In this document: one piece after another, positions 1 through 64,000 of the stretch
How positions within the stretch are numbered: the stretch's first letter is position 1
Layout: each line of letters opens with the position of its first letter
Source: Promethearchaeota archaeon
GTDB taxonomy: Archaea > Asgardarchaeota > Lokiarchaeia > Sigyniarchaeales > SOKP01
Reading direction: 5' to 3'
Length of the DNA: 64,000 nt
NCBI GenBank assembly: GCA_016839705.1
Contig: JAEOTR010000024.1
Coordinates: forward strand, 1 to 64,000
Notes under the pieces: generated by a model
What the model saw: the letters and a program-made list of their open reading frames with translations, nothing else
Database searches by the model: none
What the model was told of the DNA's origin: nothing
Made by a program: the position numbers and the translations under genes

Positions 1-1082
1 ATACTTGTAGCATCATTATCAACAATTGCTTGGAATTGACGTTTTGTAATGACTTCGAATAATTTCATTGCTCTTGGATCGCTTCTATCTAACTGAGCAT
101 ATCCAATCGCAGGGATATAAGCATAACACATCAATGCTTTAAGATAATTTTCCCATGCAAAATCAAAATCAAATCCAGTAATTCCTTTTTTTTCTAATTG
201 TTTAATATAATGTTTGACCATGTCTTTTTCAATTTTCCTCCGTAAGTCGATCTCAACACTTTCACTTAATAAATATCCAATATCCAATATCCCACCATTT
301 ACAACAGCTGATCCCCAATCGATCATGAGAATTGGATTTTCCCTATTATCATAATCGAAGAAAAGGTTATCTACTCGAAAATCGAAATGAATTATTGTCA
401 TATTATCATCAGGTATATCCATAACTAACCAAGGAAATTGCTCATGGATTTTTTGTCCAGCTTCCTGACCTCGTTCAGGGAGAATTTTTTGAAATTCTTC
501 TGATTTAATTGATAGATCCCAACTAGAACGATAAGTTTCGACTAGTGATTTTGATACGTCATCCTTAGGCTTAGGCATCCAATCAAAAGAATAAAGATCA
601 GGGGAATCCCACCACCTTGAATGAAATTCTGTTATAGCATTAATAACATCTATTGTTTGCTCTTTATTCAATCCCTCTATCTGATCTATTTGCTTATAAC
701 AAGAACAATCTTGTAATATAAGGATATACCTTTTAGCTTCTTTATCATAATCATAATGAATAACTTCAGGAACTCGTAAAGGACTTTTAGGCGCTACTTC
801 TGTATAAAATCTTATTTCTCTTTCATAGAGGTTATATTGTTCAGCAAGAGCTAACGCCGTTCGAAAAGTTGTGGGCATTTTGACAATCATAGTTTCAGGA
901 AGTTCGGTAGGTGTTTTATCATAAGTGACAGTTAAACGAGCCATATCACTTACAAATCCCTCTCCTGCACCCCATGGTTCTCGAGAAATAGTTTCAATGT
1001 TTATATCTTTAAGATATCCCGATGTATGAAGTACTTCATTTAACCATTCTGAAGTTATTCGTTTTGTTCTTTTAGGTATCAT
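1..1082 (-). CDS. Aminoglycoside-phosphotransferase-fold kinase, 3' end cut by window edge
   Basis: The reading frame starts at an ATG at 1082 and stays open to the left edge, so about 360 N-terminal residues are present and the C-terminus is missing. The catalytic loop H232-x-D234-x4-N239 and the metal-binding D255-W-G (a DFG equivalent) are the signature of the APH/EcKL/choline-kinase superfamily, which transfers the gamma-phosphate of ATP to a small hydroxylated substrate. The substrate is unknown. It lies 58 bp downstream of the epimerase gene on the same strand, so it may be the last gene of the sugar operon and act as a sugar or polyol kinase, but that is inference from position only. 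Confidence 0.75.
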   Translation of the reverse strand, partial: MIPKRTKRITSEWLNEVLHTSGYLKDINIETISREPWGAGEGFVSDMARLTVTYDKTPTELPETMIVKMPTTFRTALALAEQYNLYEREIRFYTEVAPKSPLRVPEVIHYDYDKEAKRYILILQDCSCYKQIDQIEGLNKEQTIDVINAITEFHSRWWDSPDLYSFDWMPKPKDDVSKSLVETYRSSWDLSIKSEEFQKILPERGQEAGQKIHEQFPWLVMDIPDDNMTIIHFDFRVDNLFFDYDNRENPILMIDWGSAVVNGGILDIGYLLSESVEIDLRRKIEKDMVKHYIKQLEKKGITGFDFDFAWENYLKALMCYAYIPAIGYAQLDRSDPRAMKLFEVITKRQFQAIVDNDATS

Positions 1083-1140
1083 AATACTAAATTTCTACTT
1101 AAATGCTTAAAATCTTTTCTATTAATTTAGTTAAATATCG

Positions 1141-1989
1141 TCAGAGTAATCCATATTTTTCTTGCATACCACGAATAAAAGCAGCACCTTCTTTAATTAA
1201 AACATCTCCGCTTGGAGCAAGTTGACGCCACACCCAAGTATTCATGTTATCAGTCATATCAACAAAACTTTCCAAGGCAGCATATCCTTGATAGTTTATT
1301 TCAGAAAGAGCTTTAAAGATTCCATCCCAATCAACCAACCCTGACCCAGGAATTCCTCGATCGTTTTCACATAAATGATAATGAATGAGTTTATCGCCAG
1401 CAAGTTTAGTGGCTTCATAAAAACTCTTTTCTTCGATATTCATATGATATGTATCAAGATGGATCCTCATGTTATCCTCACCAATCATATCTATTAGCTT
1501 TAAAGCTTGTTCGCAGGTGTTAATAAGGTATGTTTCATATCGATTCACAGGCTCAAGCCCTATTGTAATACCTAAGGGTTTTGCATATTGTGCTACTTCC
1601 CTTAAACACTCTGCCGAATATTCCCATGTTCGTTCTGTTGGTTGTTCTCTTGTATCCTTAGCATGTTGAGAATAAGTTACTCCACAAAAACTTGTTCCCC
1701 CAATATCATATGTAGCTTTAACACAAGCTTTCAAATAATCTACACCCTTATTTCGAATTTCAGGATTATTACTAGTTATATCTGTGACGTTAGTTAATAC
1801 GGTTGAAGTAACTACATTTAATCCAACTTGTTTTAACCGGTTCGATACAGCAACCACATCAAAATCTTCTAAGACCATAAGAGGCAATTCTATAAAATCT
1901 AATCCTAAATTCTTTACTCTATCAATCAGATCGAGAGTTTCATTACTCCACTGGGAGCAATATGCATAAGCATGGATTCCTAACTTCAT
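1141..1989 (-). CDS. Sugar isomerase/3-epimerase (D-allulose/D-tagatose 3-epimerase-like TIM barrel)
   Basis: This 282-residue protein belongs to the xylose-isomerase-like TIM barrel family. Residues E146, D179, H205 and E240 match the four metal ligands of Agrobacterium D-psicose 3-epimerase (E150, D183, H209, E244) with a constant offset of four, and E152, H182 and R211 match its substrate-binding E156, H186 and R215. The expected reaction is C3 epimerisation of a ketose using Mn2+ or Co2+, in the cytoplasm. It sits between an Fe-alcohol dehydrogenase and a kinase-like gene in one leftward operon, which fits a pathway for a rare ketose or polyol. The exact sugar cannot be told from sequence. 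Confidence 0.82.
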   Translation of the reverse strand: MKLGIHAYAYCSQWSNETLDLIDRVKNLGLDFIELPLMVLEDFDVVAVSNRLKQVGLNVVTSTVLTNVTDITSNNPEIRNKGVDYLKACVKATYDIGGTSFCGVTYSQHAKDTREQPTERTWEYSAECLREVAQYAKPLGITIGLEPVNRYETYLINTCEQALKLIDMIGEDNMRIHLDTYHMNIEEKSFYEATKLAGDKLIHYHLCENDRGIPGSGLVDWDGIFKALSEINYQGYAALESFVDMTDNMNTWVWRQLAPSGDVLIKEGAAFIRGMQEKYGLL

Positions 1990-2067
1990 TTTTCCTAACC
2001 TTAGATTTTCATTAATTTTAATTTTATTAAATAAAAATAAGATGTTATTAAGAAACTTCAGGTATTA

Positions 2068-3237
2068 TCATTTATTATATCTTTTCTTGAGAAGATTCAT
2101 CACATCTTCGGTTGACGGCACAATTGCATGATTTTCATAATCAGGGAGTTTAAACGTGTCTTCAGCAATGTCTTTTAATGTACTTTCTGACACATTTTTG
2201 TCTTTAAAACTCATCCACATTCCAATCTCTTTTAGAAATTTATCTATTTCATCGCATCCTTTTTCTGCAGCAACCTTATCAGAAACATCTTTCAGATCTG
2301 GATTGAATAATCTAGCGACTGTTGCATATTCCTTAATTGATTTATTCCATGTCCATCGGTTGATCGCAGGATACATAATCGCTAGGGCTTCCCCATGAGC
2401 GATATGGGGAACACTTCCGCCAATAGCCATTCCCATCCCATGCGGTAATGTAACACCCGAATTAAGAATAGAAAGACCCCCAAGTGTATTTGCCCAATGG
2501 AGAGCTTCTCTGGTTTCTCTATTTTGTCCATCTTTTATCGCAATTGGCAAGTTCTTAATTATAAGCCTCATTCCCTCTAGTGCATGCATATCTACATAAT
2601 CAGAAGAATTTGCGTTATGAGTATATGCTTCAAATGAATGACAGAATGCATCCCATCCTGTAGATGCTGTGATATGGGGAGGTAGCGTTAAAGTTAGTTC
2701 TGGATCAATTATCCCTACCGTCGGGCATAATAATGTGTCATAAAGGGCATATTTCAAATGTATATCTGTTTTGGTTACTACAGCAGCAGCAGTAACTTCT
2801 GCACCAGTTCCAGCAGTGGTGGATACAGCTATAATAGGAAGGAGTTTATCTTCAATTGGCTTTCCATTTATCACGCGGTAATCCCAAGCTTCGCCCTCAT
2901 GTGTCAAACCTACCGAAATACATTTGGCAGTATCTATGCTTGAACCTCCTCCAACTCCTAAAACTACATCTACTTTGTTTTTCATACCCATCTTTACTCC
3001 AGCATTAACGTTATCCGTTGTTGGATTAGGTTGTACACCATCAAAATGAAATATCTCGACATCTGCATCAGAACATAACTTCTTAATTTTTTCAAATACT
3101 GGATCCAGAGCTGGAAAAGGTTTTACTGTTACCATTAGGCACCGTTTACCAAATTGAGCAACAACGTCACCAACTTCAGAAATCCTACCCCAGCCAAATA
3201 AAATACGACTTGGACTATAGTAATTTATATTTCTCAA
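2068..3237 (-). CDS. Iron-containing (group III) alcohol dehydrogenase
   Basis: A full-length 389-residue Fe-ADH. The N-terminal dinucleotide-binding half carries GGGSSID at residues 96-102, and the C-terminal helical half has the metal ligands D196, H200, H266 and H281. The family reduces aldehydes or ketones to alcohols with NAD(P)H, or the reverse; the closest resemblance is to butanol dehydrogenase (YqhD/BdhA)-type members. It starts 10 bp after the stop of the upstream Zn-dependent dehydrogenase, indicating co-transcription. Within the operon it probably handles a sugar-derived aldehyde or alcohol. The substrate is not determined. Confidence 0.88.
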   Translation of the reverse strand: MRNINYYSPSRILFGWGRISEVGDVVAQFGKRCLMVTVKPFPALDPVFEKIKKLCSDADVEIFHFDGVQPNPTTDNVNAGVKMGMKNKVDVVLGVGGGSSIDTAKCISVGLTHEGEAWDYRVINGKPIEDKLLPIIAVSTTAGTGAEVTAAAVVTKTDIHLKYALYDTLLCPTVGIIDPELTLTLPPHITASTGWDAFCHSFEAYTHNANSSDYVDMHALEGMRLIIKNLPIAIKDGQNRETREALHWANTLGGLSILNSGVTLPHGMGMAIGGSVPHIAHGEALAIMYPAINRWTWNKSIKEYATVARLFNPDLKDVSDKVAAEKGCDEIDKFLKEIGMWMSFKDKNVSESTLKDIAEDTFKLPDYENHAIVPSTEDVMNLLKKRYNK

Positions 3238-3247
3238 CTTTTTTCAC

Positions 3248-4276
3248 CTATTCTTGATTTACATCAATAAAAACTTTCATTACTTTATCTTTTTTATCTT
3301 CAATAAACTTATAAGCTTTATTATAATCCTCAAACGGAAAGTGACTCGTCATTAAAGGGTTAACTATGATTTTTTTCGAATTTACAAGCTCAATTGCCTT
3401 GATATAGTCACCTCTTTGATACATCATATTACCAATCAGTCTCAGTTCGCGATCTTGAACAAATCCTAAATCAATAGTTGGTTTATCACCAAAAACTCCG
3501 ACAACAATTATATCAGTACCTTTTCTTGCGTTTTCAATAGCATCATTAATGGTTTCATTTGCCCCAACACATTCTATTATTAAATCCGCTTTATCAGGTC
3601 CAAAAGCTCTAATAATCTCTTCTGAGAGTTTAACCTTTGTAGGATTAATAGTAAAATCTATTCCTACTTTCTTCGCGACTTCCAACCTAAAATCGCTTAT
3701 ATCGGTAATTATTACAGCTTTAGCTCCAAGTGCCTTTGCAGATTGTGCTACGAGATTTCCAATAGGTCCCGCCCCTAGTACTAAGACATTAAATCCTGTA
3801 ACATCTCCACCATTTAATACAGCATGAACTGCTACTGCACATGGTTCAATCATAGCTCCAGCTTCGTATGACATCTCATCGGGAAGCTTTATTACCTTTT
3901 CAGAATCTACAGCAAAAAATTCGGAGGCAGTTCCAGTGGTTTGAAATCCCATGACTTTAAGATTATCGCATATATGATATTTATCATGAGTACATGGATA
4001 GCAATGTCCACAAACTACTTGGGGTTGAATCGTCACTTTATCACCTGGTTTAAGTCCTTGTACTTTTGAACCGATCTTTTCGATTTTACCAGAAACTTCA
4101 TGTCCTTGAGTAACGGGGTAATCGGTATAAGGATGTTTTCCATAATAAACATGTATATCGCTACCACATATACCAATTCTCAGTATTTTGATAAGAACTT
4201 CATCTTCCTTTAATTCTGGAAGGGGAATATCAAGGAATTCAATCTCACCAGGAGCAGTCATAACTTGTTGTTTCAT
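3248..4276 (-). CDS. Zinc-dependent alcohol/polyol dehydrogenase (MDR superfamily)
   Basis: A 342-residue medium-chain dehydrogenase of the sorbitol/threonine dehydrogenase group. Catalytic zinc residues C37, H59 and E60 are present, with the structural-zinc lobe C89, C92, C95 and C103. The Rossmann motif GAGPIG (168-173) is followed by D192 at the end of the second strand, which favours NAD over NADP. It is the first gene of the leftward operon that continues with Fe-ADH, ketose epimerase and a kinase-fold protein. A plausible role is oxidation of a polyol to the ketose that the epimerase then uses. L-threonine dehydrogenase is an alternative. Confidence 0.88.
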   Translation of the reverse strand: MKQQVMTAPGEIEFLDIPLPELKEDEVLIKILRIGICGSDIHVYYGKHPYTDYPVTQGHEVSGKIEKIGSKVQGLKPGDKVTIQPQVVCGHCYPCTHDKYHICDNLKVMGFQTTGTASEFFAVDSEKVIKLPDEMSYEAGAMIEPCAVAVHAVLNGGDVTGFNVLVLGAGPIGNLVAQSAKALGAKAVIITDISDFRLEVAKKVGIDFTINPTKVKLSEEIIRAFGPDKADLIIECVGANETINDAIENARKGTDIIVVGVFGDKPTIDLGFVQDRELRLIGNMMYQRGDYIKAIELVNSKKIIVNPLMTSHFPFEDYNKAYKFIEDKKDKVMKVFIDVNQE

Positions 4277-4406
4277 ATCTCTCGAAGTCCTTTAATTTAT
4301 AAATAATATTATTTAAGAATCTATTACCTAAAAAATTAAATTTTAGAAACAATTTTAATTAATTGATCTTCTAACGTATTTTACAACATTAATAGGCAAA
4401 AACAAT

Positions 4407-5528
4407 ATGAGTTCTAAGAAAAGAGATTACTATGAAGTACTGGGAGTGAGCAAGGATGCGTCGTTAAACGATATTAAGTTAGCGTATCGACGATTAGCCA
4501 GAAAACATCATCCCGATTTGAATAAGACAGATCCAAAAGCAAAAGAAAAGTTTATCGAACTCCAGGAAGCTTATGAAGTACTCAGCGATGAACAGAAAAG
4601 ACAAAACTATGACCGTTTTGGACACAGTGGTGTACAAGTTGATATGAGTGATTTCTTCTCAGGAGGGATACCAGGTATTGATGAGCTCTTAAAGTCGATT
4701 TTTGGTGATTTCAGCCCATTTGGTGGTTTTAATGATTTTGGTTTTGGATCAAGGGCTAGAAGAAGAACTGCTCCCCGTAGAGAAGTCGGGCAGGATATTG
4801 AGGATCGAGTTGAAATTAGCTTTGAAGAAGCCATGTTTGGGCTAAAAAGAGATGTAGTGATAGAGCGATTTACTCCATGTGATCAATGTGAAGGAACAGG
4901 AGCAGAAGATCCCTCAAGTGTGAAAAACTGCCCAGAATGCCAAGGAAGTGGTCGAGTTAGGAAAATGACTCAATCTGGGTTTGGCACCATTATTCGTGAA
5001 TCTACTTGTTATACTTGTAATGGTGAAGGTCAAGTAATAGATAAAAAATGCAAAGTTTGTGATGGAAAAAAAGTAGTTCCAGAGGAAAAGACAATTCATG
5101 TAAGTATTCCCCCAGGAGTTGAAGATGGGGTTCATTTAAAGGTTCAAGGAGGGGGGCATGTTCCTTCTGTAAATGCTATACCGGGTGATCTTTACTTAAG
5201 GATTAGAGTAGCGGATAATGAACAATTCATACGAAGGGGAAATGATCTATATACTCCTATTGATATTGACATAGTAACAGCTACTTTAGGTGGAAAAATT
5301 ATAGTTCCCACATTAAATTATAAAGAAAATAAAATAACTGAGAAAGATTTACCTGTTCCCGCAGGAACTCAACCTGGAACAGAATTTCGTATAAAAAATC
5401 GAGGAGTTTCATATCTAAGGGGAAAGGGTAGAGGAGATCAATATATAATTGTGAATATTGAAATCCCTAAAAAAATTTCAGAGAAACAAAAAGAATTATT
5501 ATTGAAATTTCGAGAGTTAAATAAATAA
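4407..5528 (+). CDS. dnaJ: Chaperone DnaJ (Hsp40, type I)
   Basis: A 373-residue type I J-protein. The J domain has HPD at residues 35-37, followed by a Gly/Phe-rich linker (about 84-115), the zinc-binding cysteine-rich domain (C-x2-C motifs at about 158, 175, 201 and 215) and two C-terminal substrate-binding beta domains. The fourth zinc motif reads CKVCDGKK and lacks the usual final Gly. It stimulates ATP hydrolysis by DnaK and delivers unfolded clients. No dnaK or grpE lies in this window, so the gene is detached from its usual partners. It is convergent with the alpha/beta hydrolase gene, with only 5 bp between stop codons. Confidence 0.96.
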
Positions 5529-5533
5529 AAGAA

Positions 5534-6481
5534 TTATAAGTGGGAATCGAGCCAGTTAATTACATCTTCAAAAACTTCTTTGCGGTTGATTTCGTTGAAT
5601 ATTTCATGTCTAGCATCTTCATAGAATTTATAAGTTATCTCCTTCATACCATACTTCTTTAATCGATTAATCATTGCCTTTACACCTTTAGTCTTATTTC
5701 CAATAGCGCATAATGATCCTGAAATAAAATGAATTGGCAAATTTTTTGGTATTTTTTGCTCGTTTTCAGAATTGTATATTTTATCAAATCCCCTTACAAA
5801 TTCTAACCAAAGAGTAGCAGGGCTAACAAATCCGCACCAAGGATCGTCAATATATTTTTGAACCTCAGCTTTATCTCTACTAAGCCATTCAAATCCCGTT
5901 GCACCTTCCTCCTGTTTCCAATCTCGATTATTAGATTTAAAATTCATATCATACATTTTTTGACTAGGAGTAGTGGGACCTAATTTCTTAATTTCAGATT
6001 TAAGAATCAATTTTCCGGCTTTAATTACTAAATATCTTACTTTTCCATTTGTACCACTTAATATACAACCTTTAATTTCATTTCCCCATTCTTGAATAAA
6101 ATCTTGTGCTAAAAAGGCACCCCAAGAATGACCTATTAAAAACAATGGGAGATTAGAACACTCTTTTTTTATAATTTCTGATAATTCATGAACGTCATTG
6201 ACGACTCCTCTCCACCCATTTAGTCCTAGAACTCCGGCATTCCCTTTTAAAGTAGCTTCAGTTAAATCGCCAGCAGTTCTTCCATGACCGCGTTGATCAT
6301 GGGCATAACACACATATCCTTCATTGCAAAGTGCTTCTGCTACTCGAGTATATCTTTTCGCATGTTCTGCAACACCATGAATGAATAGTACAGCAGCTTT
6401 AGATTCTGCATCTGGTTCCCACTTATACACAAAAATCTCGATACCATCTTGATCTGTAAAGGTAAATGTAGAACTTTTCAT
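5534..6481 (-). CDS. Alpha/beta hydrolase, monoacylglycerol-lipase-like
   Basis: A 315-residue serine hydrolase of the lysophospholipase/MGL (Hydrolase_4) group. It has the oxyanion-region HGxxEH motif at 35-40, the nucleophile elbow GHSWG with S119, a DQRGHG segment at 62-67, and the catalytic histidine region ARHE with H292. The position where relatives have the catalytic Asp (GxxDPxGN) reads GSLCAIGN, with C258 instead of Asp, so the acid appears replaced. The likely activity is ester cleavage of lipids or small esters. No signal peptide is seen, so it is cytoplasmic. It stands alone and converges with dnaJ. Confidence 0.85.
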   Translation of the reverse strand: MKSSTFTFTDQDGIEIFVYKWEPDAESKAAVLFIHGVAEHAKRYTRVAEALCNEGYVCYAHDQRGHGRTAGDLTEATLKGNAGVLGLNGWRGVVNDVHELSEIIKKECSNLPLFLIGHSWGAFLAQDFIQEWGNEIKGCILSGTNGKVRYLVIKAGKLILKSEIKKLGPTTPSQKMYDMNFKSNNRDWKQEEGATGFEWLSRDKAEVQKYIDDPWCGFVSPATLWLEFVRGFDKIYNSENEQKIPKNLPIHFISGSLCAIGNKTKGVKAMINRLKKYGMKEITYKFYEDARHEIFNEINRKEVFEDVINWLDSHL

Positions 6482-6581
6482 ATTTTCATCTCTATTTGTA
6501 ATTTTTAAAATATAATTAATTAATTATTTTATAATATCATTTAAATTCTCCCAGTAATTAAAATTTGCATTTATTAATTAA

Positions 6582-7115
6582 ATGAATCAAAAGATACTTA
6601 TTACCGGTCCGCCAAGATGCGGTAAAAGCACGCTTATTTCAAAATTAATTGAATACTATACAGTCAAGAAAAACTATACTATTTATGGTTTTTTAACGCC
6701 AGAAGTTAAAAAAAGTGGTAATCGGATTGGTTTTGACATTCAAGATATCTTTACTAACGAAAGAAGGAAATTTGCACGAATAGGAAATTATAATGCATCA
6801 CAAAAGTTAGGAAAATATGGATTATGTTTAGAAGGGTTAGAAGAAATAATTTCAAATTTCGAGACCATCCCACTCCATGAAATAGATTTATTTATTGTTG
6901 ATGAAATTGGGAAAATGGAATTATTTTCTAAGAAATTTCAGGATTTCATTTCTAACATTTTTGCTTCTAATCTCTCAATCATAGCAACAATTGGGCTAAA
7001 AGTTAGACATCCAATAAAAGATCATCTTTTAAATCTCTCAGATGTTAAGTTTTTCAACTTAGACCGGCTTAATTTTCAAATAGTTTATCAGAAGATAATC
7101 TCAATGTTAAAGTGA
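6582..7115 (+). CDS. THEP1-type nucleoside-triphosphatase
   Basis: A 177-residue protein of the THEP1/NTPase_1 family. The Walker A motif GPPRCGKST lies at residues 9-17 and the family Walker B, VDEIGKMEL, near residue 107. Archaeal THEP1 enzymes hydrolyse ATP, GTP and other NTPs slowly; their physiological role is still unclear. Length and motif order match the family. The gene is monocistronic, and 106 bp downstream a 42-residue zinc ribbon gene begins on the same strand. Confidence 0.88.
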   Translation: MNQKILITGPPRCGKSTLISKLIEYYTVKKNYTIYGFLTPEVKKSGNRIGFDIQDIFTNERRKFARIGNYNASQKLGKYGLCLEGLEEIISNFETIPLHEIDLFIVDEIGKMELFSKKFQDFISNIFASNLSIIATIGLKVRHPIKDHLLNLSDVKFFNLDRLNFQIVYQKIISMLK

Positions 7116-7221
7116 GTAAATAAACTCTTTTATAACGTCAATAATATAGGTTTTTCCTTCACAAAACTTTATATTAGGATTATTTTTATTTTATTAATTA
7201 GGATACAGTCTTATTATATAG

Positions 7222-7350
7222 ATGGGTTTTTTTTTGAAATGGAAATGTGATAAGTGCGGTCATGAATTTGACTTAGATGATTTCCCAGAAGAAGATTTCA
7301 AATGTCCTAGCTGTGGTGATGTTGATTGTACATTTAGCTTGGTAGATTAA
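7222..7350 (+). CDS. Small rubredoxin-like zinc-ribbon protein (42 aa)
   Basis: A short ORF from ATG 7222 to TAA 7350. It encodes two knuckles, CDKC (C9, C12) and CPSC (C28, C31), separated by an acidic loop: a single four-cysteine zinc ribbon or rubredoxin-like site with almost nothing else. It is followed at once by a run of nine T, a plausible archaeal terminator. Tiny ribbons of this sort occur widely in archaea, some as rubredoxin-type electron carriers and some as nucleic-acid or protein binders. Function unknown; the coding call rests on the paired CxxC spacing and the frame fit. Confidence 0.7.
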   Translation: MGFFLKWKCDKCGHEFDLDDFPEEDFKCPSCGDVDCTFSLVD

Positions 7351-7525
7351 TTTTTTTTTAAAGAAATCAATAAAGATATTAAAGTTTAGATCAAATAATA
7401 TGAACTCTTGAGAGCCCTATTCCTTTCATTCTATTTACGGCTCCTCTTGTTTTTAAATTTTGTTATCAAAAACATAAATATAAAAGATCGTTTCCCACTA
7501 ATACCCCTTTTAACCAAACTGTTAA

Positions 7526-7533
7526 ATTTATAA
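7526..7533 (+). promoter_or_regulatory. Probable TATA box of the surface-protein gene
   Basis: The octamer atttataa is centred about 28 bp before the ATG at 7557, the spacing of an archaeal TATA box to a start site lying at or just before the start codon. The transcript would be nearly leaderless, and no Shine-Dalgarno motif is visible. In AT-rich DNA such boxes also occur by chance, so the call is tentative. Confidence 0.4.
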
Positions 7534-7556
7534 GGGTAAATCTAGGCTATTTTGAT

Positions 7557-9917
7557 ATGAAAATAAGAAAAAATATGAAGGTTGGGGTATCTATCATATT
7601 TTTACTTCTTTTATTTACTTCATGTCTTTCACTCATTAATTTATCAAAAAATAATAACCTTCTTGAAGAAAATTCACTTTCTCTTAGCGCGCCGATTGAA
7701 GATCCTATGGAAGACAATGACAACCATGCTAACGCCTGGGGAGTCACTCCAAATTATTATCCTAATCTTACGATTATAGAAACTGATGAGGATTGGTTTA
7801 AACTGTATTTAAATCCCGGAGATACAATTGATGTTTATATTTACTTCAATAATACGGAGGGAGATTTAGATTTGGAACTTTATGATCCTTTTGATGCTGT
7901 TACCTCTCAAACTGGATCTTATTCAACTGCTGATGAAGAGCATATCACGTTTACGGTAGGATTGTCAGGGATGTCAGGAGATTGGCGAATTCGAGTATAT
8001 CATTATGATGGTAGTACAAATGTAACTTATGATTTAGATATATGGATAAATATTGATGACTGGATGGAAAATAACGATGATTTTTGGTCTGCTTGGGGCG
8101 TTGGCCCAGTTAATTATCCTGGTTTGAAGATTGTAGACTTTGACGAAGATTGGTTTCAAATTTATTTAAATCCTGGTGATATGATTGATGTTGGTATCTA
8201 TTTTAACCATTTTGAAGGAGATTTACAATTAGTACTCTATGATCCATCATATATTCAAAGAAAAGATTCTTTATCTATGGGCGATGACGAATTTATTACG
8301 TATATGGTAGATATGCCAGGAGATTGGCGAATTCGAGTATATCATAAGCATGGAAATTCTACAGTACATTATAATTTAGATATATGGTTAACCACTGGAA
8401 CGGGTGGAGATGATTGGGCAGAAGAAAACGATGATTTCTGGTCTGCTTGGGGGATAGGTCCCGGTTTTCATTCTGGTTTAATGGTTGTTGGCTTTGATGA
8501 TGATTGGTTTCAAACTTATTTAAACCCAGATGATATAATCGAAGTAAAAATCTTGTTCGACGACTTTAAAGGTGACTTACAGTTAGAACTTTATGACCCA
8601 TCATATATTCAAAGAGCAGATTCTTTATCCATGGGTCCTGAGGAATTTATTAGGTTTACTGCAGATATGTCAGGAGAATGGCGAATTCGAGTATATCATC
8701 AACACGGAGATTCTGATGTGCCCTATGAATTAGACATAAGGTTAGATGCTAAGGTAGATGATTTCTATGAACTGAATAATAATCCTTTATCTGCTTACGA
8801 CCTCATTCCATATGAAGGATGGTGGTTAACTGGAATAAATGGTCCGGGGTTTCAATTTGACGAAGATTGGTTTGAAATTTATGCAGAACCTGGTTTTGAG
8901 CATCTTATCATTAAATCCCCTGATTTTGGAAGAGAAATTCAACTCGAAGTTTATGACTCAAACCTCAATAACATAGGGGAAGCTATGATTAAAAACAAAG
9001 ATGGGAGTTCTTCTCAAGACTATAATGGACCCATGAGATATGATCTTCCTTCAAGTGGGACATATTATATTAAAGTTTACGGAAATAATCGAGGAAATTT
9101 CTACGATTTCCAATATTTAACCGTGTGTCTCTTAGAAGAACAAACATGGCTCAGTGATATTTATGGAATGGGTGTTCAAAGTAACTTAGATTTTTACTTT
9201 ATAGATGTAACCCCAGGTTTCAAACATTTAGTAGTTGAACTTTTGTTTAATCATACATACGGAAATATCGATATGACACTCTACGATGCATGGGGTTCCC
9301 AAATTTCTAATAGTAGTTCTTTTAGTGATAATGAATACATTAATACTATTCTTCAAGATCCTGGGATGTATTTCCTTTTAATTCAAGGACATAATATGGG
9401 GAATGAGTATGATCTGTGGTGGGATGATAATAAAACCGATACTAGACCTGATGATTTCTATGAGCCGAATAATAATCCTTTATCTGCTTACGACTTATCA
9501 AACAATGAGTATCAATCATTATGGGAAATCAATGATTTGGCTCTACAATATAATGAAGATTGGTACAAAATCGAAATAGACGAAATACAATTACAATTAA
9601 TAGTGATAGTAATATATGATTCTGCAGAAGGTTTAATGGGATTTGAAATTTATGACAGTAATTTCACTAAAATAACAGGGAATTTTACCTTAGATGATAA
9701 CGATTATATCGACTATGAGGTTCCATCCAATGGAACCTATTATATTAGGGTTTTCGGTGATAATTCAGGAAATGTATATAATCTATGGTGGGCAGCCGAA
9801 GAACCTGAGTCAATTGGGATGATACCGGGTTATGATACTCTTATTTTGATTGTATCTATTGTTGGAGTTACAGTAGTTTTGATAAAAATTAAAAGAAGTA
9901 AATTTAGACATCAATAA
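7557..9917 (+). CDS. Secreted, membrane-anchored surface protein with tandem PPC-like domains
   Basis: A 786-residue protein with an N-terminal signal peptide (basic n-region, hydrophobic stretch at about residues 9-28). About six tandem beta-domains of roughly 115 residues begin near 7701, 8055, 8410, 8757, 9150 and 9448. They share an acidic opening (ENNDDFWSAWG or ELNNNPLSAYD type), DEDWF-x-I-Y, LELYD and W/YRIRVY signatures, resembling bacterial pre-peptidase C-terminal (PPC) domains. The first three units are close copies, suggesting recent duplication. The C-terminus has Ile-Pro-Gly-Tyr, a hydrophobic span and a Lys/Arg-rich tail, the layout of an archaeal sorting or anchor segment. It is probably a cell-envelope adhesin or S-layer-associated protein; the ligand is unknown. 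Confidence 0.8.
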   Translation: MKIRKNMKVGVSIIFLLLLFTSCLSLINLSKNNNLLEENSLSLSAPIEDPMEDNDNHANAWGVTPNYYPNLTIIETDEDWFKLYLNPGDTIDVYIYFNNTEGDLDLELYDPFDAVTSQTGSYSTADEEHITFTVGLSGMSGDWRIRVYHYDGSTNVTYDLDIWINIDDWMENNDDFWSAWGVGPVNYPGLKIVDFDEDWFQIYLNPGDMIDVGIYFNHFEGDLQLVLYDPSYIQRKDSLSMGDDEFITYMVDMPGDWRIRVYHKHGNSTVHYNLDIWLTTGTGGDDWAEENDDFWSAWGIGPGFHSGLMVVGFDDDWFQTYLNPDDIIEVKILFDDFKGDLQLELYDPSYIQRADSLSMGPEEFIRFTADMSGEWRIRVYHQHGDSDVPYELDIRLDAKVDDFYELNNNPLSAYDLIPYEGWWLTGINGPGFQFDEDWFEIYAEPGFEHLIIKSPDFGREIQLEVYDSNLNNIGEAMIKNKDGSSSQDYNGPMRYDLPSSGTYYIKVYGNNRGNFYDFQYLTVCLLEEQTWLSDIYGMGVQSNLDFYFIDVTPGFKHLVVELLFNHTYGNIDMTLYDAWGSQISNSSSFSDNEYINTILQDPGMYFLLIQGHNMGNEYDLWWDDNKTDTRPDDFYEPNNNPLSAYDLSNNEYQSLWEINDLALQYNEDWYKIEIDEIQLQLIVIVIYDSAEGLMGFEIYDSNFTKITGNFTLDDNDYIDYEVPSNGTYYIRVFGDNSGNVYNLWWAAEEPESIGMIPGYDTLILIVSIVGVTVVLIKIKRSKFRHQ

Positions 9918-9932
9918 TTTTTTTTTTTTTTT
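9918..9932 (+). terminator. Poly-T transcription terminator
   Basis: An uninterrupted run of 15 T residues begins directly after the TAA of the surface-protein gene. Long T tracts on the coding strand are sufficient for intrinsic termination by archaeal RNA polymerase. No stable hairpin precedes it. Confidence 0.7.
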
Positions 9933-9940
9933 CTTATTTT

Positions 9941-10768
9941 TTAAGTAAATTTAATATGTACAATCTTACCTGTTTTTAATCGTTCTGAAATCTTAATCAT
10001 TCTAAGAGTCTTTTTACTCCAAGCGGGATTAATTTCTAATTTGTTCCATATTGTGTGCCAATCAATTACTTGAATTTTTTCAGACCAGGTGAGAACTTGC
10101 TTATTAGGATCAGAAACACTTAGATTCCAAAAAGGAGTTTCAATACCTGCTTTTTTTGCCCTTTTATTTCCAATTTTCATTGCCATTTTTGAGATGCAAT
10201 CAAAAATCAATTCTCCAGACGGAAATTTACGAGCGATCACATCAAAAAGAGAGGAAATTTCTTCTTCCTTAAAATAATAAATAAAACCCCCCGCAATAAA
10301 GAAAATCCCTTCTTCTTTATGAAATTCAATTTGATCAAACCAACTGATATCAAATGCAGACTTTGCGATGAAAATATTTCTCTCTGATTCAGAAAGGAAC
10401 TTTTTGCGAAACTCAATCGCATCAGGAAGATCTAAATCATACCATTTAATTTTTTCATTATCAACACGATAAAAAGTGGTATCTAAACCAGCACCGATAT
10501 TTACAACTGCGGATTTTGGATGTTTTTCAATATAATTTTTTAATCCATCATCGAAATTTCTGGCTCTAGCGAGGAGTCCAAGTCCTCTCCACTCTTCAAG
10601 ATACTCTTGTTCTACAGAGAAATCATGCTCAATCTTTTGAAGTATTTCAATAGCTTTTTGATCATTTAATAGTTTGGGATATAACTTACTGAATGTGGCT
10701 CTTGCCCATAGAGGTCCTAGCATAGTTTCTTGGACTTTTCCTTTAAAAGGGAGAGAATTTTCTGTCAT
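9941..10768 (-). CDS. Class I SAM methyltransferase, leucine-carboxyl-methyltransferase-like
   Basis: A 275-residue protein with the LCM/PPM-type methyltransferase layout. The SAM motif NIGAGLDT is followed by the acidic end of strand 2 (YDLDLPDA), the region typical of leucine carboxyl methyltransferases and polyketide O-methyltransferases. The N-terminal part contains an ARAxxF helix, also common in this group. The acceptor is unknown; archaeal members are usually annotated only as class I SAM-dependent methyltransferases. The gene lies 40 bp downstream of the RNase P RNA gene on the same strand. Confidence 0.8.
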   Translation of the reverse strand: MTENSLPFKGKVQETMLGPLWARATFSKLYPKLLNDQKAIEILQKIEHDFSVEQEYLEEWRGLGLLARARNFDDGLKNYIEKHPKSAVVNIGAGLDTTFYRVDNEKIKWYDLDLPDAIEFRKKFLSESERNIFIAKSAFDISWFDQIEFHKEEGIFFIAGGFIYYFKEEEISSLFDVIARKFPSGELIFDCISKMAMKIGNKRAKKAGIETPFWNLSVSDPNKQVLTWSEKIQVIDWHTIWNKLEINPAWSKKTLRMIKISERLKTGKIVHIKFT

Positions 10769-10794
10769 AAAAAAGCTAATCTGTTATATTTAAT

Positions 10795-10808
10795 AAAATT
10801 AATAAAAA
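10795..10808 (-). terminator. T-rich terminator of the RNase P RNA gene
   Basis: Read on the minus strand, five T residues follow the closing P1 strand of the RNase P RNA directly, and a second T-rich stretch comes after a short AT interruption. This fits factor-independent release by archaeal RNA polymerase at the RNA's 3' end. Confidence 0.5.
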
Positions 10809-11135
10809 GACGCTTGAGATATATACCCACCCTTCTGTACTGCATCCGTCACCAGATGACAGTTGGAGCATCAAACTATGCGGCCTACCTAAAGCTAGCT
10901 CCAAGTACTTTATCGCTTTCATTTGGCCTTGCACCAAGGTTTTAGCTCGTTCCAACCATTCCCTCCTACTATTTCTTTGGCTTATATCCAAGTCATAAAC
11001 ATGCGTAAGAAGGCAGTGTCGTTTCAGTTGCTAAAATACGATTCTCACCGTAGTAGTTTTCTACACCTTGCTTGGAGTGTGGGGTGAGGTTCCTCAGCGG
11101 GTTAAACCCACCGTCAGCTCCATATCTCACTCGTC
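10809..11135 (-). ncRNA. rnpB: RNase P RNA (archaeal type)
   Basis: A roughly 327-nt GC-richer island in AT-rich surroundings. On the minus strand the ends pair as P1: GACG with CGTC and TGAGATAT with ATATCTCA, around a small internal loop. The 5' part has GAGGAA followed by CTCACCC (CR-I), and the 3' part has ACAGAAGGGTGGGTAT (CR-V); CACCC in CR-I can pair with GGGTG in CR-V to form P4, the catalytic core. A P3-like hairpin from GGGTTTAACCC follows P2. Internal GTGCAA and GAAACGAC segments also fit the family. It is the RNA subunit that cleaves 5' leaders from pre-tRNAs. ORFs overlapping it are spurious. Confidence 0.88.
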
Positions 11136-11160
11136 TTTAATAAAGAAGTAAGATTACCAT

Positions 11161-11170
11161 TTAAATTTTA
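11161..11170 (-). promoter_or_regulatory. Probable TATA element for the RNase P RNA gene
   Basis: On the minus strand the AT block TAAAATTTAA is centred about 30 nt before the predicted RNA 5' end at 11135, the expected distance for an archaeal TATA box. A purine-rich stretch just upstream could serve as BRE. The call depends on the RNA end being right. Confidence 0.4.
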
Positions 11171-11263
11171 TTTTCTCTGCTTGTGAATAAACAAATTTTT
11201 ACTTCAGAACGAGTAATAATTTAAAATAAATGAGATTAAATCTAATCTACAATTTTTAAAGAT

Positions 11264-12091
11264 ATGAGAAAAGTTCAATTAGGTAAAACAAGAGAACAAA
11301 TCCCAGTTCTTGGACAAGGAACTATGGGTATTAAGTCAGGAAAAGACAAAGAATATTATGAAAAATGGAAAGCTTCACTCAGGAGGGGAATTGAGCTCGG
11401 AATGACTCATATTGATACCGCAGAGCTTTACAATTTTGGAGCTTCAGAACGAACGATTGGAGAAGTTATAAAGGAATATGGTAGAGATGATGTGTTTATT
11501 ACTAGTAAGTTATTTCCAAGACATCTTGGTTACAATTCAATGTTAAAAGCGTGTAATAAAAGTTTAGAACGGTTAGATACCAAATACTTAGATTTATATT
11601 TAGTTCACTTTCCTTCATTAGGATTCTCAAAAATTAAGAAACATATGAGAGTGATGGAGCAACTTTTAAATGAAGGCAAAATAAGATATATCGGGGTAAG
11701 TAACTATTCCATTGATCAATTTAAGGAGGCCCAAGAATGTCTCAAAAAAGCAGAGATTGTCACAAACCAACTTCGCGCAAACATAATGAAACAAAAACAT
11801 ATTCATAATTCATTACCTTATTATAAAAAAGAAGGAATTATTTTAACGGCATATAGTCCTTTAGGTCACAGAGGATACACAAATTTAAAGGAAGATATCA
11901 AATCTAAATTGGAGCAAGTGGCTAAATCGCATAATGCGACTATTCAACAAATCACACTTGCATGGCTTATCAATCATGAAAATGTTATAGCAATTCCTAA
12001 AGCGTTTCAAATCAATCATATAAAAGATAATGCGGCGGCGGCAAATATAAATTTAACAGAAACAGAAATTAAACAATTTTACACAGAATAA
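11264..12091 (+). CDS. Aldo/keto reductase
   Basis: A 275-residue TIM-barrel oxidoreductase. The AKR catalytic tetrad is complete: D51, Y56, K82 and H115. The usual NADPH-binding end is visible (LAWLINHENVIAIPKA, near residues 223-238). These enzymes reduce aldehydes and ketones with NADPH. The gene stands alone, divergent from the RNase P RNA gene and convergent with a GNAT gene; the substrate cannot be predicted. Confidence 0.9.
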   Translation: MRKVQLGKTREQIPVLGQGTMGIKSGKDKEYYEKWKASLRRGIELGMTHIDTAELYNFGASERTIGEVIKEYGRDDVFITSKLFPRHLGYNSMLKACNKSLERLDTKYLDLYLVHFPSLGFSKIKKHMRVMEQLLNEGKIRYIGVSNYSIDQFKEAQECLKKAEIVTNQLRANIMKQKHIHNSLPYYKKEGIILTAYSPLGHRGYTNLKEDIKSKLEQVAKSHNATIQQITLAWLINHENVIAIPKAFQINHIKDNAAAANINLTETEIKQFYTE

Positions 12092-12107
12092 TCAAGCTTA
12101 TCATATT

Positions 12108-12908
12108 TTAAACACTACGATTAATATCTAGTTCATAGGATATTATATCGCAAAATTTTTTAAAACCTAATTTTCTATAAACCTTTTCACCTAAAGCAGA
12201 CGCTTGAAGCACTCCAACTCTGTACCCCATTTTATACCCATCTAATAAAGCCCTCATACTTATCGCAAGGCCAAATCCCCGCCCTCTGTATTCTTTTAAT
12301 GTCGATACAGCATGAAAACCCGCCACTCCTGAAGACAAGTAAAGCATTAAAGATGTGACTGGCTTTCCCTCAAAATTTCCGATATAGAACCTTGCTTCAG
12401 GCTCTAAAATTAAGTATTCCAATAATTCATAATCAACTTTTAGGTTAAAAACTGTTGAAACAACATCAATCCACTGCTTAAGATGCTTTTTATCCTCGAT
12501 AATTTCAATATTTAACCCATTTTTGGTTACTACGTGATTAGCAATATCTTCTAGTTCGAGTGCCATTCCTGCTTGATGGTAAACATTTGAAAAACCAAAC
12601 TTCTCTAGAATACTACCTAAATTTTTTGGCGTTGTCAATGGTCCTACTATCCATCCATTAGGTGCTGAACCTTCTCGAATAAGTTTTATTACTGTGGATA
12701 TCTCATGTTCCAGAGCTAAGTTCCCAATATCGGCTCTAAAAATGCTTTCAGGCCAGTCTGCTTCCTTAGCTACAACCCAACTAATTTTTTTTTCTAAGTG
12801 AGAACTGAAATTGGAATGTATTGAAGCCTTAATGTAAAAATCATCTAAATTATTCTCAATATAGTAATTAATAGATTTTGATGAGATTTTTTTTAAAATA
12901 TCCTTCAA
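12108..12908 (-). CDS. GNAT-family N-acetyltransferase
   Basis: A 266-residue protein whose C-terminal half has the GNAT acetyl-CoA signature. It has a strand (FHAVSTLKEYR) followed by the pyrophosphate-binding loop RGRGFG at about residues 204-209, and the late ALGEKVYRKLGF segment that is the family's motif B. The N-terminal half (about 120 residues) is a divergent extension, possibly a second degenerate GNAT lobe. The acceptor is unknown. Confidence 0.82.
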   Translation of the reverse strand: MKDILKKISSKSINYYIENNLDDFYIKASIHSNFSSHLEKKISWVVAKEADWPESIFRADIGNLALEHEISTVIKLIREGSAPNGWIVGPLTTPKNLGSILEKFGFSNVYHQAGMALELEDIANHVVTKNGLNIEIIEDKKHLKQWIDVVSTVFNLKVDYELLEYLILEPEARFYIGNFEGKPVTSLMLYLSSGVAGFHAVSTLKEYRGRGFGLAISMRALLDGYKMGYRVGVLQASALGEKVYRKLGFKKFCDIISYELDINRSV

Positions 12909-12991
12909 AATTTCACCCTTATATTAGTTTACAATTGAAAAAAAATAAAAAAAAAAATACTTTATTACTTTGGAAATTTTTCAGTACAGAT

Positions 12992-15106
12992 TTAGAGTAA
13001 TAACAGCCCAGCGCCTAGATTGAATATTGGTAATAACAGCAATCCCATGAAAATTGAGGCAGTTAAAGACATTACTACTAACAGAGTGTTTATACTTGGC
13101 CCTGCTGTGTCCTTGAAAGGATCACCAACTGTATCACCAGTTATACTTGCTTTATGAATCTCAGTTCCCTTTCCACCTAAGTTACCATCTTCAATCCACT
13201 TCTTTGCGTTATCCCATGCTCCACCGCTGTTTGACATCATTACAGCGAAAACAAATCCAGAAAGAATAGCACCAGCTAAGAAAGCACCTAAAGCAGCAAC
13301 ACCGAATAAAATCCCCACAGTAATAGGTATTACTATTGAAATAATGCTAGGTAAGATTAGTTCTCTTAATGAACCCTTTGTCGCTATATCAATTGTTTTG
13401 CTGAAATCTGCAGCCTCTTCACCTGTTAAAATTTTAGGATTTTCTTCGAATTGTCTTCGAATTTCATCTACCATTTTTGCCGCATTTCTTTGAACTGCTA
13501 AGATTAACAATGCTGAAAACAAAGCAGGGACTACAACACCAATGAAAGCACCGATTAGGACATTTATATCCAATAGATTAATACCCGTCAAGATTATTCC
13601 CGCCTCTTCAGTAAAGGAGAAAAGCAATGCTAGTACGGTTAAGTTAGCAGCACCTATAGCAAATCCTTTGGTAATTGCTTTGGCAGTATTTCCTGCGGAA
13701 TCTAAACGATCTGCTGTACGGATGACATCTTCTCCTAAGTCTCCTTGCTCAGCTATTCCTCTTGCGTTATCAACAATAGGACCATAGGCATCATTTGATA
13801 CGATAGTTCCTACAATAGATAACATCCCCACAGCTGCCATTGCTACGCCAAATACACCAGCTAACCAAAATGCAACAGCCATTGCAAGAATAACTCCCAA
13901 TGCTGGAGGAACAACGCTTATTAGACCATATGAAAATCCAGAAAGAATTACAACAGCATGTCCCTCTTTTGCGGCATTAGCTATGTTTCTTGTTGGTTTC
14001 TTATCATCTCGGGTAAAGTAATCACTAGTAAATCCTAAAATAATACCCGCTATCAGCCCAATTGCTGAAGTTCCCCAGATACGCCATAATAAACCTATTT
14101 CTTCTGCTACTAACCCAATTGATAAGAGAAAAGTAAACAAAGCAGATAATCCAAAATACACTACGGTTGCAAGATATGTTCCTGTATTTAATGCTTTCCC
14201 AGGCTCATCAGAACCCTTCAGTTTTATTAAGTAAATTCCGATCAACGAAGCCATTAATCCAACGGCACATAAAATTAAAGGTGTTATTATGAGGCGTGCT
14301 ATTCCTTCTTCGGTTAAAGTAATGTTCCCAAAAGGGAAAACAACAATACCTATACTAAAAGCAGCAGCAAGCATCATAGCAGCAACTATAGAGGCAACAT
14401 AAGAATCAAATAGGTCACTTCCCATACCAGCTATATCTCCAACATTATCACCAACGTTATCTGCGATTGTTGCGGGATTTCGTGGATCATCTTCAGGAAG
14501 ATCATATTCTGCCTTCCCAACCAAATCAGCACCCACGTCAGCAGTTTTAGTGAAAATACCTCCTCCACATTTCATAAAGAGCGCAATACTGCTTGCACCA
14601 AAACTAAATCCTAATACTACTATTGGTGTTTGAAATATCCAGTAAATAATTGACACTCCAATTAGAGCAACGCCGACAACTGCTAATCCCATAACAGCTC
14701 CTCCGAAAAAAGCAATATCAAATCCTTTTTTAGTGCTTATAGTACAACCTTGAGCTGCTCTAGTATTTGCTTTCACCCCCACATACATTCCTAACCATCC
14801 TGCCAACATAGATCCTACTGCGCCAATCAAATACGCAATTGCTTGTTCCCAATTTAAAGCACCAGGATTAATTTGGGAAGGAAGTGCAAAAATGATTACT
14901 AAAAAGAGCGCAGCTACAAATATACCTAATATTTTATACTGTATTTTTATATAAGTTTTCGCTCCTTCCTCGATGTATCCTGCAACTTCTTGCATCCTTT
15001 CATTGCCAGGATCTTCTTTTAAGACCAAGTATCTGAAATATAACGCCATCCCTATAGAAATAATTCCTGCGATTAATGCAACGATTAAAATTATTGGTAC
15101 AGCCAT
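12992..15106 (-). CDS. hppA: Membrane-bound proton-translocating pyrophosphatase, K+-independent type
   Basis: A 704-residue integral membrane pyrophosphatase with about 16 hydrophobic spans. The pyrophosphate/Mg-binding segment DVGADLVGKAE...DNVGDNVGD spans residues 190-224, with a second acidic site near DNARG (446-450) and a third near the C-terminus (GDTVGDPFKDTAGPS). The K+-sensitivity site reads GNTAKAIT with K476 and T479; Lys here marks the K+-independent subclass, which pumps H+. It couples pyrophosphate hydrolysis to ion pumping across the cytoplasmic membrane, recovering energy from biosynthetic PPi. It is monocistronic. Confidence 0.95.
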   Translation of the reverse strand: MAVPIILIVALIAGIISIGMALYFRYLVLKEDPGNERMQEVAGYIEEGAKTYIKIQYKILGIFVAALFLVIIFALPSQINPGALNWEQAIAYLIGAVGSMLAGWLGMYVGVKANTRAAQGCTISTKKGFDIAFFGGAVMGLAVVGVALIGVSIIYWIFQTPIVVLGFSFGASSIALFMKCGGGIFTKTADVGADLVGKAEYDLPEDDPRNPATIADNVGDNVGDIAGMGSDLFDSYVASIVAAMMLAAAFSIGIVVFPFGNITLTEEGIARLIITPLILCAVGLMASLIGIYLIKLKGSDEPGKALNTGTYLATVVYFGLSALFTFLLSIGLVAEEIGLLWRIWGTSAIGLIAGIILGFTSDYFTRDDKKPTRNIANAAKEGHAVVILSGFSYGLISVVPPALGVILAMAVAFWLAGVFGVAMAAVGMLSIVGTIVSNDAYGPIVDNARGIAEQGDLGEDVIRTADRLDSAGNTAKAITKGFAIGAANLTVLALLFSFTEEAGIILTGINLLDINVLIGAFIGVVVPALFSALLILAVQRNAAKMVDEIRRQFEENPKILTGEEAADFSKTIDIATKGSLRELILPSIISIVIPITVGILFGVAALGAFLAGAILSGFVFAVMMSNSGGAWDNAKKWIEDGNLGGKGTEIHKASITGDTVGDPFKDTAGPSINTLLVVMSLTASIFMGLLLLPIFNLGAGLLLL

Positions 15107-15339
15107 AATTTTTCACTTAATTTTTAGTTTTTTCTTAAATTTTTTATAAATCAATATTACAATAATATCAAACAAAATTTCCTAAATCATTAAAACATTT
15201 TGAATTGGGGTAGGATCATTCTTCTGAGAAAAAGTAAAACATTATAAATCGAACTGAATGTTTATTAATCATTTAAAGTAATTAATATTAGACATTTAAG
15301 GTCGAAATTGAAAATAATTAGGAGTATAACTGATCCTTA

Positions 15340-18300
15340 ATGACATTAGCTGAAAGTGAAGAGTTATTAATTGAAAAAGCAAGAGAAGAAGAAAGAAATT
15401 TTAATTGGTTTGAAGCGGTTGCTTTATATCAAAAAGCATTGACCTACTATTTAGATGAGAATTTAATTGAAAAAGCCGCTTTTTGTTATAGAAGCATTGG
15501 AGATGCTTATATCCAAGGTTCATTTACAGTAGAAACAGGAGAAGATTATTTGATTAATACTAAGGAAGCTATTAAGGCAAATGAAAAAGCAAAAGATCTT
15601 TTTATGCAAATTGAAAATAAATCTTACGAGTTAGAATGTGAAGCATCATCCTTAAAATTAAGTGCTTTACTTTCAGCTTCAGATCTAGAAGCTGAAAAGG
15701 CATTTCGCGAAGCTTGCAAGCTTTTAATTGAAGCTTCTCAAATTCTTTCTATGGAGAATAACCCAAACCGTGTTGCAAGAATTTTTAATGAAATTGCGGA
15801 CACAATGTACATGCTTTCGTGTTATAGTATTGATCAAGAAGAGTTCAAGCAGATTAATAAGCAGGGGAGAGAATATGGCACAAAAGCTAAACAGATCTCA
15901 TTTGAAATTGAAGATGTTCAGAATTACTCTATTGCATTTAATTTAGAAATTCTTCATAATTTTAATGAAATATATAATACTAATTTTAAGGAGAATGATT
16001 ATTGGAGGGATTACATAAAGAATTTCTTATTAGAATGTGAGAACGGTATTGACTTTGTTAATAAGTATGAAGATCCATATTCCCTTGGACTAATATATAC
16101 AGCAGCTGGATTTTGGTTTTGTGGTTATGCATATCAGTTTATTGAAAATGAAAGGGAACAAGAGATATATCTTTCCAAAGGAATGGATTTGTTGGAAAAG
16201 GGCTTAGATTTCATCAGAAAAACAAAAAATAAAGCAAGAATAGTAGGATGTCTTTTCTATATAGATTATTTTGCAATGTTTAGTGGCAGAATCAATTATT
16301 TACAAAAAAGAATTCTCAATGACATTAATGAATGTATAGAGTTAGGGAGAATTTATAGTTTATCTAATCACCCACAACGGAATATGGGAAATGTTGTACC
16401 GGCTTTATATTATACTAATTCTTCTCAGAGGAGATTTTTTACCGGCTCTCAACGCAAAACTTATGCTGAAAAAGGAATCAAATTCGCAACAGAAGTTTTG
16501 AATGGACCAAGAATATCTCCTATGCTTACTGCCTGGCTATACCAAGGTTTAGTATTAGCTTATTCCCAACTTACTATTCTTGCGGAATCAAAAACAGAGC
16601 AAGAAAAATTTGCCCAAATTATGCTTCAGCAGGCAGAGGAAGCAAAAGAATTCGGTTTACAATATGAAGGGGGATTTCCTCAGGCGGGTGGTTATACTAG
16701 TCTTTATAAGGCTCATAAAACTCTTGCAGATATTGCCAAAAAGAAAGATGTAAGGATCTCTCATCTTAAGAAGGCGATAGATGCTCAAAAAAGATCAATC
16801 AATTTTGCTATGTTGTCACGAACTGGGGCTCTTACAGAGCAAATGAGACTTGGATTATTATTTGAAGAATTAGGTATTATAACGAGAGATGTTTCTGATT
16901 TAGATCAAGCTCGAGATATTTTTCTCCATACGATAAAAGAAAGTGCTGATAGAAAATATTTTTCTTATGAAGCAGCAAGCTATCAATATATAGCTCGTAT
17001 AGAAGATCGCCTGGGTAATTACATGATTTCTGCTGAAAGTTATAGGAAAGCTCAGGAAGCATATCATAAGTCATTAGAAATGATACAATATAAGCTTTTA
17101 AAAAATAGGATCACTGAAAAATATAATTATGTAAGAGCTTGGAGTTTGATTGAAGAAGCCAAATCGCTTCATACTCGTGAAAATCATCTCCAATCCAAGG
17201 AATATTATGAGAAGGCTCAAGATATATTAAAAGATTTACGTAGTTACGCCTATGAAGCTTCTTATTATTCTGGATGGATATCATTGGAGGAAGCAGAACA
17301 ACTGAGTAAACAAGAAAAGCACGAAGAAGCTATCGAAAGCTTTAAAAAGACGGGAAAAATATTCGAAGAAGCAATTAAAACATTAATAAAATCCCATGAG
17401 CGATCAAGAGAAAAGTTTGATAAGGAGAGAATAAATAAATTTGAAAAAATAGCTCAGGTAAGGGTGAATCATTGTAACGCGAGAGTGAACCTTGAAGAAG
17501 CAAGGATTTCAGGAAAGCAGGGGGAACATATCGCAGCTGCAGAAAAATTTGCGCTTGCCTCATCTCAATTCAGAGATATTTGCATTGTGTTTAAAATCAA
17601 GCGAGAAAGAGAGGAATTAGAAGCTGTTTATTACCTTTGTAGAGCTTGGGAAAATATGGAACTAGCTGAAGAATATGGAGACCCACGCAGATTTTCTGAA
17701 GCAGCAGGATTGTTTGCAGAAGCTAGTGATCTTTTTACTGATACAAAATTAAAATTATTAGCTTCTGGGAATTCAACTTTTTGTCAAGCTCTTGAATATG
17801 GGTGCAAATTTGATGAATCTATTGATATCAACCTAAAAAAAGATTTATATCCAAAAGTTAAACAGATGCTTAGTAAAGCAGCTAATTCATATGAGAAGGG
17901 AGGATTTGAGAGTGGTGCTGACTGGGCACAAGCAACTTCAATTTATTTTGATGCCGCATGGCACCTAATCAAAGCTGATGAAGAGACAGATCTTCAAGAA
18001 AAAGGAAATCTTTTAAGAATAGGAGCACAATATTTAAAGTCTGCGGTGGAACTATTTGGGAAAACTGGTAATAAAGATAAGGAGAAAGAAGTTCAGGATC
18101 GATTGAATAGAGTTGAAAAAGAAGAATTAATTCTTATTTCAGCATTGAGTACAATAAAAGAACCTTCAATTTCCCGAAGCACTATGGGTATAGTAGCACC
18201 TGCTTGTCCTCATGAGAGTAGCCAATCTCCCCGATTAAGTGAAACTCGTCAGTTTAGTGATGAAGAAAGAAGAGGACAAATAGAAAGACTAGATGGAAAA

Positions 18301-19176
18301 AAATATCAATTAATCTATAGAGACTTGTTTAAAGAATTTCCTAAAGTTCAAAAAAGAGAATGTAGAGTAGGAATTGCCCAAATAGGTGTTTCTGAGACGG
18401 GAAATATTATGAAAGAACTCTTTGAAATGAAATCTTCGGGGCTCTTGAGTATAAAAGAAGATAAAATTGAAGAACTAATAATTAAAGTAAAAGATATGAT
18501 TGAAAAGGCACATAAGGAGGGAATAAATGTCTTACTCTTCCCAGAAATGACAATGGATCTTAACTACGGTGAACTACTTGAAGAGATATCAAATATATCT
18601 AAGTTATACGAAATGTATATAATTCCAGGCTCATTTCATGACCAAGAAACAAAACGAAACATCAGCAAGGTGTTTGGACCAGAAGGAATTCTTTGGGAAC
18701 AAGAAAAACATATCCCTGCAATTATCAGTACTGGTGAAGGAGTTCGTTTCAAAGAGGGGATAGAAGTTAGTAATTTACCTCGAAATACAATCGTATGCAA
18801 CACAGAATATGGAAGAATAGCAATCGCAATTTGTAGGGATTTTCTTGACATGGATCTAAGAGTCGAATTGAAAAATTTTGAACCTCCCGTAGATATCATT
18901 TTAAATCCAGCATTCACTCCAGTAACAGCAGATTTTAAAGCAATCCATTTTGATGCGCGTCGATCCATTTATGCATATTCATTTTTCGCTAATATTGGTG
19001 AATTCGGGGAATCTCTTATCTATACTCCAGAAAAAGATCGAACTGAGCGAATTATTCCCCCAAAGCAAGAAGGTTTAATCTTTAAAGACATAGATTTATT
19101 CAAGCTTCGATCAGAACGAAAAAAATGGGAAAAAGAGCAGAGCAAAGAACGTTCATTTATTCAGAGCACAAGGTAA
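15340..19176 (+). CDS. Giant TPR-like helical-repeat protein fused to a C-terminal nitrilase-family domain
   Basis: A 1278-residue protein. Residues 1 to about 940 are a continuous alpha-helical solenoid of TPR-like pairs (many A-x3-Y and YxxALxYY patterns). A Ser/Pro-rich linker (about 955-1000) leads to a carbon-nitrogen hydrolase domain starting near 1008 (CRVGIAQIGV). The catalytic triad candidates are E1069 (LFPEMTMD), K1123 (EQEKHIPA) and C1165 (ICRDF). The Glu-Lys spacing (54) is shorter than the roughly 70-80 of common nitrilases. An amidase or nitrilase activity directed by a protein-binding scaffold is plausible. No signal peptide is seen. The gene is monocistronic, and the domain combination is not one I recognise. 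Confidence 0.8.
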   Translation: MTLAESEELLIEKAREEERNFNWFEAVALYQKALTYYLDENLIEKAAFCYRSIGDAYIQGSFTVETGEDYLINTKEAIKANEKAKDLFMQIENKSYELECEASSLKLSALLSASDLEAEKAFREACKLLIEASQILSMENNPNRVARIFNEIADTMYMLSCYSIDQEEFKQINKQGREYGTKAKQISFEIEDVQNYSIAFNLEILHNFNEIYNTNFKENDYWRDYIKNFLLECENGIDFVNKYEDPYSLGLIYTAAGFWFCGYAYQFIENEREQEIYLSKGMDLLEKGLDFIRKTKNKARIVGCLFYIDYFAMFSGRINYLQKRILNDINECIELGRIYSLSNHPQRNMGNVVPALYYTNSSQRRFFTGSQRKTYAEKGIKFATEVLNGPRISPMLTAWLYQGLVLAYSQLTILAESKTEQEKFAQIMLQQAEEAKEFGLQYEGGFPQAGGYTSLYKAHKTLADIAKKKDVRISHLKKAIDAQKRSINFAMLSRTGALTEQMRLGLLFEELGIITRDVSDLDQARDIFLHTIKESADRKYFSYEAASYQYIARIEDRLGNYMISAESYRKAQEAYHKSLEMIQYKLLKNRITEKYNYVRAWSLIEEAKSLHTRENHLQSKEYYEKAQDILKDLRSYAYEASYYSGWISLEEAEQLSKQEKHEEAIESFKKTGKIFEEAIKTLIKSHERSREKFDKERINKFEKIAQVRVNHCNARVNLEEARISGKQGEHIAAAEKFALASSQFRDICIVFKIKREREELEAVYYLCRAWENMELAEEYGDPRRFSEAAGLFAEASDLFTDTKLKLLASGNSTFCQALEYGCKFDESIDINLKKDLYPKVKQMLSKAANSYEKGGFESGADWAQATSIYFDAAWHLIKADEETDLQEKGNLLRIGAQYLKSAVELFGKTGNKDKEKEVQDRLNRVEKEELILISALSTIKEPSISRSTMGIVAPACPHESSQSPRLSETRQFSDEERRGQIERLDGKKYQLIYRDLFKEFPKVQKRECRVGIAQIGVSETGNIMKELFEMKSSGLLSIKEDKIEELIIKVKDMIEKAHKEGINVLLFPEMTMDLNYGELLEEISNISKLYEMYIIPGSFHDQETKRNISKVFGPEGILWEQEKHIPAIISTGEGVRFKEGIEVSNLPRNTIVCNTEYGRIAIAICRDFLDMDLRVELKNFEPPVDIILNPAFTPVTADFKAIHFDARRSIYAYSFFANIGEFGESLIYTPEKDRTERIIPPKQEGLIFKDIDLFKLRSERKKWEKEQSKERSFIQSTR

Positions 19177-19354
19177 AACTAATTTTTTGAGTTAATATTT
19201 ACACAGAGATAATATGATTAATATTTACAAAGAAATAGTATAATTATAATCTTAAATTATCCTCGACATTATAACTTTATATATTCTGAAAGATATCTCA
19301 AAAGGTAAGAGGTTTATCTTCGATAAAATTTACAATTTTTATTCAGAGGTAAGG

Positions 19355-20302
19355 ATGATGGATGAATATAAGTGTGAAGTATTGATTATTGGATCTGGTC
19401 CAGCTGGTTTAAGTGCGGGAGTCTATTGTGCTCGAGCAAATAGAGATGTAATTATTCTTGATGGAAAAGAATTACCAGCATTAGTACAGGCAAAAGAAAT
19501 ACAAAATTGGCCGGGAGAAATTGATATTAAGGGAAAGCATCTATTAGAGAAATTTAAAAAACATACAGAGAGTTATTCAGAAAATATTAGAATTATGAAT
19601 GGTGATGTAATCTCTTTAATGATTGGAATGGGTGTAAATAGGATATCAACCAGAACAGCGAGTTTTACCTCTAATGTTGTTATTATTGCTAGTGGTAGAG
19701 GTACACGAAAAGAAATAATAAAAGGAGAGGGGAAATTACTTGGATTTGGTGTTTCCTATAGTGCTTTAAGTGATGGTCCATCATATAAAGATAAAGTTGT
19801 CTACTTATTCGGAAAAGACGATGAAACATTAGAAGATGCATTATCTCTTAATCAAATGGGATGTTTAGTGAGAATAATTACAAATGTTGGAATTGAAGAA
19901 TTACCTGAAAAGGTAGATCAAGTAAAAGAAGCGGGAATTGAAATTTTTGAAAATATGGAAGTAATTGAAGCAATTCCAGATTCAGATGGGATGATTCAAA
20001 AAATAGTTTGCAGGACCATTATGCCTGAACCTGAAGATAATGAAGAATTAAAGGAATTTGAATTAAGTTGTTTATTTATACTATCTCACGTCTCCTCAAA
20101 TTCAATGTTCAAAAAAGCGGGAGTAGAATTAGATGATAAGGGAAATATAAAGGTTGATAATGAACAAAAAACTAATATTGAAGGAATTTATGCTGCTGGA
20201 GATTGTACAGGAGGTGTTTTTCAAGTTGTTTTTGCTACAGCAGAAGGTGCACGAGCGGGAATAAATGCATGTAAATATCTTCGGCATTTAAAGAAAGAAT
20301 GA
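19355..20302 (+). CDS. Thioredoxin-reductase-like flavoprotein lacking the redox CxxC
   Basis: A 315-residue relative of thioredoxin reductase. The N-terminal FAD motif GSGPAG is intact (13-18), as is the C-terminal FAD motif (YAAGDCTGG, about 272-280). Where active reductases have CATC it reads SALS (136-139), and the NADPH-binding GGGNAA is replaced by FGKDDE (152-157); the HRRxxxRA phosphate-binding motif is also gone. It should bind FAD but cannot perform normal NADPH-to-disulfide transfer. It lies 89 bp upstream of an intact paralogue on the same strand, suggesting duplication and divergence, perhaps into a regulatory partner or a different flavin enzyme. Confidence 0.85.
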   Translation: MMDEYKCEVLIIGSGPAGLSAGVYCARANRDVIILDGKELPALVQAKEIQNWPGEIDIKGKHLLEKFKKHTESYSENIRIMNGDVISLMIGMGVNRISTRTASFTSNVVIIASGRGTRKEIIKGEGKLLGFGVSYSALSDGPSYKDKVVYLFGKDDETLEDALSLNQMGCLVRIITNVGIEELPEKVDQVKEAGIEIFENMEVIEAIPDSDGMIQKIVCRTIMPEPEDNEELKEFELSCLFILSHVSSNSMFKKAGVELDDKGNIKVDNEQKTNIEGIYAAGDCTGGVFQVVFATAEGARAGINACKYLRHLKKE

Positions 20303-20391
20303 ATTAACCCCAAAAAGAATTGAAAAAAAAAATTTAAACATTCACTAAAATTATTATATATAGAATTAACGCAAAATAGAGGAGATTTAAA

Positions 20392-21333
20392 TTGTCAAAT
20401 AAACCTGAATTTGATTTAGTAATTATCGGCGGTGGACCGGCAGGATTAACAGCTGCAATCTATGGCGGAAGAATGGGTTTAGAAACTGCTCTCTATGAGG
20501 GTAAAGGTTTTGGAGGTTTAGCTGGAACAGCTCCCAAGATTGAGAATTATCCCGGATTTATTAGTATCAATGGTCTTGAATTAACAGAAAAAATGAGGGA
20601 GCAAGCTGAAAATTGGGGAGCTAATTTCTTTTATGAGGAAGTTTCAGCAATCAATCCAAACGAAATGACCATAACTACATATGGTGGAGACATTAAGGCT
20701 AAAGCGATTATAATTGCTACAGGTTCAAAGCATTTAACACTTGGATTACCAAATGAGTTTGAATTAGTAGGCAATGGGATATCTTACTGCGCTACGTGTG
20801 ATGGCCCTTTATTTCGGGATCAAGAAGTTGCTGCGGTGGGTGGGGGTAATGCCGCAGGATTAGAAGTAATTTATCTATCAAATGTAGCAAAAAAAGTATA
20901 TCTCATTCATAGACGTCACTGTATGAGAGCAGAAGCATGTATAGCAGATGAGGTCGATTCATTAGAAAATGTATTCCCAATGTATAATAGTGTTATTGAA
21001 GAAGCGATAACGAAAGACGATAAATTGGGAGCCTTAAAAATTAAAAACATTGAGACTGGGGAAATTTCTGATATAGATGTAAATGCACTCTTCATCGCAA
21101 TAGGAGTTGAGCCGCAGAGTGCCTTAGCAGAAAAGGCAGGAATAGAGCTTGAGGAGAATAATTGTATTAAAGTTAATAAAAATCAAGAAACTAACTTTCC
21201 AGGGATATATGCTGCAGGAGATGTGACAGGGGGAATACGACAAGTAACAACTGCAGTTGGGGAAGCAACCACAGCAGCAATGAATGCCTTCCTTTATATT
21301 AAACAAGGTTGGTATGGAGATGGAGTAAAATAA
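20392..21333 (+). CDS. trxB: Thioredoxin reductase (NADPH, FAD-dependent)
   Basis: A 313-residue enzyme of normal length. It has FAD motif GGGPAG (13-18), the redox-active C133-A-T-C136, NADPH motif GGGNAA (150-155), HRRxxxRA for the NADPH 2'-phosphate, and a terminal AAGDVTGG. It reduces thioredoxin or glutaredoxin-like proteins with NADPH in the cytoplasm. The start is a TTG at 20392, supported by a GGAG ribosome-binding site eight bases upstream (20381-20384). It follows the CxxC-less paralogue and may be co-transcribed with it, although a TATA-like ttatatata lies at about 20353 between them. Confidence 0.93.
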   Translation: MSNKPEFDLVIIGGGPAGLTAAIYGGRMGLETALYEGKGFGGLAGTAPKIENYPGFISINGLELTEKMREQAENWGANFFYEEVSAINPNEMTITTYGGDIKAKAIIIATGSKHLTLGLPNEFELVGNGISYCATCDGPLFRDQEVAAVGGGNAAGLEVIYLSNVAKKVYLIHRRHCMRAEACIADEVDSLENVFPMYNSVIEEAITKDDKLGALKIKNIETGEISDIDVNALFIAIGVEPQSALAEKAGIELEENNCIKVNKNQETNFPGIYAAGDVTGGIRQVTTAVGEATTAAMNAFLYIKQGWYGDGVK

Positions 21334-21383
21334 TAGAAAAACAACTCCCTCGCTAAAAGCTATCATTGGATTGTATGTCACCT

Positions 21384-21411
21384 TGATATTACACTCTATT
21401 ATGTAATATCA
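21384..21411. other. dif: Candidate dif-like Xer recombination site
   Basis: A 28-bp imperfect dyad: an 11-bp left arm (TGATATTACAC), a 6-bp centre (TCTATT) and an 11-bp right arm (ATGTAATATCA). The arms match as inverted repeats at 10 of 11 positions. The 11-6-11 geometry is that of bacterial and archaeal dif sites bound by Xer recombinases. It lies 20 bp upstream of the xerA-like start codon. The alternative is an operator for that gene. No recombination evidence is available from one copy. Confidence 0.5.
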
Positions 21412-21430
21412 CAATAATATTGTAATCATT

Positions 21431-22354
21431 ATGGCAGAGTGCAAATTCTCCGACATTGTTGAAGATTTTTTAATCTCCAAAGAAGTAGAAGAAGGATGTG
21501 CAACATCAACAATTAAAGCATACCGATATGATCTTGACAAATTTATTAGTTTGGTCGGAGATATTGATATGAATTCTCCTGTGGTTAGGCAAAGGATTCG
21601 GCTATTTTTAAAAAAAATCAAGGATATGGGCTACACTAAAAAAGGGATCGGTCGAAAAATAGCCTCGTTACGTTCTTACTTTAAATTCCTAACTCTAAAT
21701 GAGTTTATTGATAAAAACCCTATGAGTACCATTAAGTCTCCTAAGATAAAACTTGAGGAAGCCTTACCTAAATTTCTTGATCTTTCAGACATCGAAGTGA
21801 TCTTTGAAAAATTAAAAGATAGAACTGTATTTAACACTAAAAAAAGCCAGCGGTATTATTTAATTATTAGATTACTTTATTCTACGATGGCTCGAGTAAG
21901 TGAATTATGTAATATTAAAATAAATGATATTGATTTTAATAAAGGATACATACGCTTAAGGGGAAAAGGTAATAAGCAAAGAATTGTCCCTGTAGATAAT
22001 AGAACCCTTGAAATATTCAAAGAGTATCTTAAAGATAGAATTTCCTATGATCCTGAAGACTTTTTGTTAGTAAATACACGATATCAGAAGCTAAGTCCTC
22101 GAATTGTACAAGCTGATATTAAATCTATAAAAGAAAAATGTGGGTTTTCAGATTCGAAAATTGTAACACCTCACGTTTTTAGACACACAGGAGCAACACA
22201 CCTCAGACGGTCAGGAATGGACATTAGTGAACTCCAAGATATCTTGGGCCATTCAAGTCCTAACACCACACGTATCTATGCGAAAAATGATATCACAAAA
22301 CTAAAGCAATCATACTCAACGATGCATCCATTGAACAATTCGGATAATTTCTAG
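21431..22354 (+). CDS. xerA: Tyrosine site-specific recombinase, XerA/XerC-D type
   Basis: A 307-residue tyrosine recombinase of standard Xer size. An N-terminal SAM-like core-binding domain (about 1-105) precedes the catalytic domain with the full set R155, K179, H248, R251, H274 and nucleophile Y283 (HxxR in HVFRH, LGHSS, then RIYAK). In archaea the single XerA resolves chromosome dimers at dif. A 28-bp dif-like dyad sits just upstream and an orc1/cdc6 gene begins 134 bp downstream on the same strand. An integrated-element integrase is a less likely alternative, because no other mobile genes or att repeats are visible. Confidence 0.92.
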   Translation: MAECKFSDIVEDFLISKEVEEGCATSTIKAYRYDLDKFISLVGDIDMNSPVVRQRIRLFLKKIKDMGYTKKGIGRKIASLRSYFKFLTLNEFIDKNPMSTIKSPKIKLEEALPKFLDLSDIEVIFEKLKDRTVFNTKKSQRYYLIIRLLYSTMARVSELCNIKINDIDFNKGYIRLRGKGNKQRIVPVDNRTLEIFKEYLKDRISYDPEDFLLVNTRYQKLSPRIVQADIKSIKEKCGFSDSKIVTPHVFRHTGATHLRRSGMDISELQDILGHSSPNTTRIYAKNDITKLKQSYSTMHPLNNSDNF

Positions 22355-22488
22355 GTAGAAATTTTTATTTTTTACAATTCTTTTTATAATAAAAACAAGA
22401 TAAGTTCTTAAGAATAAGAAAATTTAAACTTAATTTGTACTATTATAACTTATAGATTACTAATTAAAATCACTCATTTCGATCTATT

Positions 22489-23682
22489 ATGGACGAGGAA
22501 GCATTTAGAAAACAATTCACAAAAAAATCAGTTTTTAAAAAATTGGGTTCTCTCGATAAAAGTTGGGTTCCAGATAAACTATATTGCAGAGATGATGCAC
22601 TAAATACACTAATCGTTAATTATCGAAGAATTTTAGAAGAAAAAGAACAACCGTCAATTAACTGTCTAATCTTGGGTAAGGGAGGTGTTGGAAAAACTTG
22701 TACATCTCGTTATTTTGGTAAAAATTTTAAAACCGTTGCAACAGAAAAGGATGTAAATCTTTTTATAGAATATTTTGATTGCATAAATTTTAGATCGAAG
22801 AGTAAAATCATCAGAGAATTACTGGCAAAATATACTCATGGATCTGGACGCGGATATTCTGACGATGAGGCCTTAAAATTAATACTCACCAAATTAATTC
22901 GAGATAATGGTTATATGCTTTTAATAATTGATGAAGTACATTTGTTGAAACCAGACGATGTCTTAGCTTTTTTAAACATCGCTGAAACTTTCGGTCATCA
23001 AAATGCAAAACTATCTATTCTTCTAATCTGCAGAGGTGCAGATTGGATGAGAATTGAAAATGAAAGAATTTTAAGTCGATTAAATGAAAAAATTCCGCTT
23101 GAACCTTATAATTTTGAAGAATCTATGCAAATTTTAACATACAGAAGTGAAATAGCTTTAAGAGAATATGTACTGGATGAGGAACTTCTCACTATGATTG
23201 CTCAAATTGTCGTAGAAAACAAAAACATGAGACACGGGATCGAAATAATACGAAAAAGCGGTTTATATTGTGATAAGGAAGGTTTAGATTTCATTACAGC
23301 TGACATAGTTAGAGCAGCTTCCGATGATGTATATCCTACATTTAGAGCAGAAATTATTGATGGTCTGAAAGATCAAGAGCTCTTAGCTTTACTTGGGATT
23401 GTAAGATCTTTAATGAACAGTGGCACCCCATTCGCATTGGTAGATGATGCTTTTGAAGAATATCAATCGATTTGTGAATCTTATTCAATAGAACCTCATG
23501 TAAAAATGAGTTTTAGAAAATATGTTCGTCAGTTAGCCCAACTTAAAATAATCGCATCTAAAACAGTAAGAATAGAAGATGCTACACGCGGAAGGCATTT
23601 AGAAATAACCTTATTAGATATTCCTGCAGGAAAATTAGCGGAATTATTAGAAGATATTTTTGAAAGGAAATTTTTAAAATAA
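22489..23682 (+). CDS. cdc6: Orc1/Cdc6 replication initiator-like AAA+ ATPase
   Basis: A 397-residue protein. Walker A is GKGGVGKT (63-70) and Walker B LLIIDE (145-150), followed by the sensor 1 strand (LLICRG). A lid domain carries an MRHGIEIIRKSG segment, typical of Orc1/Cdc6. The C-terminal 110 residues form a winged-helix domain with a basic hairpin (TRGRHLEI). The family binds origin recognition boxes and loads the MCM helicase. I saw no clear ORB-type repeats with a G-string in the flanking AT-rich intergenic DNA, so whether an origin lies here is open. It is adjacent to xerA. Confidence 0.88.
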   Translation: MDEEAFRKQFTKKSVFKKLGSLDKSWVPDKLYCRDDALNTLIVNYRRILEEKEQPSINCLILGKGGVGKTCTSRYFGKNFKTVATEKDVNLFIEYFDCINFRSKSKIIRELLAKYTHGSGRGYSDDEALKLILTKLIRDNGYMLLIIDEVHLLKPDDVLAFLNIAETFGHQNAKLSILLICRGADWMRIENERILSRLNEKIPLEPYNFEESMQILTYRSEIALREYVLDEELLTMIAQIVVENKNMRHGIEIIRKSGLYCDKEGLDFITADIVRAASDDVYPTFRAEIIDGLKDQELLALLGIVRSLMNSGTPFALVDDAFEEYQSICESYSIEPHVKMSFRKYVRQLAQLKIIASKTVRIEDATRGRHLEITLLDIPAGKLAELLEDIFERKFLK

Positions 23683-23772
23683 TATCAGAAAGAAAATTAA
23701 AAATCTCAGCTACAACGTTCTTAATAGAATTACATTCTGTCTCCTCCAAAAAAGATAAGCGGATATTTTTTT

Positions 23773-24006
23773 CTAAAAATCTTTTTCTTTGGATTGTTTA
23801 CTTGAAGAATACCATTCTAACCACTCTTTTCGTCTATTTTTTTTGCGTTGCGAATCATCTGCATCTGGAATATTTTCATTCCTAACTTTTTTCCAAACAC
23901 TATCTAATTCATGTCGAGTTAACGAGAGACCACATGATTGGCAAACAATTTGTTTTATAGCTGAGTGGTATTTCATAAATCCTCCACATTCCGGACAGCG
24001 AGCCAT
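23773..24006 (-). CDS. Zinc-ribbon protein (77 aa)
   Basis: A small basic protein. The N-terminal ribbon has CPEC (C4, C7) and CQSC (C22, C25), followed by a helix and a charged Lys/Arg-rich C-terminal half (DSQRKKNRRKEW). The ribbon resembles TFIIB/RPB9-like nucleic-acid-binding modules and occurs as a free-standing small protein in many archaea. It is convergent with cdc6 and divergent from the DUF362 gene. Function unknown; a role in transcription or replication is only suggested by fold and neighbourhood. Confidence 0.75.
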   Translation of the reverse strand: MARCPECGGFMKYHSAIKQIVCQSCGLSLTRHELDSVWKKVRNENIPDADDSQRKKNRRKEWLEWYSSSKQSKEKDF

Positions 24007-24189
24007 AGCATTAAATTTTATGAGTATTTTTTAGAGATTTATAATTTACTAGAATAATTGAAAGTTAAAATATTTTATTGTATTAAATATAACCGTATTA
24101 ATTATAACCTTCAAATTTATTTTTGATGAACAAATTTACAGTATACGTTTGTATAATATAGTAAAATAATCACAAAAAAAAATAAGATT

Positions 24190-25395
24190 ATGAGTTCTAC
24201 AAAGTCAAAGGTTTATTTCGGTTCAGTTAAACAAGGTAAACTTTTACCAATTGCTTCTTTTGCTGCGAAAGTAGATAAGATAACCGATATGTTGATTGAA
24301 CAAACACCAATAGCAAAGAAAGATAAGGTTGCCATAAAGATGCATCTGGGATTTAATGTTGGTTATCAAACGGTTCCCGTTTTCTTTGTGCGTCGTATTG
24401 TTGATGCTGTTAAAAAGACAGGGGCATACCCTTTCATCACAGATAACCCCACAGCAGTTTATAATGCAGTAAATAGAGGTTATACCCAAGAAACTTGCGG
24501 ATGTCCTATTATCCCGATTGCTGGTGTTAAAGATGGCTATACTACCCCCGTCGAAATTAATTTTAAAGGATTCGATAGTCTGGATATGGGAGGTGTTCTT
24601 AAAGATGCTGACGTATTAATAGATTTAACTCATGCCAAAGGACATGGAGCATGTGGATATGGAGGCGCCATTAAGAATCTTGCTCTTGGAGGTTACTCCG
24701 GTTCTTCTCGATGGATGAAAATTCATGCTGTAGCTCAACATGATAAATACTGGGATAAAGAAAAAGGATCGTCTGAACATGCTAAAAAACTTGTTGAAGC
24801 TTGTCCCTATGGAGCCCTACGATACGATGAAACATATAATAACCTTATAAGAAACTATCATGATTGTCATCAATGCCTTACTTGTTTAGAATTGGATCTT
24901 GACATAGGAGCTGTAAAATTACCGCGAGAAAGTTATTCTGCCTTTCAAGAAATGATGGCAATTTCAACTAATAAAGTGCTTGAAACATTTAAACCCGAGA
25001 AAGTGTTTTACTTAAATTTCGCACTTCAGATTACCACGTTTTGTGACTGTGTAGGGATAGCCCAACCACCCATCATTAATGATATTGGTGTGTTAGGTTC
25101 AAAAGATATCATTGCAATCGAGACTGCCACACTTGATCTCATCAAGAAAGAGGGTATCATCGAAAAAAATATCCCTCCCTTTTTAAAACATGTGAATTTA
25201 GACCCTAACGAAGATATTCATCCTTTCACGAGACTTCATGGTCCTTACAAGGACCCTTATGAAACTGTGAGATTTCTTGAGAAAATGGGACGGGGAAATT
25301 CTGATTATGAACTAATCGAAATTCTTTCTTTGGAAGAAATCGCAAAAATGAAACCCTCAGATAGAGTTTTTGAAGGTGAACCATCCTTCTTCTAA
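24190..25395 (+). CDS. DUF362 domain iron-sulfur protein
   Basis: A 401-residue DUF362 protein. The N-terminal alpha/beta domain includes DNPTAVYNAVNRGY and KGHGACGYGGAIKNL segments characteristic of the family. A small cysteine cluster follows (ACPYGA at about 203 and CHQCLTC at about 226-232), replacing the usual two ferredoxin motifs, and then CDCVG near residue 288. DUF362 proteins are predicted Fe-S proteins of unknown role, often near anaerobic oxidoreductases. The frame starts at ATG 24190. The gene stands alone. Confidence 0.82.
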   Translation: MSSTKSKVYFGSVKQGKLLPIASFAAKVDKITDMLIEQTPIAKKDKVAIKMHLGFNVGYQTVPVFFVRRIVDAVKKTGAYPFITDNPTAVYNAVNRGYTQETCGCPIIPIAGVKDGYTTPVEINFKGFDSLDMGGVLKDADVLIDLTHAKGHGACGYGGAIKNLALGGYSGSSRWMKIHAVAQHDKYWDKEKGSSEHAKKLVEACPYGALRYDETYNNLIRNYHDCHQCLTCLELDLDIGAVKLPRESYSAFQEMMAISTNKVLETFKPEKVFYLNFALQITTFCDCVGIAQPPIINDIGVLGSKDIIAIETATLDLIKKEGIIEKNIPPFLKHVNLDPNEDIHPFTRLHGPYKDPYETVRFLEKMGRGNSDYELIEILSLEEIAKMKPSDRVFEGEPSFF

Positions 25396-25460
25396 TAAAC
25401 CTGAAATTAATTATTTTTCTCTCTTTTTTCTAATTAAAAATATAAAAAGAATAATCCGTG

Positions 25461-26789
25461 TTAAGAAGATACTGTTAGGTTCTTAAACGCCATATAAGGT
25501 AAAAGATTGTTAGCAAAGAATTCTCGTTCTTTTGAAATGTACAGGCAATTTTTGAGCATTTTTAAAATATTACCACTGACATTTCCCATTTTTATTGGAG
25601 TATCGATTTTACCATCTTTAATATAATAACCATTTCTTATTTCTGCTCCAAAATCTCCAGTTAATTCGCTGGGCTGTAAATCAGAAAATGCTTCAATGTA
25701 ATACCCTTCATCTATATTTGAAACCATCTCATCCAAGGTTATATTACCTGGTGAGATCTCAAGATTACTTATCCCATTAAAAATTGAACCATCTATGCCT
25801 TTTAACCCGTTTCCAGTAGACTTTGTGGACTCTAAGATCGCATGTTTCTGATCATAGAGTAGTTTTTGAAAGCTTCCCTTCTTTATTATCGCATTCCGTT
25901 GATGTGGTGTTCCTTCACCATCCCATCCATTAACAGCAAGACATCCTTCTAATAAACCATCATCAAACATTGAAATATTTTCAGATGCTACCATTTCATT
26001 TATATTAAACAAGGATTCCTTCTCATGAAAGGCTTTTCCTGATGTGTGTAATTCCACTACGGGATTAATTGCATGATGTAATACTTGCGGTGAAAAAATA
26101 ACGATTGCATCTTTTGAAGGTTTAGGAAGCTTTGCTTTTAAGGTATCCTGAGCGAGTTTCGCCCATTTTTCAATTCTTTTTGGAAAATCCAATTGCTCTC
26201 TGTCTTTGATAAAAATATAAGGCCAAAATTCTGATAATTTTCCCTTTTGTTGAGCTTTTAAGGAGAATTCAATAAAAAAATACGTTTTCTGGGCACCGAT
26301 ATCAATAGAGTTGCTATTTCGTAAATATTTATTATCGATATGAATACGAAAACGTCCAAAGGTTGGAGAAACATCTTTTTTTTGTTGGATCTCTGATAAA
26401 AGTTCCTTTACTAAATCATTTTTAATATTTAAAGGATCAACTATGATATTCTTATCAGAAGTTGAAACTTTCTGTGCTGGTTCCTTACTCGGAAAATAAT
26501 ATTTTGAACTTAGATTAATTTTTGATAATTTGTTGCATGTAGTGATATTTTGTTCGATTTCTTGAGGTTTTATCGAATTTCCCTTAACAATCCCTATTCC
26601 TGTTTTATTTCCTCTCTGATTGAGGATTCGCAATACATACTCAAAATTATTAACATCTCTCTCTTTGTCAACTTTATCCTTTAAAAAAATTGACTCATAA
26701 GCCTTTCTTTCTGTAAGATAAATTTCATATTCTTGAACTTTTTTTGCATTTAATACCTTTTCAATTAATTCAATTTTCTCATTTGACAT
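25461..26789 (-). CDS. pmbA: PmbA/TldE-like protein, partner of TldD
   Basis: A 442-residue member of the TldD/PmbA (U62) family without the HExxxH zinc site, as expected for the TldE/PmbA half of the heterodimer. It begins 7 bp after the stop of the tldD gene, so the two are co-transcribed. The TldD/E complex is a metalloprotease that degrades unfolded small peptides and matures some modified peptides. The C-terminal region (SGNILKMLKNCLYIS) matches the family end. Cytoplasmic. Confidence 0.88.
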   Translation of the reverse strand: MSNEKIELIEKVLNAKKVQEYEIYLTERKAYESIFLKDKVDKERDVNNFEYVLRILNQRGNKTGIGIVKGNSIKPQEIEQNITTCNKLSKINLSSKYYFPSKEPAQKVSTSDKNIIVDPLNIKNDLVKELLSEIQQKKDVSPTFGRFRIHIDNKYLRNSNSIDIGAQKTYFFIEFSLKAQQKGKLSEFWPYIFIKDREQLDFPKRIEKWAKLAQDTLKAKLPKPSKDAIVIFSPQVLHHAINPVVELHTSGKAFHEKESLFNINEMVASENISMFDDGLLEGCLAVNGWDGEGTPHQRNAIIKKGSFQKLLYDQKHAILESTKSTGNGLKGIDGSIFNGISNLEISPGNITLDEMVSNIDEGYYIEAFSDLQPSELTGDFGAEIRNGYYIKDGKIDTPIKMGNVSGNILKMLKNCLYISKEREFFANNLLPYMAFKNLTVSS

Positions 26790-26796
26790 GTTAACC

Positions 26797-28179
26797 TCAC
26801 CCTGGACTTATTAAAGCTTCTTTTATTCTAATATAACTTCCTCCATCAGTAACAGGGACCGAGTCAGCATGACCTTTACCACATGTTCCACCATGCAATT
26901 CAGTTTTATCTTTGCTTATCGCGTCAATGTTTTGTAATATCTTTAATACATAACCAGTTAAAGCGATCCTATTTAATAGCTGTGTTTTTTCTCCATTTTG
27001 AATTAAATATCCTTTCTTTGATGTGCATTGACAACCACCCGCTAAGGGGTCTTCCATTCCGAAATACGATTTAACGATCATAACTCCTTCCTTTACTTCA
27101 GACATCATATCTTCTAGATCATAATCTCCTGATTCAAAATATGTATTTGACATTCTTGGGTGTATTGTGTGAGCATAACTTTCCCTTCTTCCGTTTCCTT
27201 GAGGAATTCCATTTAAAACTGAAGCGCTTGTTCTGTCATATATATAATTCTTTAATATTCCATTTTCAACAAGAAGATTTTTACCTGCCTTTATACCCTC
27301 ATCATCAAAAAAGTATGAGCCAATGTGGTTCTCAAGACTAGGTGTATCACATATAGTACATATATCTGATGCCACTTTCTTGTTGATTTTATCTGTTAGA
27401 TAACTTCTCCCTCGTAAAATCTGATCAGCTTCCAATCCATGACCAAAACTTTCATGAGCTATAAGACCTGCAATTCCCGGATCTAATATTAGCTGAAATC
27501 TCCCCGCGGGTGCTTTTTTAGCTTTAAGCATATCAATAGAGTTATCAGCTATTTGTACCAATTTATCATCCGTTATTTCATCAAAGATTTCAAATCCCAT
27601 CTCACCACCCTCAGAAAAATAATCATATTCCATTTTAGCGCCCATTTTTGCTATGGGGTAAATAAAAAGCCTTACACGAGGAATAACTTGTCTTAATTGA
27701 CTTCCTTCATTGTTTACAAATATCCGTGTAGTATGTGTTTCCTTATATAATACTCTAGCTATAGCAATTCTCTCATCATGATTTTGGATAAATTTTTGGA
27801 TTTGTCTAATTTTTTCTAATTTTTCCTCTAAAGATATATCAGTAAGATTAATTTTAGTATTTATTTCTTTATTAAACTTCCAACCCTTATATTCAGCGAT
27901 TTCTTCACCTTTATTTACCACTTTGGGTAATTTATTTGTAATATTTTTTAAATCAGAAAAATCATCAAATGCTATTTCATTCCAGGTACCAGTATAAGTT
28001 CTCGCAACAATCCCAGATGTCTTTGAATTGACAGAAATATCTTCAGTAAAGGGAGATTTTTCAATTCTTATTGATGAAAATGAATCATATAGGATGTCAA
28101 AGTATTGGTTTTTTCTATTGAAACCATTTGAAACTTCTTCAAAATTAGAAAAAATTTCGTTATAAGATTTCTCACTCAT
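26797..28179 (-). CDS. tldD: TldD metalloprotease subunit
   Basis: A 460-residue TldD with the zinc motif HESFGH at residues 242-247 (H242, E243, H247) and a Cys further down (GGTCGKGH, near 437) that usually supplies a further ligand. The N-terminal half is the conserved domain with the substrate-binding groove. It pairs with the PmbA/TldE subunit encoded 7 bp downstream. Such complexes cleave flexible peptides from the N-terminus. No peptide precursor gene is obvious in the neighbourhood. Confidence 0.93.
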   Translation of the reverse strand: MSEKSYNEIFSNFEEVSNGFNRKNQYFDILYDSFSSIRIEKSPFTEDISVNSKTSGIVARTYTGTWNEIAFDDFSDLKNITNKLPKVVNKGEEIAEYKGWKFNKEINTKINLTDISLEEKLEKIRQIQKFIQNHDERIAIARVLYKETHTTRIFVNNEGSQLRQVIPRVRLFIYPIAKMGAKMEYDYFSEGGEMGFEIFDEITDDKLVQIADNSIDMLKAKKAPAGRFQLILDPGIAGLIAHESFGHGLEADQILRGRSYLTDKINKKVASDICTICDTPSLENHIGSYFFDDEGIKAGKNLLVENGILKNYIYDRTSASVLNGIPQGNGRRESYAHTIHPRMSNTYFESGDYDLEDMMSEVKEGVMIVKSYFGMEDPLAGGCQCTSKKGYLIQNGEKTQLLNRIALTGYVLKILQNIDAISKDKTELHGGTCGKGHADSVPVTDGGSYIRIKEALISPG

Positions 28180-28254
28180 TTTTTCTCGCTAATTTTAATA
28201 TTTTTTTATAATAAAATTCTGAGTTTTGCTAAATTATAACATCTAAAGATTCTA

Positions 28255-29700
28255 TTATTCCACATCTAGAATCTTCTTTACTAAGCTTTTCTTTTCTTCT
28301 AATTCTGCTTGACGTGATATCATTATCCTCTGAGCTTGCGGCGAACCTGCACCATGCATTGATTCGGTTTTATAACTAACAGCAGAAACGCCCATAGTTA
28401 AATTTTCAATAAATCTTAAAACTCGATAACGATCTTCAGCACACAATCCTTCACATGTCGTAAGATATTTTTCCAATAAAGGTCCTACTTCCGTTGATTT
28501 AAAATCTGCCTCGGAAGGTAGTGTACAAATAATACCTCCTGCTATATCCTCTGCTAATCTCCCAATTTCATAAGGAAATCTAGTGACATTTTGTTTACAC
28601 ACATTAGCTAAAAGCATATCCATTTCATAATTTCCTGCTTCTCTCTGAAAACCTAAAGAACTACACGCAATCCCACAACTATAAAGAGTTTCATTTAGGT
28701 GCACCATCTCAACAAGCTTATCCCTAATATGAGAAGCCCTATCAGTCCCGTTGTATTCTGAGATTAGCGCTGCAGCCCCAATAAGCACATCTCCAACCCC
28801 AACTTTGCATCCCCCATAAGATTGGCGATGAAAACCGCCAAAACGGTTAACCAATTCGCCTGAGAACTCAATTTCTCCCTTCATAAAAATATTTTCATTG
28901 GGTACAAAAACATCTTCAAAGATGACAAAAATTTCTTGACCGCCATATTTATAATTTCCAATATCTAATTTTCCTTCTTCTAGCTTACGAGTATCACATG
29001 CCTGTCTTCCGTACACAAGGGTTATTCCCTTCGCATTGGTATCTATCCCAAAACTTACAGCATATTCTTCTTCACCAGGTCTTAAAGCCAATGTAGGCAT
29101 TACTATAACTCTATGGGAATTAAGAAAACCTGTCTGATGAACTTTTGCCCCACGAACTATAATGCCTTGATCATTTTCGTCGACTATATGTAAGTAAGCA
29201 TCAGGATCAGGTTGTTGGTTAGGTCTTTTACTTCGGTCTCCCTTTGTATCTGTCATTGCACCATCTACCATCAAATCTTGATTTTGTACTTCAATCCAAT
29301 ATTTTTTAAATCGTTCATGATAGTTAGACCCGTTCTTTTTATCCATCTCATAGGTAACACTGTATAGTGCATTGGCAGCATCAAAACCTACACATCGCTG
29401 AAAACAACAGGCAGTATGCTGTCCTAATAATCGTTGCATCTGCACTTTTTTAATTAAGTCATCTATAGATTGATGGATATGAGTAAATCTATTTATAATG
29501 TTACCTGTTAAATGAGATTTAGTTGTCAATATGTTTTTATATTCATCTAATTGTGCTAATTCATATATTTTCATTACAGTGTTTATTGAGGGTCTAATGA
29601 TAGGGTGATTCCAAAACTCTTTCACCTTTTCACCAAACATATACAAATTAACTGGTTTTTTTATTGATTCAAGATATTGTTCTGGTGTTTTTAATGGCAT
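28255..29700 (-). CDS. 4-hydroxybutyryl-CoA dehydratase / vinylacetyl-CoA isomerase-type enzyme
   Basis: A 481-residue HpaB-superfamily flavoprotein. C99, C103, H291 and C298 match the four [4Fe-4S] ligands of Clostridium aminobutyricum 4-hydroxybutyryl-CoA dehydratase (C99, C103, H292, C299), which separates it from plain 4-hydroxyphenylacetate 3-hydroxylases. The reaction is radical dehydration of 4-hydroxybutyryl-CoA to crotonyl-CoA, used in 4-aminobutyrate/succinate fermentation or in 4-hydroxybutyrate carbon-fixation cycles. No other gene of either pathway is nearby. Monocistronic and cytoplasmic. Confidence 0.88.
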   Translation of the reverse strand: MPLKTPEQYLESIKKPVNLYMFGEKVKEFWNHPIIRPSINTVMKIYELAQLDEYKNILTTKSHLTGNIINRFTHIHQSIDDLIKKVQMQRLLGQHTACCFQRCVGFDAANALYSVTYEMDKKNGSNYHERFKKYWIEVQNQDLMVDGAMTDTKGDRSKRPNQQPDPDAYLHIVDENDQGIIVRGAKVHQTGFLNSHRVIVMPTLALRPGEEEYAVSFGIDTNAKGITLVYGRQACDTRKLEEGKLDIGNYKYGGQEIFVIFEDVFVPNENIFMKGEIEFSGELVNRFGGFHRQSYGGCKVGVGDVLIGAAALISEYNGTDRASHIRDKLVEMVHLNETLYSCGIACSSLGFQREAGNYEMDMLLANVCKQNVTRFPYEIGRLAEDIAGGIICTLPSEADFKSTEVGPLLEKYLTTCEGLCAEDRYRVLRFIENLTMGVSAVSYKTESMHGAGSPQAQRIMISRQAELEEKKSLVKKILDVE

Positions 29701-29809
29701 TTTTTATATCACACCCATATAAATTTAATTAGAATGAAATTGATTATTATAAAAATCTAAGTTTTTAATACTTATTTATAATAAAGAATAATCCCGTTGA
29801 TTCATAGGA

Positions 29810-30748
29810 TTATTTTTCTTGTAATGTTTCCCCCTCACCATCATGATTGTGATTGATTGGATGAGGGTGCATCCGAGAATTTTCTTCTAAATAGCTTATT
29901 CTTTTTTCTAATATAGTCATTGTTTCAATGATGTTGTTAAGTATTTTATTTGACTCTCTTATTTCGAATTGAAGATCTCCTAGTTGATTCAGAATAAAAG
30001 AATTAATTTTTGACTCTTTAACTGGTTCGATTAACCAGTTGATTAGGCTTTGAATAAACTTTTGATTATCTAATGAATTTAAACCAAAATTAGAATCAGA
30101 AGTAAAGATGTCAATGTCTCCTATAGCTACTACTTTTCCTTTCCCAAATTCTGTAAATGCAGCTATTGTTTGTGCTTTCTCCTCATCTTCTTTTATCCAC
30201 TGTTCAGTAGAGCTATTAAAAACTTCCGGCCAAGCATTTTGATTAGTCTGTAATAGTGGCTTAGCATCCTTACTTAAGGAAAGAGAACAAGCTCCTCCTA
30301 TTTTAATTTCCCTTATATGTTTAGTTATGGGATGTTTTAAAAAATCAATGATGTGTAGGGTACTAATATGATTCTGATTAACCTTGTTAAATTCCTTAAC
30401 AAGATTTTTTTCAAAATTGAGTCCAAATTTTCCAGAAATGTCGTTTAAGTTTGTTTTTTGTAAGTAATCAGAACCATATTCACTCAATAATAATAAACCG
30501 CCTCCGGATCTTACAAAATCTACTACTGATTTAACTTCACTACTAGTAAAGAAATCGTCAATAGGGTTTCCGATAATTAGAAGGTCTATTTCTTTTAGAA
30601 TTTCTGGTTTGATCTGCTTATCTTCATTCTTTCTCACATTTAGATCTATTCTACTCAATAAATCTATGAAATTAATAAACTCTTTGTCTTCTATATTCAG
30701 CATTTCATTATGATAAATGTCGATTAACAGGGTTCTTTTCTGCATCAT
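29810..30748 (-). CDS. GATase-like/GIFT-type domain protein with His-rich tail
   Basis: A 312-residue protein. Its first 230 residues look like a class I glutamine amidotransferase-like Rossmann domain without a catalytic triad, with LLIIGNP, a FVRSGGGLLLLSEYG loop and a late GKVVAIGDIDIF strand. This pattern is shared by the DUF4350 and GldG/IFT52 (GIFT) families. A coiled coil (about 260-290) and a His-rich end (HPHPINHNH, about 294-302) follow. No signal peptide is seen. These domains usually bind sugars or proteins rather than catalyse. The function is unknown. Confidence 0.55.
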   Translation of the reverse strand: MMQKRTLLIDIYHNEMLNIEDKEFINFIDLLSRIDLNVRKNEDKQIKPEILKEIDLLIIGNPIDDFFTSSEVKSVVDFVRSGGGLLLLSEYGSDYLQKTNLNDISGKFGLNFEKNLVKEFNKVNQNHISTLHIIDFLKHPITKHIREIKIGGACSLSLSKDAKPLLQTNQNAWPEVFNSSTEQWIKEDEEKAQTIAAFTEFGKGKVVAIGDIDIFTSDSNFGLNSLDNQKFIQSLINWLIEPVKESKINSFILNQLGDLQFEIRESNKILNNIIETMTILEKRISYLEENSRMHPHPINHNHDGEGETLQEK

Positions 30749-30904
30749 TCCAAAAGGTTCGATAATTGAATTCTTTAAAAGGAGTTTCCGTAATTATTAA
30801 GAGATTATTACACTAAGGTTATATCTTTAAAGAAAATTCGAATATAAAAATCATTATGAATCTATTTTATTTCCAGTTTTTCTAACCAAAAATTTTTTAA
30901 ACGG

Positions 30905-30912
30905 TTTATAAT
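30905..30912 (+). promoter_or_regulatory. Possible TATA box upstream of purA
   Basis: The sequence tttataat lies in a T-rich region about 65 bp before the purA start codon, preceded by a purine-containing aaacgg that could act as BRE. Transcription would begin near 30932, leaving a leader of about 40 nt. Tentative, because the region is AT-rich. Confidence 0.3.
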
Positions 30913-30973
30913 AATCTTTTTTGGATTAGATCAACTGATTTAATTTTTAAAAATAAGAAGTGGAAAATGAGAG

Positions 30974-32275
30974 ATGAGTAACAATTTAACCATTATTGGT
31001 TTGTCATGGGGCGATGAAGGCAAAGGTAAATTTACTGATTATTTTGCTCAAAGAGCAGATGTTGTTGTGAGATATAATGGAGGAAATAATGCAGGACATA
31101 CGATTAAAGCAAATGGGATAAAATATAAATTGAAAATAATGCCAAGTGGTGCACCATTAGAAAAGGAATGTGTGATAGCGAATGGATGTGTTGTCGATCC
31201 TAAAATTTTACTTGAGGAAATTGACACGTTAAAAAAATTACATAAAAAAATAAATTTAAAATTAAGCTCAACTGCACATGTAATATTCCCATTCCATAAT
31301 ATTTTGGATGGTTTAGAAGAAACCTCAAAAGGAAGGTTTAGTGCAGGTACAACCAAAAGAGGCATTGGACCTACTTATTCTGACAAAGCCGCACGCTGGG
31401 GTCTTAGAATTTTTGATTTGATTAATCCCGAAATAATGAGACCAAAATTGGAACAATTATATAAGATCAAAAAACAACTAATAAACATTTTTGATCCAAG
31501 TTGGGACACAGATATTAACTCAATTTTTGAAGAATATAAATCGTATGGGGAACGGTTGAAACCTTATGTGATTGACACAGCTTACTACTTAAACAACGTA
31601 ATAGATTCTGGAAAGAAAGTAGTCTTTGAAGCCGCCCAAGGTAATTTACTCGGTATAGACCATGGTTATTATCCTTTCGGTACTTCATCAAATTCAAATG
31701 CCTTGGGCATTTCAGCAGGGACAGGAATCCCTCCTAAAAAAATTGGGAGAATAATAGGCATAATTAAAGCTTACACTTCAAGAGTGGGTGAGGGAAATTT
31801 CCCGACAGAATTAATTAATGAAACTGCTGAACAGATTCGAGAACAAGGTGGTGAATACGGAACAGTTACTGGAAGACCAAGAAGAGTTGGGTGGCTGGAT
31901 CTATTTAATATTGAGTATGGGATAATGGTTAATGGCGTGGATAGGATTATCATTACACTTTTAGATGCTTTAGAGGGTATTAATCCTTTAAAAATATGTA
32001 CTGGTTATGAGTTAAACGGTAAAGTTCTCAAAAGCTGGCCCATTCAACCGGAAATAGTTGATATCTGTACACCTTTATATAAATCTTTTCAAGGTTGGGA
32101 GGCTAGAACAAGAGAGGAATGGTTAGAAATTGCTCAAAAGGGATATGATGCGCTACCTGAAACAATAAAAATATACGTTCAAGCGATTAAAGAGGAATTA
32201 CAAACAGATATCGCATTTCTTTCCGTTGGTCCCGATAGAAAGGAAACTATCGTTTTAGATAACAATATTTTTTAA
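30974..32275 (+). CDS. purA: Adenylosuccinate synthase
   Basis: A 433-residue PurA. The N-terminal GTP/IMP-binding loop GDEGKGK (15-21 region) is followed by YNGGNNAGHT with the catalytic His, then STKxGIGP-like TTKRGIGPTYSDKAAR and GRPRRVGWLD later. It condenses IMP and aspartate with GTP to form adenylosuccinate, the first committed step to AMP. Length and motif order are typical. Transcribed alone, divergent from the GIFT-like gene. Confidence 0.97.
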   Translation: MSNNLTIIGLSWGDEGKGKFTDYFAQRADVVVRYNGGNNAGHTIKANGIKYKLKIMPSGAPLEKECVIANGCVVDPKILLEEIDTLKKLHKKINLKLSSTAHVIFPFHNILDGLEETSKGRFSAGTTKRGIGPTYSDKAARWGLRIFDLINPEIMRPKLEQLYKIKKQLINIFDPSWDTDINSIFEEYKSYGERLKPYVIDTAYYLNNVIDSGKKVVFEAAQGNLLGIDHGYYPFGTSSNSNALGISAGTGIPPKKIGRIIGIIKAYTSRVGEGNFPTELINETAEQIREQGGEYGTVTGRPRRVGWLDLFNIEYGIMVNGVDRIIITLLDALEGINPLKICTGYELNGKVLKSWPIQPEIVDICTPLYKSFQGWEARTREEWLEIAQKGYDALPETIKIYVQAIKEELQTDIAFLSVGPDRKETIVLDNNIF

Positions 32276-32319
32276 GTATATACTTTTTATTTATTTTCAG
32301 AAGTAAGTATAATCTAGAT

Positions 32320-32841
32320 TTAAGAATAACCTACTTTTTTCAATTTAAATTCTTTCCCACAATAAAAACAAAAGGCAACTCCCCTTGAAGTCAAAAGAGT
32401 GTTCATTGATTCGGTTATTTTTTGTCCGCATTCGGTACAATAATATGGAATTTTTACATCTGTCACTTCTGGGGACATTGGACTATCTTCTGGTGGGATT
32501 ATTGGTTCACTGGGGAGTGATGTTATCTGCGGAGCTTTTTTACGTGGTTTACCCGATATTGCATAGTATAGCCCTTCAAGTAATTTATAGATCCCGGTGA
32601 AAATGGCTTTTAAGAGAAGATATAAACCTTTAAATAGATAATAAAGTAGATAGGCAACCCCTTTTAGGATATAATAAACTAAAACAAGCGCAGCTATAGT
32701 AAGAGCTATTAATCCAATAATTATTAAAATTTGGGTGAAAAGGGGGAATTCAAGAAACCAACCAATGGGATCATTCCATATCCTTTCCCAACCAGTTTCT
32801 AAAATTCCCCAATTGACAACATTTTCTAAGATATTATTCAT
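32320..32841 (-). CDS. Membrane protein with C-terminal zinc ribbon
   Basis: A 173-residue protein. A hydrophobic segment at about 34-57 is followed by an aromatic amphipathic stretch rich in Tyr and Leu (to about 95) that may be a second membrane helix. A Pro-rich linker leads to a zinc ribbon with CTEC near 135 and CFYC near 157. The ribbon would face the cytoplasm. No family recognised; many Asgard membrane proteins carry such terminal ribbons. It converges with purA. Confidence 0.65.
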   Translation of the reverse strand: MNNILENVVNWGILETGWERIWNDPIGWFLEFPLFTQILIIIGLIALTIAALVLVYYILKGVAYLLYYLFKGLYLLLKAIFTGIYKLLEGLYYAISGKPRKKAPQITSLPSEPIIPPEDSPMSPEVTDVKIPYYCTECGQKITESMNTLLTSRGVAFCFYCGKEFKLKKVGYS

Positions 32842-32924
32842 TTTTTCCTCATGTAGAAATAAGTGTGACCTTTATTAAAAGAAATTGGAGTCCAATTTTT
32901 ACAACCGATTTCATGAAAATTTAA

Positions 32925-33485
32925 CTATTTAAAACAGATTAGTCCAAAACGAAAGATATGATCAGTTGGAGGCCACTCAATATCAAGATTTAACTGTAAA
33001 ACTGTTTTTGTTACATCAATCCCCACAGCTTCCATTGAATATTTTCTTTTTTCAGGATACCGACATGGTTTACCTGAATCATAAGTGCATCCTTTATCTA
33101 ATTTATTAGAACAAATTCTACAATAACCATCCCATAAAATTAGTCTTTCAACGAATGGGTTTTGATATTGATCAAGGAATTGATTTATTTCGTTTTCTAA
33201 TTTATCTCGTAGTAATCTTTTAGCGTAAAGATTGTTTTTTATGATTGTTTCACTTTGTTCAGGATGTTTTGCTTTTTCTTCTTTAATATAATCAGATAGA
33301 TTAAATTGATAGTAAATTAGGTAAAATTCTTTAAATTTAGCAACTTTTTTCTCCATATAAGGAGCTTCAGGAGGGCATGCCCATGAGTGTCCATAACTAG
33401 GGCATTTAAATGAAGGACTCAAGCAATAAGTTTGTACCTTTGGATCAAATATGATATCTTGCATTTTTACCTTTAGAAACGGCAT
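32925..33485 (-). CDS. DUF2284 metal-binding protein
   Basis: A 186-residue cysteine-rich protein. It has CPSYGHSWACPP near residues 24-35, the family hallmark, and a second cluster (CRICSNKLDKGCTY...KPCRYP, about 121-143). DUF2284 proteins are predicted to bind an Fe-S cluster or another metal, and often occur in anaerobes and methanogens. The biochemical role is unknown. Length is normal for the family. Confidence 0.82.
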   Translation of the reverse strand: MPFLKVKMQDIIFDPKVQTYCLSPSFKCPSYGHSWACPPEAPYMEKKVAKFKEFYLIYYQFNLSDYIKEEKAKHPEQSETIIKNNLYAKRLLRDKLENEINQFLDQYQNPFVERLILWDGYCRICSNKLDKGCTYDSGKPCRYPEKRKYSMEAVGIDVTKTVLQLNLDIEWPPTDHIFRFGLICFK

Positions 33486-33665
33486 AAAACTTCCTACTAC
33501 AAAATTTTATTTAAATAAAGTACTCTATCTATTTTAACTTGATTGCCTTTATGACTAAAGTATAAATGCAATTTTTTTTAAGAAATAAAGAATAAGTGAT
33601 GATTATAAAAATAATTCGAGTAAAGATAAAATTTTAATTAAAATTACAAATGTTGATGTTTTAAG

Positions 33666-34313
33666 ATGAAATTAAGACAAGACAAAAAAAAGAGATTAAT
33701 TGAAGCCGCAGAAAAATTCCACTCTGAGGTTTTGAAAGGATCAGATTTGCTCCACGAATGTATTAATGATCTTATTAAGGGAAAGATGAGCGAAGATAAG
33801 TTAAATGAAGTTATTGAATGCGAACACGCGGCAGATCAAGCAAAAGAAAATTATATTAAAATTCTCTATCAAGATAGAAGAGCGCTTCCCTTTCTAGTTG
33901 AAGACCGGTATAGGTTAATCAAATATTTAGATAATGTGTCTGATGACTCAGAAGAGTTAGCTCGTGGGTTAAAGGTTTATCCCTTTGAACTATACGATGA
34001 TATAAAAAAGGATATGCAAACCATAAATGATCTGTATGACCAATCTGTTGGAATTCTTGTGGAAATGATAGGTCTGATGGAGAATGACTTTAAAACGGCC
34101 TATGAAAAATCATTTGAAATTGAAAAACTTAAAAGAAATGCTCGTGAAGCTAAATATTGCATATTAGATGTGATATATCAAAAATCGGAAGCAAAATCCA
34201 TTCAAGTTTATCTAACTTCAAAAATTTGCATTAAAATCTTTGATATGATTCAAAAAGCAGAAGAAATAAGTGACTTCCTTAGAAGTTTAATAGTAAAATA
34301 TCCAAGTAAGTAG
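33666..34313 (+). CDS. DUF47 (PhoU-like) accessory protein of Pit transporter
   Basis: A 215-residue all-helical protein of the DUF47/PhoU-like family, with charged heptad-rich helices and a conserved E-x3-AD motif (ECEHAADQAK, near 56). It lies 37 bp upstream of a PiT phosphate transporter gene on the same strand, the usual arrangement; DUF47 proteins are thought to regulate the transporter. Cytoplasmic. Translation begins at ATG 33666. Confidence 0.88.
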   Translation: MKLRQDKKKRLIEAAEKFHSEVLKGSDLLHECINDLIKGKMSEDKLNEVIECEHAADQAKENYIKILYQDRRALPFLVEDRYRLIKYLDNVSDDSEELARGLKVYPFELYDDIKKDMQTINDLYDQSVGILVEMIGLMENDFKTAYEKSFEIEKLKRNAREAKYCILDVIYQKSEAKSIQVYLTSKICIKIFDMIQKAEEISDFLRSLIVKYPSK

Positions 34314-34350
34314 AAATTAATCATGCCATCTAAAAGGAGAAGAGAGTAAA

Positions 34351-35334
34351 ATGGATCCAGTTGTAATCATAACGATATTTTTAATAATATCTATCGTAAT
34401 CGCAATAGCGATTGGTGCCAACGATGAAACTATGGCCCCCCTTTATGGATCTCGAATACTCAAGATGAAACAAATACTTATTCTGGCAGTAATTTTCGCG
34501 ATCTTAGGTGCTGTTCTGTTAGGAGAAGGTGTAGCTAAATCAGTAGGAGGAGATATTCTTTTATTAGATTATGTTGGTATTAGTCAGGACGCTGTAGTGC
34601 TAACAATATTAATCTCAACGGCTATTTGGTTAATTATAGCTAGCGCGTTAGGACTTCCAATCTCAACAACACATGCAACAATAGGAGCTATTATTGGGAT
34701 TGGCCTGATGTTAGGAGGTGGAAGTGGTGTAAATTGGGGTACAATATTATATATGAGTATGTGGTGGTTATTATCTCCCGTCGTAGGGTTTTCAGTTACT
34801 TATGTCGTTGTCAAGTTCCTTAATAGATATAAACTTAAGCACTTTAATGGATTCCAGGATTACGAAAGATCAGAGAATATATATACAATTATAATCTTAG
34901 TTGTGATTTGTATCACTGCTTTCTCAAGAGCGGGCAATGATTGTTCTAACGCTGTTGGAATAGTATTTGGAATTGAAGGGTTTCAATCTAATCTAACGGT
35001 ATTATTAATTATGACAGGTTTTAGCTTGGCAGCCGGAATTGTGGTTTTAGGGAGAATCGTCATAAAGAACTTAGGAAAAATGACTGAACTTAGACCAAGT
35101 ACTGCGTTTGCAGCACAAGTACCAACGGCTGCGGTTATGCTTATTGGTACGATTCAGAAAATCCCTCTTTCCGGCTCTCATATGCTTGTAGCCTCTTTAG
35201 TAGGATTATCTAAGGCTAGTAATGCTCCAATGAAAAAAGGAATGTGGAAGATAGTCGCAATTTGGTTATTAACCTTTCCGATGTCAGCTATCCTCGCAAT
35301 CATACTATACTTTCCAATCAGTGCAGCTTTTTGA
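34351..35334 (+). CDS. Inorganic phosphate transporter, PiT family
   Basis: A 327-residue membrane protein with about ten hydrophobic spans and the PiT signature GANDETMAP near residue 22, repeated in inverted form as GNDCSNAVG near 198. Each motif contributes to the phosphate and cation site. It imports phosphate with a co-transported cation. It forms a two-gene operon with the DUF47 regulator. Many PiT proteins have Asn after GAND/A; here Glu-Thr follows, a minor variant. Confidence 0.93.
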   Translation: MDPVVIITIFLIISIVIAIAIGANDETMAPLYGSRILKMKQILILAVIFAILGAVLLGEGVAKSVGGDILLLDYVGISQDAVVLTILISTAIWLIIASALGLPISTTHATIGAIIGIGLMLGGGSGVNWGTILYMSMWWLLSPVVGFSVTYVVVKFLNRYKLKHFNGFQDYERSENIYTIIILVVICITAFSRAGNDCSNAVGIVFGIEGFQSNLTVLLIMTGFSLAAGIVVLGRIVIKNLGKMTELRPSTAFAAQVPTAAVMLIGTIQKIPLSGSHMLVASLVGLSKASNAPMKKGMWKIVAIWLLTFPMSAILAIILYFPISAAF

Positions 35335-35335
35335 T

Positions 35336-36367
35336 TTATTTTTCATTTTTCCATATATGTTCAGTATAGCGAGGCACAGGGATATCTTTCATAGTTAGTA
35401 ATCCTGCTCTTGCGGTTACTACTATAGGAATTAAATTAGCTACCATAGCAGAAGTACCTAAATCTCCATGAACTCCACCAATTATTTTTTGTTCTAGACT
35501 TGGAGTTCCATCTATTATGACACTATCATATTCTTCATGATCTCCAGCATAAGCTACAAAATCTAAAGTAATTATATCAAAGCCTTTCTTTTTAGCAAAA
35601 GCTTTACTTTGCAAACCACAAACATTACCTATGGGTACAATTTCTCCATAAGATGTTCTGATTTCTTTTACAGCAACAATTTCTTTTGGTGGTAATTCAA
35701 TTATTTCATCAAATTCTATACCAAGCGCATCTACTATCATTTGAATAGATTCTTTTAAACCGACATGCCCAGTAATTTCTTTACTACTAATTTTTTTATG
35801 AAACTCTTTTACAGTTAAACCTGTTCCAATCTTTTTTTGGAAGGATACTCTTCTTTTTGATGAGTTCATCATTCTCTTTACCTTGATTGATTTGACATTT
35901 TGACAAGGGGCGGTGATTACGATAGGTAACAAATCCATAAGATATCCAGGATTAATCCCCGTGCCAACAATCGTGATATTATTTAATATAGCAACTGCAT
36001 CTAATTCTTCTGAAAGTTTAGGATAATGCTGAAATGGGTAAGATAATTCTTCGCATATTGAAATAATATTGCAGCCAGAATTAGCCGCCTTATTAATTAA
36101 AGGGGCTACTTTATCTAGCGAAGATGAAGTAGCAATAATGACTACATCGACTTTCCCTTTTGTAAGAACAGCCTCTAAGTCTGGTTCGATGATCAGATTA
36201 GACTCAACATCAGTCTCAAGAATTTCACTAAGACTTTTTCCAATAAATTGAGGATTAATGTCAATAACTCCATTGAGATTTATATTTTTTCGTTTATTTA
36301 GAAGATTGGTTATTATCTTCCCCATTGGACCTAAACCAACTTGTATCACATCAAATTTATTTTTCAT
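35336..36367 (-). CDS. 2,4-diaminopentanoate dehydrogenase-like / DapB-like reductase
   Basis: A 343-residue NAD(P)-dependent amino-acid dehydrogenase. An N-terminal Rossmann fold with GLGPMGK (11-17) is followed by a DapB-type catalytic domain containing GTGINPGYLMDLLP (about 136-149). This segment is characteristic of 2,4-diaminopentanoate dehydrogenase (Ord), which deaminates 2,4-diaminopentanoate in ornithine fermentation. No ornithine aminomutase or OrtAB thiolase genes are nearby, so the true substrate may differ. It is the last gene of a leftward set with a class III aminotransferase and a YoaP-like acetyltransferase. Confidence 0.75.
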   Translation of the reverse strand: MKNKFDVIQVGLGPMGKIITNLLNKRKNINLNGVIDINPQFIGKSLSEILETDVESNLIIEPDLEAVLTKGKVDVVIIATSSSLDKVAPLINKAANSGCNIISICEELSYPFQHYPKLSEELDAVAILNNITIVGTGINPGYLMDLLPIVITAPCQNVKSIKVKRMMNSSKRRVSFQKKIGTGLTVKEFHKKISSKEITGHVGLKESIQMIVDALGIEFDEIIELPPKEIVAVKEIRTSYGEIVPIGNVCGLQSKAFAKKKGFDIITLDFVAYAGDHEEYDSVIIDGTPSLEQKIIGGVHGDLGTSAMVANLIPIVVTARAGLLTMKDIPVPRYTEHIWKNEK

Positions 36368-36414
36368 ATTTACACCGTTTTTTTAAAAGATTACAATAGA
36401 ATTCTATTTAGTTT

Positions 36415-37755
36415 TTAATTAAACTTTGATTGGGAAACAGGGTGGGCTATATCTTTAACAACTTCTTGTATCCGAGCAATATTTTCATCCGTATGAGCCA
36501 TAGAAATGGAACCCAAGCCATGTAATCCTGAGATATTACGATTAAAAAGAGCCAGTTGAAGTAAAGCTTCCTTCTTTCTATCTTTAAACTGAAAAATATT
36601 GTGTATTGATGGTTCTTCACACCATTTTGACATAGCATGAAGCATAATTATAGATTTATGACCTCTAGCTATAATCGAAAGCTTTTCTTCAGCAAGAAAT
36701 TGATTTAAACTAGTTAACAATTTCGTTCCTTCTTGGTTAATACGATTATATTCCTTATGAGAGTGTTTCAGTATTTCCAACGTTTTTAATCCTGCTATCA
36801 TACTTAGTGGATATCCCGAAAATGTTCCCCCTCCAATTAGCACCATATTCTCTATCTCAGGGCTAGATTGATTAATAATATCTTCTCTTCCCCCAATTGC
36901 GCCTATAGGCAAACCTCCCCCAATTATTTTGCCCATTGTTGTTAAATCAGGCAAAATTTTTAACTCATTCTGAAATAAAGAATCTGAGAAGCGATAACCT
37001 GTAATTATTTCGTCAAAAATAAGCACAATGTTATATTGTTCTGTCACCTCTCTTAATCTCTTTAAAAAACTGTGTTCCACAGGAAAACCACCCCCTCCTC
37101 CTAATACTGGTTCTAAGATTATAGCTGCTAAATCGTTAGCATTTTCTTTTATCATATCAAATGTACTTTCATTATTGATTTCATATGTAATAATACCTGC
37201 CTTTTCAGCATCAACAAGACCAGGAGAATGGTTATGTTCAATTAAATCTCCTACATCATAACTTAATGTATCGTTAGCACCGTGCCATCCTAAACGAGCT
37301 TTTGCCACTAATCTCTTTTTAGTAAAAGCACGAGCAAGTCTTGAAGCATACATTGTAGCTTCAGTCCCACTTACACAAAATCTCATCTTTTCAATCCCCG
37401 CATTGTCTTTAATAATAGTTTCTGCAAGGTTTACTTGATGTTCAGTATTTGTCCCAAAATGCCACCCTGATTTTAAATTCTGTATTATCATTTCTTGAAT
37501 TTCGGGATGATTATGTCCTAATATCATTGCGAAATGCCCATTCCAGCAATCTATGTATTGATTACTATCAATGTCCGTGAGAAATGGTCCTCTACTAGAA
37601 TTAATAAATACGGGGAATCCTCCAATTGAGGGAAGCCCAAAAGTTCTTATGTTATGAGAAATGCCCCCTGGTAAAGCTCTTAATGCTCTTTTCCATACCT
37701 CTTTTGATTTAGGCCTTTTTTCTTTAAATATCTCTAACTCATCCTTAATGAACAT
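36415..37755 (-). CDS. Class III aminotransferase, glutamate-1-semialdehyde aminomutase-like
   Basis: A 446-residue PLP enzyme. PLP-binding features are the SGTEATMYA loop (129-137), the acidic DE at 248-249 and Schiff-base K275 in TTMGKIIGGGLPIGA. The overall resemblance is to HemL/GSAM, but the neighbourhood lacks haem genes and has a diaminopentanoate dehydrogenase-like gene 47 bp downstream. It may therefore be an aminotransferase or aminomutase acting on a diamino or beta-amino acid. Full length, no broken motifs. Confidence 0.85.
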   Translation of the reverse strand: MFIKDELEIFKEKRPKSKEVWKRALRALPGGISHNIRTFGLPSIGGFPVFINSSRGPFLTDIDSNQYIDCWNGHFAMILGHNHPEIQEMIIQNLKSGWHFGTNTEHQVNLAETIIKDNAGIEKMRFCVSGTEATMYASRLARAFTKKRLVAKARLGWHGANDTLSYDVGDLIEHNHSPGLVDAEKAGIITYEINNESTFDMIKENANDLAAIILEPVLGGGGGFPVEHSFLKRLREVTEQYNIVLIFDEIITGYRFSDSLFQNELKILPDLTTMGKIIGGGLPIGAIGGREDIINQSSPEIENMVLIGGGTFSGYPLSMIAGLKTLEILKHSHKEYNRINQEGTKLLTSLNQFLAEEKLSIIARGHKSIIMLHAMSKWCEEPSIHNIFQFKDRKKEALLQLALFNRNISGLHGLGSISMAHTDENIARIQEVVKDIAHPVSQSKFN

Positions 37756-37832
37756 AAAAAACTGTTTCCTCCAATACAGTAATAGAGTTTTAATAAACCT
37801 AGTTTGTTCTGTTACATTAGCCTAATAATTGA

Positions 37833-38627
37833 TTATTTAATAGCTTGTTGTTTAATTTTGGCATTCTCAATCTCTTGCCTGAGTGTGCTTTTTTCGATCT
37901 CTGGACCTACTTCAATCCATTTACCATTCACAAAAATACCACGTGATATACCATATCGTTTTAAAGTTGATGGTTTTACAGCAGAATATTCATTAAGCAC
38001 GACATCATTTTTATATTCAGAGACTACTTCTCGTACTCTTTGGGCTTCAACATCACTTGTTAAGCAAAAAACATTCCAAAATAGATCTACTACAACTTTT
38101 CCTTGAATTGGTTTGAATTTATAATTTGTCTTTCTGAATTGAGGAGGTGCAGCACCAGGATCAAACTGTTTCCAAAGAATTGCTTCTATTCCTCGCTTTT
38201 CGGCTACCTTATATCCAAGTTTTTCAAAATATTTGGCCGGCATAAACCAAAAATCCCAAAAATTAGCAAGAGTTGCGATTCCTTTGCGACCCTGCTTTAG
38301 AGTTTCTTCCTCTGCAGCTTCAATTAATTTCTTCCCCACAGCTTTTAAAGAGAATTTAGATTGTGAATCTAAACATGGAAAAACCATCAAGTCCATCCCT
38401 TGTATTGGAAATGGGTTTATTTCTATAGGCATAATATAGATGAAACCTGCATGAACATAATCGAAGAGAGCAACTTTTACTTTTAAACCATGTTTTTCCA
38501 TTTTTCTAAGCCAGGATATTCGACGAGGGGAAGATGATTCACGTTCTATATTGTTTTCATTTACATGGGTACACGTACCAACATAATATTCATCATCATC
38601 AGTCATATCTCGAATGATTATACTCAT
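37833..38627 (-). CDS. GNAT acetyltransferase with C-terminal YoaP-like thioredoxin-fold domain
   Basis: A 264-residue protein. Residues 1 to about 155 form a GNAT domain (KKLIEAAEEETLKQGRKGIA, then YFEKLGYKVAEKRG as motif B). The C-terminal 100 residues resemble the thioredoxin-like YoaP domain: a core strand (VVVDLFWN), a helix, and VFVNGKW near the end. The typical CxxC is absent. It is the first gene of a leftward set with an aminotransferase 77 bp downstream. The substrate is unknown; acetylation of an amine from that pathway is possible. Confidence 0.7.
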   Translation of the reverse strand: MSIIIRDMTDDDEYYVGTCTHVNENNIERESSSPRRISWLRKMEKHGLKVKVALFDYVHAGFIYIMPIEINPFPIQGMDLMVFPCLDSQSKFSLKAVGKKLIEAAEEETLKQGRKGIATLANFWDFWFMPAKYFEKLGYKVAEKRGIEAILWKQFDPGAAPPQFRKTNYKFKPIQGKVVVDLFWNVFCLTSDVEAQRVREVVSEYKNDVVLNEYSAVKPSTLKRYGISRGIFVNGKWIEVGPEIEKSTLRQEIENAKIKQQAIK

Positions 38628-38752
38628 TTAGACCACTATCATCTGAATAAAAATTTAGAATTAAAAACCTTTATTATAGAAAGTTGATAATTATTTAGAA
38701 TTAACTCATAAATGAGTGACGTTAAATAGGTAAAATATTTAGGGGAATTTTC

Positions 38753-40072
38753 TTAATCTACTTTTGCTCCACACATGGGGCAACTATTGGTTTTTTGTAA
38801 TGTAGCACCACAAATTTTACATAATCTTATTGTGCTCTCTCTCTTTTTTTTTGGAGGTGTTAAATTAGTTATAGATACTGGGTTCTCTGGTGCTAACTCG
38901 GGAGTTTTTATTTCTGGGGTAGATGTGACACCATTTTTTAACTTAATTTCGATTTCCTTTCCAAAAAATCCCCCAACTTTAACTTTCTTGGTAGTTTCTG
39001 AAGGTTGAGGTGGTACTGGCACTTCAGAATTAAGCACTTCATCAATTTCCGGTTCTAAATCTGGTACTTCTTCCGGGTATGATTCTTCTTGAGATTCTAT
39101 ACTTATAAATTCACTTTCAGGGAACTCATCCAATTCCTCTTCGAGGTCTTCCTCGTATATCATCTCCACAAATTCTTCATCCAATTTTAATAATATCTCA
39201 CACTGAGGACATCTAAATAAATGTTTAAAGCCAATGTTCTTTGCAAGAGAGTATTTTGCACCGCAACAACTATGGAATTTAGCATCGCAATTGAAACACT
39301 TATGTATTTCATCGGAGTGAGCTTCACATATTGGACATAATTCCTGTTCACAAATTGTACATATTTCTTCGTCATCATCAGAAAGAGAGATAAGATCAAC
39401 AGCCAGGCGTTCATAAAAAACTTTATCTTCAGTTAAAATCTGATCGGTTTCTTCAGTTTTTAATACTTTAAATTCACTTTTATTTTGAACTAATGATCCT
39501 AATATATTTTGTAAAAGTTTTTCATTCTGGCAATAGAACATCCCGCCACATACCTCGCTGGAAATGACCTTTAACTTTACCTCATCTTCGTAAAATTGTT
39601 CATCTCCCACACGGATAATATCAATGTAAGTTGAAAATTTTTTAGCTTTAATTAATAAATCATAAAGTGCGTTATAATAATCATCAGACAATTTGCTTGG
39701 GGCATCAGAAACTATTATTATTCGATAATTCTTCCTAGATTCTCTACTTTTTCTAAATATATAAGCAAGAATTTCATAGAGTCCATTCTCCAAATAACTT
39801 TTCTCTATTTCTCTCTTTTCCCAAGCATCATCAATGATGTTTAATATAGAATCAGAATCCTTTAAATTATACTCATTTACCGGATTCTCGTCCTTTTGAA
39901 AAAATACCACCCCATAAGAGCTTAAGGCATTAAATTTTTCCTTTTCTTTGATAAATGAACTAATCGCTTTCATTACAGACTTTTTCTTAAGGAAATTTGT
40001 GGTTAGATCGAGATAAAATATAAATTCTTCTGAGTTTATTTTGTCGGTTCTTGGTAACATTTTAGTATCCAA
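38753..40072 (-). CDS. vWA-like domain plus RING-like zinc cluster and C-terminal zinc ribbon (paralogue A)
   Basis: A 439-residue protein. Residues 15-200 look like a von Willebrand A fold: a first strand ending in DLTTN instead of a full MIDAS DxSxS, a mid strand RIIIVSDAPSKLSDD, and ICGGMF-type late strands. A dense zinc cluster follows: C238, C241, C246, C249, H257, C259, C262, H267, C269, C270, C288, C291. An acidic linker, a GGFFGK motif (367-372) and a final ribbon (C418, C421, C431, C434) complete it. The domain order recalls TFIIH p44/Ssl1. It lies 164 bp from a paralogue. Function unknown. Confidence 0.6.
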   Translation of the reverse strand: MDTKMLPRTDKINSEEFIFYLDLTTNFLKKKSVMKAISSFIKEKEKFNALSSYGVVFFQKDENPVNEYNLKDSDSILNIIDDAWEKREIEKSYLENGLYEILAYIFRKSRESRKNYRIIIVSDAPSKLSDDYYNALYDLLIKAKKFSTYIDIIRVGDEQFYEDEVKLKVISSEVCGGMFYCQNEKLLQNILGSLVQNKSEFKVLKTEETDQILTEDKVFYERLAVDLISLSDDDEEICTICEQELCPICEAHSDEIHKCFNCDAKFHSCCGAKYSLAKNIGFKHLFRCPQCEILLKLDEEFVEMIYEEDLEEELDEFPESEFISIESQEESYPEEVPDLEPEIDEVLNSEVPVPPQPSETTKKVKVGGFFGKEIEIKLKNGVTSTPEIKTPELAPENPVSITNLTPPKKKRESTIRLCKICGATLQKTNSCPMCGAKVD

Positions 40073-40236
40073 ATCAATGAAAAGCTCTTCTAGAAATATC
40101 GGTAAATTATAAACAAATAATAGCAGAAGTATTATTTATTTTTATTTATTATTTCATATACTTTAATTTAAGAATTAAATCTAAAAAATAATTCTATTCT
40201 CAAGAGAATGTTGTAAGAGATATTTTTTTGTAATAT

Positions 40237-41598
40237 TTATATTCTATATCCACATTTTGGACATTTTATCGTTTGGGTGGGATCTATCTGGCTCCCACAT
40301 TGTTGACATATTATGAAACTTAAACCTTTTTTTCTTGTAGGTTTCTGATTAGTGGAATAGTCAGAAATTTTATTTTTCTCACTTTTTTCGTTTGCTGTAC
40401 TTGGTTTAAAAGTAGAGTTCCGAGTTATTTTTTCATACACTATTTTATCACCAACTTTCTTAACCGTATAGGATTTACCAAAAAATCCACCAATGTGTAC
40501 AGTTTTTACGGGTTCTCCCTCGATTGAACTATTAATACTAGACTGCATTAATTCCGGTTTATTAGTCTCTACGAAATCAACATTAGATGATGTCTGTGGT
40601 AGAGGTTGTACTTTAGGAAGAGTCTTAGGAATTTCATACAGAAATTCTTTAGCCATAAATTCTTTTACACTACTCACTTCAACTGCACCAGATACCTCAA
40701 TAATTTCATCTTCATCTATTTTAAGAAGTACATCGCATGAAGGACCAGGGCAGCGTAAAATATTAGGAATTCCGATGTTATGATTAATTGTGTGATTAGT
40801 AATACAACAATTGTGAAAAACTGTATCGCAATCTTCGCAATGTAGAGGAATATCATAAACATCAGAGCATATTGGACAAACTTCCTCTTTACAAAAATGA
40901 CATACTAAATTTTCCATTGTAGTCTCTGATTTCTTTAAAGATTTTGCCAAATGATTATAAAATGCATAATCTTCTTTACTTATTTTAATCCGATCTGGTT
41001 GATCGACAAATGTGCTTGTAAATTGTTTTGTTTTCACTAATTTCTTAATTACATCAATTAGTTCTTTTTTGTCCTTTAAGTAAAAAATACCCCCTCGCGT
41101 GTCAGATGCCAGTGCATTTAATTTCACATCATCACTAAAAAACCGTTCAGAACTATCAGAAATCCTAATAATATCAATGAAAGTAGGAAAATTTTTTATT
41201 TTTGAAACAAGATTAAATAATGCTTCCTGATAATCCTCCGATAAATCAGAAGGTGTATCAGTAATTATTATGATTCGATTAAACTTTGATTTTTTTCTAA
41301 CCATCTCAGCTATATATGAAAAAATATAGAATAACCCATTTTCAAAAAAACTCTGTTTTTTTGGTCTAAATTTCCAGTTCTCATCGAGAGATTTTGTTAT
41401 AATCCCAGAATCCTTTTTATCAGTGATGAAAATTGGATTCCCTTCTTCTTGGAATATGAGGAGTGAGTAGTGTCCTTTAATGTTTATTTTATTTTTTTCT
41501 TCAATGTAATACTTAATGACTTTAACCAATTCTTTTTTCTTCAAAATATCTTTTGTTAAATCTAAGTAAAAATAGACATCTTCCTTCATGACGATCAC
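40237..41598 (-). CDS. vWA-like domain plus RING-like zinc cluster and C-terminal zinc ribbon (paralogue B)
   Basis: A 453-residue paralogue of the neighbouring gene with the same order of parts. The vWA-like domain (about 5-190) has DLTKD in place of a full MIDAS and IIIITDTPSDLSED in the centre. The zinc cluster uses C233, C236, C241, C244, H253, C254, C257, H262, C264, C265, C283 and C288. A GGFFGK motif is conserved near the C-terminus, followed by a ribbon (CQQC and CPKC). The two genes are tandem on the minus strand, and the TrmB-like coiled-coil gene is divergent, 162 bp from this start codon. Function unknown. Confidence 0.6.
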   Translation of the reverse strand: MIVMKEDVYFYLDLTKDILKKKELVKVIKYYIEEKNKINIKGHYSLLIFQEEGNPIFITDKKDSGIITKSLDENWKFRPKKQSFFENGLFYIFSYIAEMVRKKSKFNRIIIITDTPSDLSEDYQEALFNLVSKIKNFPTFIDIIRISDSSERFFSDDVKLNALASDTRGGIFYLKDKKELIDVIKKLVKTKQFTSTFVDQPDRIKISKEDYAFYNHLAKSLKKSETTMENLVCHFCKEEVCPICSDVYDIPLHCEDCDTVFHNCCITNHTINHNIGIPNILRCPGPSCDVLLKIDEDEIIEVSGAVEVSSVKEFMAKEFLYEIPKTLPKVQPLPQTSSNVDFVETNKPELMQSSINSSIEGEPVKTVHIGGFFGKSYTVKKVGDKIVYEKITRNSTFKPSTANEKSEKNKISDYSTNQKPTRKKGLSFIICQQCGSQIDPTQTIKCPKCGYRI

Positions 41599-41760
41599 AT
41601 TTACATATCAATAATCTGAGGGGATCTAGAAACTTATTATTTATGATAATGTTAGATCCTCCTTATATTTTTTAGTAAAGACGAAAAATAAATATAAATA
41701 AAAATTCAAAATGTTTATAAAACTTATATTAAGTATATAAAAAAGGAATGGGACTTATAA

Positions 41761-43740
41761 ATGGAAGATTTTTTAAAAAAGCTACAGCTTTCAAGTAATG
41801 CGATAGAGATTTACTTAAAAACATTAGGAAAGTCTCCTCTTACATATTATGAAATATATTCAATTGTATCTAAAACAACTTTAGATGAATTTAATGAAGA
41901 TTTGAGTCAACTTATAAACGGGGGTATGTTGATTCAATTAGTTCCAAAAAAACAAGAAGCTCTATTACATTATTTAACAATTCCTCCAATTCTCCCCATC
42001 ATAAATTATTATGAAAGTATTAACGCGAACTTAAAGGGGATAAAAGATTCAATTTACGAATTATTGGTGAATACCGTAAACCAGACTTTTCAACAAAACG
42101 ACGGTATTCAATTAGATACTATTTTTGATAGCTTTCAAGATTTGAGAAAAGATATCGAAGAAGACATCATAATTCAAAAACAAGAAGTAGAAGATATTGT
42201 TGAAGGAATGGAAGAATTAAAAGATGTCTCTAAAGATTTATCTGAACTAAGCCAAATTATAAAGGTGGGGACACAAACACAATTTTCGCATTTAATGAAA
42301 CAAATTACTAGTATAAAGTCTGAAATAACTGAAAAGCTTGACTTATTAGACTTTAAAAAACATAAAGAAGAAGTATTTACAATAATTGAGCAAATTTTCA
42401 AGGAAAAATTAGATATATTAGTAAAAGATTTTTCCAAACGACTCCATGAAACTATTGAACAGGAGTTTGATAAAGCAATAAAACCAATATTGAACTTAGT
42501 AAACACCACATTTCAATATCGTGATGACTTCAAACTGATTTTACTTAATATGTTAAATAATTTTGAAACTAAAATGAATAGCATTCATGATATGCTTAAA
42601 GAAAATAAAGATTCACTTTCAGAAGAAATGGATAAACTCGAAAACGATCTTTCGGAAGCTATGAATACGGTAATTCAAAGTTCCATTGAGGAAATCTCGC
42701 ATTTAAATAAACCGATTAAAACTCTTCTGACGGAGTACTATCAAGGGATAAGTACCTCAGAGAAACCGATGCTTTCAAATATTTGGACGGTCAGTAGTCT
42801 AATAAAGATAAATGAGGAAATTCAAAAGTCCATTACCACATCGGAAAACGAGCTTATAATTATAGTACCTCATCTTGAAAATCATCTCGCTATAAAACAG
42901 TTCGAAAAAATACCTAGAAGTTTAAAAATAAAAGTTGTTTCTTCAGAGCCACATACAAACAGCACAGTTAAAGATTTTCATTCAATATCTAACATTACAT
43001 ACAAAACTCTAGAGAATGAAAGTATAGTTGCGATAAAAGGTGATAATAATCAAGTTTGCATTGGAGTAATACAAAGAGAAGCAAAAGATCAATTAAATGA
43101 TTTCATTGGAATAGGCAGTAATTCAAAACCGTTAATAGAACTACTAGATCCAATTATTAAAGATTTATGGGAAAAATCTTATTCAGATACATTTTATAGT
43201 TCACAAAAGGCCAAAACTACTAGCGCTATACCGAAACCTGTCAAAAAAGCAGAATCAGGAACTATTAAAGAAATAAAACCAATAACAAGCCCCAACATTC
43301 AAAAAACACAAATTTATTCAGGAGTTCAAACGGAGAAACAATTATCTCCGGAAAAAATTACTCAAACGATGCCAATTGCTCAAAAAACCACAGAAGGGAT
43401 TGAAGCGATAAAGAAAAAACTTCAAGAAAAAGTTACTTTTACACCCACACCATCCTCTAAACCTGTAAAAACCACAGAGACCAAAGTTGAAACTGATATA
43501 TTAATCAGGACTGCTTTCGACAATTTACTTCAGAAGTTAAATAACATAAAAGGGGAAGAATTTAGTATAGAATTACAAAAAATTGCTGATCTTGTGCTTG
43601 AAAAAAAAGGATTTTCTGTTACTTTACATAAGTTAAGAAACTTTATCAATCAGTATCGATTTAATGAACTCCTACTAAATGAGAATGATAAGAACCAAAT
43701 TAGTGAGAATATAGAAAGTTGGAAGAATAAATTGACTTAA
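41761..43740 (+). CDS. TrmB-like winged-helix protein with long coiled coil
   Basis: A 659-residue protein. The N-terminal 80 residues match the TrmB-type winged helix (SSNAIEIYLKTLGKSPLTYYEI, then a wing with LVPKK and a YLTIPP follow-on). Residues about 90-335 are charged and coiled-coil rich. The following 130 residues (IWTVSSLIKINEEIQKSI... to FIGIGSNSKP) resemble the C-terminal TrmB effector domain, a PLD-like fold lacking catalytic HKD motifs. A Pro/Lys/Thr-rich disordered segment and a terminal helical bundle finish it. Its origin as a regulator is likely, but the coiled coil suggests a structural or adaptor role. It is divergent from the vWA pair. Confidence 0.55.
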   Translation: MEDFLKKLQLSSNAIEIYLKTLGKSPLTYYEIYSIVSKTTLDEFNEDLSQLINGGMLIQLVPKKQEALLHYLTIPPILPIINYYESINANLKGIKDSIYELLVNTVNQTFQQNDGIQLDTIFDSFQDLRKDIEEDIIIQKQEVEDIVEGMEELKDVSKDLSELSQIIKVGTQTQFSHLMKQITSIKSEITEKLDLLDFKKHKEEVFTIIEQIFKEKLDILVKDFSKRLHETIEQEFDKAIKPILNLVNTTFQYRDDFKLILLNMLNNFETKMNSIHDMLKENKDSLSEEMDKLENDLSEAMNTVIQSSIEEISHLNKPIKTLLTEYYQGISTSEKPMLSNIWTVSSLIKINEEIQKSITTSENELIIIVPHLENHLAIKQFEKIPRSLKIKVVSSEPHTNSTVKDFHSISNITYKTLENESIVAIKGDNNQVCIGVIQREAKDQLNDFIGIGSNSKPLIELLDPIIKDLWEKSYSDTFYSSQKAKTTSAIPKPVKKAESGTIKEIKPITSPNIQKTQIYSGVQTEKQLSPEKITQTMPIAQKTTEGIEAIKKKLQEKVTFTPTPSSKPVKTTETKVETDILIRTAFDNLLQKLNNIKGEEFSIELQKIADLVLEKKGFSVTLHKLRNFINQYRFNELLLNENDKNQISENIESWKNKLT

Positions 43741-43769
43741 GAAACTTAATTTATTACTTTTTCTGAATA

Positions 43770-44534
43770 CTAATTTTCTTTTTTCAGAACACGCAGAAAG
43801 AAACCCCTAGTAATCACTATTAATAAAAGGATGAAAGAAGATAAAAAGAAGAGGGACACGACCATTGAAATATAAAAGTTGGGATTTAGGATTCCAATAA
43901 TACCTAAAATTGGACATAACGGAGCAACAATTATAAACATCACATAAATTACCCTATCCTTCTCACCGAATCTAATATAGGTTGTTATATTAAACCACGC
44001 AATGAAAACCATAAAAATGGGAATTAAATAAGACGTAACCAGGGGAAAGGGATAATTATTACCTCCCATTCCAAATGCAAAGAAATAATTAAAATAGAAA
44101 TAAGTAATTAATAAAAGAGCACTAATCGGTGTAGGAACTCCTGTGTAACCAGGAACTTTAGATATATTAAATCGTGCTAATCTGAGAATTGCACCAAAAA
44201 CAAAACACATTGCTCCTATGATAATTACTATATCAAAAAGAGTGCCGGTTTTAAATGCTTGGAATGTTAAAATTGCAGGGGCAATACCGAAGGTTAATGA
44301 ATCACTTAGAGAGTCCATTTGCTTCCCCATCTCATTTACAGTATTCGTTTTACGGGCAATATATCCATCAATCAGATCTGTTCCTAATGTTATAGTTATT
44401 AAAAAAAATCCTAATGATATTAATTCTCGGAGCCCTAGGCAGGCACATATTAAAGCAATAATCCCTAGGGTGGTACCTATAAGTGTAATATAATCCTTTA
44501 ATTTTAGGAGCTTGGGAATACGAATACTTGACAT
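43770..44534 (-). CDS. CDP-alcohol phosphatidyltransferase (archaetidylserine synthase-like)
   Basis: A 254-residue membrane enzyme with about seven hydrophobic spans. The CDP-alcohol motif is complete: D53-x2-D56-G57-x2-A60-R61-x8-G70-x3-D74-x3-D78. Archaeal members of this length and topology transfer the phospho-archaeol group from CDP-archaeol to serine (archaetidylserine synthase, PssA-like) or to inositol/glycerol phosphate; the PS-synthase type is favoured by the RFNISKVPGYTGVPTP segment. It supplies polar headgroups to membrane lipids. It is convergent with the TrmB-like gene. Confidence 0.88.
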   Translation of the reverse strand: MSSIRIPKLLKLKDYITLIGTTLGIIALICACLGLRELISLGFFLITITLGTDLIDGYIARKTNTVNEMGKQMDSLSDSLTFGIAPAILTFQAFKTGTLFDIVIIIGAMCFVFGAILRLARFNISKVPGYTGVPTPISALLLITYFYFNYFFAFGMGGNNYPFPLVTSYLIPIFMVFIAWFNITTYIRFGEKDRVIYVMFIIVAPLCPILGIIGILNPNFYISMVVSLFFLSSFILLLIVITRGFFLRVLKKEN

Positions 44535-44853
44535 TCTCTTTTCTCATATATTTTTTATTAATAATAATTAAGCCTTATTCAATTAAAATATTATGATAAG
44601 GGGTAAAAAATCTCCCTCTAGTCTTAATTAGTCCAAATTAGAAGGAGAATACAAAAATAATAATCATTATTATTTATATAATCCAATTGTGCCCATAGTC
44701 GTTAGACTATAAAATTTTTCTTTTTAATCTTATTAAGGAATTAGCCTGTAGTTATTTTAGCTAAATAATGAATATAATTATTGGACTAATGTTAACTTAA
44801 ATTTAAAAGAAAATATTACTATCTAAACCGTAAATATAATATAATTTTAAAGA
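44535..44853. other. Divergent intergenic region with an AT palindrome
   Basis: A 319-bp stretch between two divergent genes. It contains no convincing ORF. A perfect 10-bp-arm palindrome with one central base (44655-44675) sits near the middle and could be an operator, but its sequence is purely AT apart from the central C, so chance is a real possibility. Several TATA-like blocks occur on both strands. Confidence 0.35.
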
Positions 44854-44862
44854 GTGAAAAAA

Positions 44863-45585
44863 ATGGTATTTTGTGCAAATTGTGGGGCAGAGATTAAAGA
44901 TCTATCACAAAATTTTTGTGAGAAGTGTGGATCATCTATCCCTGCTAGTGTAAAACAAGGAGAAGAAGTTTCACTAACATCAGCACCGGTGACATCAACC
45001 ACATCCCCAACTTCGATGGGTTTTCAACCTTATGAACACCCGGGGGGTTTATTTGATATAAACCGGAATTATTATATCCTCAAAGAGAAGTATTGGGACT
45101 GGGGTTCCGGCGATATCCTTGATGAAAATAATCAAATAATAGGAAAAATGAAAAGAATTATCTTAAGCATTCGTCGTCGTGTTGAATTACTTGAAATTGA
45201 CGGCACTCTATCTGCTACTATCCACTCAAAAATCGTTTCTGCTCGTGGAGCCCAAGATTTAAAAGATCCTCAGGGAAATATGATTGCAAGAATTAAAAAA
45301 AAAATACTCTCGGTATTCAGACCAAAGTTTTTTTTGGAATCACCTACTGGGGAACGTTTCTTCGAGGCTCAAGGGAAATTTATGGGGTGGTCATATAAGG
45401 TTACTGATATGTCAGGAAAGCTTGTTGCTGAAATTGAAAAAGCAGACAGATGGAGAGACGTTTTTCTTGGGGGATTATTAGATTTCAAAGATACATATGC
45501 TTTAAGGATACTTGATAATGAAACTGACAGACGCATTCTGCTAGGATTTGTGTTATCAATTGATAATGTACTTCATGATTTCTAA
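44863..45585 (+). CDS. Zinc ribbon plus LURP-one/scramblase-like domain protein
   Basis: A 240-residue protein counted from ATG 44863; a GTG at 44854 is a possible but less likely start. An N-terminal zinc ribbon (CANC and CEKC) precedes a short Ser/Thr/Pro linker. Residues about 60-240 show the LURP-one-related (LOR/Tubby-like/phospholipid scramblase) repeat pattern of strands: VLDENNQIIGKM, LKDPQGNMIARI, VTDMSGKLVAEI, and a final helix RRILLGFVLSIDNVLHDF. Eukaryotic members are scramblases or membrane-associated proteins. The adjacent gene makes phospholipid headgroups, which suggests a membrane function. Lipid scrambling is inference. Confidence 0.65.
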   Translation: MVFCANCGAEIKDLSQNFCEKCGSSIPASVKQGEEVSLTSAPVTSTTSPTSMGFQPYEHPGGLFDINRNYYILKEKYWDWGSGDILDENNQIIGKMKRIILSIRRRVELLEIDGTLSATIHSKIVSARGAQDLKDPQGNMIARIKKKILSVFRPKFFLESPTGERFFEAQGKFMGWSYKVTDMSGKLVAEIEKADRWRDVFLGGLLDFKDTYALRILDNETDRRILLGFVLSIDNVLHDF

Positions 45586-45587
45586 CA

Positions 45588-45598
45588 TTTTTTTTTTT
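45588..45598 (+). terminator. Poly-T terminator after the LURP-one-like gene
   Basis: Eleven consecutive T residues begin 3 bp after the stop codon. This is typical of archaeal intrinsic termination. No stem precedes it. Confidence 0.6.
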
Positions 45599-45768
45599 AA
45601 AATTAACAATGTTTCTATCTTTTGGAAAAATTAAATTTAAAATAACGTAATTTTATATTTTCTTTAAAATAAGTAAGTTTGTCAAGAAAATTCAAACTAA
45701 CTTATGAAAATCTTTATTTAACATTTTCATTTTGAAAATTAATCATATTACATTCCTATTAGAGAAAA

Positions 45769-46830
45769 ATGACAGACTATGAGACTTTTATGGTTTATGA
45801 ACTGGATGATTCTGGAGAAAAAATAAAATTAGGTATCACGCAAGAAGAACTTCAATCCAATTTGCACCCAGAGCAAGTACTTGTAATAGTACGTGAGGAG
45901 TTAAGAAGGATCTTCATTTGGAAAGGGCCTAAATCTCCAGTCCGAAAAAGATTTATCAGTTCTAGAGTTGCCCAAGCTCTCCAAGAAGAACTTATGAATG
46001 ATGCAAGATATCATCGTTGCAAAATTGTATCGGTAGATGCGGGAGATGAACCTACAGAATTTTTAAATGCTTTTCAATTAGAATCAATGGAAGTAACTGA
46101 AAAACTCGAAGACATGCGATATGTGAGAAACATAGAAAAAGAGAGAATGACAGAAGCCGTTATTTCTGATGTGAAAACACCTTCTAAACCTCAAAAAGAA
46201 GAAGAATATCTTTCACCAGCATTACAGGATACAAGCAGTAAAGTAGTAGTTTCTTCATATTCTACATCCGGTCCTACCTCAACACGGAGAGTCTCAATTC
46301 CAAAATCATCAAGTCCTAGATCCTATCCTTCAAAAGTCATTTCAGAATCACAAAAGAAAGAGATAATGGAGAAGATTCTAAAAAATGACACGCCCGCCAA
46401 TACTAAAAGACTGAATTTGATATTAGGTCATAGTCTTTATGCTGCAGTTTCAAAAACAGCGAATGTGTTTGGAGAAGACATCGTGGAAACTGAGTGGGAA
46501 CCGGTTAAAAAAGTTCCAAAAAATATGATTGAGCTGAATAATCATATTCTAAGAGTTTATTTTGGAGAGAGTAATTCCTCGGTTGAAGCCTTAGAAGTTT
46601 TGGAAAAACAAGGGAACTCAAAGTCTACTCCGGCTAAAGCAGGACCATCAATTAAGAAACCTGCTCCTAAAAAGAAACCTGCACCTAAAAAGAAACCTGC
46701 ACCTAAAAAGAAACCAGCTATGACTCCGATGCAAGAAAAACCAACATCACTGAAAGACGGGGCAAAACCAGCACAACCTAAATCTACAGGGAGAAGATCA
46801 TTGCCTAAAATTCCTAGTAGTGATGAGTAA
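45769..46830 (+). CDS. Gelsolin-like domain protein with Lys/Pro-rich tail
   Basis: A 353-residue protein. Residues about 34-103 carry a gelsolin-like segment: a strand pair (VLVIVREELRRIFIWKGP), a basic RKRFISSRVAQALQEEL helix, and KIVSVDAGDEPTEFLNAF matching the conserved end of gelsolin repeats. A variable Ser/Pro linker (about 140-205) follows. A second conserved block (about 206-290) contains LILGHSLYAAVSKTANVFG. The tail carries a 3.5-fold KKPAPK repeat. Asgard gelsolins bind actin, but this one has a single domain, so actin binding is a prediction. No signal peptide. Monocistronic. Confidence 0.65.
   Translation: MTDYETFMVYELDDSGEKIKLGITQEELQSNLHPEQVLVIVREELRRIFIWKGPKSPVRKRFISSRVAQALQEELMNDARYHRCKIVSVDAGDEPTEFLNAFQLESMEVTEKLEDMRYVRNIEKERMTEAVISDVKTPSKPQKEEEYLSPALQDTSSKVVVSSYSTSGPTSTRRVSIPKSSSPRSYPSKVISESQKKEIMEKILKNDTPANTKRLNLILGHSLYAAVSKTANVFGEDIVETEWEPVKKVPKNMIELNNHILRVYFGESNSSVEALEVLEKQGNSKSTPAKAGPSIKKPAPKKKPAPKKKPAPKKKPAMTPMQEKPTSLKDGAKPAQPKSTGRRSLPKIPSSDE
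46654..46719 (+). repeat. 18-bp tandem repeat encoding KKPAPK
   Basis: Three full copies and a partial fourth of an 18-bp unit, in frame within the gelsolin-like gene. They encode a basic, proline-spaced tail like those of histone H1 or microtubule-binding proteins. Copies differ at one to two bases, so this is a recent expansion. It is a likely site of length variation between strains. Confidence 0.85.
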
Positions 46831-46877
46831 ATTATATATTATTTTTAAACGTTGATTTTAAAGACATTATCGTATTT

Positions 46878-47459
46878 CTAATCCTCAGATTCATCTTTCA
46901 ATTTATTTTCTGGTTCATCCTCAGCTCTTTCTTCAGGCTTACCCTTGTGTTGCTTCTCTGGTTTAATTTTTCTTTTAATTTTTTTTAAGCCCTCTATAGC
47001 TTCCTTTCTTACCATAGGACTTTCATCTTTTAAAGCTTTTGCGAGGACTTCCATACTATATGGATGATGCAGATCTCCCAATTCGTCAGCGGCTTCTTTG
47101 CGAACCTCCTCATCTGGATCATTAAGAAGAACATAGGTTAGTACTCCTAATACTTTTTTCTCCCCAAAGTCTCCTAATGTATCAACTGCTTCTTTTCTGA
47201 CTCCAGGATCGGGATCTGTAGCGGCGGTTATTGCTAATTGCTTTGAAATCTCATCTGAATTCCCGATTGCTTCAATTGCGCTCAAGTCAACTCCACAGAA
47301 TTTACAGAAATTATGAGAGATTTTAATTGCTTTCCCACATGAAGGGCATACCCTCTGAGTGTTGAAGTCAATGAAAGTTTTAATAGGACTTGGAGCGGTT
47401 TGCTTAACTTTATAAGGACTTTGGTCCTTATCCTGTCTAGAATTTCTATATCTTGGCAT
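46878..47459 (-). CDS. Zinc ribbon plus HEAT-repeat protein
   Basis: A 193-residue protein counted from the ATG at 47459 (MPRYRNS); the longer frame to 47564 begins with an implausible hydrophobic stretch. A zinc ribbon (CPSC and CKFC) is followed by about three HEAT/PBS-lyase-type repeats (DPGVRKEAVDTLGDFG, DEEVRKEAADELGDLH, SPMVRKEAIEGLKKI). The tail is highly charged, rich in Lys, Glu and Asp. It is probably a protein-interaction adaptor. The gene is convergent with the gelsolin-like gene and downstream of the TPR gene on the same strand. Confidence 0.75.
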   Translation of the reverse strand: MPRYRNSRQDKDQSPYKVKQTAPSPIKTFIDFNTQRVCPSCGKAIKISHNFCKFCGVDLSAIEAIGNSDEISKQLAITAATDPDPGVRKEAVDTLGDFGEKKVLGVLTYVLLNDPDEEVRKEAADELGDLHHPYSMEVLAKALKDESPMVRKEAIEGLKKIKRKIKPEKQHKGKPEERAEDEPENKLKDESED

Positions 47460-47581
47460 ATTAATCAAATCAAGAAAAATAATCTTTAAGAAGAATAATG
47501 AAAAATAGACTTTTAATTTTAATTTTCTAAGCAGATTTTTTTCTAAGTTTAAAGGGAATAGCAATAATTTTATTTTCTATA

Positions 47582-49435
47582 TTATTTCAGTTTAAAAATC
47601 TCATTCACTACTTCCCCAAGGGCAAAAGGGTTATTTAAATCTAACATTTCGCTTGTTTTAACTGCTTTATTAAGAGCCTTCCATATTTTGGGTTTCCATT
47701 TGATAGCATCTGAAAAACGGGTTAACTTAAGTAACGCAGGATATGATTGACCTTTGATGACATAGCATACCATAAATGACTCAACTGGTAGGAAGAGAAT
47801 TATATTCTCGTCAATTTTAATACGATCAATAGACTTAGAAAAAAATTCAGAGCTAAATGAGTTGAACGCAGACATAAATCCGCTGAATAGATCTTGATCA
47901 TCCCAGCCCTCTATAAATGAGTGATTAAAGTAGGGAACACCATCTTGACCTATAATTAGAAGCAAAACAGGTTGTTCATTAACAAGCTCAGGAGGATCTA
48001 GCGCACGCATTTTTTGCATGGTATCCATAGTTTTCTCTAATGAAGCTAATTCCATCCTTTCTGAAATTGTTGATTTTTTACCTTCAAGGTTTTCCCATTT
48101 ATCTAATTGTTCCAGTAATTTATCATGTTCTCTTGAAATTGTACGAGCTAGAAGTTGAAGATCATGCTCCTCAGCAATATGTTGAGCTTTAGTTAAATAC
48201 TTCCTTGCTTCCCCCATATTTATCTGAAGTAAAGCTAATTGTCCTTTGAGCAAATATGTATGTGCTTGTTCCAAATAGGAGTTTGTACGTTCTGATTCCT
48301 TTAATAATCTTTCTAGATATGGTTCAATATCATCTAATATTTCTAGATCTTGTGTTAATTTTAGTTCTTGAATATAATAATCGCATAACTCGATCACTGC
48401 AACAGTAAATTCGTCTGCTATACCAGGAGTTCCTGACTTTACTAAGGTATCATGTCCCTTAATTAGTTCTTTTAATATCTTTTCAGCTTCAGCTCGATTT
48501 CGTATACGTGAACTTGATTTTAAAATTTTAGCTTTTGAAAATCTATACCAATAGATATCTTCAGAAATTTTCTTTGTTTCAAGAAACTTTCGGAAACGAT
48601 CCAAGCACTCATTTGCCTTTTCAGGAGATTTTTTATAAGTATACGCATTTATCAAGTCGTTATAATTAATACCGACCCAAATATACACCATTGGAAACGT
48701 ATATTGTTCCCAAATTTTAAGACTTCTTTCATAATGCTCAATTGCAGTATCAGGTTCACCTTTCTGAAATAAAATTTTTCCAATATTGTTATGGGAGGTC
48801 GCATTTAAAATTTTAAATATCATAGTGCTTCCTTGAGTAAGAGTTAAGCTCTCATTGTGAGCTTTTAATGCTAAATCTAATTCTCCCTTAGTTGTGTATA
48901 TGAACCCAATTAAAAACAAGATAAAGGATAAAATATAAGAAAATATGTCATAACCTTCAAGAATCTCTAAAGCTTTCTCTGCAGATCTTAATGCATCATC
49001 AAGTACACCCTCCCATAAAAGATAATAACCCTTCATATAGAGAACCCAAGCTTCTCTTAGATTATACTCGGATGAAGTCTCTTCCTCAATACTTTTAAGT
49101 AGTTTCTCACAGTATAACACATCTTCCCACAACTCAGGTGCCCTAGCCAATAGCAAAAAACTAGACCATTTTATAACTAAAAAGTCAGCTACAAATAATG
49201 ATTTTTTTTGGCGTAGACTTTCTTGATATTCTTCCTCTGCGATTTTAAGGCTTTCTGGAAATCTTCCCATAAAGAAAAGAAGAGTTGCCTTAAGAAATTT
49301 AAACCAATGGATATCGTGTGGTGTGATATCATCTTGTTTCTCAAAATCTTTAATTAATTCTAAGATCTCTTCATCTTTCCCCTCATTAAATAATTTAAGA
49401 CCTCTTCGTATTTCCTCATGCATTGAAATTTCCAT
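47582..49435 (-). CDS. TPR protein with possible longin/roadblock-like C-terminal domain
   Basis: A 617-residue protein. Residues 1 to about 440 are helical TPR pairs (clear ones near EAWVLYMKGYYLLWEGVLDD and TSHNNIGKILFQKGEPDT). A coiled linker (about 445-480) leads to a C-terminal 135-residue alpha/beta domain. It starts with PVLLLIIGQDGVPYFNHSF, continues with helices (LFSGFMSAFNSFSSEFF) and has later strands (ILFLPVESFMVCYVIKG). This strand-helix-strand plan recalls longin or roadblock folds common in Asgard genomes, but the assignment is structural inference. It is probably an adaptor in a GTPase-linked process. Confidence 0.6.
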   Translation of the reverse strand: MEISMHEEIRRGLKLFNEGKDEEILELIKDFEKQDDITPHDIHWFKFLKATLLFFMGRFPESLKIAEEEYQESLRQKKSLFVADFLVIKWSSFLLLARAPELWEDVLYCEKLLKSIEEETSSEYNLREAWVLYMKGYYLLWEGVLDDALRSAEKALEILEGYDIFSYILSFILFLIGFIYTTKGELDLALKAHNESLTLTQGSTMIFKILNATSHNNIGKILFQKGEPDTAIEHYERSLKIWEQYTFPMVYIWVGINYNDLINAYTYKKSPEKANECLDRFRKFLETKKISEDIYWYRFSKAKILKSSSRIRNRAEAEKILKELIKGHDTLVKSGTPGIADEFTVAVIELCDYYIQELKLTQDLEILDDIEPYLERLLKESERTNSYLEQAHTYLLKGQLALLQINMGEARKYLTKAQHIAEEHDLQLLARTISREHDKLLEQLDKWENLEGKKSTISERMELASLEKTMDTMQKMRALDPPELVNEQPVLLLIIGQDGVPYFNHSFIEGWDDQDLFSGFMSAFNSFSSEFFSKSIDRIKIDENIILFLPVESFMVCYVIKGQSYPALLKLTRFSDAIKWKPKIWKALNKAVKTSEMLDLNNPFALGEVVNEIFKLK

Positions 49436-49646
49436 AGCTTTGTCTCTCGTTTTTGTTTTGTTTAGAATTAATTAATGATGAATATTGGTTTTCATGTTTA
49501 TTGGTATTTAAGTACCAATAAATTTAAAATCTACTAAATAGAAGAAAATTTTTCTTAAAAGAATTAAGAATTATGATTTTTAATTAAATTATATGATTCA
49601 AGACTTACAGTAGTTTAAAGAAAAAGAAAAAATAGTTTTTAATTTC

Positions 49647-50708
49647 TTATGCTAATGTAATTTCTTTTGACAAATAAACGTCTTGTACGGCGTTTAGTAT
49701 TTTAATACCCTCGGGGGTTGGTTTTTTAAACGCCTTGCGACCGAGAATTAATCCCATCCCTCCTGAACGTTTGTTTATAACTGCAGCAGTCACAGCATCA
49801 GCAAAATCGTTATCTCCTGAAGCTCCTCCAGAATTAATCAACCCAATTCTTCCCATATAACAGTTAGCAACTTGATATCTATTCCACTCGATAGGGTGAT
49901 CGGTTGCTAATTTATCATAAACAAGTTTATCAGTTCGTCCAAAATTTAAATCAAGAAAACCTCTACTAGTCGTGGATAACTTTTGTTTAATGATATCTGC
50001 TTCAATTGTTACTCCTAAGTAATTTGCTTGGCTTTCCAAATCATTTGCAGTATGGTAATCCTTTCCATCTTTAATAAATTCTTCAGTGTTCCTTAAATAG
50101 GTCCAAAGAATGCATACAAGACCTAATTCATGAGCATATTTAAAAGCTTCACTTATTTCTTGAATTTGACGTCTACAATTTGGGGAACCAAAATAAATTG
50201 TTGCTCCAATTCCTATGGCACCCATCTCCCAAGCCTGATCAATACCCGCCCAAAGAGTTTGATCTGAGATTTCTGGTTTAGCTAAGAGTTCATTATGGTT
50301 AATTTTCACAACTAAAGGTATTTTTCGTGCATACCGTCTTGAAACAGAGCCTAAAACTCCAAGAGTAGACACAACACCGCTACATCCGCCATCGATACCT
50401 AATTTAATTATATTTTCCGGATCAAAATATGATGGATTGATTGCGAAACTTGCTGAGGCACTATGTTCAATACCTTGATCTACGGGTAAAATTGAGAGAT
50501 ATCCCGTTCCAGCTAATCTTCCTGTTTGATTGAATAACCTACTTAAATTATTTAATACCCGGTTGTTTCTATCTGTGTGTTCAAAGACTCTTTCTATGTA
50601 GTCTGGTCCCGGTGCGTGGATCATTGTTTTCGGAATTCCGGTACATGTATGATTCAGTAGATTATCCGCTTCGGAGCCCAAAAGATTTTTTATTTCTGTA
50701 AAATCCAT
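49647..50708 (-). CDS. Class I fructose-bisphosphate aldolase (DhnA type)
   Basis: A 353-residue aldolase counted from the ATG at 50708. A GTG three codons upstream is in frame, but GAAGTGA overlaps it and looks like the ribosome-binding site for the ATG. Conserved features are the early [12 protein letters not shown] segment, [10 protein letters not shown], and the ILWTYLRN strand. The Schiff-base Lys is expected near IKQKLS, as in archaeal FbaB/DhnA. It interconverts fructose-1,6-bisphosphate with DHAP and G3P in glycolysis or gluconeogenesis. Some related proteins make aminodeoxysugar precursors instead. Monocistronic. Confidence 0.88.
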
Positions 50709-50852
50709 TTTATTCACTTCATAATTTCTAATTAATGAAGAAATAAGAGTCTTAACATTAAATATTTTGGTTAAACGTTCTAATAAATTTTGAAATCTTT
50801 GATATTAAAATTAGTCTTAAACTCGGGATATTGACTTTTCAACTTAAATTGC

Positions 50853-51161
50853 TTAATTCTGATTTTTTTCAACTTTGAAAAATTCTCTTAAAAGGTCTGA
50901 GAGTAGATTATAATTATTAGAATGAATATTTGAGCTACTACTTTCAAGTTTTAATGAAATTTTTCTTCTTTCTATTCCTGAGGTTTCCAATTTCACAATT
51001 AATTTCTTGTTTTCAAATTTAGATTTCTTTCCATTTGAATTACCATTGCCCCATAAATTTTCTATTTTATCAACCATCTTCTCTTTTTGTTGAAGGGATT
51101 TTAATTTATTCTGCACCAGAAGAGGAGGATTTTCTAATGTCAATTTTTTCAATTTTTCCAT
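50853..51161 (-). CDS. Hypothetical basic protein (102 aa)
   Basis: A short Lys/Asn/Ser-rich frame starting at an ATG with no recognised domain. The middle has alternating charged strands (KLIVKLETSGIERRKISLKLES). Upstream sequence contains no clear ribosome-binding site, and the composition is close to that of the surrounding DNA, so the coding call is weak. Confidence 0.4.
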   Translation of the reverse strand: MEKLKKLTLENPPLLVQNKLKSLQQKEKMVDKIENLWGNGNSNGKKSKFENKKLIVKLETSGIERRKISLKLESSSSNIHSNNYNLLSDLLREFFKVEKNQN

Positions 51162-51283
51162 TTTAAAACATCTTATCGATATTTATGTATAATTTGATTC
51201 TTAATTCATATTTAAAAACTCCAAACAAAAATGGGAAATATTCTCTCAATAAAATTTATTTTCCACAATAGATTTTCAAAAAC

Positions 51284-51613
51284 ATGCCTGATGAATTCGA
51301 TTTTAAAGATTATGAAAGCATGGAAGACTATGGCAAGACTGTTGAGGGTACAAAATATTTGCACTCGCTCTATTTAAAAGCTGTAAATCACCCTATCAGG
51401 CGGGAAATTTTAACAATTGTTAACAAAGCAAATAAAATTTCGAGGAATAATTTATTTGAAATTTTGAAAGACAATGATATTGTTAGTGATGAACCTGTGC
51501 TAGACTACAATATGGATTATTTAATAAAAGCCTTTTGTGTTAAAAAAATTGTTGAAGAAGGCGAAATATATTATGAAATTACTCAAAGTGGGCAAGTTGT
51601 AGATTATTTATAG
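51284..51613 (+). CDS. Small winged-helix protein, ArsR-like
   Basis: A 109-residue protein. Residues about 29-105 fit a winged helix-turn-helix: LKAVNHPIRREILTIVNKA (the HPIRREIL helix typical of ArsR-like regulators), a second helix pair (RNNLFEIL and NMDYLIKAF) and a wing with EGEIYYEITQSG. It probably binds DNA or a nucleoprotein. No metal-binding cysteines suggest metal sensing. It stands between hypothetical genes and nothing nearby identifies a target. Confidence 0.7.
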   Translation: MPDEFDFKDYESMEDYGKTVEGTKYLHSLYLKAVNHPIRREILTIVNKANKISRNNLFEILKDNDIVSDEPVLDYNMDYLIKAFCVKKIVEEGEIYYEITQSGQVVDYL

Positions 51614-51620
51614 TATTAAA

Positions 51621-52070
51621 CTATTTTTCCAGTGTAATCCTTTTAAAACACTCACAACAAGGCACACCCAGATTAATATTGTATTTTCTAAATTTCTTAT
51701 TCTTAATATTCATCAACCTTATTAATTCCCTTAATAAGTGTTTTTTGCTTTCATCAAAAAATAGTTGTTTTAAATTGAAATAATGGTTAGGGTTTCCACA
51801 AATTGGACATTTTTTATAATAACTAATAAATTTGTAAAATTTTTTTTTATCTTCATCTGATAATGCTTCAATTTTTGAATCGGGATGACTTTCAATTATA
51901 TCTTTTAAATGATTTAATTCGGTTAGCATAGAATTTCTTAAAAAATTAGCATTAAACCTGTTTTCTCGGACAGGTTCATTTACTAGATTGATTTGATCAG
52001 TGAATTTATCAAAATATTCTATAGCTTCATTAAAGAACAGTAAAGTGTTTTTTTCTCTCTTCTCATCCAT
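51621..52070 (-). CDS. Hypothetical zinc-binding protein (149 aa)
   Basis: A helical protein with CPIC at about residues 96-99 (the pair before NPNHYF) and CCEC near 139-142, which could form one zinc site. The rest is acidic and helical. Convergent with the winged-helix gene, only 7 bp separating the two stops. No family recognised. Confidence 0.6.
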   Translation of the reverse strand: MDEKREKNTLLFFNEAIEYFDKFTDQINLVNEPVRENRFNANFLRNSMLTELNHLKDIIESHPDSKIEALSDEDKKKFYKFISYYKKCPICGNPNHYFNLKQLFFDESKKHLLRELIRLMNIKNKKFRKYNINLGVPCCECFKRITLEK

Positions 52071-52150
52071 CTTAGTAACCGATAATCAAAAATAAATTAA
52101 AATCTTAACTCTTTATAGAATAATTATTCAAAGTATCTAAAAAAATCTTA

Positions 52151-53437
52151 TCAGAAAAATTTGAGAAATTTCTCATTTCTGTTAAATAAATCATTCTTAT
52201 TTTCACCAGTCAACCTTCTAAAATCAATAACTTTTGAAGATGCGAAATATTCAAAGTCAAATTGAACATCATCTCCCGCATTTCTTCCCGGGATTGGCAT
52301 AAGCCTACATGTTAACGGTTTGTTTAATCTCACCGATAATGTACACATATCCAATAAAATATAGAATAATTCTTGTTCTGTTATATCTCCTGGTAAGGGG
52401 ATGACATCTAGTCCTGCACCACACATCGTTGAATACAAAAGTAGCGAATCTAAATTGAATTTATCTTCAGATAATCTTTTAGATAGAATATAATCCTCTA
52501 AAACGGGTTGGAAAAAACCAGAAAAGCCTATTACTTTCTCTTTATTAACTGGTATTGAGTTCTTTATAAGGGCAACTCCTGTTAGCGTACCATGGGCGCC
52601 AAAATACTCAATCCCTAGTTTTTCAATAGCGGTTCCAATACTTTTATCTGCTTCAGGAAAGGGTGCCGGTGAATAATCAATTCCTTTAAATTCAACGTTA
52701 AAACTACGCCCAATTTTTTCACAAATCTTTGTAATTTCATCATAAATTTGATTAAATCTGGAGAGTAAATTAAATTGAGCATCCTTTATTGTATTTGAGT
52801 TTTCAATGGCATTTACCACCTCATCTGCCATTTCTAAGGCAAGTGAAAATGCAGGTTTTTCTGAAAAATGATAAGCTGCTGGAAAGAAGGGAAAATTTGG
52901 ACCTACATTAGCAGATACACAAAAATTTAAATTCTTAAATGGGTCTGGGTCAGATAATTGTTTGATTATTTTAGCTCCAGATTTTAAAGCATGAATATTA
53001 ATTCCTTCTCGTGTAGATGCAACTGGTAAAGAAGTGAAAAAGATATCTGTATTTTTAATAAACTGAGGAACTTGATCCAATAATAGCTTTTCAAAAATTC
53101 CCAATTCTTGAATTTTATCTGCTAGCATCATAGCGCATGCAAAATAATCAAATTCGTAATCCTTAAACATGTCCTGTAAGAACTTAAGTTGGCTATCTAT
53201 ATCAACCAAAGTGTCTTTCAAATTTTTTTCATAAAATAATCTATTGTCATAACTGAAAAGAGGTTGAGAGCAAAACCTTTTAGTTTGAACAGGATAACCA
53301 ATCTCTTCGAAAGCCTTAATTAATTCCTTGTTAAGATCAGAAAAATTCTCAAGATTTTCTTGCATAAAAGATAAGATCGACTCATTTTTGTAAAGAAATG
53401 GTACAATTTGACCAATTGTAATCGCTCTTATCCTCAT
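52151..53437 (-). CDS. DUF711 family protein
   Basis: A 428-residue DUF711 (UPF0210) protein. It opens with MRIRAITIGQ, the family's characteristic start, and has CVSANVGPNFPFFPAAYH in the middle and the SIGTAIEKLGIEYFGAHGTL segment later. Family members have a pyruvate formate-lyase-like fold in the one solved case, but the activity is unknown. Near-normal length. Monocistronic. Confidence 0.85.
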   Translation of the reverse strand: MRIRAITIGQIVPFLYKNESILSFMQENLENFSDLNKELIKAFEEIGYPVQTKRFCSQPLFSYDNRLFYEKNLKDTLVDIDSQLKFLQDMFKDYEFDYFACAMMLADKIQELGIFEKLLLDQVPQFIKNTDIFFTSLPVASTREGINIHALKSGAKIIKQLSDPDPFKNLNFCVSANVGPNFPFFPAAYHFSEKPAFSLALEMADEVVNAIENSNTIKDAQFNLLSRFNQIYDEITKICEKIGRSFNVEFKGIDYSPAPFPEADKSIGTAIEKLGIEYFGAHGTLTGVALIKNSIPVNKEKVIGFSGFFQPVLEDYILSKRLSEDKFNLDSLLLYSTMCGAGLDVIPLPGDITEQELFYILLDMCTLSVRLNKPLTCRLMPIPGRNAGDDVQFDFEYFASSKVIDFRRLTGENKNDLFNRNEKFLKFF

Positions 53438-53568
53438 ACTTTTCCCTATTCTCTAAATTATTACTAATAGTAATAATATAATTAAAAAATTAATTTATGT
53501 ACATAATGAAATTTGAGTTAATTCTATTTATATCTATAATTGAATTATTAATTAAATTTCATCTAATA

Positions 53569-55956
53569 TTACTTTACTTTTTCTTTAGTTCTTTCTTTTT
53601 TCTCAGATGAAAGGACTTTTGTATATTCATTAGGTCGTATGGGGCCTAATTTTTCTAATATTTCTTTAAATTCTTTTATAACTTTCGCGAATTTTTCTCC
53701 TTCACCGGCATCAATACTAATAATTTTGACTCGATTCTCGTTAATCCCTGCTTCTGTTAACATTTCTTTTATACTTTCGTATCGAAACGTCGCTTTAACA
53801 AACCCTTCTTCATAATGGCAATCTTGAGGATAACACCCCGCGATTAACACACCATCAGCACCATAAAAAAAACTTTCAAAGACTAAAGAAGGATTAAGCA
53901 TTGCGGTACACATGACGTGAACGGCTCTGATATTTGTCGGATAAGTTATTTTACTTGTTCCCGCGAGATCAGCACCAAGATATGAACACCAATTACATAA
54001 AAATGCTATAATTAAAGGTGATTCACTTTTTTGTTTTAAAATTGATTGAATTTGAGCAGATATCTGGGTTTTGGTGAATCCTGGTATATATAAAGCATCA
54101 GAATGACACATAGCAGCACAAGCACCACAACCAGAACAGTTTTCTTTTATAATTTCTAATTGATTGTCTTCGATTTTTAATGCATTATATACACAAGAAT
54201 CAAGGCATAATCTACATAGATCGCATTTCTCTCTATCGAGGTATACAATATGGGGATCTAATTCAACTTTTCCTTTTGCTATTAGTGAAATGGCTTTAGA
54301 TGCAGCACTTTCAGCTTGAGCGATACTTGAAGGAATATCTTTTGGTCCTTGTATGGCACCAGCTAAGAAAATTCCATTTAACGTAGTTTCTGACGGTCTT
54401 ACTTTTAGATGTTTCTCGAGTATAAAACCATAAGGATCTAGAGACACGTTTAAAATATTACTCAATTTATCTGTTCCCTCTGCGGGTTCGATGCCAACTG
54501 CTAAGACAACTAAATCTGTTTTATTCTCAAATATACTGTTTTCAATTACATCTTCACCTTGAATCAATAGTTGATCTGAAGTATCATTTTTTAGGACGGC
54601 GGAGATACTACTCTTAATAAATCTAATTCCAAAAGTTTCTCTAGCTCTGTTATAAAATTCTTCACAATTCTTACCGGTGGCTCTTATATCGTTATAGTAT
54701 ATACTGATCTCCGTTTCGGGGTTTTCCTTTTTAATTAAAACTGCTTGTTTAATCGATGCATTACAGCAAGTTTGACTGCAGTATTCTCGGTGAATTTGTT
54801 TATTCCTTGAACCTACGCATAAGATAAATGATATTTTTTTCGGTTTAAGACCGCTTGATGGTTTTATCACTCTTCCATGAGTTGGACCATCATTATTAAG
54901 TAATCTTTCCATTTGCATTGTAGTTATTACATCTGGATTTTTAAGGTAATTGAATTCACCAAGTAAGGAAGGATCAAAGGTTTTCAAGCCTGTTGCAACT
55001 ATAATTGATCCAACTTCTATATTCAAAGTTTCAGGCTCCTGATCGAAATCTATTGCATCCCTTTCTCCACATGCTTGTTGACAGGCTTTACAGCCTATGC
55101 AGTATTCCTCAAGAATATTAGGAAGCAAAGGTATTGCTTGAGGGAAAGTGATATCTATAGCTTTTCGGGGAAAGAAAGTCTCTTCAATATCAATTGGGCA
55201 TACCTCTCGACATATGTCGATACACCCCACGCATACTTCTTCCTTAATAAAACGGGGTTTTTTTGTTATTGAAACATCAAAATTCCCAATATAACCCTCA
55301 ACTTTCTCAACGGTAGAATAAGTTATAAGCTCAATATTAGGATGATCTTTTACTTCTGTCATTAATGGACCGAGGATACAAATCGAACAGTCTAATGTAG
55401 GAAAGGTCTTATCAAACAATGCCATGTGACCTCCAATCGTAGGTTTTCTTTCAACCAAATATACCTTATATCCTGCTTCAGCTATAACTAATGCAGCTTT
55501 GATTCCTGCTATACCACCCCCTATAACTAAGGTAGACGGAAGGATTGTAGAATATTGAACATCTAAGGGCTCTAAAAGTTTAACTTGTTCTATTGCCATA
55601 TTTATTTGATCAATTGCCTTTCTTGTAGCTTTTTCTGGTTGATCAGCATGAACCCAGGAATTTTGTTCTCTTATGTTAGCAAAAGATATTAAAAATTGAT
55701 TAATTCCTGCTTTCTCGATAGTCTTTCGAAAGAGTAAACCATGGAGTTTAAATGAACAGGCAGCTATTACTACTCTATCTATTTTTACTGCTTTTACCTC
55801 ATCGATAACCTTATTTAATCCTGATTCAGAACATAAATACGTGTCTCTAAATACATGAATTTCAGGTTTTTGGCTAAAATGTTCAATCAAATATTCATTG
55901 TCAATTGTACCGCTTATATTCTTTCCACAATCACAAATAAATAAGCCAATTTTCAA
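53569..55956 (-). CDS. hdrA: HdrA-like flavo-iron-sulfur protein fused to an MvhD domain
   Basis: A 795-residue fusion. After an N-terminal HdrA domain it has the FAD motif GGGIAG (146-151), ferredoxin sites C242/245/249/253 and C286/289/292/296, a CSQTCC cysteine cluster (393-398), two C-terminal ferredoxin sites (C578/581/584/588 and C607/610/613/617) and an MvhD-type [2Fe-2S] domain (C654, C657, C683, C708, C713). HdrA bifurcates electrons between heterodisulfide and ferredoxin using H2, formate or F420 partners. No hdrB, hdrC or hydrogenase gene is nearby, so its partners are encoded elsewhere. Fusion to MvhD allows direct electron entry. Confidence 0.92.
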   Translation of the reverse strand: MKIGLFICDCGKNISGTIDNEYLIEHFSQKPEIHVFRDTYLCSESGLNKVIDEVKAVKIDRVVIAACSFKLHGLLFRKTIEKAGINQFLISFANIREQNSWVHADQPEKATRKAIDQINMAIEQVKLLEPLDVQYSTILPSTLVIGGGIAGIKAALVIAEAGYKVYLVERKPTIGGHMALFDKTFPTLDCSICILGPLMTEVKDHPNIELITYSTVEKVEGYIGNFDVSITKKPRFIKEEVCVGCIDICREVCPIDIEETFFPRKAIDITFPQAIPLLPNILEEYCIGCKACQQACGERDAIDFDQEPETLNIEVGSIIVATGLKTFDPSLLGEFNYLKNPDVITTMQMERLLNNDGPTHGRVIKPSSGLKPKKISFILCVGSRNKQIHREYCSQTCCNASIKQAVLIKKENPETEISIYYNDIRATGKNCEEFYNRARETFGIRFIKSSISAVLKNDTSDQLLIQGEDVIENSIFENKTDLVVLAVGIEPAEGTDKLSNILNVSLDPYGFILEKHLKVRPSETTLNGIFLAGAIQGPKDIPSSIAQAESAASKAISLIAKGKVELDPHIVYLDREKCDLCRLCLDSCVYNALKIEDNQLEIIKENCSGCGACAAMCHSDALYIPGFTKTQISAQIQSILKQKSESPLIIAFLCNWCSYLGADLAGTSKITYPTNIRAVHVMCTAMLNPSLVFESFFYGADGVLIAGCYPQDCHYEEGFVKATFRYESIKEMLTEAGINENRVKIISIDAGEGEKFAKVIKEFKEILEKLGPIRPNEYTKVLSSEKKERTKEKVK

Positions 55957-56080
55957 TTTAATACCACTTGTATATATTAAATTTTTCGCAATTCTATGGT
56001 TAATATAGAGTTAAGTTTTTATTAATTATTCCTAATAATTAGTAAAAGTCGAGGTTAGCTCTTCTTTATAATCTAAAATT

Positions 56081-56692
56081 TTATTTAACCTCCTTAAGCT
56101 TTTTTTTTGGCAGAAATGGATAGACTTTAAGAATATCAAAATTTTTTCCTTTTATTTTAAGGAAATACTTCTTCTCCATCTCATATTCTGCATTTGCCCA
56201 TTTTTGAATTTCTTGAGGATCATAATATCTGCCTTTTCCTTTAAGAGAAGCTTGTAAACCTGGACATTTTTTGGAATATTCTATAACCTTTTTTCTACTA
56301 GTCACCATCATCTTCCAAAAAGGAAAGCATCGACATTGAAATGGGCGAGCATTATGGACAGTACAGCGATTTTTTTCATCTAAAAAATGACAGTGTTCAT
56401 CACCTCCAGTGAAAGCAAACCCAAGAGTTTTGAATTTGTAGGTTTTACCTCTAGTAGCTCCGGGTTCTTTCCAGAAAAAACTATCATTAATTACCTTAAC
56501 GTACTTTTCTGCAAACTTCTTTAAGCCCTCTTCACCCTCGATATTTAAGAATTTAGCTAATCGAAGAATATCGTCTTTATATAAATACACTTCACCCTCA
56601 TTGAACCCTCTACAACAATCACCACACATTTGACATGAGAATTCAATTCCGTTCTCAAGACTCTTCGAAATCTTGATTTCTTCAGATGTCAA
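56081..56692 (-). CDS. YkgJ-type cysteine-cluster protein
   Basis: A 203-residue protein of the YkgJ/CxxCxxCC family. CQMCGDCC near residues 20-27 and CTVHNARPFQCRCFPFW near 110-126 form the cluster, probably an Fe-S or zinc site. Members of this family are often near Fe-S or redox genes and are of unknown function. The gene lies downstream of nothing obvious; the DNA methylase starts on the opposite strand 107 bp away. Confidence 0.82.
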   Translation of the reverse strand: MTSEEIKISKSLENGIEFSCQMCGDCCRGFNEGEVYLYKDDILRLAKFLNIEGEEGLKKFAEKYVKVINDSFFWKEPGATRGKTYKFKTLGFAFTGGDEHCHFLDEKNRCTVHNARPFQCRCFPFWKMMVTSRKKVIEYSKKCPGLQASLKGKGRYYDPQEIQKWANAEYEMEKKYFLKIKGKNFDILKVYPFLPKKKLKEVK

Positions 56693-56799
56693 GTTAACTA
56701 ATTTTAATCAGATTATAATTTAATAAATAATATTGAAGTATTTAATTAATATTTAAATATTAATTATAGTTGGGAATTAAGATAAAGGAGTTTTGATGT

Positions 56800-59061
56800 T
56801 TGGTTAATAATTTAGTATTCAAGGATAAGCTTGATTTAGATCTCCATTATGTTAATGATGTTATTAAAGACCTAGAAGTAATTTTAGTTAGAAATAATAT
56901 TCGAAGTGATTTTCGGTTCAAACAATGGTTAACCGACTTTCAACACATATATGGGGATAAAGAGACAAATCTCCGTCTCTATATATGCAATTCTATCGTA
57001 TATTTTATAGGCCTTCTTTTTATCTCTAAGTTTGTTCTTGATGAAAAAAATACGTTTACAAAAAATAAAACCTTATTAGAAGACTTGAAAGAATTTGAGA
57101 TTAAAATAGAAACCAATTTTAAGGATCTTAGGATTATTGAGTTTGAATACTTTAAACCATTTTTTTTAATTTCTGAAGAGGAAAATTTAAGTTTATTTAC
57201 TAAACTTATTTTAAAAATAAGAAATACCTTTTTCAACCCATTAATCGAACCAGAATATATATTTGATTTTATTACGCAGAACTTAATCCCCCCAATTTTA
57301 AAACACAGCTCAGGTGAATATTATACACCCCCATTTCTAGTAAAAAAGATGGTGGAAGAATCATACTCATTAGGAGAAACTGTTCTTGATCCTTGTTGTG
57401 GTTCTGGAAATTTTATAGTTGGATTGATAAAATATATTTTCTCTAAAGGAATTTCTAACAAAGATAAATTGGAAGCTATAAATAGAATATATGGCTTCGA
57501 TATTAATCCAATTTCAATTTTTACATCGAAAATTAACTTTCTCTTTTTATTAAAGGAAGAAATCTCTAATATTAAACTAAATTTCTTTGTAAAAGATTTC
57601 TTGTTTCAAGAAAGGAATGATTTAAAAGACAGATTTGATTTGATCATAGGTAATCCTCCTTGGTATACCTACAGAGATGTAAATTCTATAGATTACCAAG
57701 AAAGATTAAAAAATCTCGCAGAAAATCTTGAAATTAAACCACGCCCTAAAAATCTTTTAAACTTGGAAATATCTACGTTATTTTTTTTTAAAGCGAATTA
57801 CTATTATCTAAAAAACCAAGCGAAGATTTTTTTTGTAATTACAAAGGGAGTTATAACCGGTTCCCATGCCTCCAGATTCCGAAATTTTAAAGGTTTTTCA
57901 GATATAAGAATATGGGAATTCGATAAAAAAATCGAAAAGATATTTAATATTGATTTTGTTTGCCTTTATGCCCAAAAACAGCAAAACAGAGAAATTAATT
58001 CTCCTTATGAAATCCCCTCTTACCAATTTGTGTTAAAGGATGATAATATAGAAATTAGCTATTTTAGTATAGTTAACTTAGAATTAAAAAAGGTAGAAAC
58101 TCTTATTCCTTTCTCAATTGAACAAAAGGGAGAGAAAATATTTGTTAAAAAACTAATTCCAAAGGATAAATTGGGTGATTTACTGCCTATGGAAGAAAGC
58201 TATTACAAACCTCTCTTTCATAAGGGAGCAGATTTAAATCCAAGAAATTTAATTTTTATAAAGTTCACAGAATTAGATGCTCTACGAGTAAAAATAAATC
58301 CTGATGAACGTATTTTTAAACGAGCTAAAATTCCATGGAATAAAATAGAATATAGAGATAAAATTGTTGAGAAAAAATATTTGTTTAAAGTTCTTAAAAG
58401 TACAGAATTGGTAAAATTTCATCTCTATGATCATTATCAGGTGTTCTTACCCCTTAATAAAGAGGACTTGAGCTTCGATTATAATAGCCTAGAGGAAAAT
58501 TCAAAGAGTTTTTATGATCATATTAATGAAACATATCTGAATAATAAAAAAGAGACAACTGCTCATAATTCCTTAATGGAAAACCTTAATCGATGGGCTA
58601 AATTGATCAATCCAAGGCAATTATCAAAAATCAAGGTAGTATACAATAATTCAGGTTCGACACTAAACTCCGCTGTTGTCGAAGGAGACTTTTTGATAAC
58701 AGGAGATTTAAGTTTTTATGATACCTATGATCTTAATGAAGCACACTATTTATCCGCAATCTTGAATTCTAACATCTTAAGTGAGCAAATTAAAATTATG
58801 AAAAGTTCACGACATATATTCAAACTACCATTCAATATTCCTATTAGTAAATTTGATTTAAAGAATTCTAATCATCAACATCTAGCGCAATTGGGTAAGA
58901 AGGGATATGATATGGCTATGCATATTATTAGCTCTATTTATAAAAAGAGTATGGATAAAATTTCTAAGAATAAGATTCAAACTATTTTAAATAAAGAGCT
59001 AAAACCTATTTTGAATCAAATTGATGAATTTGTGATTAAAGAATTTCCCTCAATAAATTAA
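56800..59061 (+). CDS. Adenine-specific N6 DNA methylase, Eco57I-like, no nuclease seen
   Basis: A 753-residue methyltransferase starting with TTG. An N-terminal helical domain precedes the motif X-like GEYYTPPFLV (about 173), motif I DPCCGSGNF (about 199) and motif IV NPPWYTY (about 286), all typical of N6-adenine methylases of the Eco57I/type IIG or BREX-PglX style. The long C-terminal half is probably the DNA-recognition domain. I see no PD-x-ExK nuclease motif and no neighbouring restriction or BREX/DISARM gene, so it looks like an orphan methylase. The Ras-like GTPase begins 123 bp downstream on the same strand. Confidence 0.85.
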   Translation: MVNNLVFKDKLDLDLHYVNDVIKDLEVILVRNNIRSDFRFKQWLTDFQHIYGDKETNLRLYICNSIVYFIGLLFISKFVLDEKNTFTKNKTLLEDLKEFEIKIETNFKDLRIIEFEYFKPFFLISEEENLSLFTKLILKIRNTFFNPLIEPEYIFDFITQNLIPPILKHSSGEYYTPPFLVKKMVEESYSLGETVLDPCCGSGNFIVGLIKYIFSKGISNKDKLEAINRIYGFDINPISIFTSKINFLFLLKEEISNIKLNFFVKDFLFQERNDLKDRFDLIIGNPPWYTYRDVNSIDYQERLKNLAENLEIKPRPKNLLNLEISTLFFFKANYYYLKNQAKIFFVITKGVITGSHASRFRNFKGFSDIRIWEFDKKIEKIFNIDFVCLYAQKQQNREINSPYEIPSYQFVLKDDNIEISYFSIVNLELKKVETLIPFSIEQKGEKIFVKKLIPKDKLGDLLPMEESYYKPLFHKGADLNPRNLIFIKFTELDALRVKINPDERIFKRAKIPWNKIEYRDKIVEKKYLFKVLKSTELVKFHLYDHYQVFLPLNKEDLSFDYNSLEENSKSFYDHINETYLNNKKETTAHNSLMENLNRWAKLINPRQLSKIKVVYNNSGSTLNSAVVEGDFLITGDLSFYDTYDLNEAHYLSAILNSNILSEQIKIMKSSRHIFKLPFNIPISKFDLKNSNHQHLAQLGKKGYDMAMHIISSIYKKSMDKISKNKIQTILNKELKPILNQIDEFVIKEFPSIN

Positions 59062-59184
59062 AAATCTCGTTTGTTATGGAAAAAAAAGTAAAATTGAATT
59101 GTAAAAAATAAGGGTGTACTAAAATAAATAGGTGTTTTAATTTTTACATAGTATATACCCATTCATAATTAAATAGATTGAATT

Positions 59185-59703
59185 TTGCGTAATTATATCT
59201 TTAAAATTTTAATCACCGGAAATGCAACTGTAGGAAAAACGAGTTTACTGCGGAGATACGTAGATGGGATGTTCGATGACTCTAGTGTTATGACTGTTGG
59301 TGTAGATTTTTTCACGATGGATCTATTCTTTGATAATGTACATTGTTCATTACAGCTCTGGGATCTAGGAGGACAAAAACGATTTCGGTATCTTCTTGAG
59401 AATTATGTAATGGGTGCGAGAGGTGCTCTCCTTCTATTTGATTTAACAAGGATGCCAAAAATAGGAGATATTCTGGAATGGGTAAATATTGCCAGACTTC
59501 ATGATATAAATTTACCAATAATATTAGTTGGAACAAAAAATGATTTAGAAGATTACATTGCTGTTGATGATGAAAGTGCTTTCCACATAAAAAATGCTTT
59601 TAATATGATTGACTATATAAAAACTTCTGCTAAAACGGGATATAATGTTGAGACAGTTTTTGAACTCTTAGCGAAGAGACTTACTGAAGTTAGTAAATAT
59701 TGA
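59185..59703 (+). CDS. Small Ras/Rab-like GTPase
   Basis: A 172-residue GTPase, length typical of the superfamily, with a TTG start. G1 is GNATVGKT (12-19), G2 includes T37, G3 is WDLGGQ (59-64), G4 TKND (117-120, in place of NKxD) and G5 TSAK (147-150). The Q64 expected for catalysis is present, and GG instead of AG in G3 is Arf/SRbeta-like. No C-terminal prenylation cysteine exists, so membrane attachment would need a partner. Asgard genomes are rich in such GTPases. It is followed after 26 bp by an MBL-fold hydrolase in the same operon. Confidence 0.92.
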   Translation: MRNYIFKILITGNATVGKTSLLRRYVDGMFDDSSVMTVGVDFFTMDLFFDNVHCSLQLWDLGGQKRFRYLLENYVMGARGALLLFDLTRMPKIGDILEWVNIARLHDINLPIILVGTKNDLEDYIAVDDESAFHIKNAFNMIDYIKTSAKTGYNVETVFELLAKRLTEVSKY

Positions 59704-59729
59704 TTAGAGGTAGTAAAAAAAAGTAAATC

Positions 59730-60536
59730 ATGAACGACGAATTAGTATTTCTTGGATCTGGTGGCGGAAGGCATCATATAAGGACTCAACATCGAGCCAC
59801 AGGAGGATTCTTATATAAGTTCAATGGAATTACATCGCACATTGATCCAGGACCCGGTGCTATTGTCAGGATGAATCAATATGGAGAGGATCCTGTAAAA
59901 ACAGAGTTATTTATTATTACTCATTCACATATTGATCATTACAATGATGCTAGCGCAATAATCGAAAGTTCAAGAGAACTACTACATGATAAAAACTATA
60001 ATTATTATAAGAAAGGTGTATTGATAACAACTGATGACGTAGTTCGCCTTATTTCCGATTATCATTTGCAAATGGTGGAAGAAATTGTTAAATTAAAAGC
60101 AGGTGATACATTCAAATATAAAGATGTTGAAATTATAGGAACTAAAGTTGTTCATTCTCCACATAATGAAGGATTTGGAATACGATTTAACCTTGAAAAC
60201 TATTCTTTAGCATATACTAGTGATACAATGGTTTTTGACGGATTTTCAGAACAATTCAATGGCGTTAACATTCTCATTCTTAACCTACTGCGTCCTGATT
60301 CTGTTACCTGTAAACGACATGTTTGTACTGATGAAGTTATTCCTTATCTAAATCTTATTAACCCTCCATTAGAAACTTTGATCATAACTCATTTTGGTTC
60401 ATTTATGGATGGTCCTCGTTCAAAAAAAAATCATGTGCCTAGCCAAGTAGCAAAACTCCAAGAGAAAACCGATATTAAAAGAATAATCGCGGCTGAAGAT
60501 GGATTAAAACTAAAGGTAAAAGAATTATTAGCATAA
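59730..60536 (+). CDS. MBL-fold metallo-hydrolase
   Basis: A 268-residue metallo-beta-lactamase-fold protein. The metal motif HSHIDHYND lies near residue 69 (H-x-H-x-D-H), with a later H near VHSPHNEG and another Asp near YTSDTMVF. The GGGRHHIRTQHRATGG segment near the N-terminus suggests a tRNase Z/RNase J-like relative or a lactonase. No beta-CASP domain is present. It is in an operon with the Ras-like GTPase (26 bp gap). Substrate unknown. Confidence 0.85.
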   Translation: MNDELVFLGSGGGRHHIRTQHRATGGFLYKFNGITSHIDPGPGAIVRMNQYGEDPVKTELFIITHSHIDHYNDASAIIESSRELLHDKNYNYYKKGVLITTDDVVRLISDYHLQMVEEIVKLKAGDTFKYKDVEIIGTKVVHSPHNEGFGIRFNLENYSLAYTSDTMVFDGFSEQFNGVNILILNLLRPDSVTCKRHVCTDEVIPYLNLINPPLETLIITHFGSFMDGPRSKKNHVPSQVAKLQEKTDIKRIIAAEDGLKLKVKELLA

Positions 60537-60714
60537 ATCCATAGAAGAAAAATCGTCATCGATCTTAAATTTGGTAATAAGATTTTTTTTAATTAGAAAG
60601 GTTTTGTAATAATTTGAGATGTATTAATATATCTAGCTAATTTATGTCTCAATAATTGTATAAAATCTACGAACCTTATTTGAATTAATACTTTTAATTA
60701 AAAAGAAAAAAAGA

Positions 60715-60985
60715 AGGCCCCAAGAATTCGAGCAAATTTTTAAAATCAGGGAGAGAATTAAACTCGTGAGAGTTTAATAGAGGGCGAATTTTGGAGGAGC
60801 CCTAAACGGACCTCCCTATCCAATGTTTCTCGAATTCATATTGGACACTTCCTAAATGATGGTAGAGTTTCTATTTATAAAAACTAATTGGTTATAAAAT
60901 ATTTATGTTCTAGTGTCGAGAACAAATGAGATTTCACTCCCGAAGGGGGAAATAGTTGAATTTTCAAACTTTTATTTTTTTATTA
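60715..60985 (+). ncRNA. Candidate structured RNA with nested stems and pseudoknot
   Basis: The segment contains exactly complementary strands that nest. P1 is GAATTCGAG (60724-60732) with CTCGAATTC (60829-60837). P2 is AGGGAG (60748-60753) with CTCCCT (60812-60817). P3 is a perfect 9-bp hairpin capped by GTGA, a GNRA-type tetraloop (60757-60778). P4 is AGGGC (60781-60785) with GCCCT (60799-60803). A further stem, TCCAAT (60819-60824) with ATTGGA (60840-60845), encloses the 3' P1 strand, giving an apparent pseudoknot. Another hairpin (60931-60953) is followed by a T-rich run. I recognise no family; it lacks SRP helix 8 and RNase P cores. Confidence 0.55.
60970..60981 (+). terminator. T-rich terminator after the structured RNA candidate
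   Basis: A T tract interrupted by one A lies about 16 nt after the hairpin at 60931-60953. Together they look like the end of a transcript, consistent with a plus-strand RNA. Confidence 0.45.
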
Positions 60986-61124
60986 ATTAATTTTGAAACA
61001 TTTGATACAAGTATTTAAATAGTCAAAAGTGAAAAAAGAGAATTCATGGCACTTGAGTCTTGAAATTCAGAAGTTATATTCGATATTAATACTTTTCCTT
61101 GATTTAATTAATTTTTAGCAAAAA

Positions 61125-61286
61125 TCACTTGCTAATTGGGATCCAAAATCGGCATACGATGCATTGATGAATAGTTTGATATTCTTCTTCACTAGAATGA
61201 TTCATTCGAATCTTTTTTGTAATCATCACGTTGCCGCACTTTTCACATAAAACTAGGTCTTTTGGTTTTAACTTATGTGCGACCAT
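61125..61286 (-). CDS. Small zinc-ribbon protein (53 aa)
   Basis: A short frame from ATG 61286 to TGA 61125. It encodes CEKC (C14, C17) and CIVC (C42, C45), one four-cysteine zinc site, with a Lys-rich N-terminus and a helical middle. The paired CxxC spacing and a frame free of stops support a real gene. Unknown function; similar free-standing ribbons appear elsewhere in this window. Confidence 0.6.
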   Translation of the reverse strand: MVAHKLKPKDLVLCEKCGNVMITKKIRMNHSSEEEYQTIHQCIVCRFWIPISK

Positions 61287-61477
61287 CTTTGAAATCCCGG
61301 GAGTTCTACTATTTTAAATTGAACAAAAAACTTGATGAAAAGAATTATTCTTGTTAAAACAACCCTTTTATATAAAAAGAATACTTTTTTTAATATTTAA
61401 ATGATTGTTTGAGTAAAGAGTTATGTACGATCTACCAAAAATTGCTTTTTTTAGGAATTTTTATCATTATGATCATT

Positions 61478-62356
61478 TTATTTCAACACAGTAATGATGA
61501 TAGCTATAAAAATCAAACCACATCCAAGCCACCCAAATAAGGAAAGTATTTCATTTCCAATAATAAATCCAAATAATGCAGCAAAAACGGGTTCGAGGGT
61601 AAAAATAATTGCGGTTTGTGTTGGACCTTGATACTGCTGGCTCCAATTTTGAAATAATATCGTCAGAGTCATCACACCAATGCCCATATAAACCATTACC
61701 CCCCAAAACGATGGAGAAAACGATAAAGATGCATAAGACTCTCCTAATAACAATGAACTAATAAAACTCGCAGATGATATCACAGCCATTTGTATCATTG
61801 AATAAGAATAAATGTCAACAAGCGGGACGTATTTGTCAGTATAAATAATAAAAAACGCCCAGAAAAATGCACTTACTAATACTATTAAATCGCCAAGGAT
61901 TATTCCCCTCTCACCTTCTAATAATAGAAAAGCCATACCTGCGACAGAAAGGGCTACTGCTATCCAAATTCTTTTGTTTAATAGCTTTTTAAACCCAAAC
62001 CAAGCAAAAAAAGGAACAATAATAGCGCTCAATCCTGTGACAAAGCCAGCTTTTCCCGCTGTTGTTGTTTGAAGCCCGTATGTTTGAATAGCATATCCAA
62101 AAAAATATATCATTCCTGTGAAAAGACTCATTAAAAGTGTTTTTTTATTAAGATTTTTTAAGTGAAAAAACAATGGGGCGAATCCTAAAAATGCGATGGC
62201 GAACCGCACTCCCATGTAGAGAAATATAGGAACATCTTCAGTTATGTTTTTAGTGAGAATGAATGAGGTCCCCCATAATACAGTAGTGAGGATTAAGAGA
62301 AATATTGCAATTAAACTTTTATTTGATGAAGATATAGATTGTGTGCTTTTCACCAT
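61478..62356 (-). CDS. EamA/DMT-superfamily transporter
   Basis: A 292-residue membrane protein counted from the internal ATG at 62356 (MVKSTQS); the frame extends 13 residues further upstream to 62395. About ten hydrophobic helices form two EamA repeats (WGTSFILTKN near the N-terminus and a second copy from SAFFWAFFIIY). The family exports metabolites such as amino acids or nucleosides; substrate unknown. It is convergent with the small ribbon gene's direction of flow and divergent from the DUF39 gene. Confidence 0.88.
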   Translation of the reverse strand: MVKSTQSISSSNKSLIAIFLLILTTVLWGTSFILTKNITEDVPIFLYMGVRFAIAFLGFAPLFFHLKNLNKKTLLMSLFTGMIYFFGYAIQTYGLQTTTAGKAGFVTGLSAIIVPFFAWFGFKKLLNKRIWIAVALSVAGMAFLLLEGERGIILGDLIVLVSAFFWAFFIIYTDKYVPLVDIYSYSMIQMAVISSASFISSLLLGESYASLSFSPSFWGVMVYMGIGVMTLTILFQNWSQQYQGPTQTAIIFTLEPVFAALFGFIIGNEILSLFGWLGCGLIFIAIIITVLK

Positions 62357-62474
62357 AATTCCTTTAATTAACCTTCTAGTAATTGTAGAAAACAAATTAA
62401 TAATATAAATTATTCTGAATGTAATCGGGATTTAAAAGTTAAAGCCTTAAATTTCTATCAATCAGCTTAAATTA

Positions 62475-62517
62475 TGCCAGGACTACTTGAATTTTTATTA
62501 GTAAAAATCCTAAGGCA
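62475..62517. promoter_or_regulatory. Hairpin in the divergent intergenic region
   Basis: A stem-loop with three stacked segments: TGCC with GGCA, AGG with CCT, and ATTTTTA with TAAAAAT closed by TTAG. It lies between the divergent DMT transporter and DUF39 genes, about 140 bp before the latter's start. It may be a leader element or a regulator-binding dyad. No riboswitch family is recognised. Confidence 0.35.
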
Positions 62518-62656
62518 CTTTGAAAATATCACCCTCAAGGATATTTTATGATGTAGATGCATAATTATGGTATTGAATATTTATTAAGGATATATTCGTT
62601 TTAGATTTAAAGCTAAATATGTCAAATATGAATATTTAAAAAAATTAGGTGATATT

Positions 62657-64000
62657 TTGACTAAAACTTATGCAGAAATCAATGAAAAAATCAAAAATGG
62701 AGAAGCTGTTATAGTAACTGCGGAAGAAATGGTTGAGATTGTTGCTCAAAAAGGTGTGAAAGTTGCAGCTGAGGAGATTGACATAGTTACAACAGGTACT
62801 TTTGGTCCTATGTGTTCAAGCGGTGCCTTTTTAAATTTTGGACATTCTGATCCTCCTATTAAATTCGAGCATTTATGGCTAAATGACGTTCATGCTTATC
62901 ACGGTAACGCTGCTGTGGATTGCTATATCGGTTGTACCAGATTGTCAGAGGTGAAACGTTTTGAATATGGTGGTGGCCATGTTATTGAAGATCTTGTTGC
63001 AGGAAAGCCTATACGGTTGAGAGGTAATTCCTATACTACAGATTGTTATCCGTTAGCAGAAGTAGATACTGAATTTACAATTGATGAGATAAATCAAGCA
63101 ATTTTAGTGAATCCAAGAAATGCATATCAAAGATATGTGTGTGCTGTAAATAGTTCGGATCGTACTTTATATACATATATGGGAAAGTTATTACCACGCT
63201 ATGGTAATGCTCATTATGCAGGAGCGGGATGTTTAAGTCCATTGAGTAATGACCCCGATTATGAAACAATAGGAATTGGCACGAGAATATTTTTAGGAGG
63301 GGGTATCGGTTATATTATTGGAGAAGGGACTCAGCACAGTCCTACAAATCAATTTGGAACTATTTTTGTTAAGGGTGATCTAAAACAAATGAGTGCGGAA
63401 TATTTGAGAGGAGTTTCCTATGAGGAATATGGCACATCTTTATTTGTGGGTCTTGGAATACCAATCCCTATTTTAAATGAAGGATTAGCAAAAAAAACTG
63501 CAATTAGTGATGCTGAACTCTTTACAGATATCGTGGATTATGGGATACCGAGAAGAGATCGACCAAAACTTAGACGTATTAACTATGAAGAATTAAAGGG
63601 GGAATATATTGAATTGAATGGTAAAAAAGTAAAATGTTCTTCGTTATCCTCCTTCTATCATGCTCGAAAAATAGCAGAAACCCTAAAAAAATGGATTCAG
63701 GATGGAAAGTTCTATTTAAATCCCCCAGCAGAAACATTACCTACAGAGACAGTATTTAAATCAATGAAACAAACTATTAAGGTAAAGTTTGTAAAAGACT
63801 TAAAACGGGAAGCAATAATTTGCTATGATGATTGTGATTTGAAAACTGTAGCAGAGAAAATAATTAATCAAAATTTAAATCACATTGTTGTTACAGATTC
63901 AGAAAATAAACTTAAAGGAATTGTTACGAGTTTTGATGTGACAAAAGCGATTGCAAGGGATAAAACTGATTTAAATGATATTATCACAAAAAAAGTAATA
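62657..64000 (+). CDS. DUF39-CBS homocysteine biosynthesis protein, cut by window edge
   Basis: An open frame from TTG 62657 to the right edge (448 codons, C-terminus missing). The start is supported by an AGGTGAT ribosome-binding site. Residues 1 to about 370 are DUF39 (HcyBio), with the conserved Cys residues C53 (GPMCSSG) and C130 (TTDCYP), which by position match the Cys54/Cys131 pair I recall for Methanosarcina MA1821. The last 80 residues begin a CBS domain. With its NIL-ferredoxin partner, MA1821 forms homocysteine from aspartate semialdehyde. The partner gene may lie just beyond the window. Confidence 0.88.
   Translation, partial: MTKTYAEINEKIKNGEAVIVTAEEMVEIVAQKGVKVAAEEIDIVTTGTFGPMCSSGAFLNFGHSDPPIKFEHLWLNDVHAYHGNAAVDCYIGCTRLSEVKRFEYGGGHVIEDLVAGKPIRLRGNSYTTDCYPLAEVDTEFTIDEINQAILVNPRNAYQRYVCAVNSSDRTLYTYMGKLLPRYGNAHYAGAGCLSPLSNDPDYETIGIGTRIFLGGGIGYIIGEGTQHSPTNQFGTIFVKGDLKQMSAEYLRGVSYEEYGTSLFVGLGIPIPILNEGLAKKTAISDAELFTDIVDYGIPRRDRPKLRRINYEELKGEYIELNGKKVKCSSLSSFYHARKIAETLKKWIQDGKFYLNPPAETLPTETVFKSMKQTIKVKFVKDLKREAIICYDDCDLKTVAEKIINQNLNHIVVTDSENKLKGIVTSFDVTKAIARDKTDLNDIITKKVI

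Follow-up and report, generated by a model that had tools for sequence, protein, structure and literature searches.

A predicted new family of small structured RNA genes in Lokiarchaeia

The window analysed here is a stretch of 64,000 nt from a Promethearchaeota archaeon (assembly GCA_016839705.1, contig JAEOTR010000024.1, positions 1-64,000 of the forward strand). The locus of interest is the intergenic region at 60537-61124, flanked by the genes c2 and c5; the c5 protein looks zinc-ribbon-like by eye, had no Pfam match, and is encoded next to the RNA described below in many genomes. The main features of the locus are as follows.

59730-60536, plus strand: c2, encoding a protein of the metallo-beta-lactamase fold (PF12706); it converges on the RNA gene and marks the syntenic place
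60701-60712, minus strand: U-rich terminator TTTTTTTCTTTT, 3′ of stem P0
60705-60852, minus strand: RNA of about 147 nt matched by covariance model R2, its predicted 5′ end at P0 and its predicted 3′ end in the U tract
60873-60883, minus strand: TATA box TTTTTATAAAT, its centre lying about 26 nt before the predicted start of the RNA
60901-60926, minus strand: loosely palindromic upstream element TTTGTTCTCG...GAACATAAAT, variants of which precede many copies
61125-61286, minus strand: c5, a 53-aa protein with CxxC motifs, on the same strand as the RNA in the window

The window also holds an RNase P RNA gene, separate from this element (10811-11133, minus strand; RF00373, 129 bits by cmscan). 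Many relatives of that gene have a clear promoter, such as ACAAAAATTTAAATA, directly upstream.

An original prediction, made from the letters of the window, had placed a structured RNA with a three-way junction and a pseudoknot on the plus strand at 60715-60985. All the complementary strands that it listed are indeed present (GAATTCGAG/CTCGAATTC, AGGGAG/CTCCCT, TTAAACTC-GTGA-GAGTTTAA, AGGGC/GCCCT and TCCAAT/ATTGGA), and the GC content is raised as described, reaching 0.36-0.43 in the segment versus about 0.20-0.25 around it. Over 321 nt, the proposed plus strand folds with a z score of −1.8, only mildly better than chance.

A BLAST search with the segment gave matches in 69 of 147 relatives at an E value of 0.01. 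Most of these belong to the window's own family of Lokiarchaeia, and the matches cluster on about 60 bases; several borderline ones from other families probably arose by chance. A covariance model of the plus strand built from 24 copies (R1) extended this to 57 of the 65 genomes of the family, with 1-8 copies each. Although R1 proved usable for searching, its mismatches were nearly all of the A.C type, and the strand was reversed. Specifically, the imperfect pairs of stems P1 and P2, when read on the plus strand, comprise 24 A.C cells and 3 G.U cells; since an A.C on one strand is a G.U on the other, this places the RNA on the minus strand. The folding energies point the same way: of 49 copies, 42 fold more stably when read on the minus strand (mean z −3.2 versus −1.7). 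For the window's 147-nt unit itself, both strands fold far better than shuffled sequences, at z −3.8 on the minus and −3.6 on the plus strand.

Signals flanking the RNA agree with a minus-strand gene. When 49 copies were anchored at the first G of P0, an information peak corresponding to a TATA box emerged at −31 to −25, which is the usual distance of the archaeal TATA box from the start site. Downstream, the T fraction in the 14 nt after P0 is 0.61 (51 copies), compared to 0.41 in the control. Such U tracts terminate archaeal transcription together with aCPSF1, and this extends to the Lokiarchaeal enzyme (PMC8716108). Judged from these sequence signals, the gene has a promoter and a terminator of its own. 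The T tract that the original prediction took for the 3′ end is located upstream of the RNA as drawn here, whose terminator reads from 60712 to 60701 on the minus strand; likewise, the proposed boundaries and plus-strand orientation gave way to about 60705-60852 on the opposite strand. A 2-mismatch match upstream of RNase P had raised the suspicion that the GTTC..GAAC upstream element is a promoter element common to RNase P and SRP RNA genes; this was ruled out, as the element is absent upstream of the 30 RNase P and 20 SRP RNA genes compared.

Read on the minus strand, the RNA would have as its core the long irregular stem P0-P1 and the hairpin P2, with the strand ACAUUGGAU/UUCGCCCUC between them. 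From 5′ to 3′, the parts in the window copy are these.

60848-60852, minus strand: P0 5′ strand GGAAG (family consensus GGAAGGG/CCCUUCC)
60841-60846, minus strand: connecting helix, 5′ strand GUCCAA, pairing with UUGGGGC at 60717-60723
60829-60837, minus strand: P1 5′ strand GAAUUCGAG, with both-sided changes at all 8 modelled P1 pairs
60818-60827, minus strand: first half of the invariant segment, AACAUUGGAU, (nearly) invariant in the 37-row alignment A3
60789-60817, minus strand: 29-nt hairpin insert, which had supplied the partner strands of the originally predicted P2 and P4
60779-60788, minus strand: second half of the invariant segment, UUCGCCCUCU, likewise from alignment A3
60757-60778, minus strand: P2 hairpin AUUAAACUC-UCAC-GAGUUUAAU, the 9-bp stem of the original prediction
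60742-60756, minus strand: opposite strand UCUCUCCCUGAUUUU, pyrimidine-rich and semi-conserved
60724-60732, minus strand: P1 3′ strand CUCGAAUUC
60712-60716, minus strand: P0 3′ strand CUUCU

Support for this fold comes from compensatory changes in the homologues, which bear out the expectation of a structured RNA. In A3, a MAFFT alignment that was not fitted to any structure, both-sided changes occur in 13 of 17 pairs (67 cells), a level reached by 0 of 500 shuffles, and the covariation score is 0.325 as compared to at most 0.127 in slid controls; P2 shows both-sided changes in 5 of its 9 pairs. An 85-row alignment, A4, has them in all 17 pairs, including 9 of 9 in P2, and leans towards the model because it was fitted to it. 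By eye, helices equivalent to the connecting helix and likewise compensated are visible in copies L098, L089 and L105.

The same comparison bears on the possibility that the original fold, a plus-strand RNA with three-way junction and pseudoknot, is the correct one. Every strand pair of that fold exists in the window copy, whose 147-nt unit, as noted above, gave a good z score on the plus strand too. However, only P1 and the 9-bp hairpin pass the check for compensatory changes. The partner strands CTCCCT (for the originally predicted P2), GCCCT (P4) and ATTGGA (pseudoknot, overlapping the connecting helix between P0 and P1) each occur in 1 of 59 copies, so the junction and the pseudoknot are rejected as features of the family; by this count, the three stems are either peculiar to the window copy or chance pairings. 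Most copies lack the segment that would supply partners for P2 and P4, the hairpin insert being found in 11 of the 59 copies examined, mainly in the window's genus. The 9-bp stem stands; its GNRA-type GTGA loop varies in relatives and reads TCAC on the strand favoured here. Given that wobble asymmetry, TATA box and terminator all indicate the minus strand, we regard the original fold as highly improbable and consider the element a new family of small structured RNA genes with a different fold.

In the alignments, the strand ACAUUGGAU/UUCGCCCUC remains almost unchanged while P1 and P2 drift with compensation. In divergent copies P2 can be replaced altogether, for example by AUUAUGCGC/GCGUAUAAU in L092, while ACAUUGGAUUUCGCCCUC stays; the latter also persists, with no more than 1-2 changes, in copies whose P2 has been substituted or has almost disappeared (L105, L106, L114 and L101). 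The extreme is a short version of about 90 nt (L101, at 8047-8136; L102, L103 and L104), which occupies syntenic places of its own and has almost lost P2, yet retains the invariant strand and probably P1.

The family appears to be tightly restricted in its distribution. The minus-strand model R2 finds it in 58 of the 65 genomes of the window's family and, at E 0.01, in 0 of 163 other genomes of the phylum; most of the seven family genomes lacking a match are incomplete or fragmented, although one is in 10 contigs. When 15 genomes from outside the family were searched less stringently, three matches above E 0.05 resulted. One of these, weak at 29.8 bits (L319 1501-1613, minus strand; genome G074 of sister family f2), contains UUGGAUUUCCCCCUCU followed directly by a short hairpin and may be a distant relative. 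Scanning 84,980 species genomes for the exact 18-mer ACATTGGATTTCGCCCTC yielded 74 stretches, 69 of which lie in Lokiarchaeota; the five exact matches outside Lokiarchaeia are about as many as expected by chance and score 25 bits or less. The 22-nt consensus CTAACATTGGATTTCGCCCTCT also occurs exactly in the Patescibacteria bin AMOR_Bin_1762 (L228 5980-6059, minus strand), where the stems are absent, and reflects chance or a mis-binned contig. Viral contigs gave ten exact 16-mer matches, none with the structure.

As originally predicted, the element falls outside every Rfam family: with cmscan, neither strand matched anything there, and relaxing the thresholds did not change this. Among the window and 12 loci with relatives, nothing in Rfam 15 exceeded a gathering cut-off except the RNase P RNA elsewhere in the window, and the best sub-threshold matches at the element were far below their cut-offs. 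In the literature, we found no report of this RNA family.

Most genera of the family have one copy between c2 and c5, a place embedded in a wider conserved order that includes genes for a Ras-like GTPase, an N6-methylase-like protein and an EamA transporter. Other copies lie elsewhere in the genomes, some of them in tandem. This arrangement speaks to whether the RNA could be a cis-acting, riboswitch-like leader of a downstream gene. In one group of copies, gene c22 does follow on the same strand, at a distance of about 220-250 nt. Overall, however, the downstream genes vary among copies and none is consistently on the same strand, which makes a leader role unlikely; moreover, a U-rich terminator follows P0, and because the main place lies between convergent genes with the RNA in either orientation, the RNA leads no gene there. 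We consider this explanation very improbable.

Between close species, an inverted block of about 222 bp, which takes in the upstream element, the RNA and the terminator, is seen while the orientation of the flanks is unchanged (L061 and L120 versus L072; L085 versus L110). On a tree of c2, orientation changed at least three times when well-supported branches are counted, and five times in the best tree. In genome G005, four contigs (L064, L065, L066 and L067) end inside identical 127-bp stretches holding the RNA, from which we conclude that the assembly was probably interrupted by two identical copies that differ in their flanks. Together with the several copies per genome and local duplicates 0.3-2.2 kb apart, these identical stretches and the occurrence of the 222-bp unit in both orientations at one orthologous place are what a non-autonomous mobile element would predict, the RNA-like structure being a mere by-product. 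Yet most genera of the family share one syntenic place, and by eye the inversion ends showed neither terminal inverted repeats nor target duplications. The compensatory differences between copies, along with the promoter and terminator, are as expected of a functional RNA, leaving the mobile element an improbable reading, if somewhat less so than a leader.

The interpretation that we favour, with a probability of about 0.68, is that of a stand-alone non-coding RNA gene from a lineage-specific and so far uncatalogued family. The gene would be transcribed on the minus strand between its own TATA promoter and U-rich terminator, and its RNA would adopt the P0-P1-P2 fold and act in trans or within a ribonucleoprotein (RNP) by means of an invariant contact strand. 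This interpretation builds on what comparison of the copies established, namely the family, its strand, P1 and P2, the invariant strand, the promoter spacing and the multiple copies. The RNA would fold into a long irregular stem (P0, connecting helix and P1) capped by hairpin P2, and the asymmetric internal loop between stem and cap would display ACAUUGGAU/UUCGCCCUC opposite the pyrimidine-rich strand. Drifting stems combined with a frozen internal-loop strand are best accommodated, we infer, by a scaffold that displays a contact site. The RNA would then act in trans, with the stems serving as the scaffold and the invariant loop contacting a partner that is itself conserved.

As to the partner, a search for chromosomal antisense targets in six genomes, allowing up to 3 mismatches over 20 nt, returned only the RNA copies or isolated matches, none of them shared, although short seeds or G.U-rich pairing would escape such a search. 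Because it revealed no long base-pairing target in the chromosome, a protein, as in an RNP core, would be likelier than one such target. The invariant strand is no more complementary to 16S and 23S rRNA than shuffled sequences are. A point against a single binding site is that the hairpin insert splits the invariant strand in one genus.

A competing reading is that of an anti-Shine-Dalgarno (anti-SD) regulatory small RNA, whose exposed CGCCCUC and CUCUCCCU would pair with purine-rich ribosome-binding sites of mRNAs to block or tune their translation. Both loop strands are C/U-rich; the SD-like motifs GAGG, GGTGA and AGGGA are enriched upstream of starts, and 16S rRNA ends in CACCTCCT. Rhizobial small RNAs bear CCUCCUCCC loops, one of them with a conserved single-stranded CUCCCUGU motif (PMC3927594) that resembles CUCCCUGAU in this RNA. 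In addition, the 5′ strand can form strong duplexes more often in the region immediately before a start (33 of 382 genes) than at positions further upstream (11 of 382). Against shuffles, however, the enrichment is weak (5-9 of 150), the reversed motif performs almost as well, and the half AACAUUGGAU has no preference for sites upstream of starts. Conservation over 17-18 nt also exceeds what such seeds need. This reading strikes us as unlikely, albeit the strongest of the competitors of a stand-alone RNA with an invariant contact strand.

Going one step further, we tentatively suggest that the RNA may form the core of an unknown Lokiarchaeia RNP built around the almost invariant 17-nt strand, and that its gene may be a naturally invertible unit that has flipped repeatedly in place. 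Asgard archaea are the closest prokaryotic relatives of eukaryotes, and few of their lineage-specific non-coding RNAs appear to have been described. A multi-copy RNA with an invariant core, present in nearly all genomes of a family, offers a definite target, for which an alignment and a covariance model now exist for checking; the in-place inversions of a complete RNA gene, in turn, bear on how small RNA genes move.

Among known RNAs, bacterial 6S RNA (RF00013) is a single long, irregular hairpin interrupted by a large internal loop. The Lokiarchaeal RNA compares with it in this general shape only; it differs in its archaeal host and gave no cmscan match. Archaeal RNase P RNA (RF00373) and SRP RNA (RF01857) are likewise conserved structured RNA genes of the same genomes, SRP RNA matching below its curated cut-off at other loci in 46 of 65 genomes; they differ in that their upstream regions do not carry the GTTC..GAAC element. 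The anti-SD small RNAs of Rhizobiales (SmelA075/SmelA099, and SmelC671 with CUCCCUGU; PMC3927594) are also small stand-alone genes in several copies per genome and combine a C/U-rich conserved single-stranded motif with variable stems and a U-rich terminator. These RNAs are bacterial and no sequence relationship to the Lokiarchaeal RNA was found, and the Lokiarchaeal motif is longer, forms part of an internal loop and has in ACAUUGGAU a portion that is not anti-SD.
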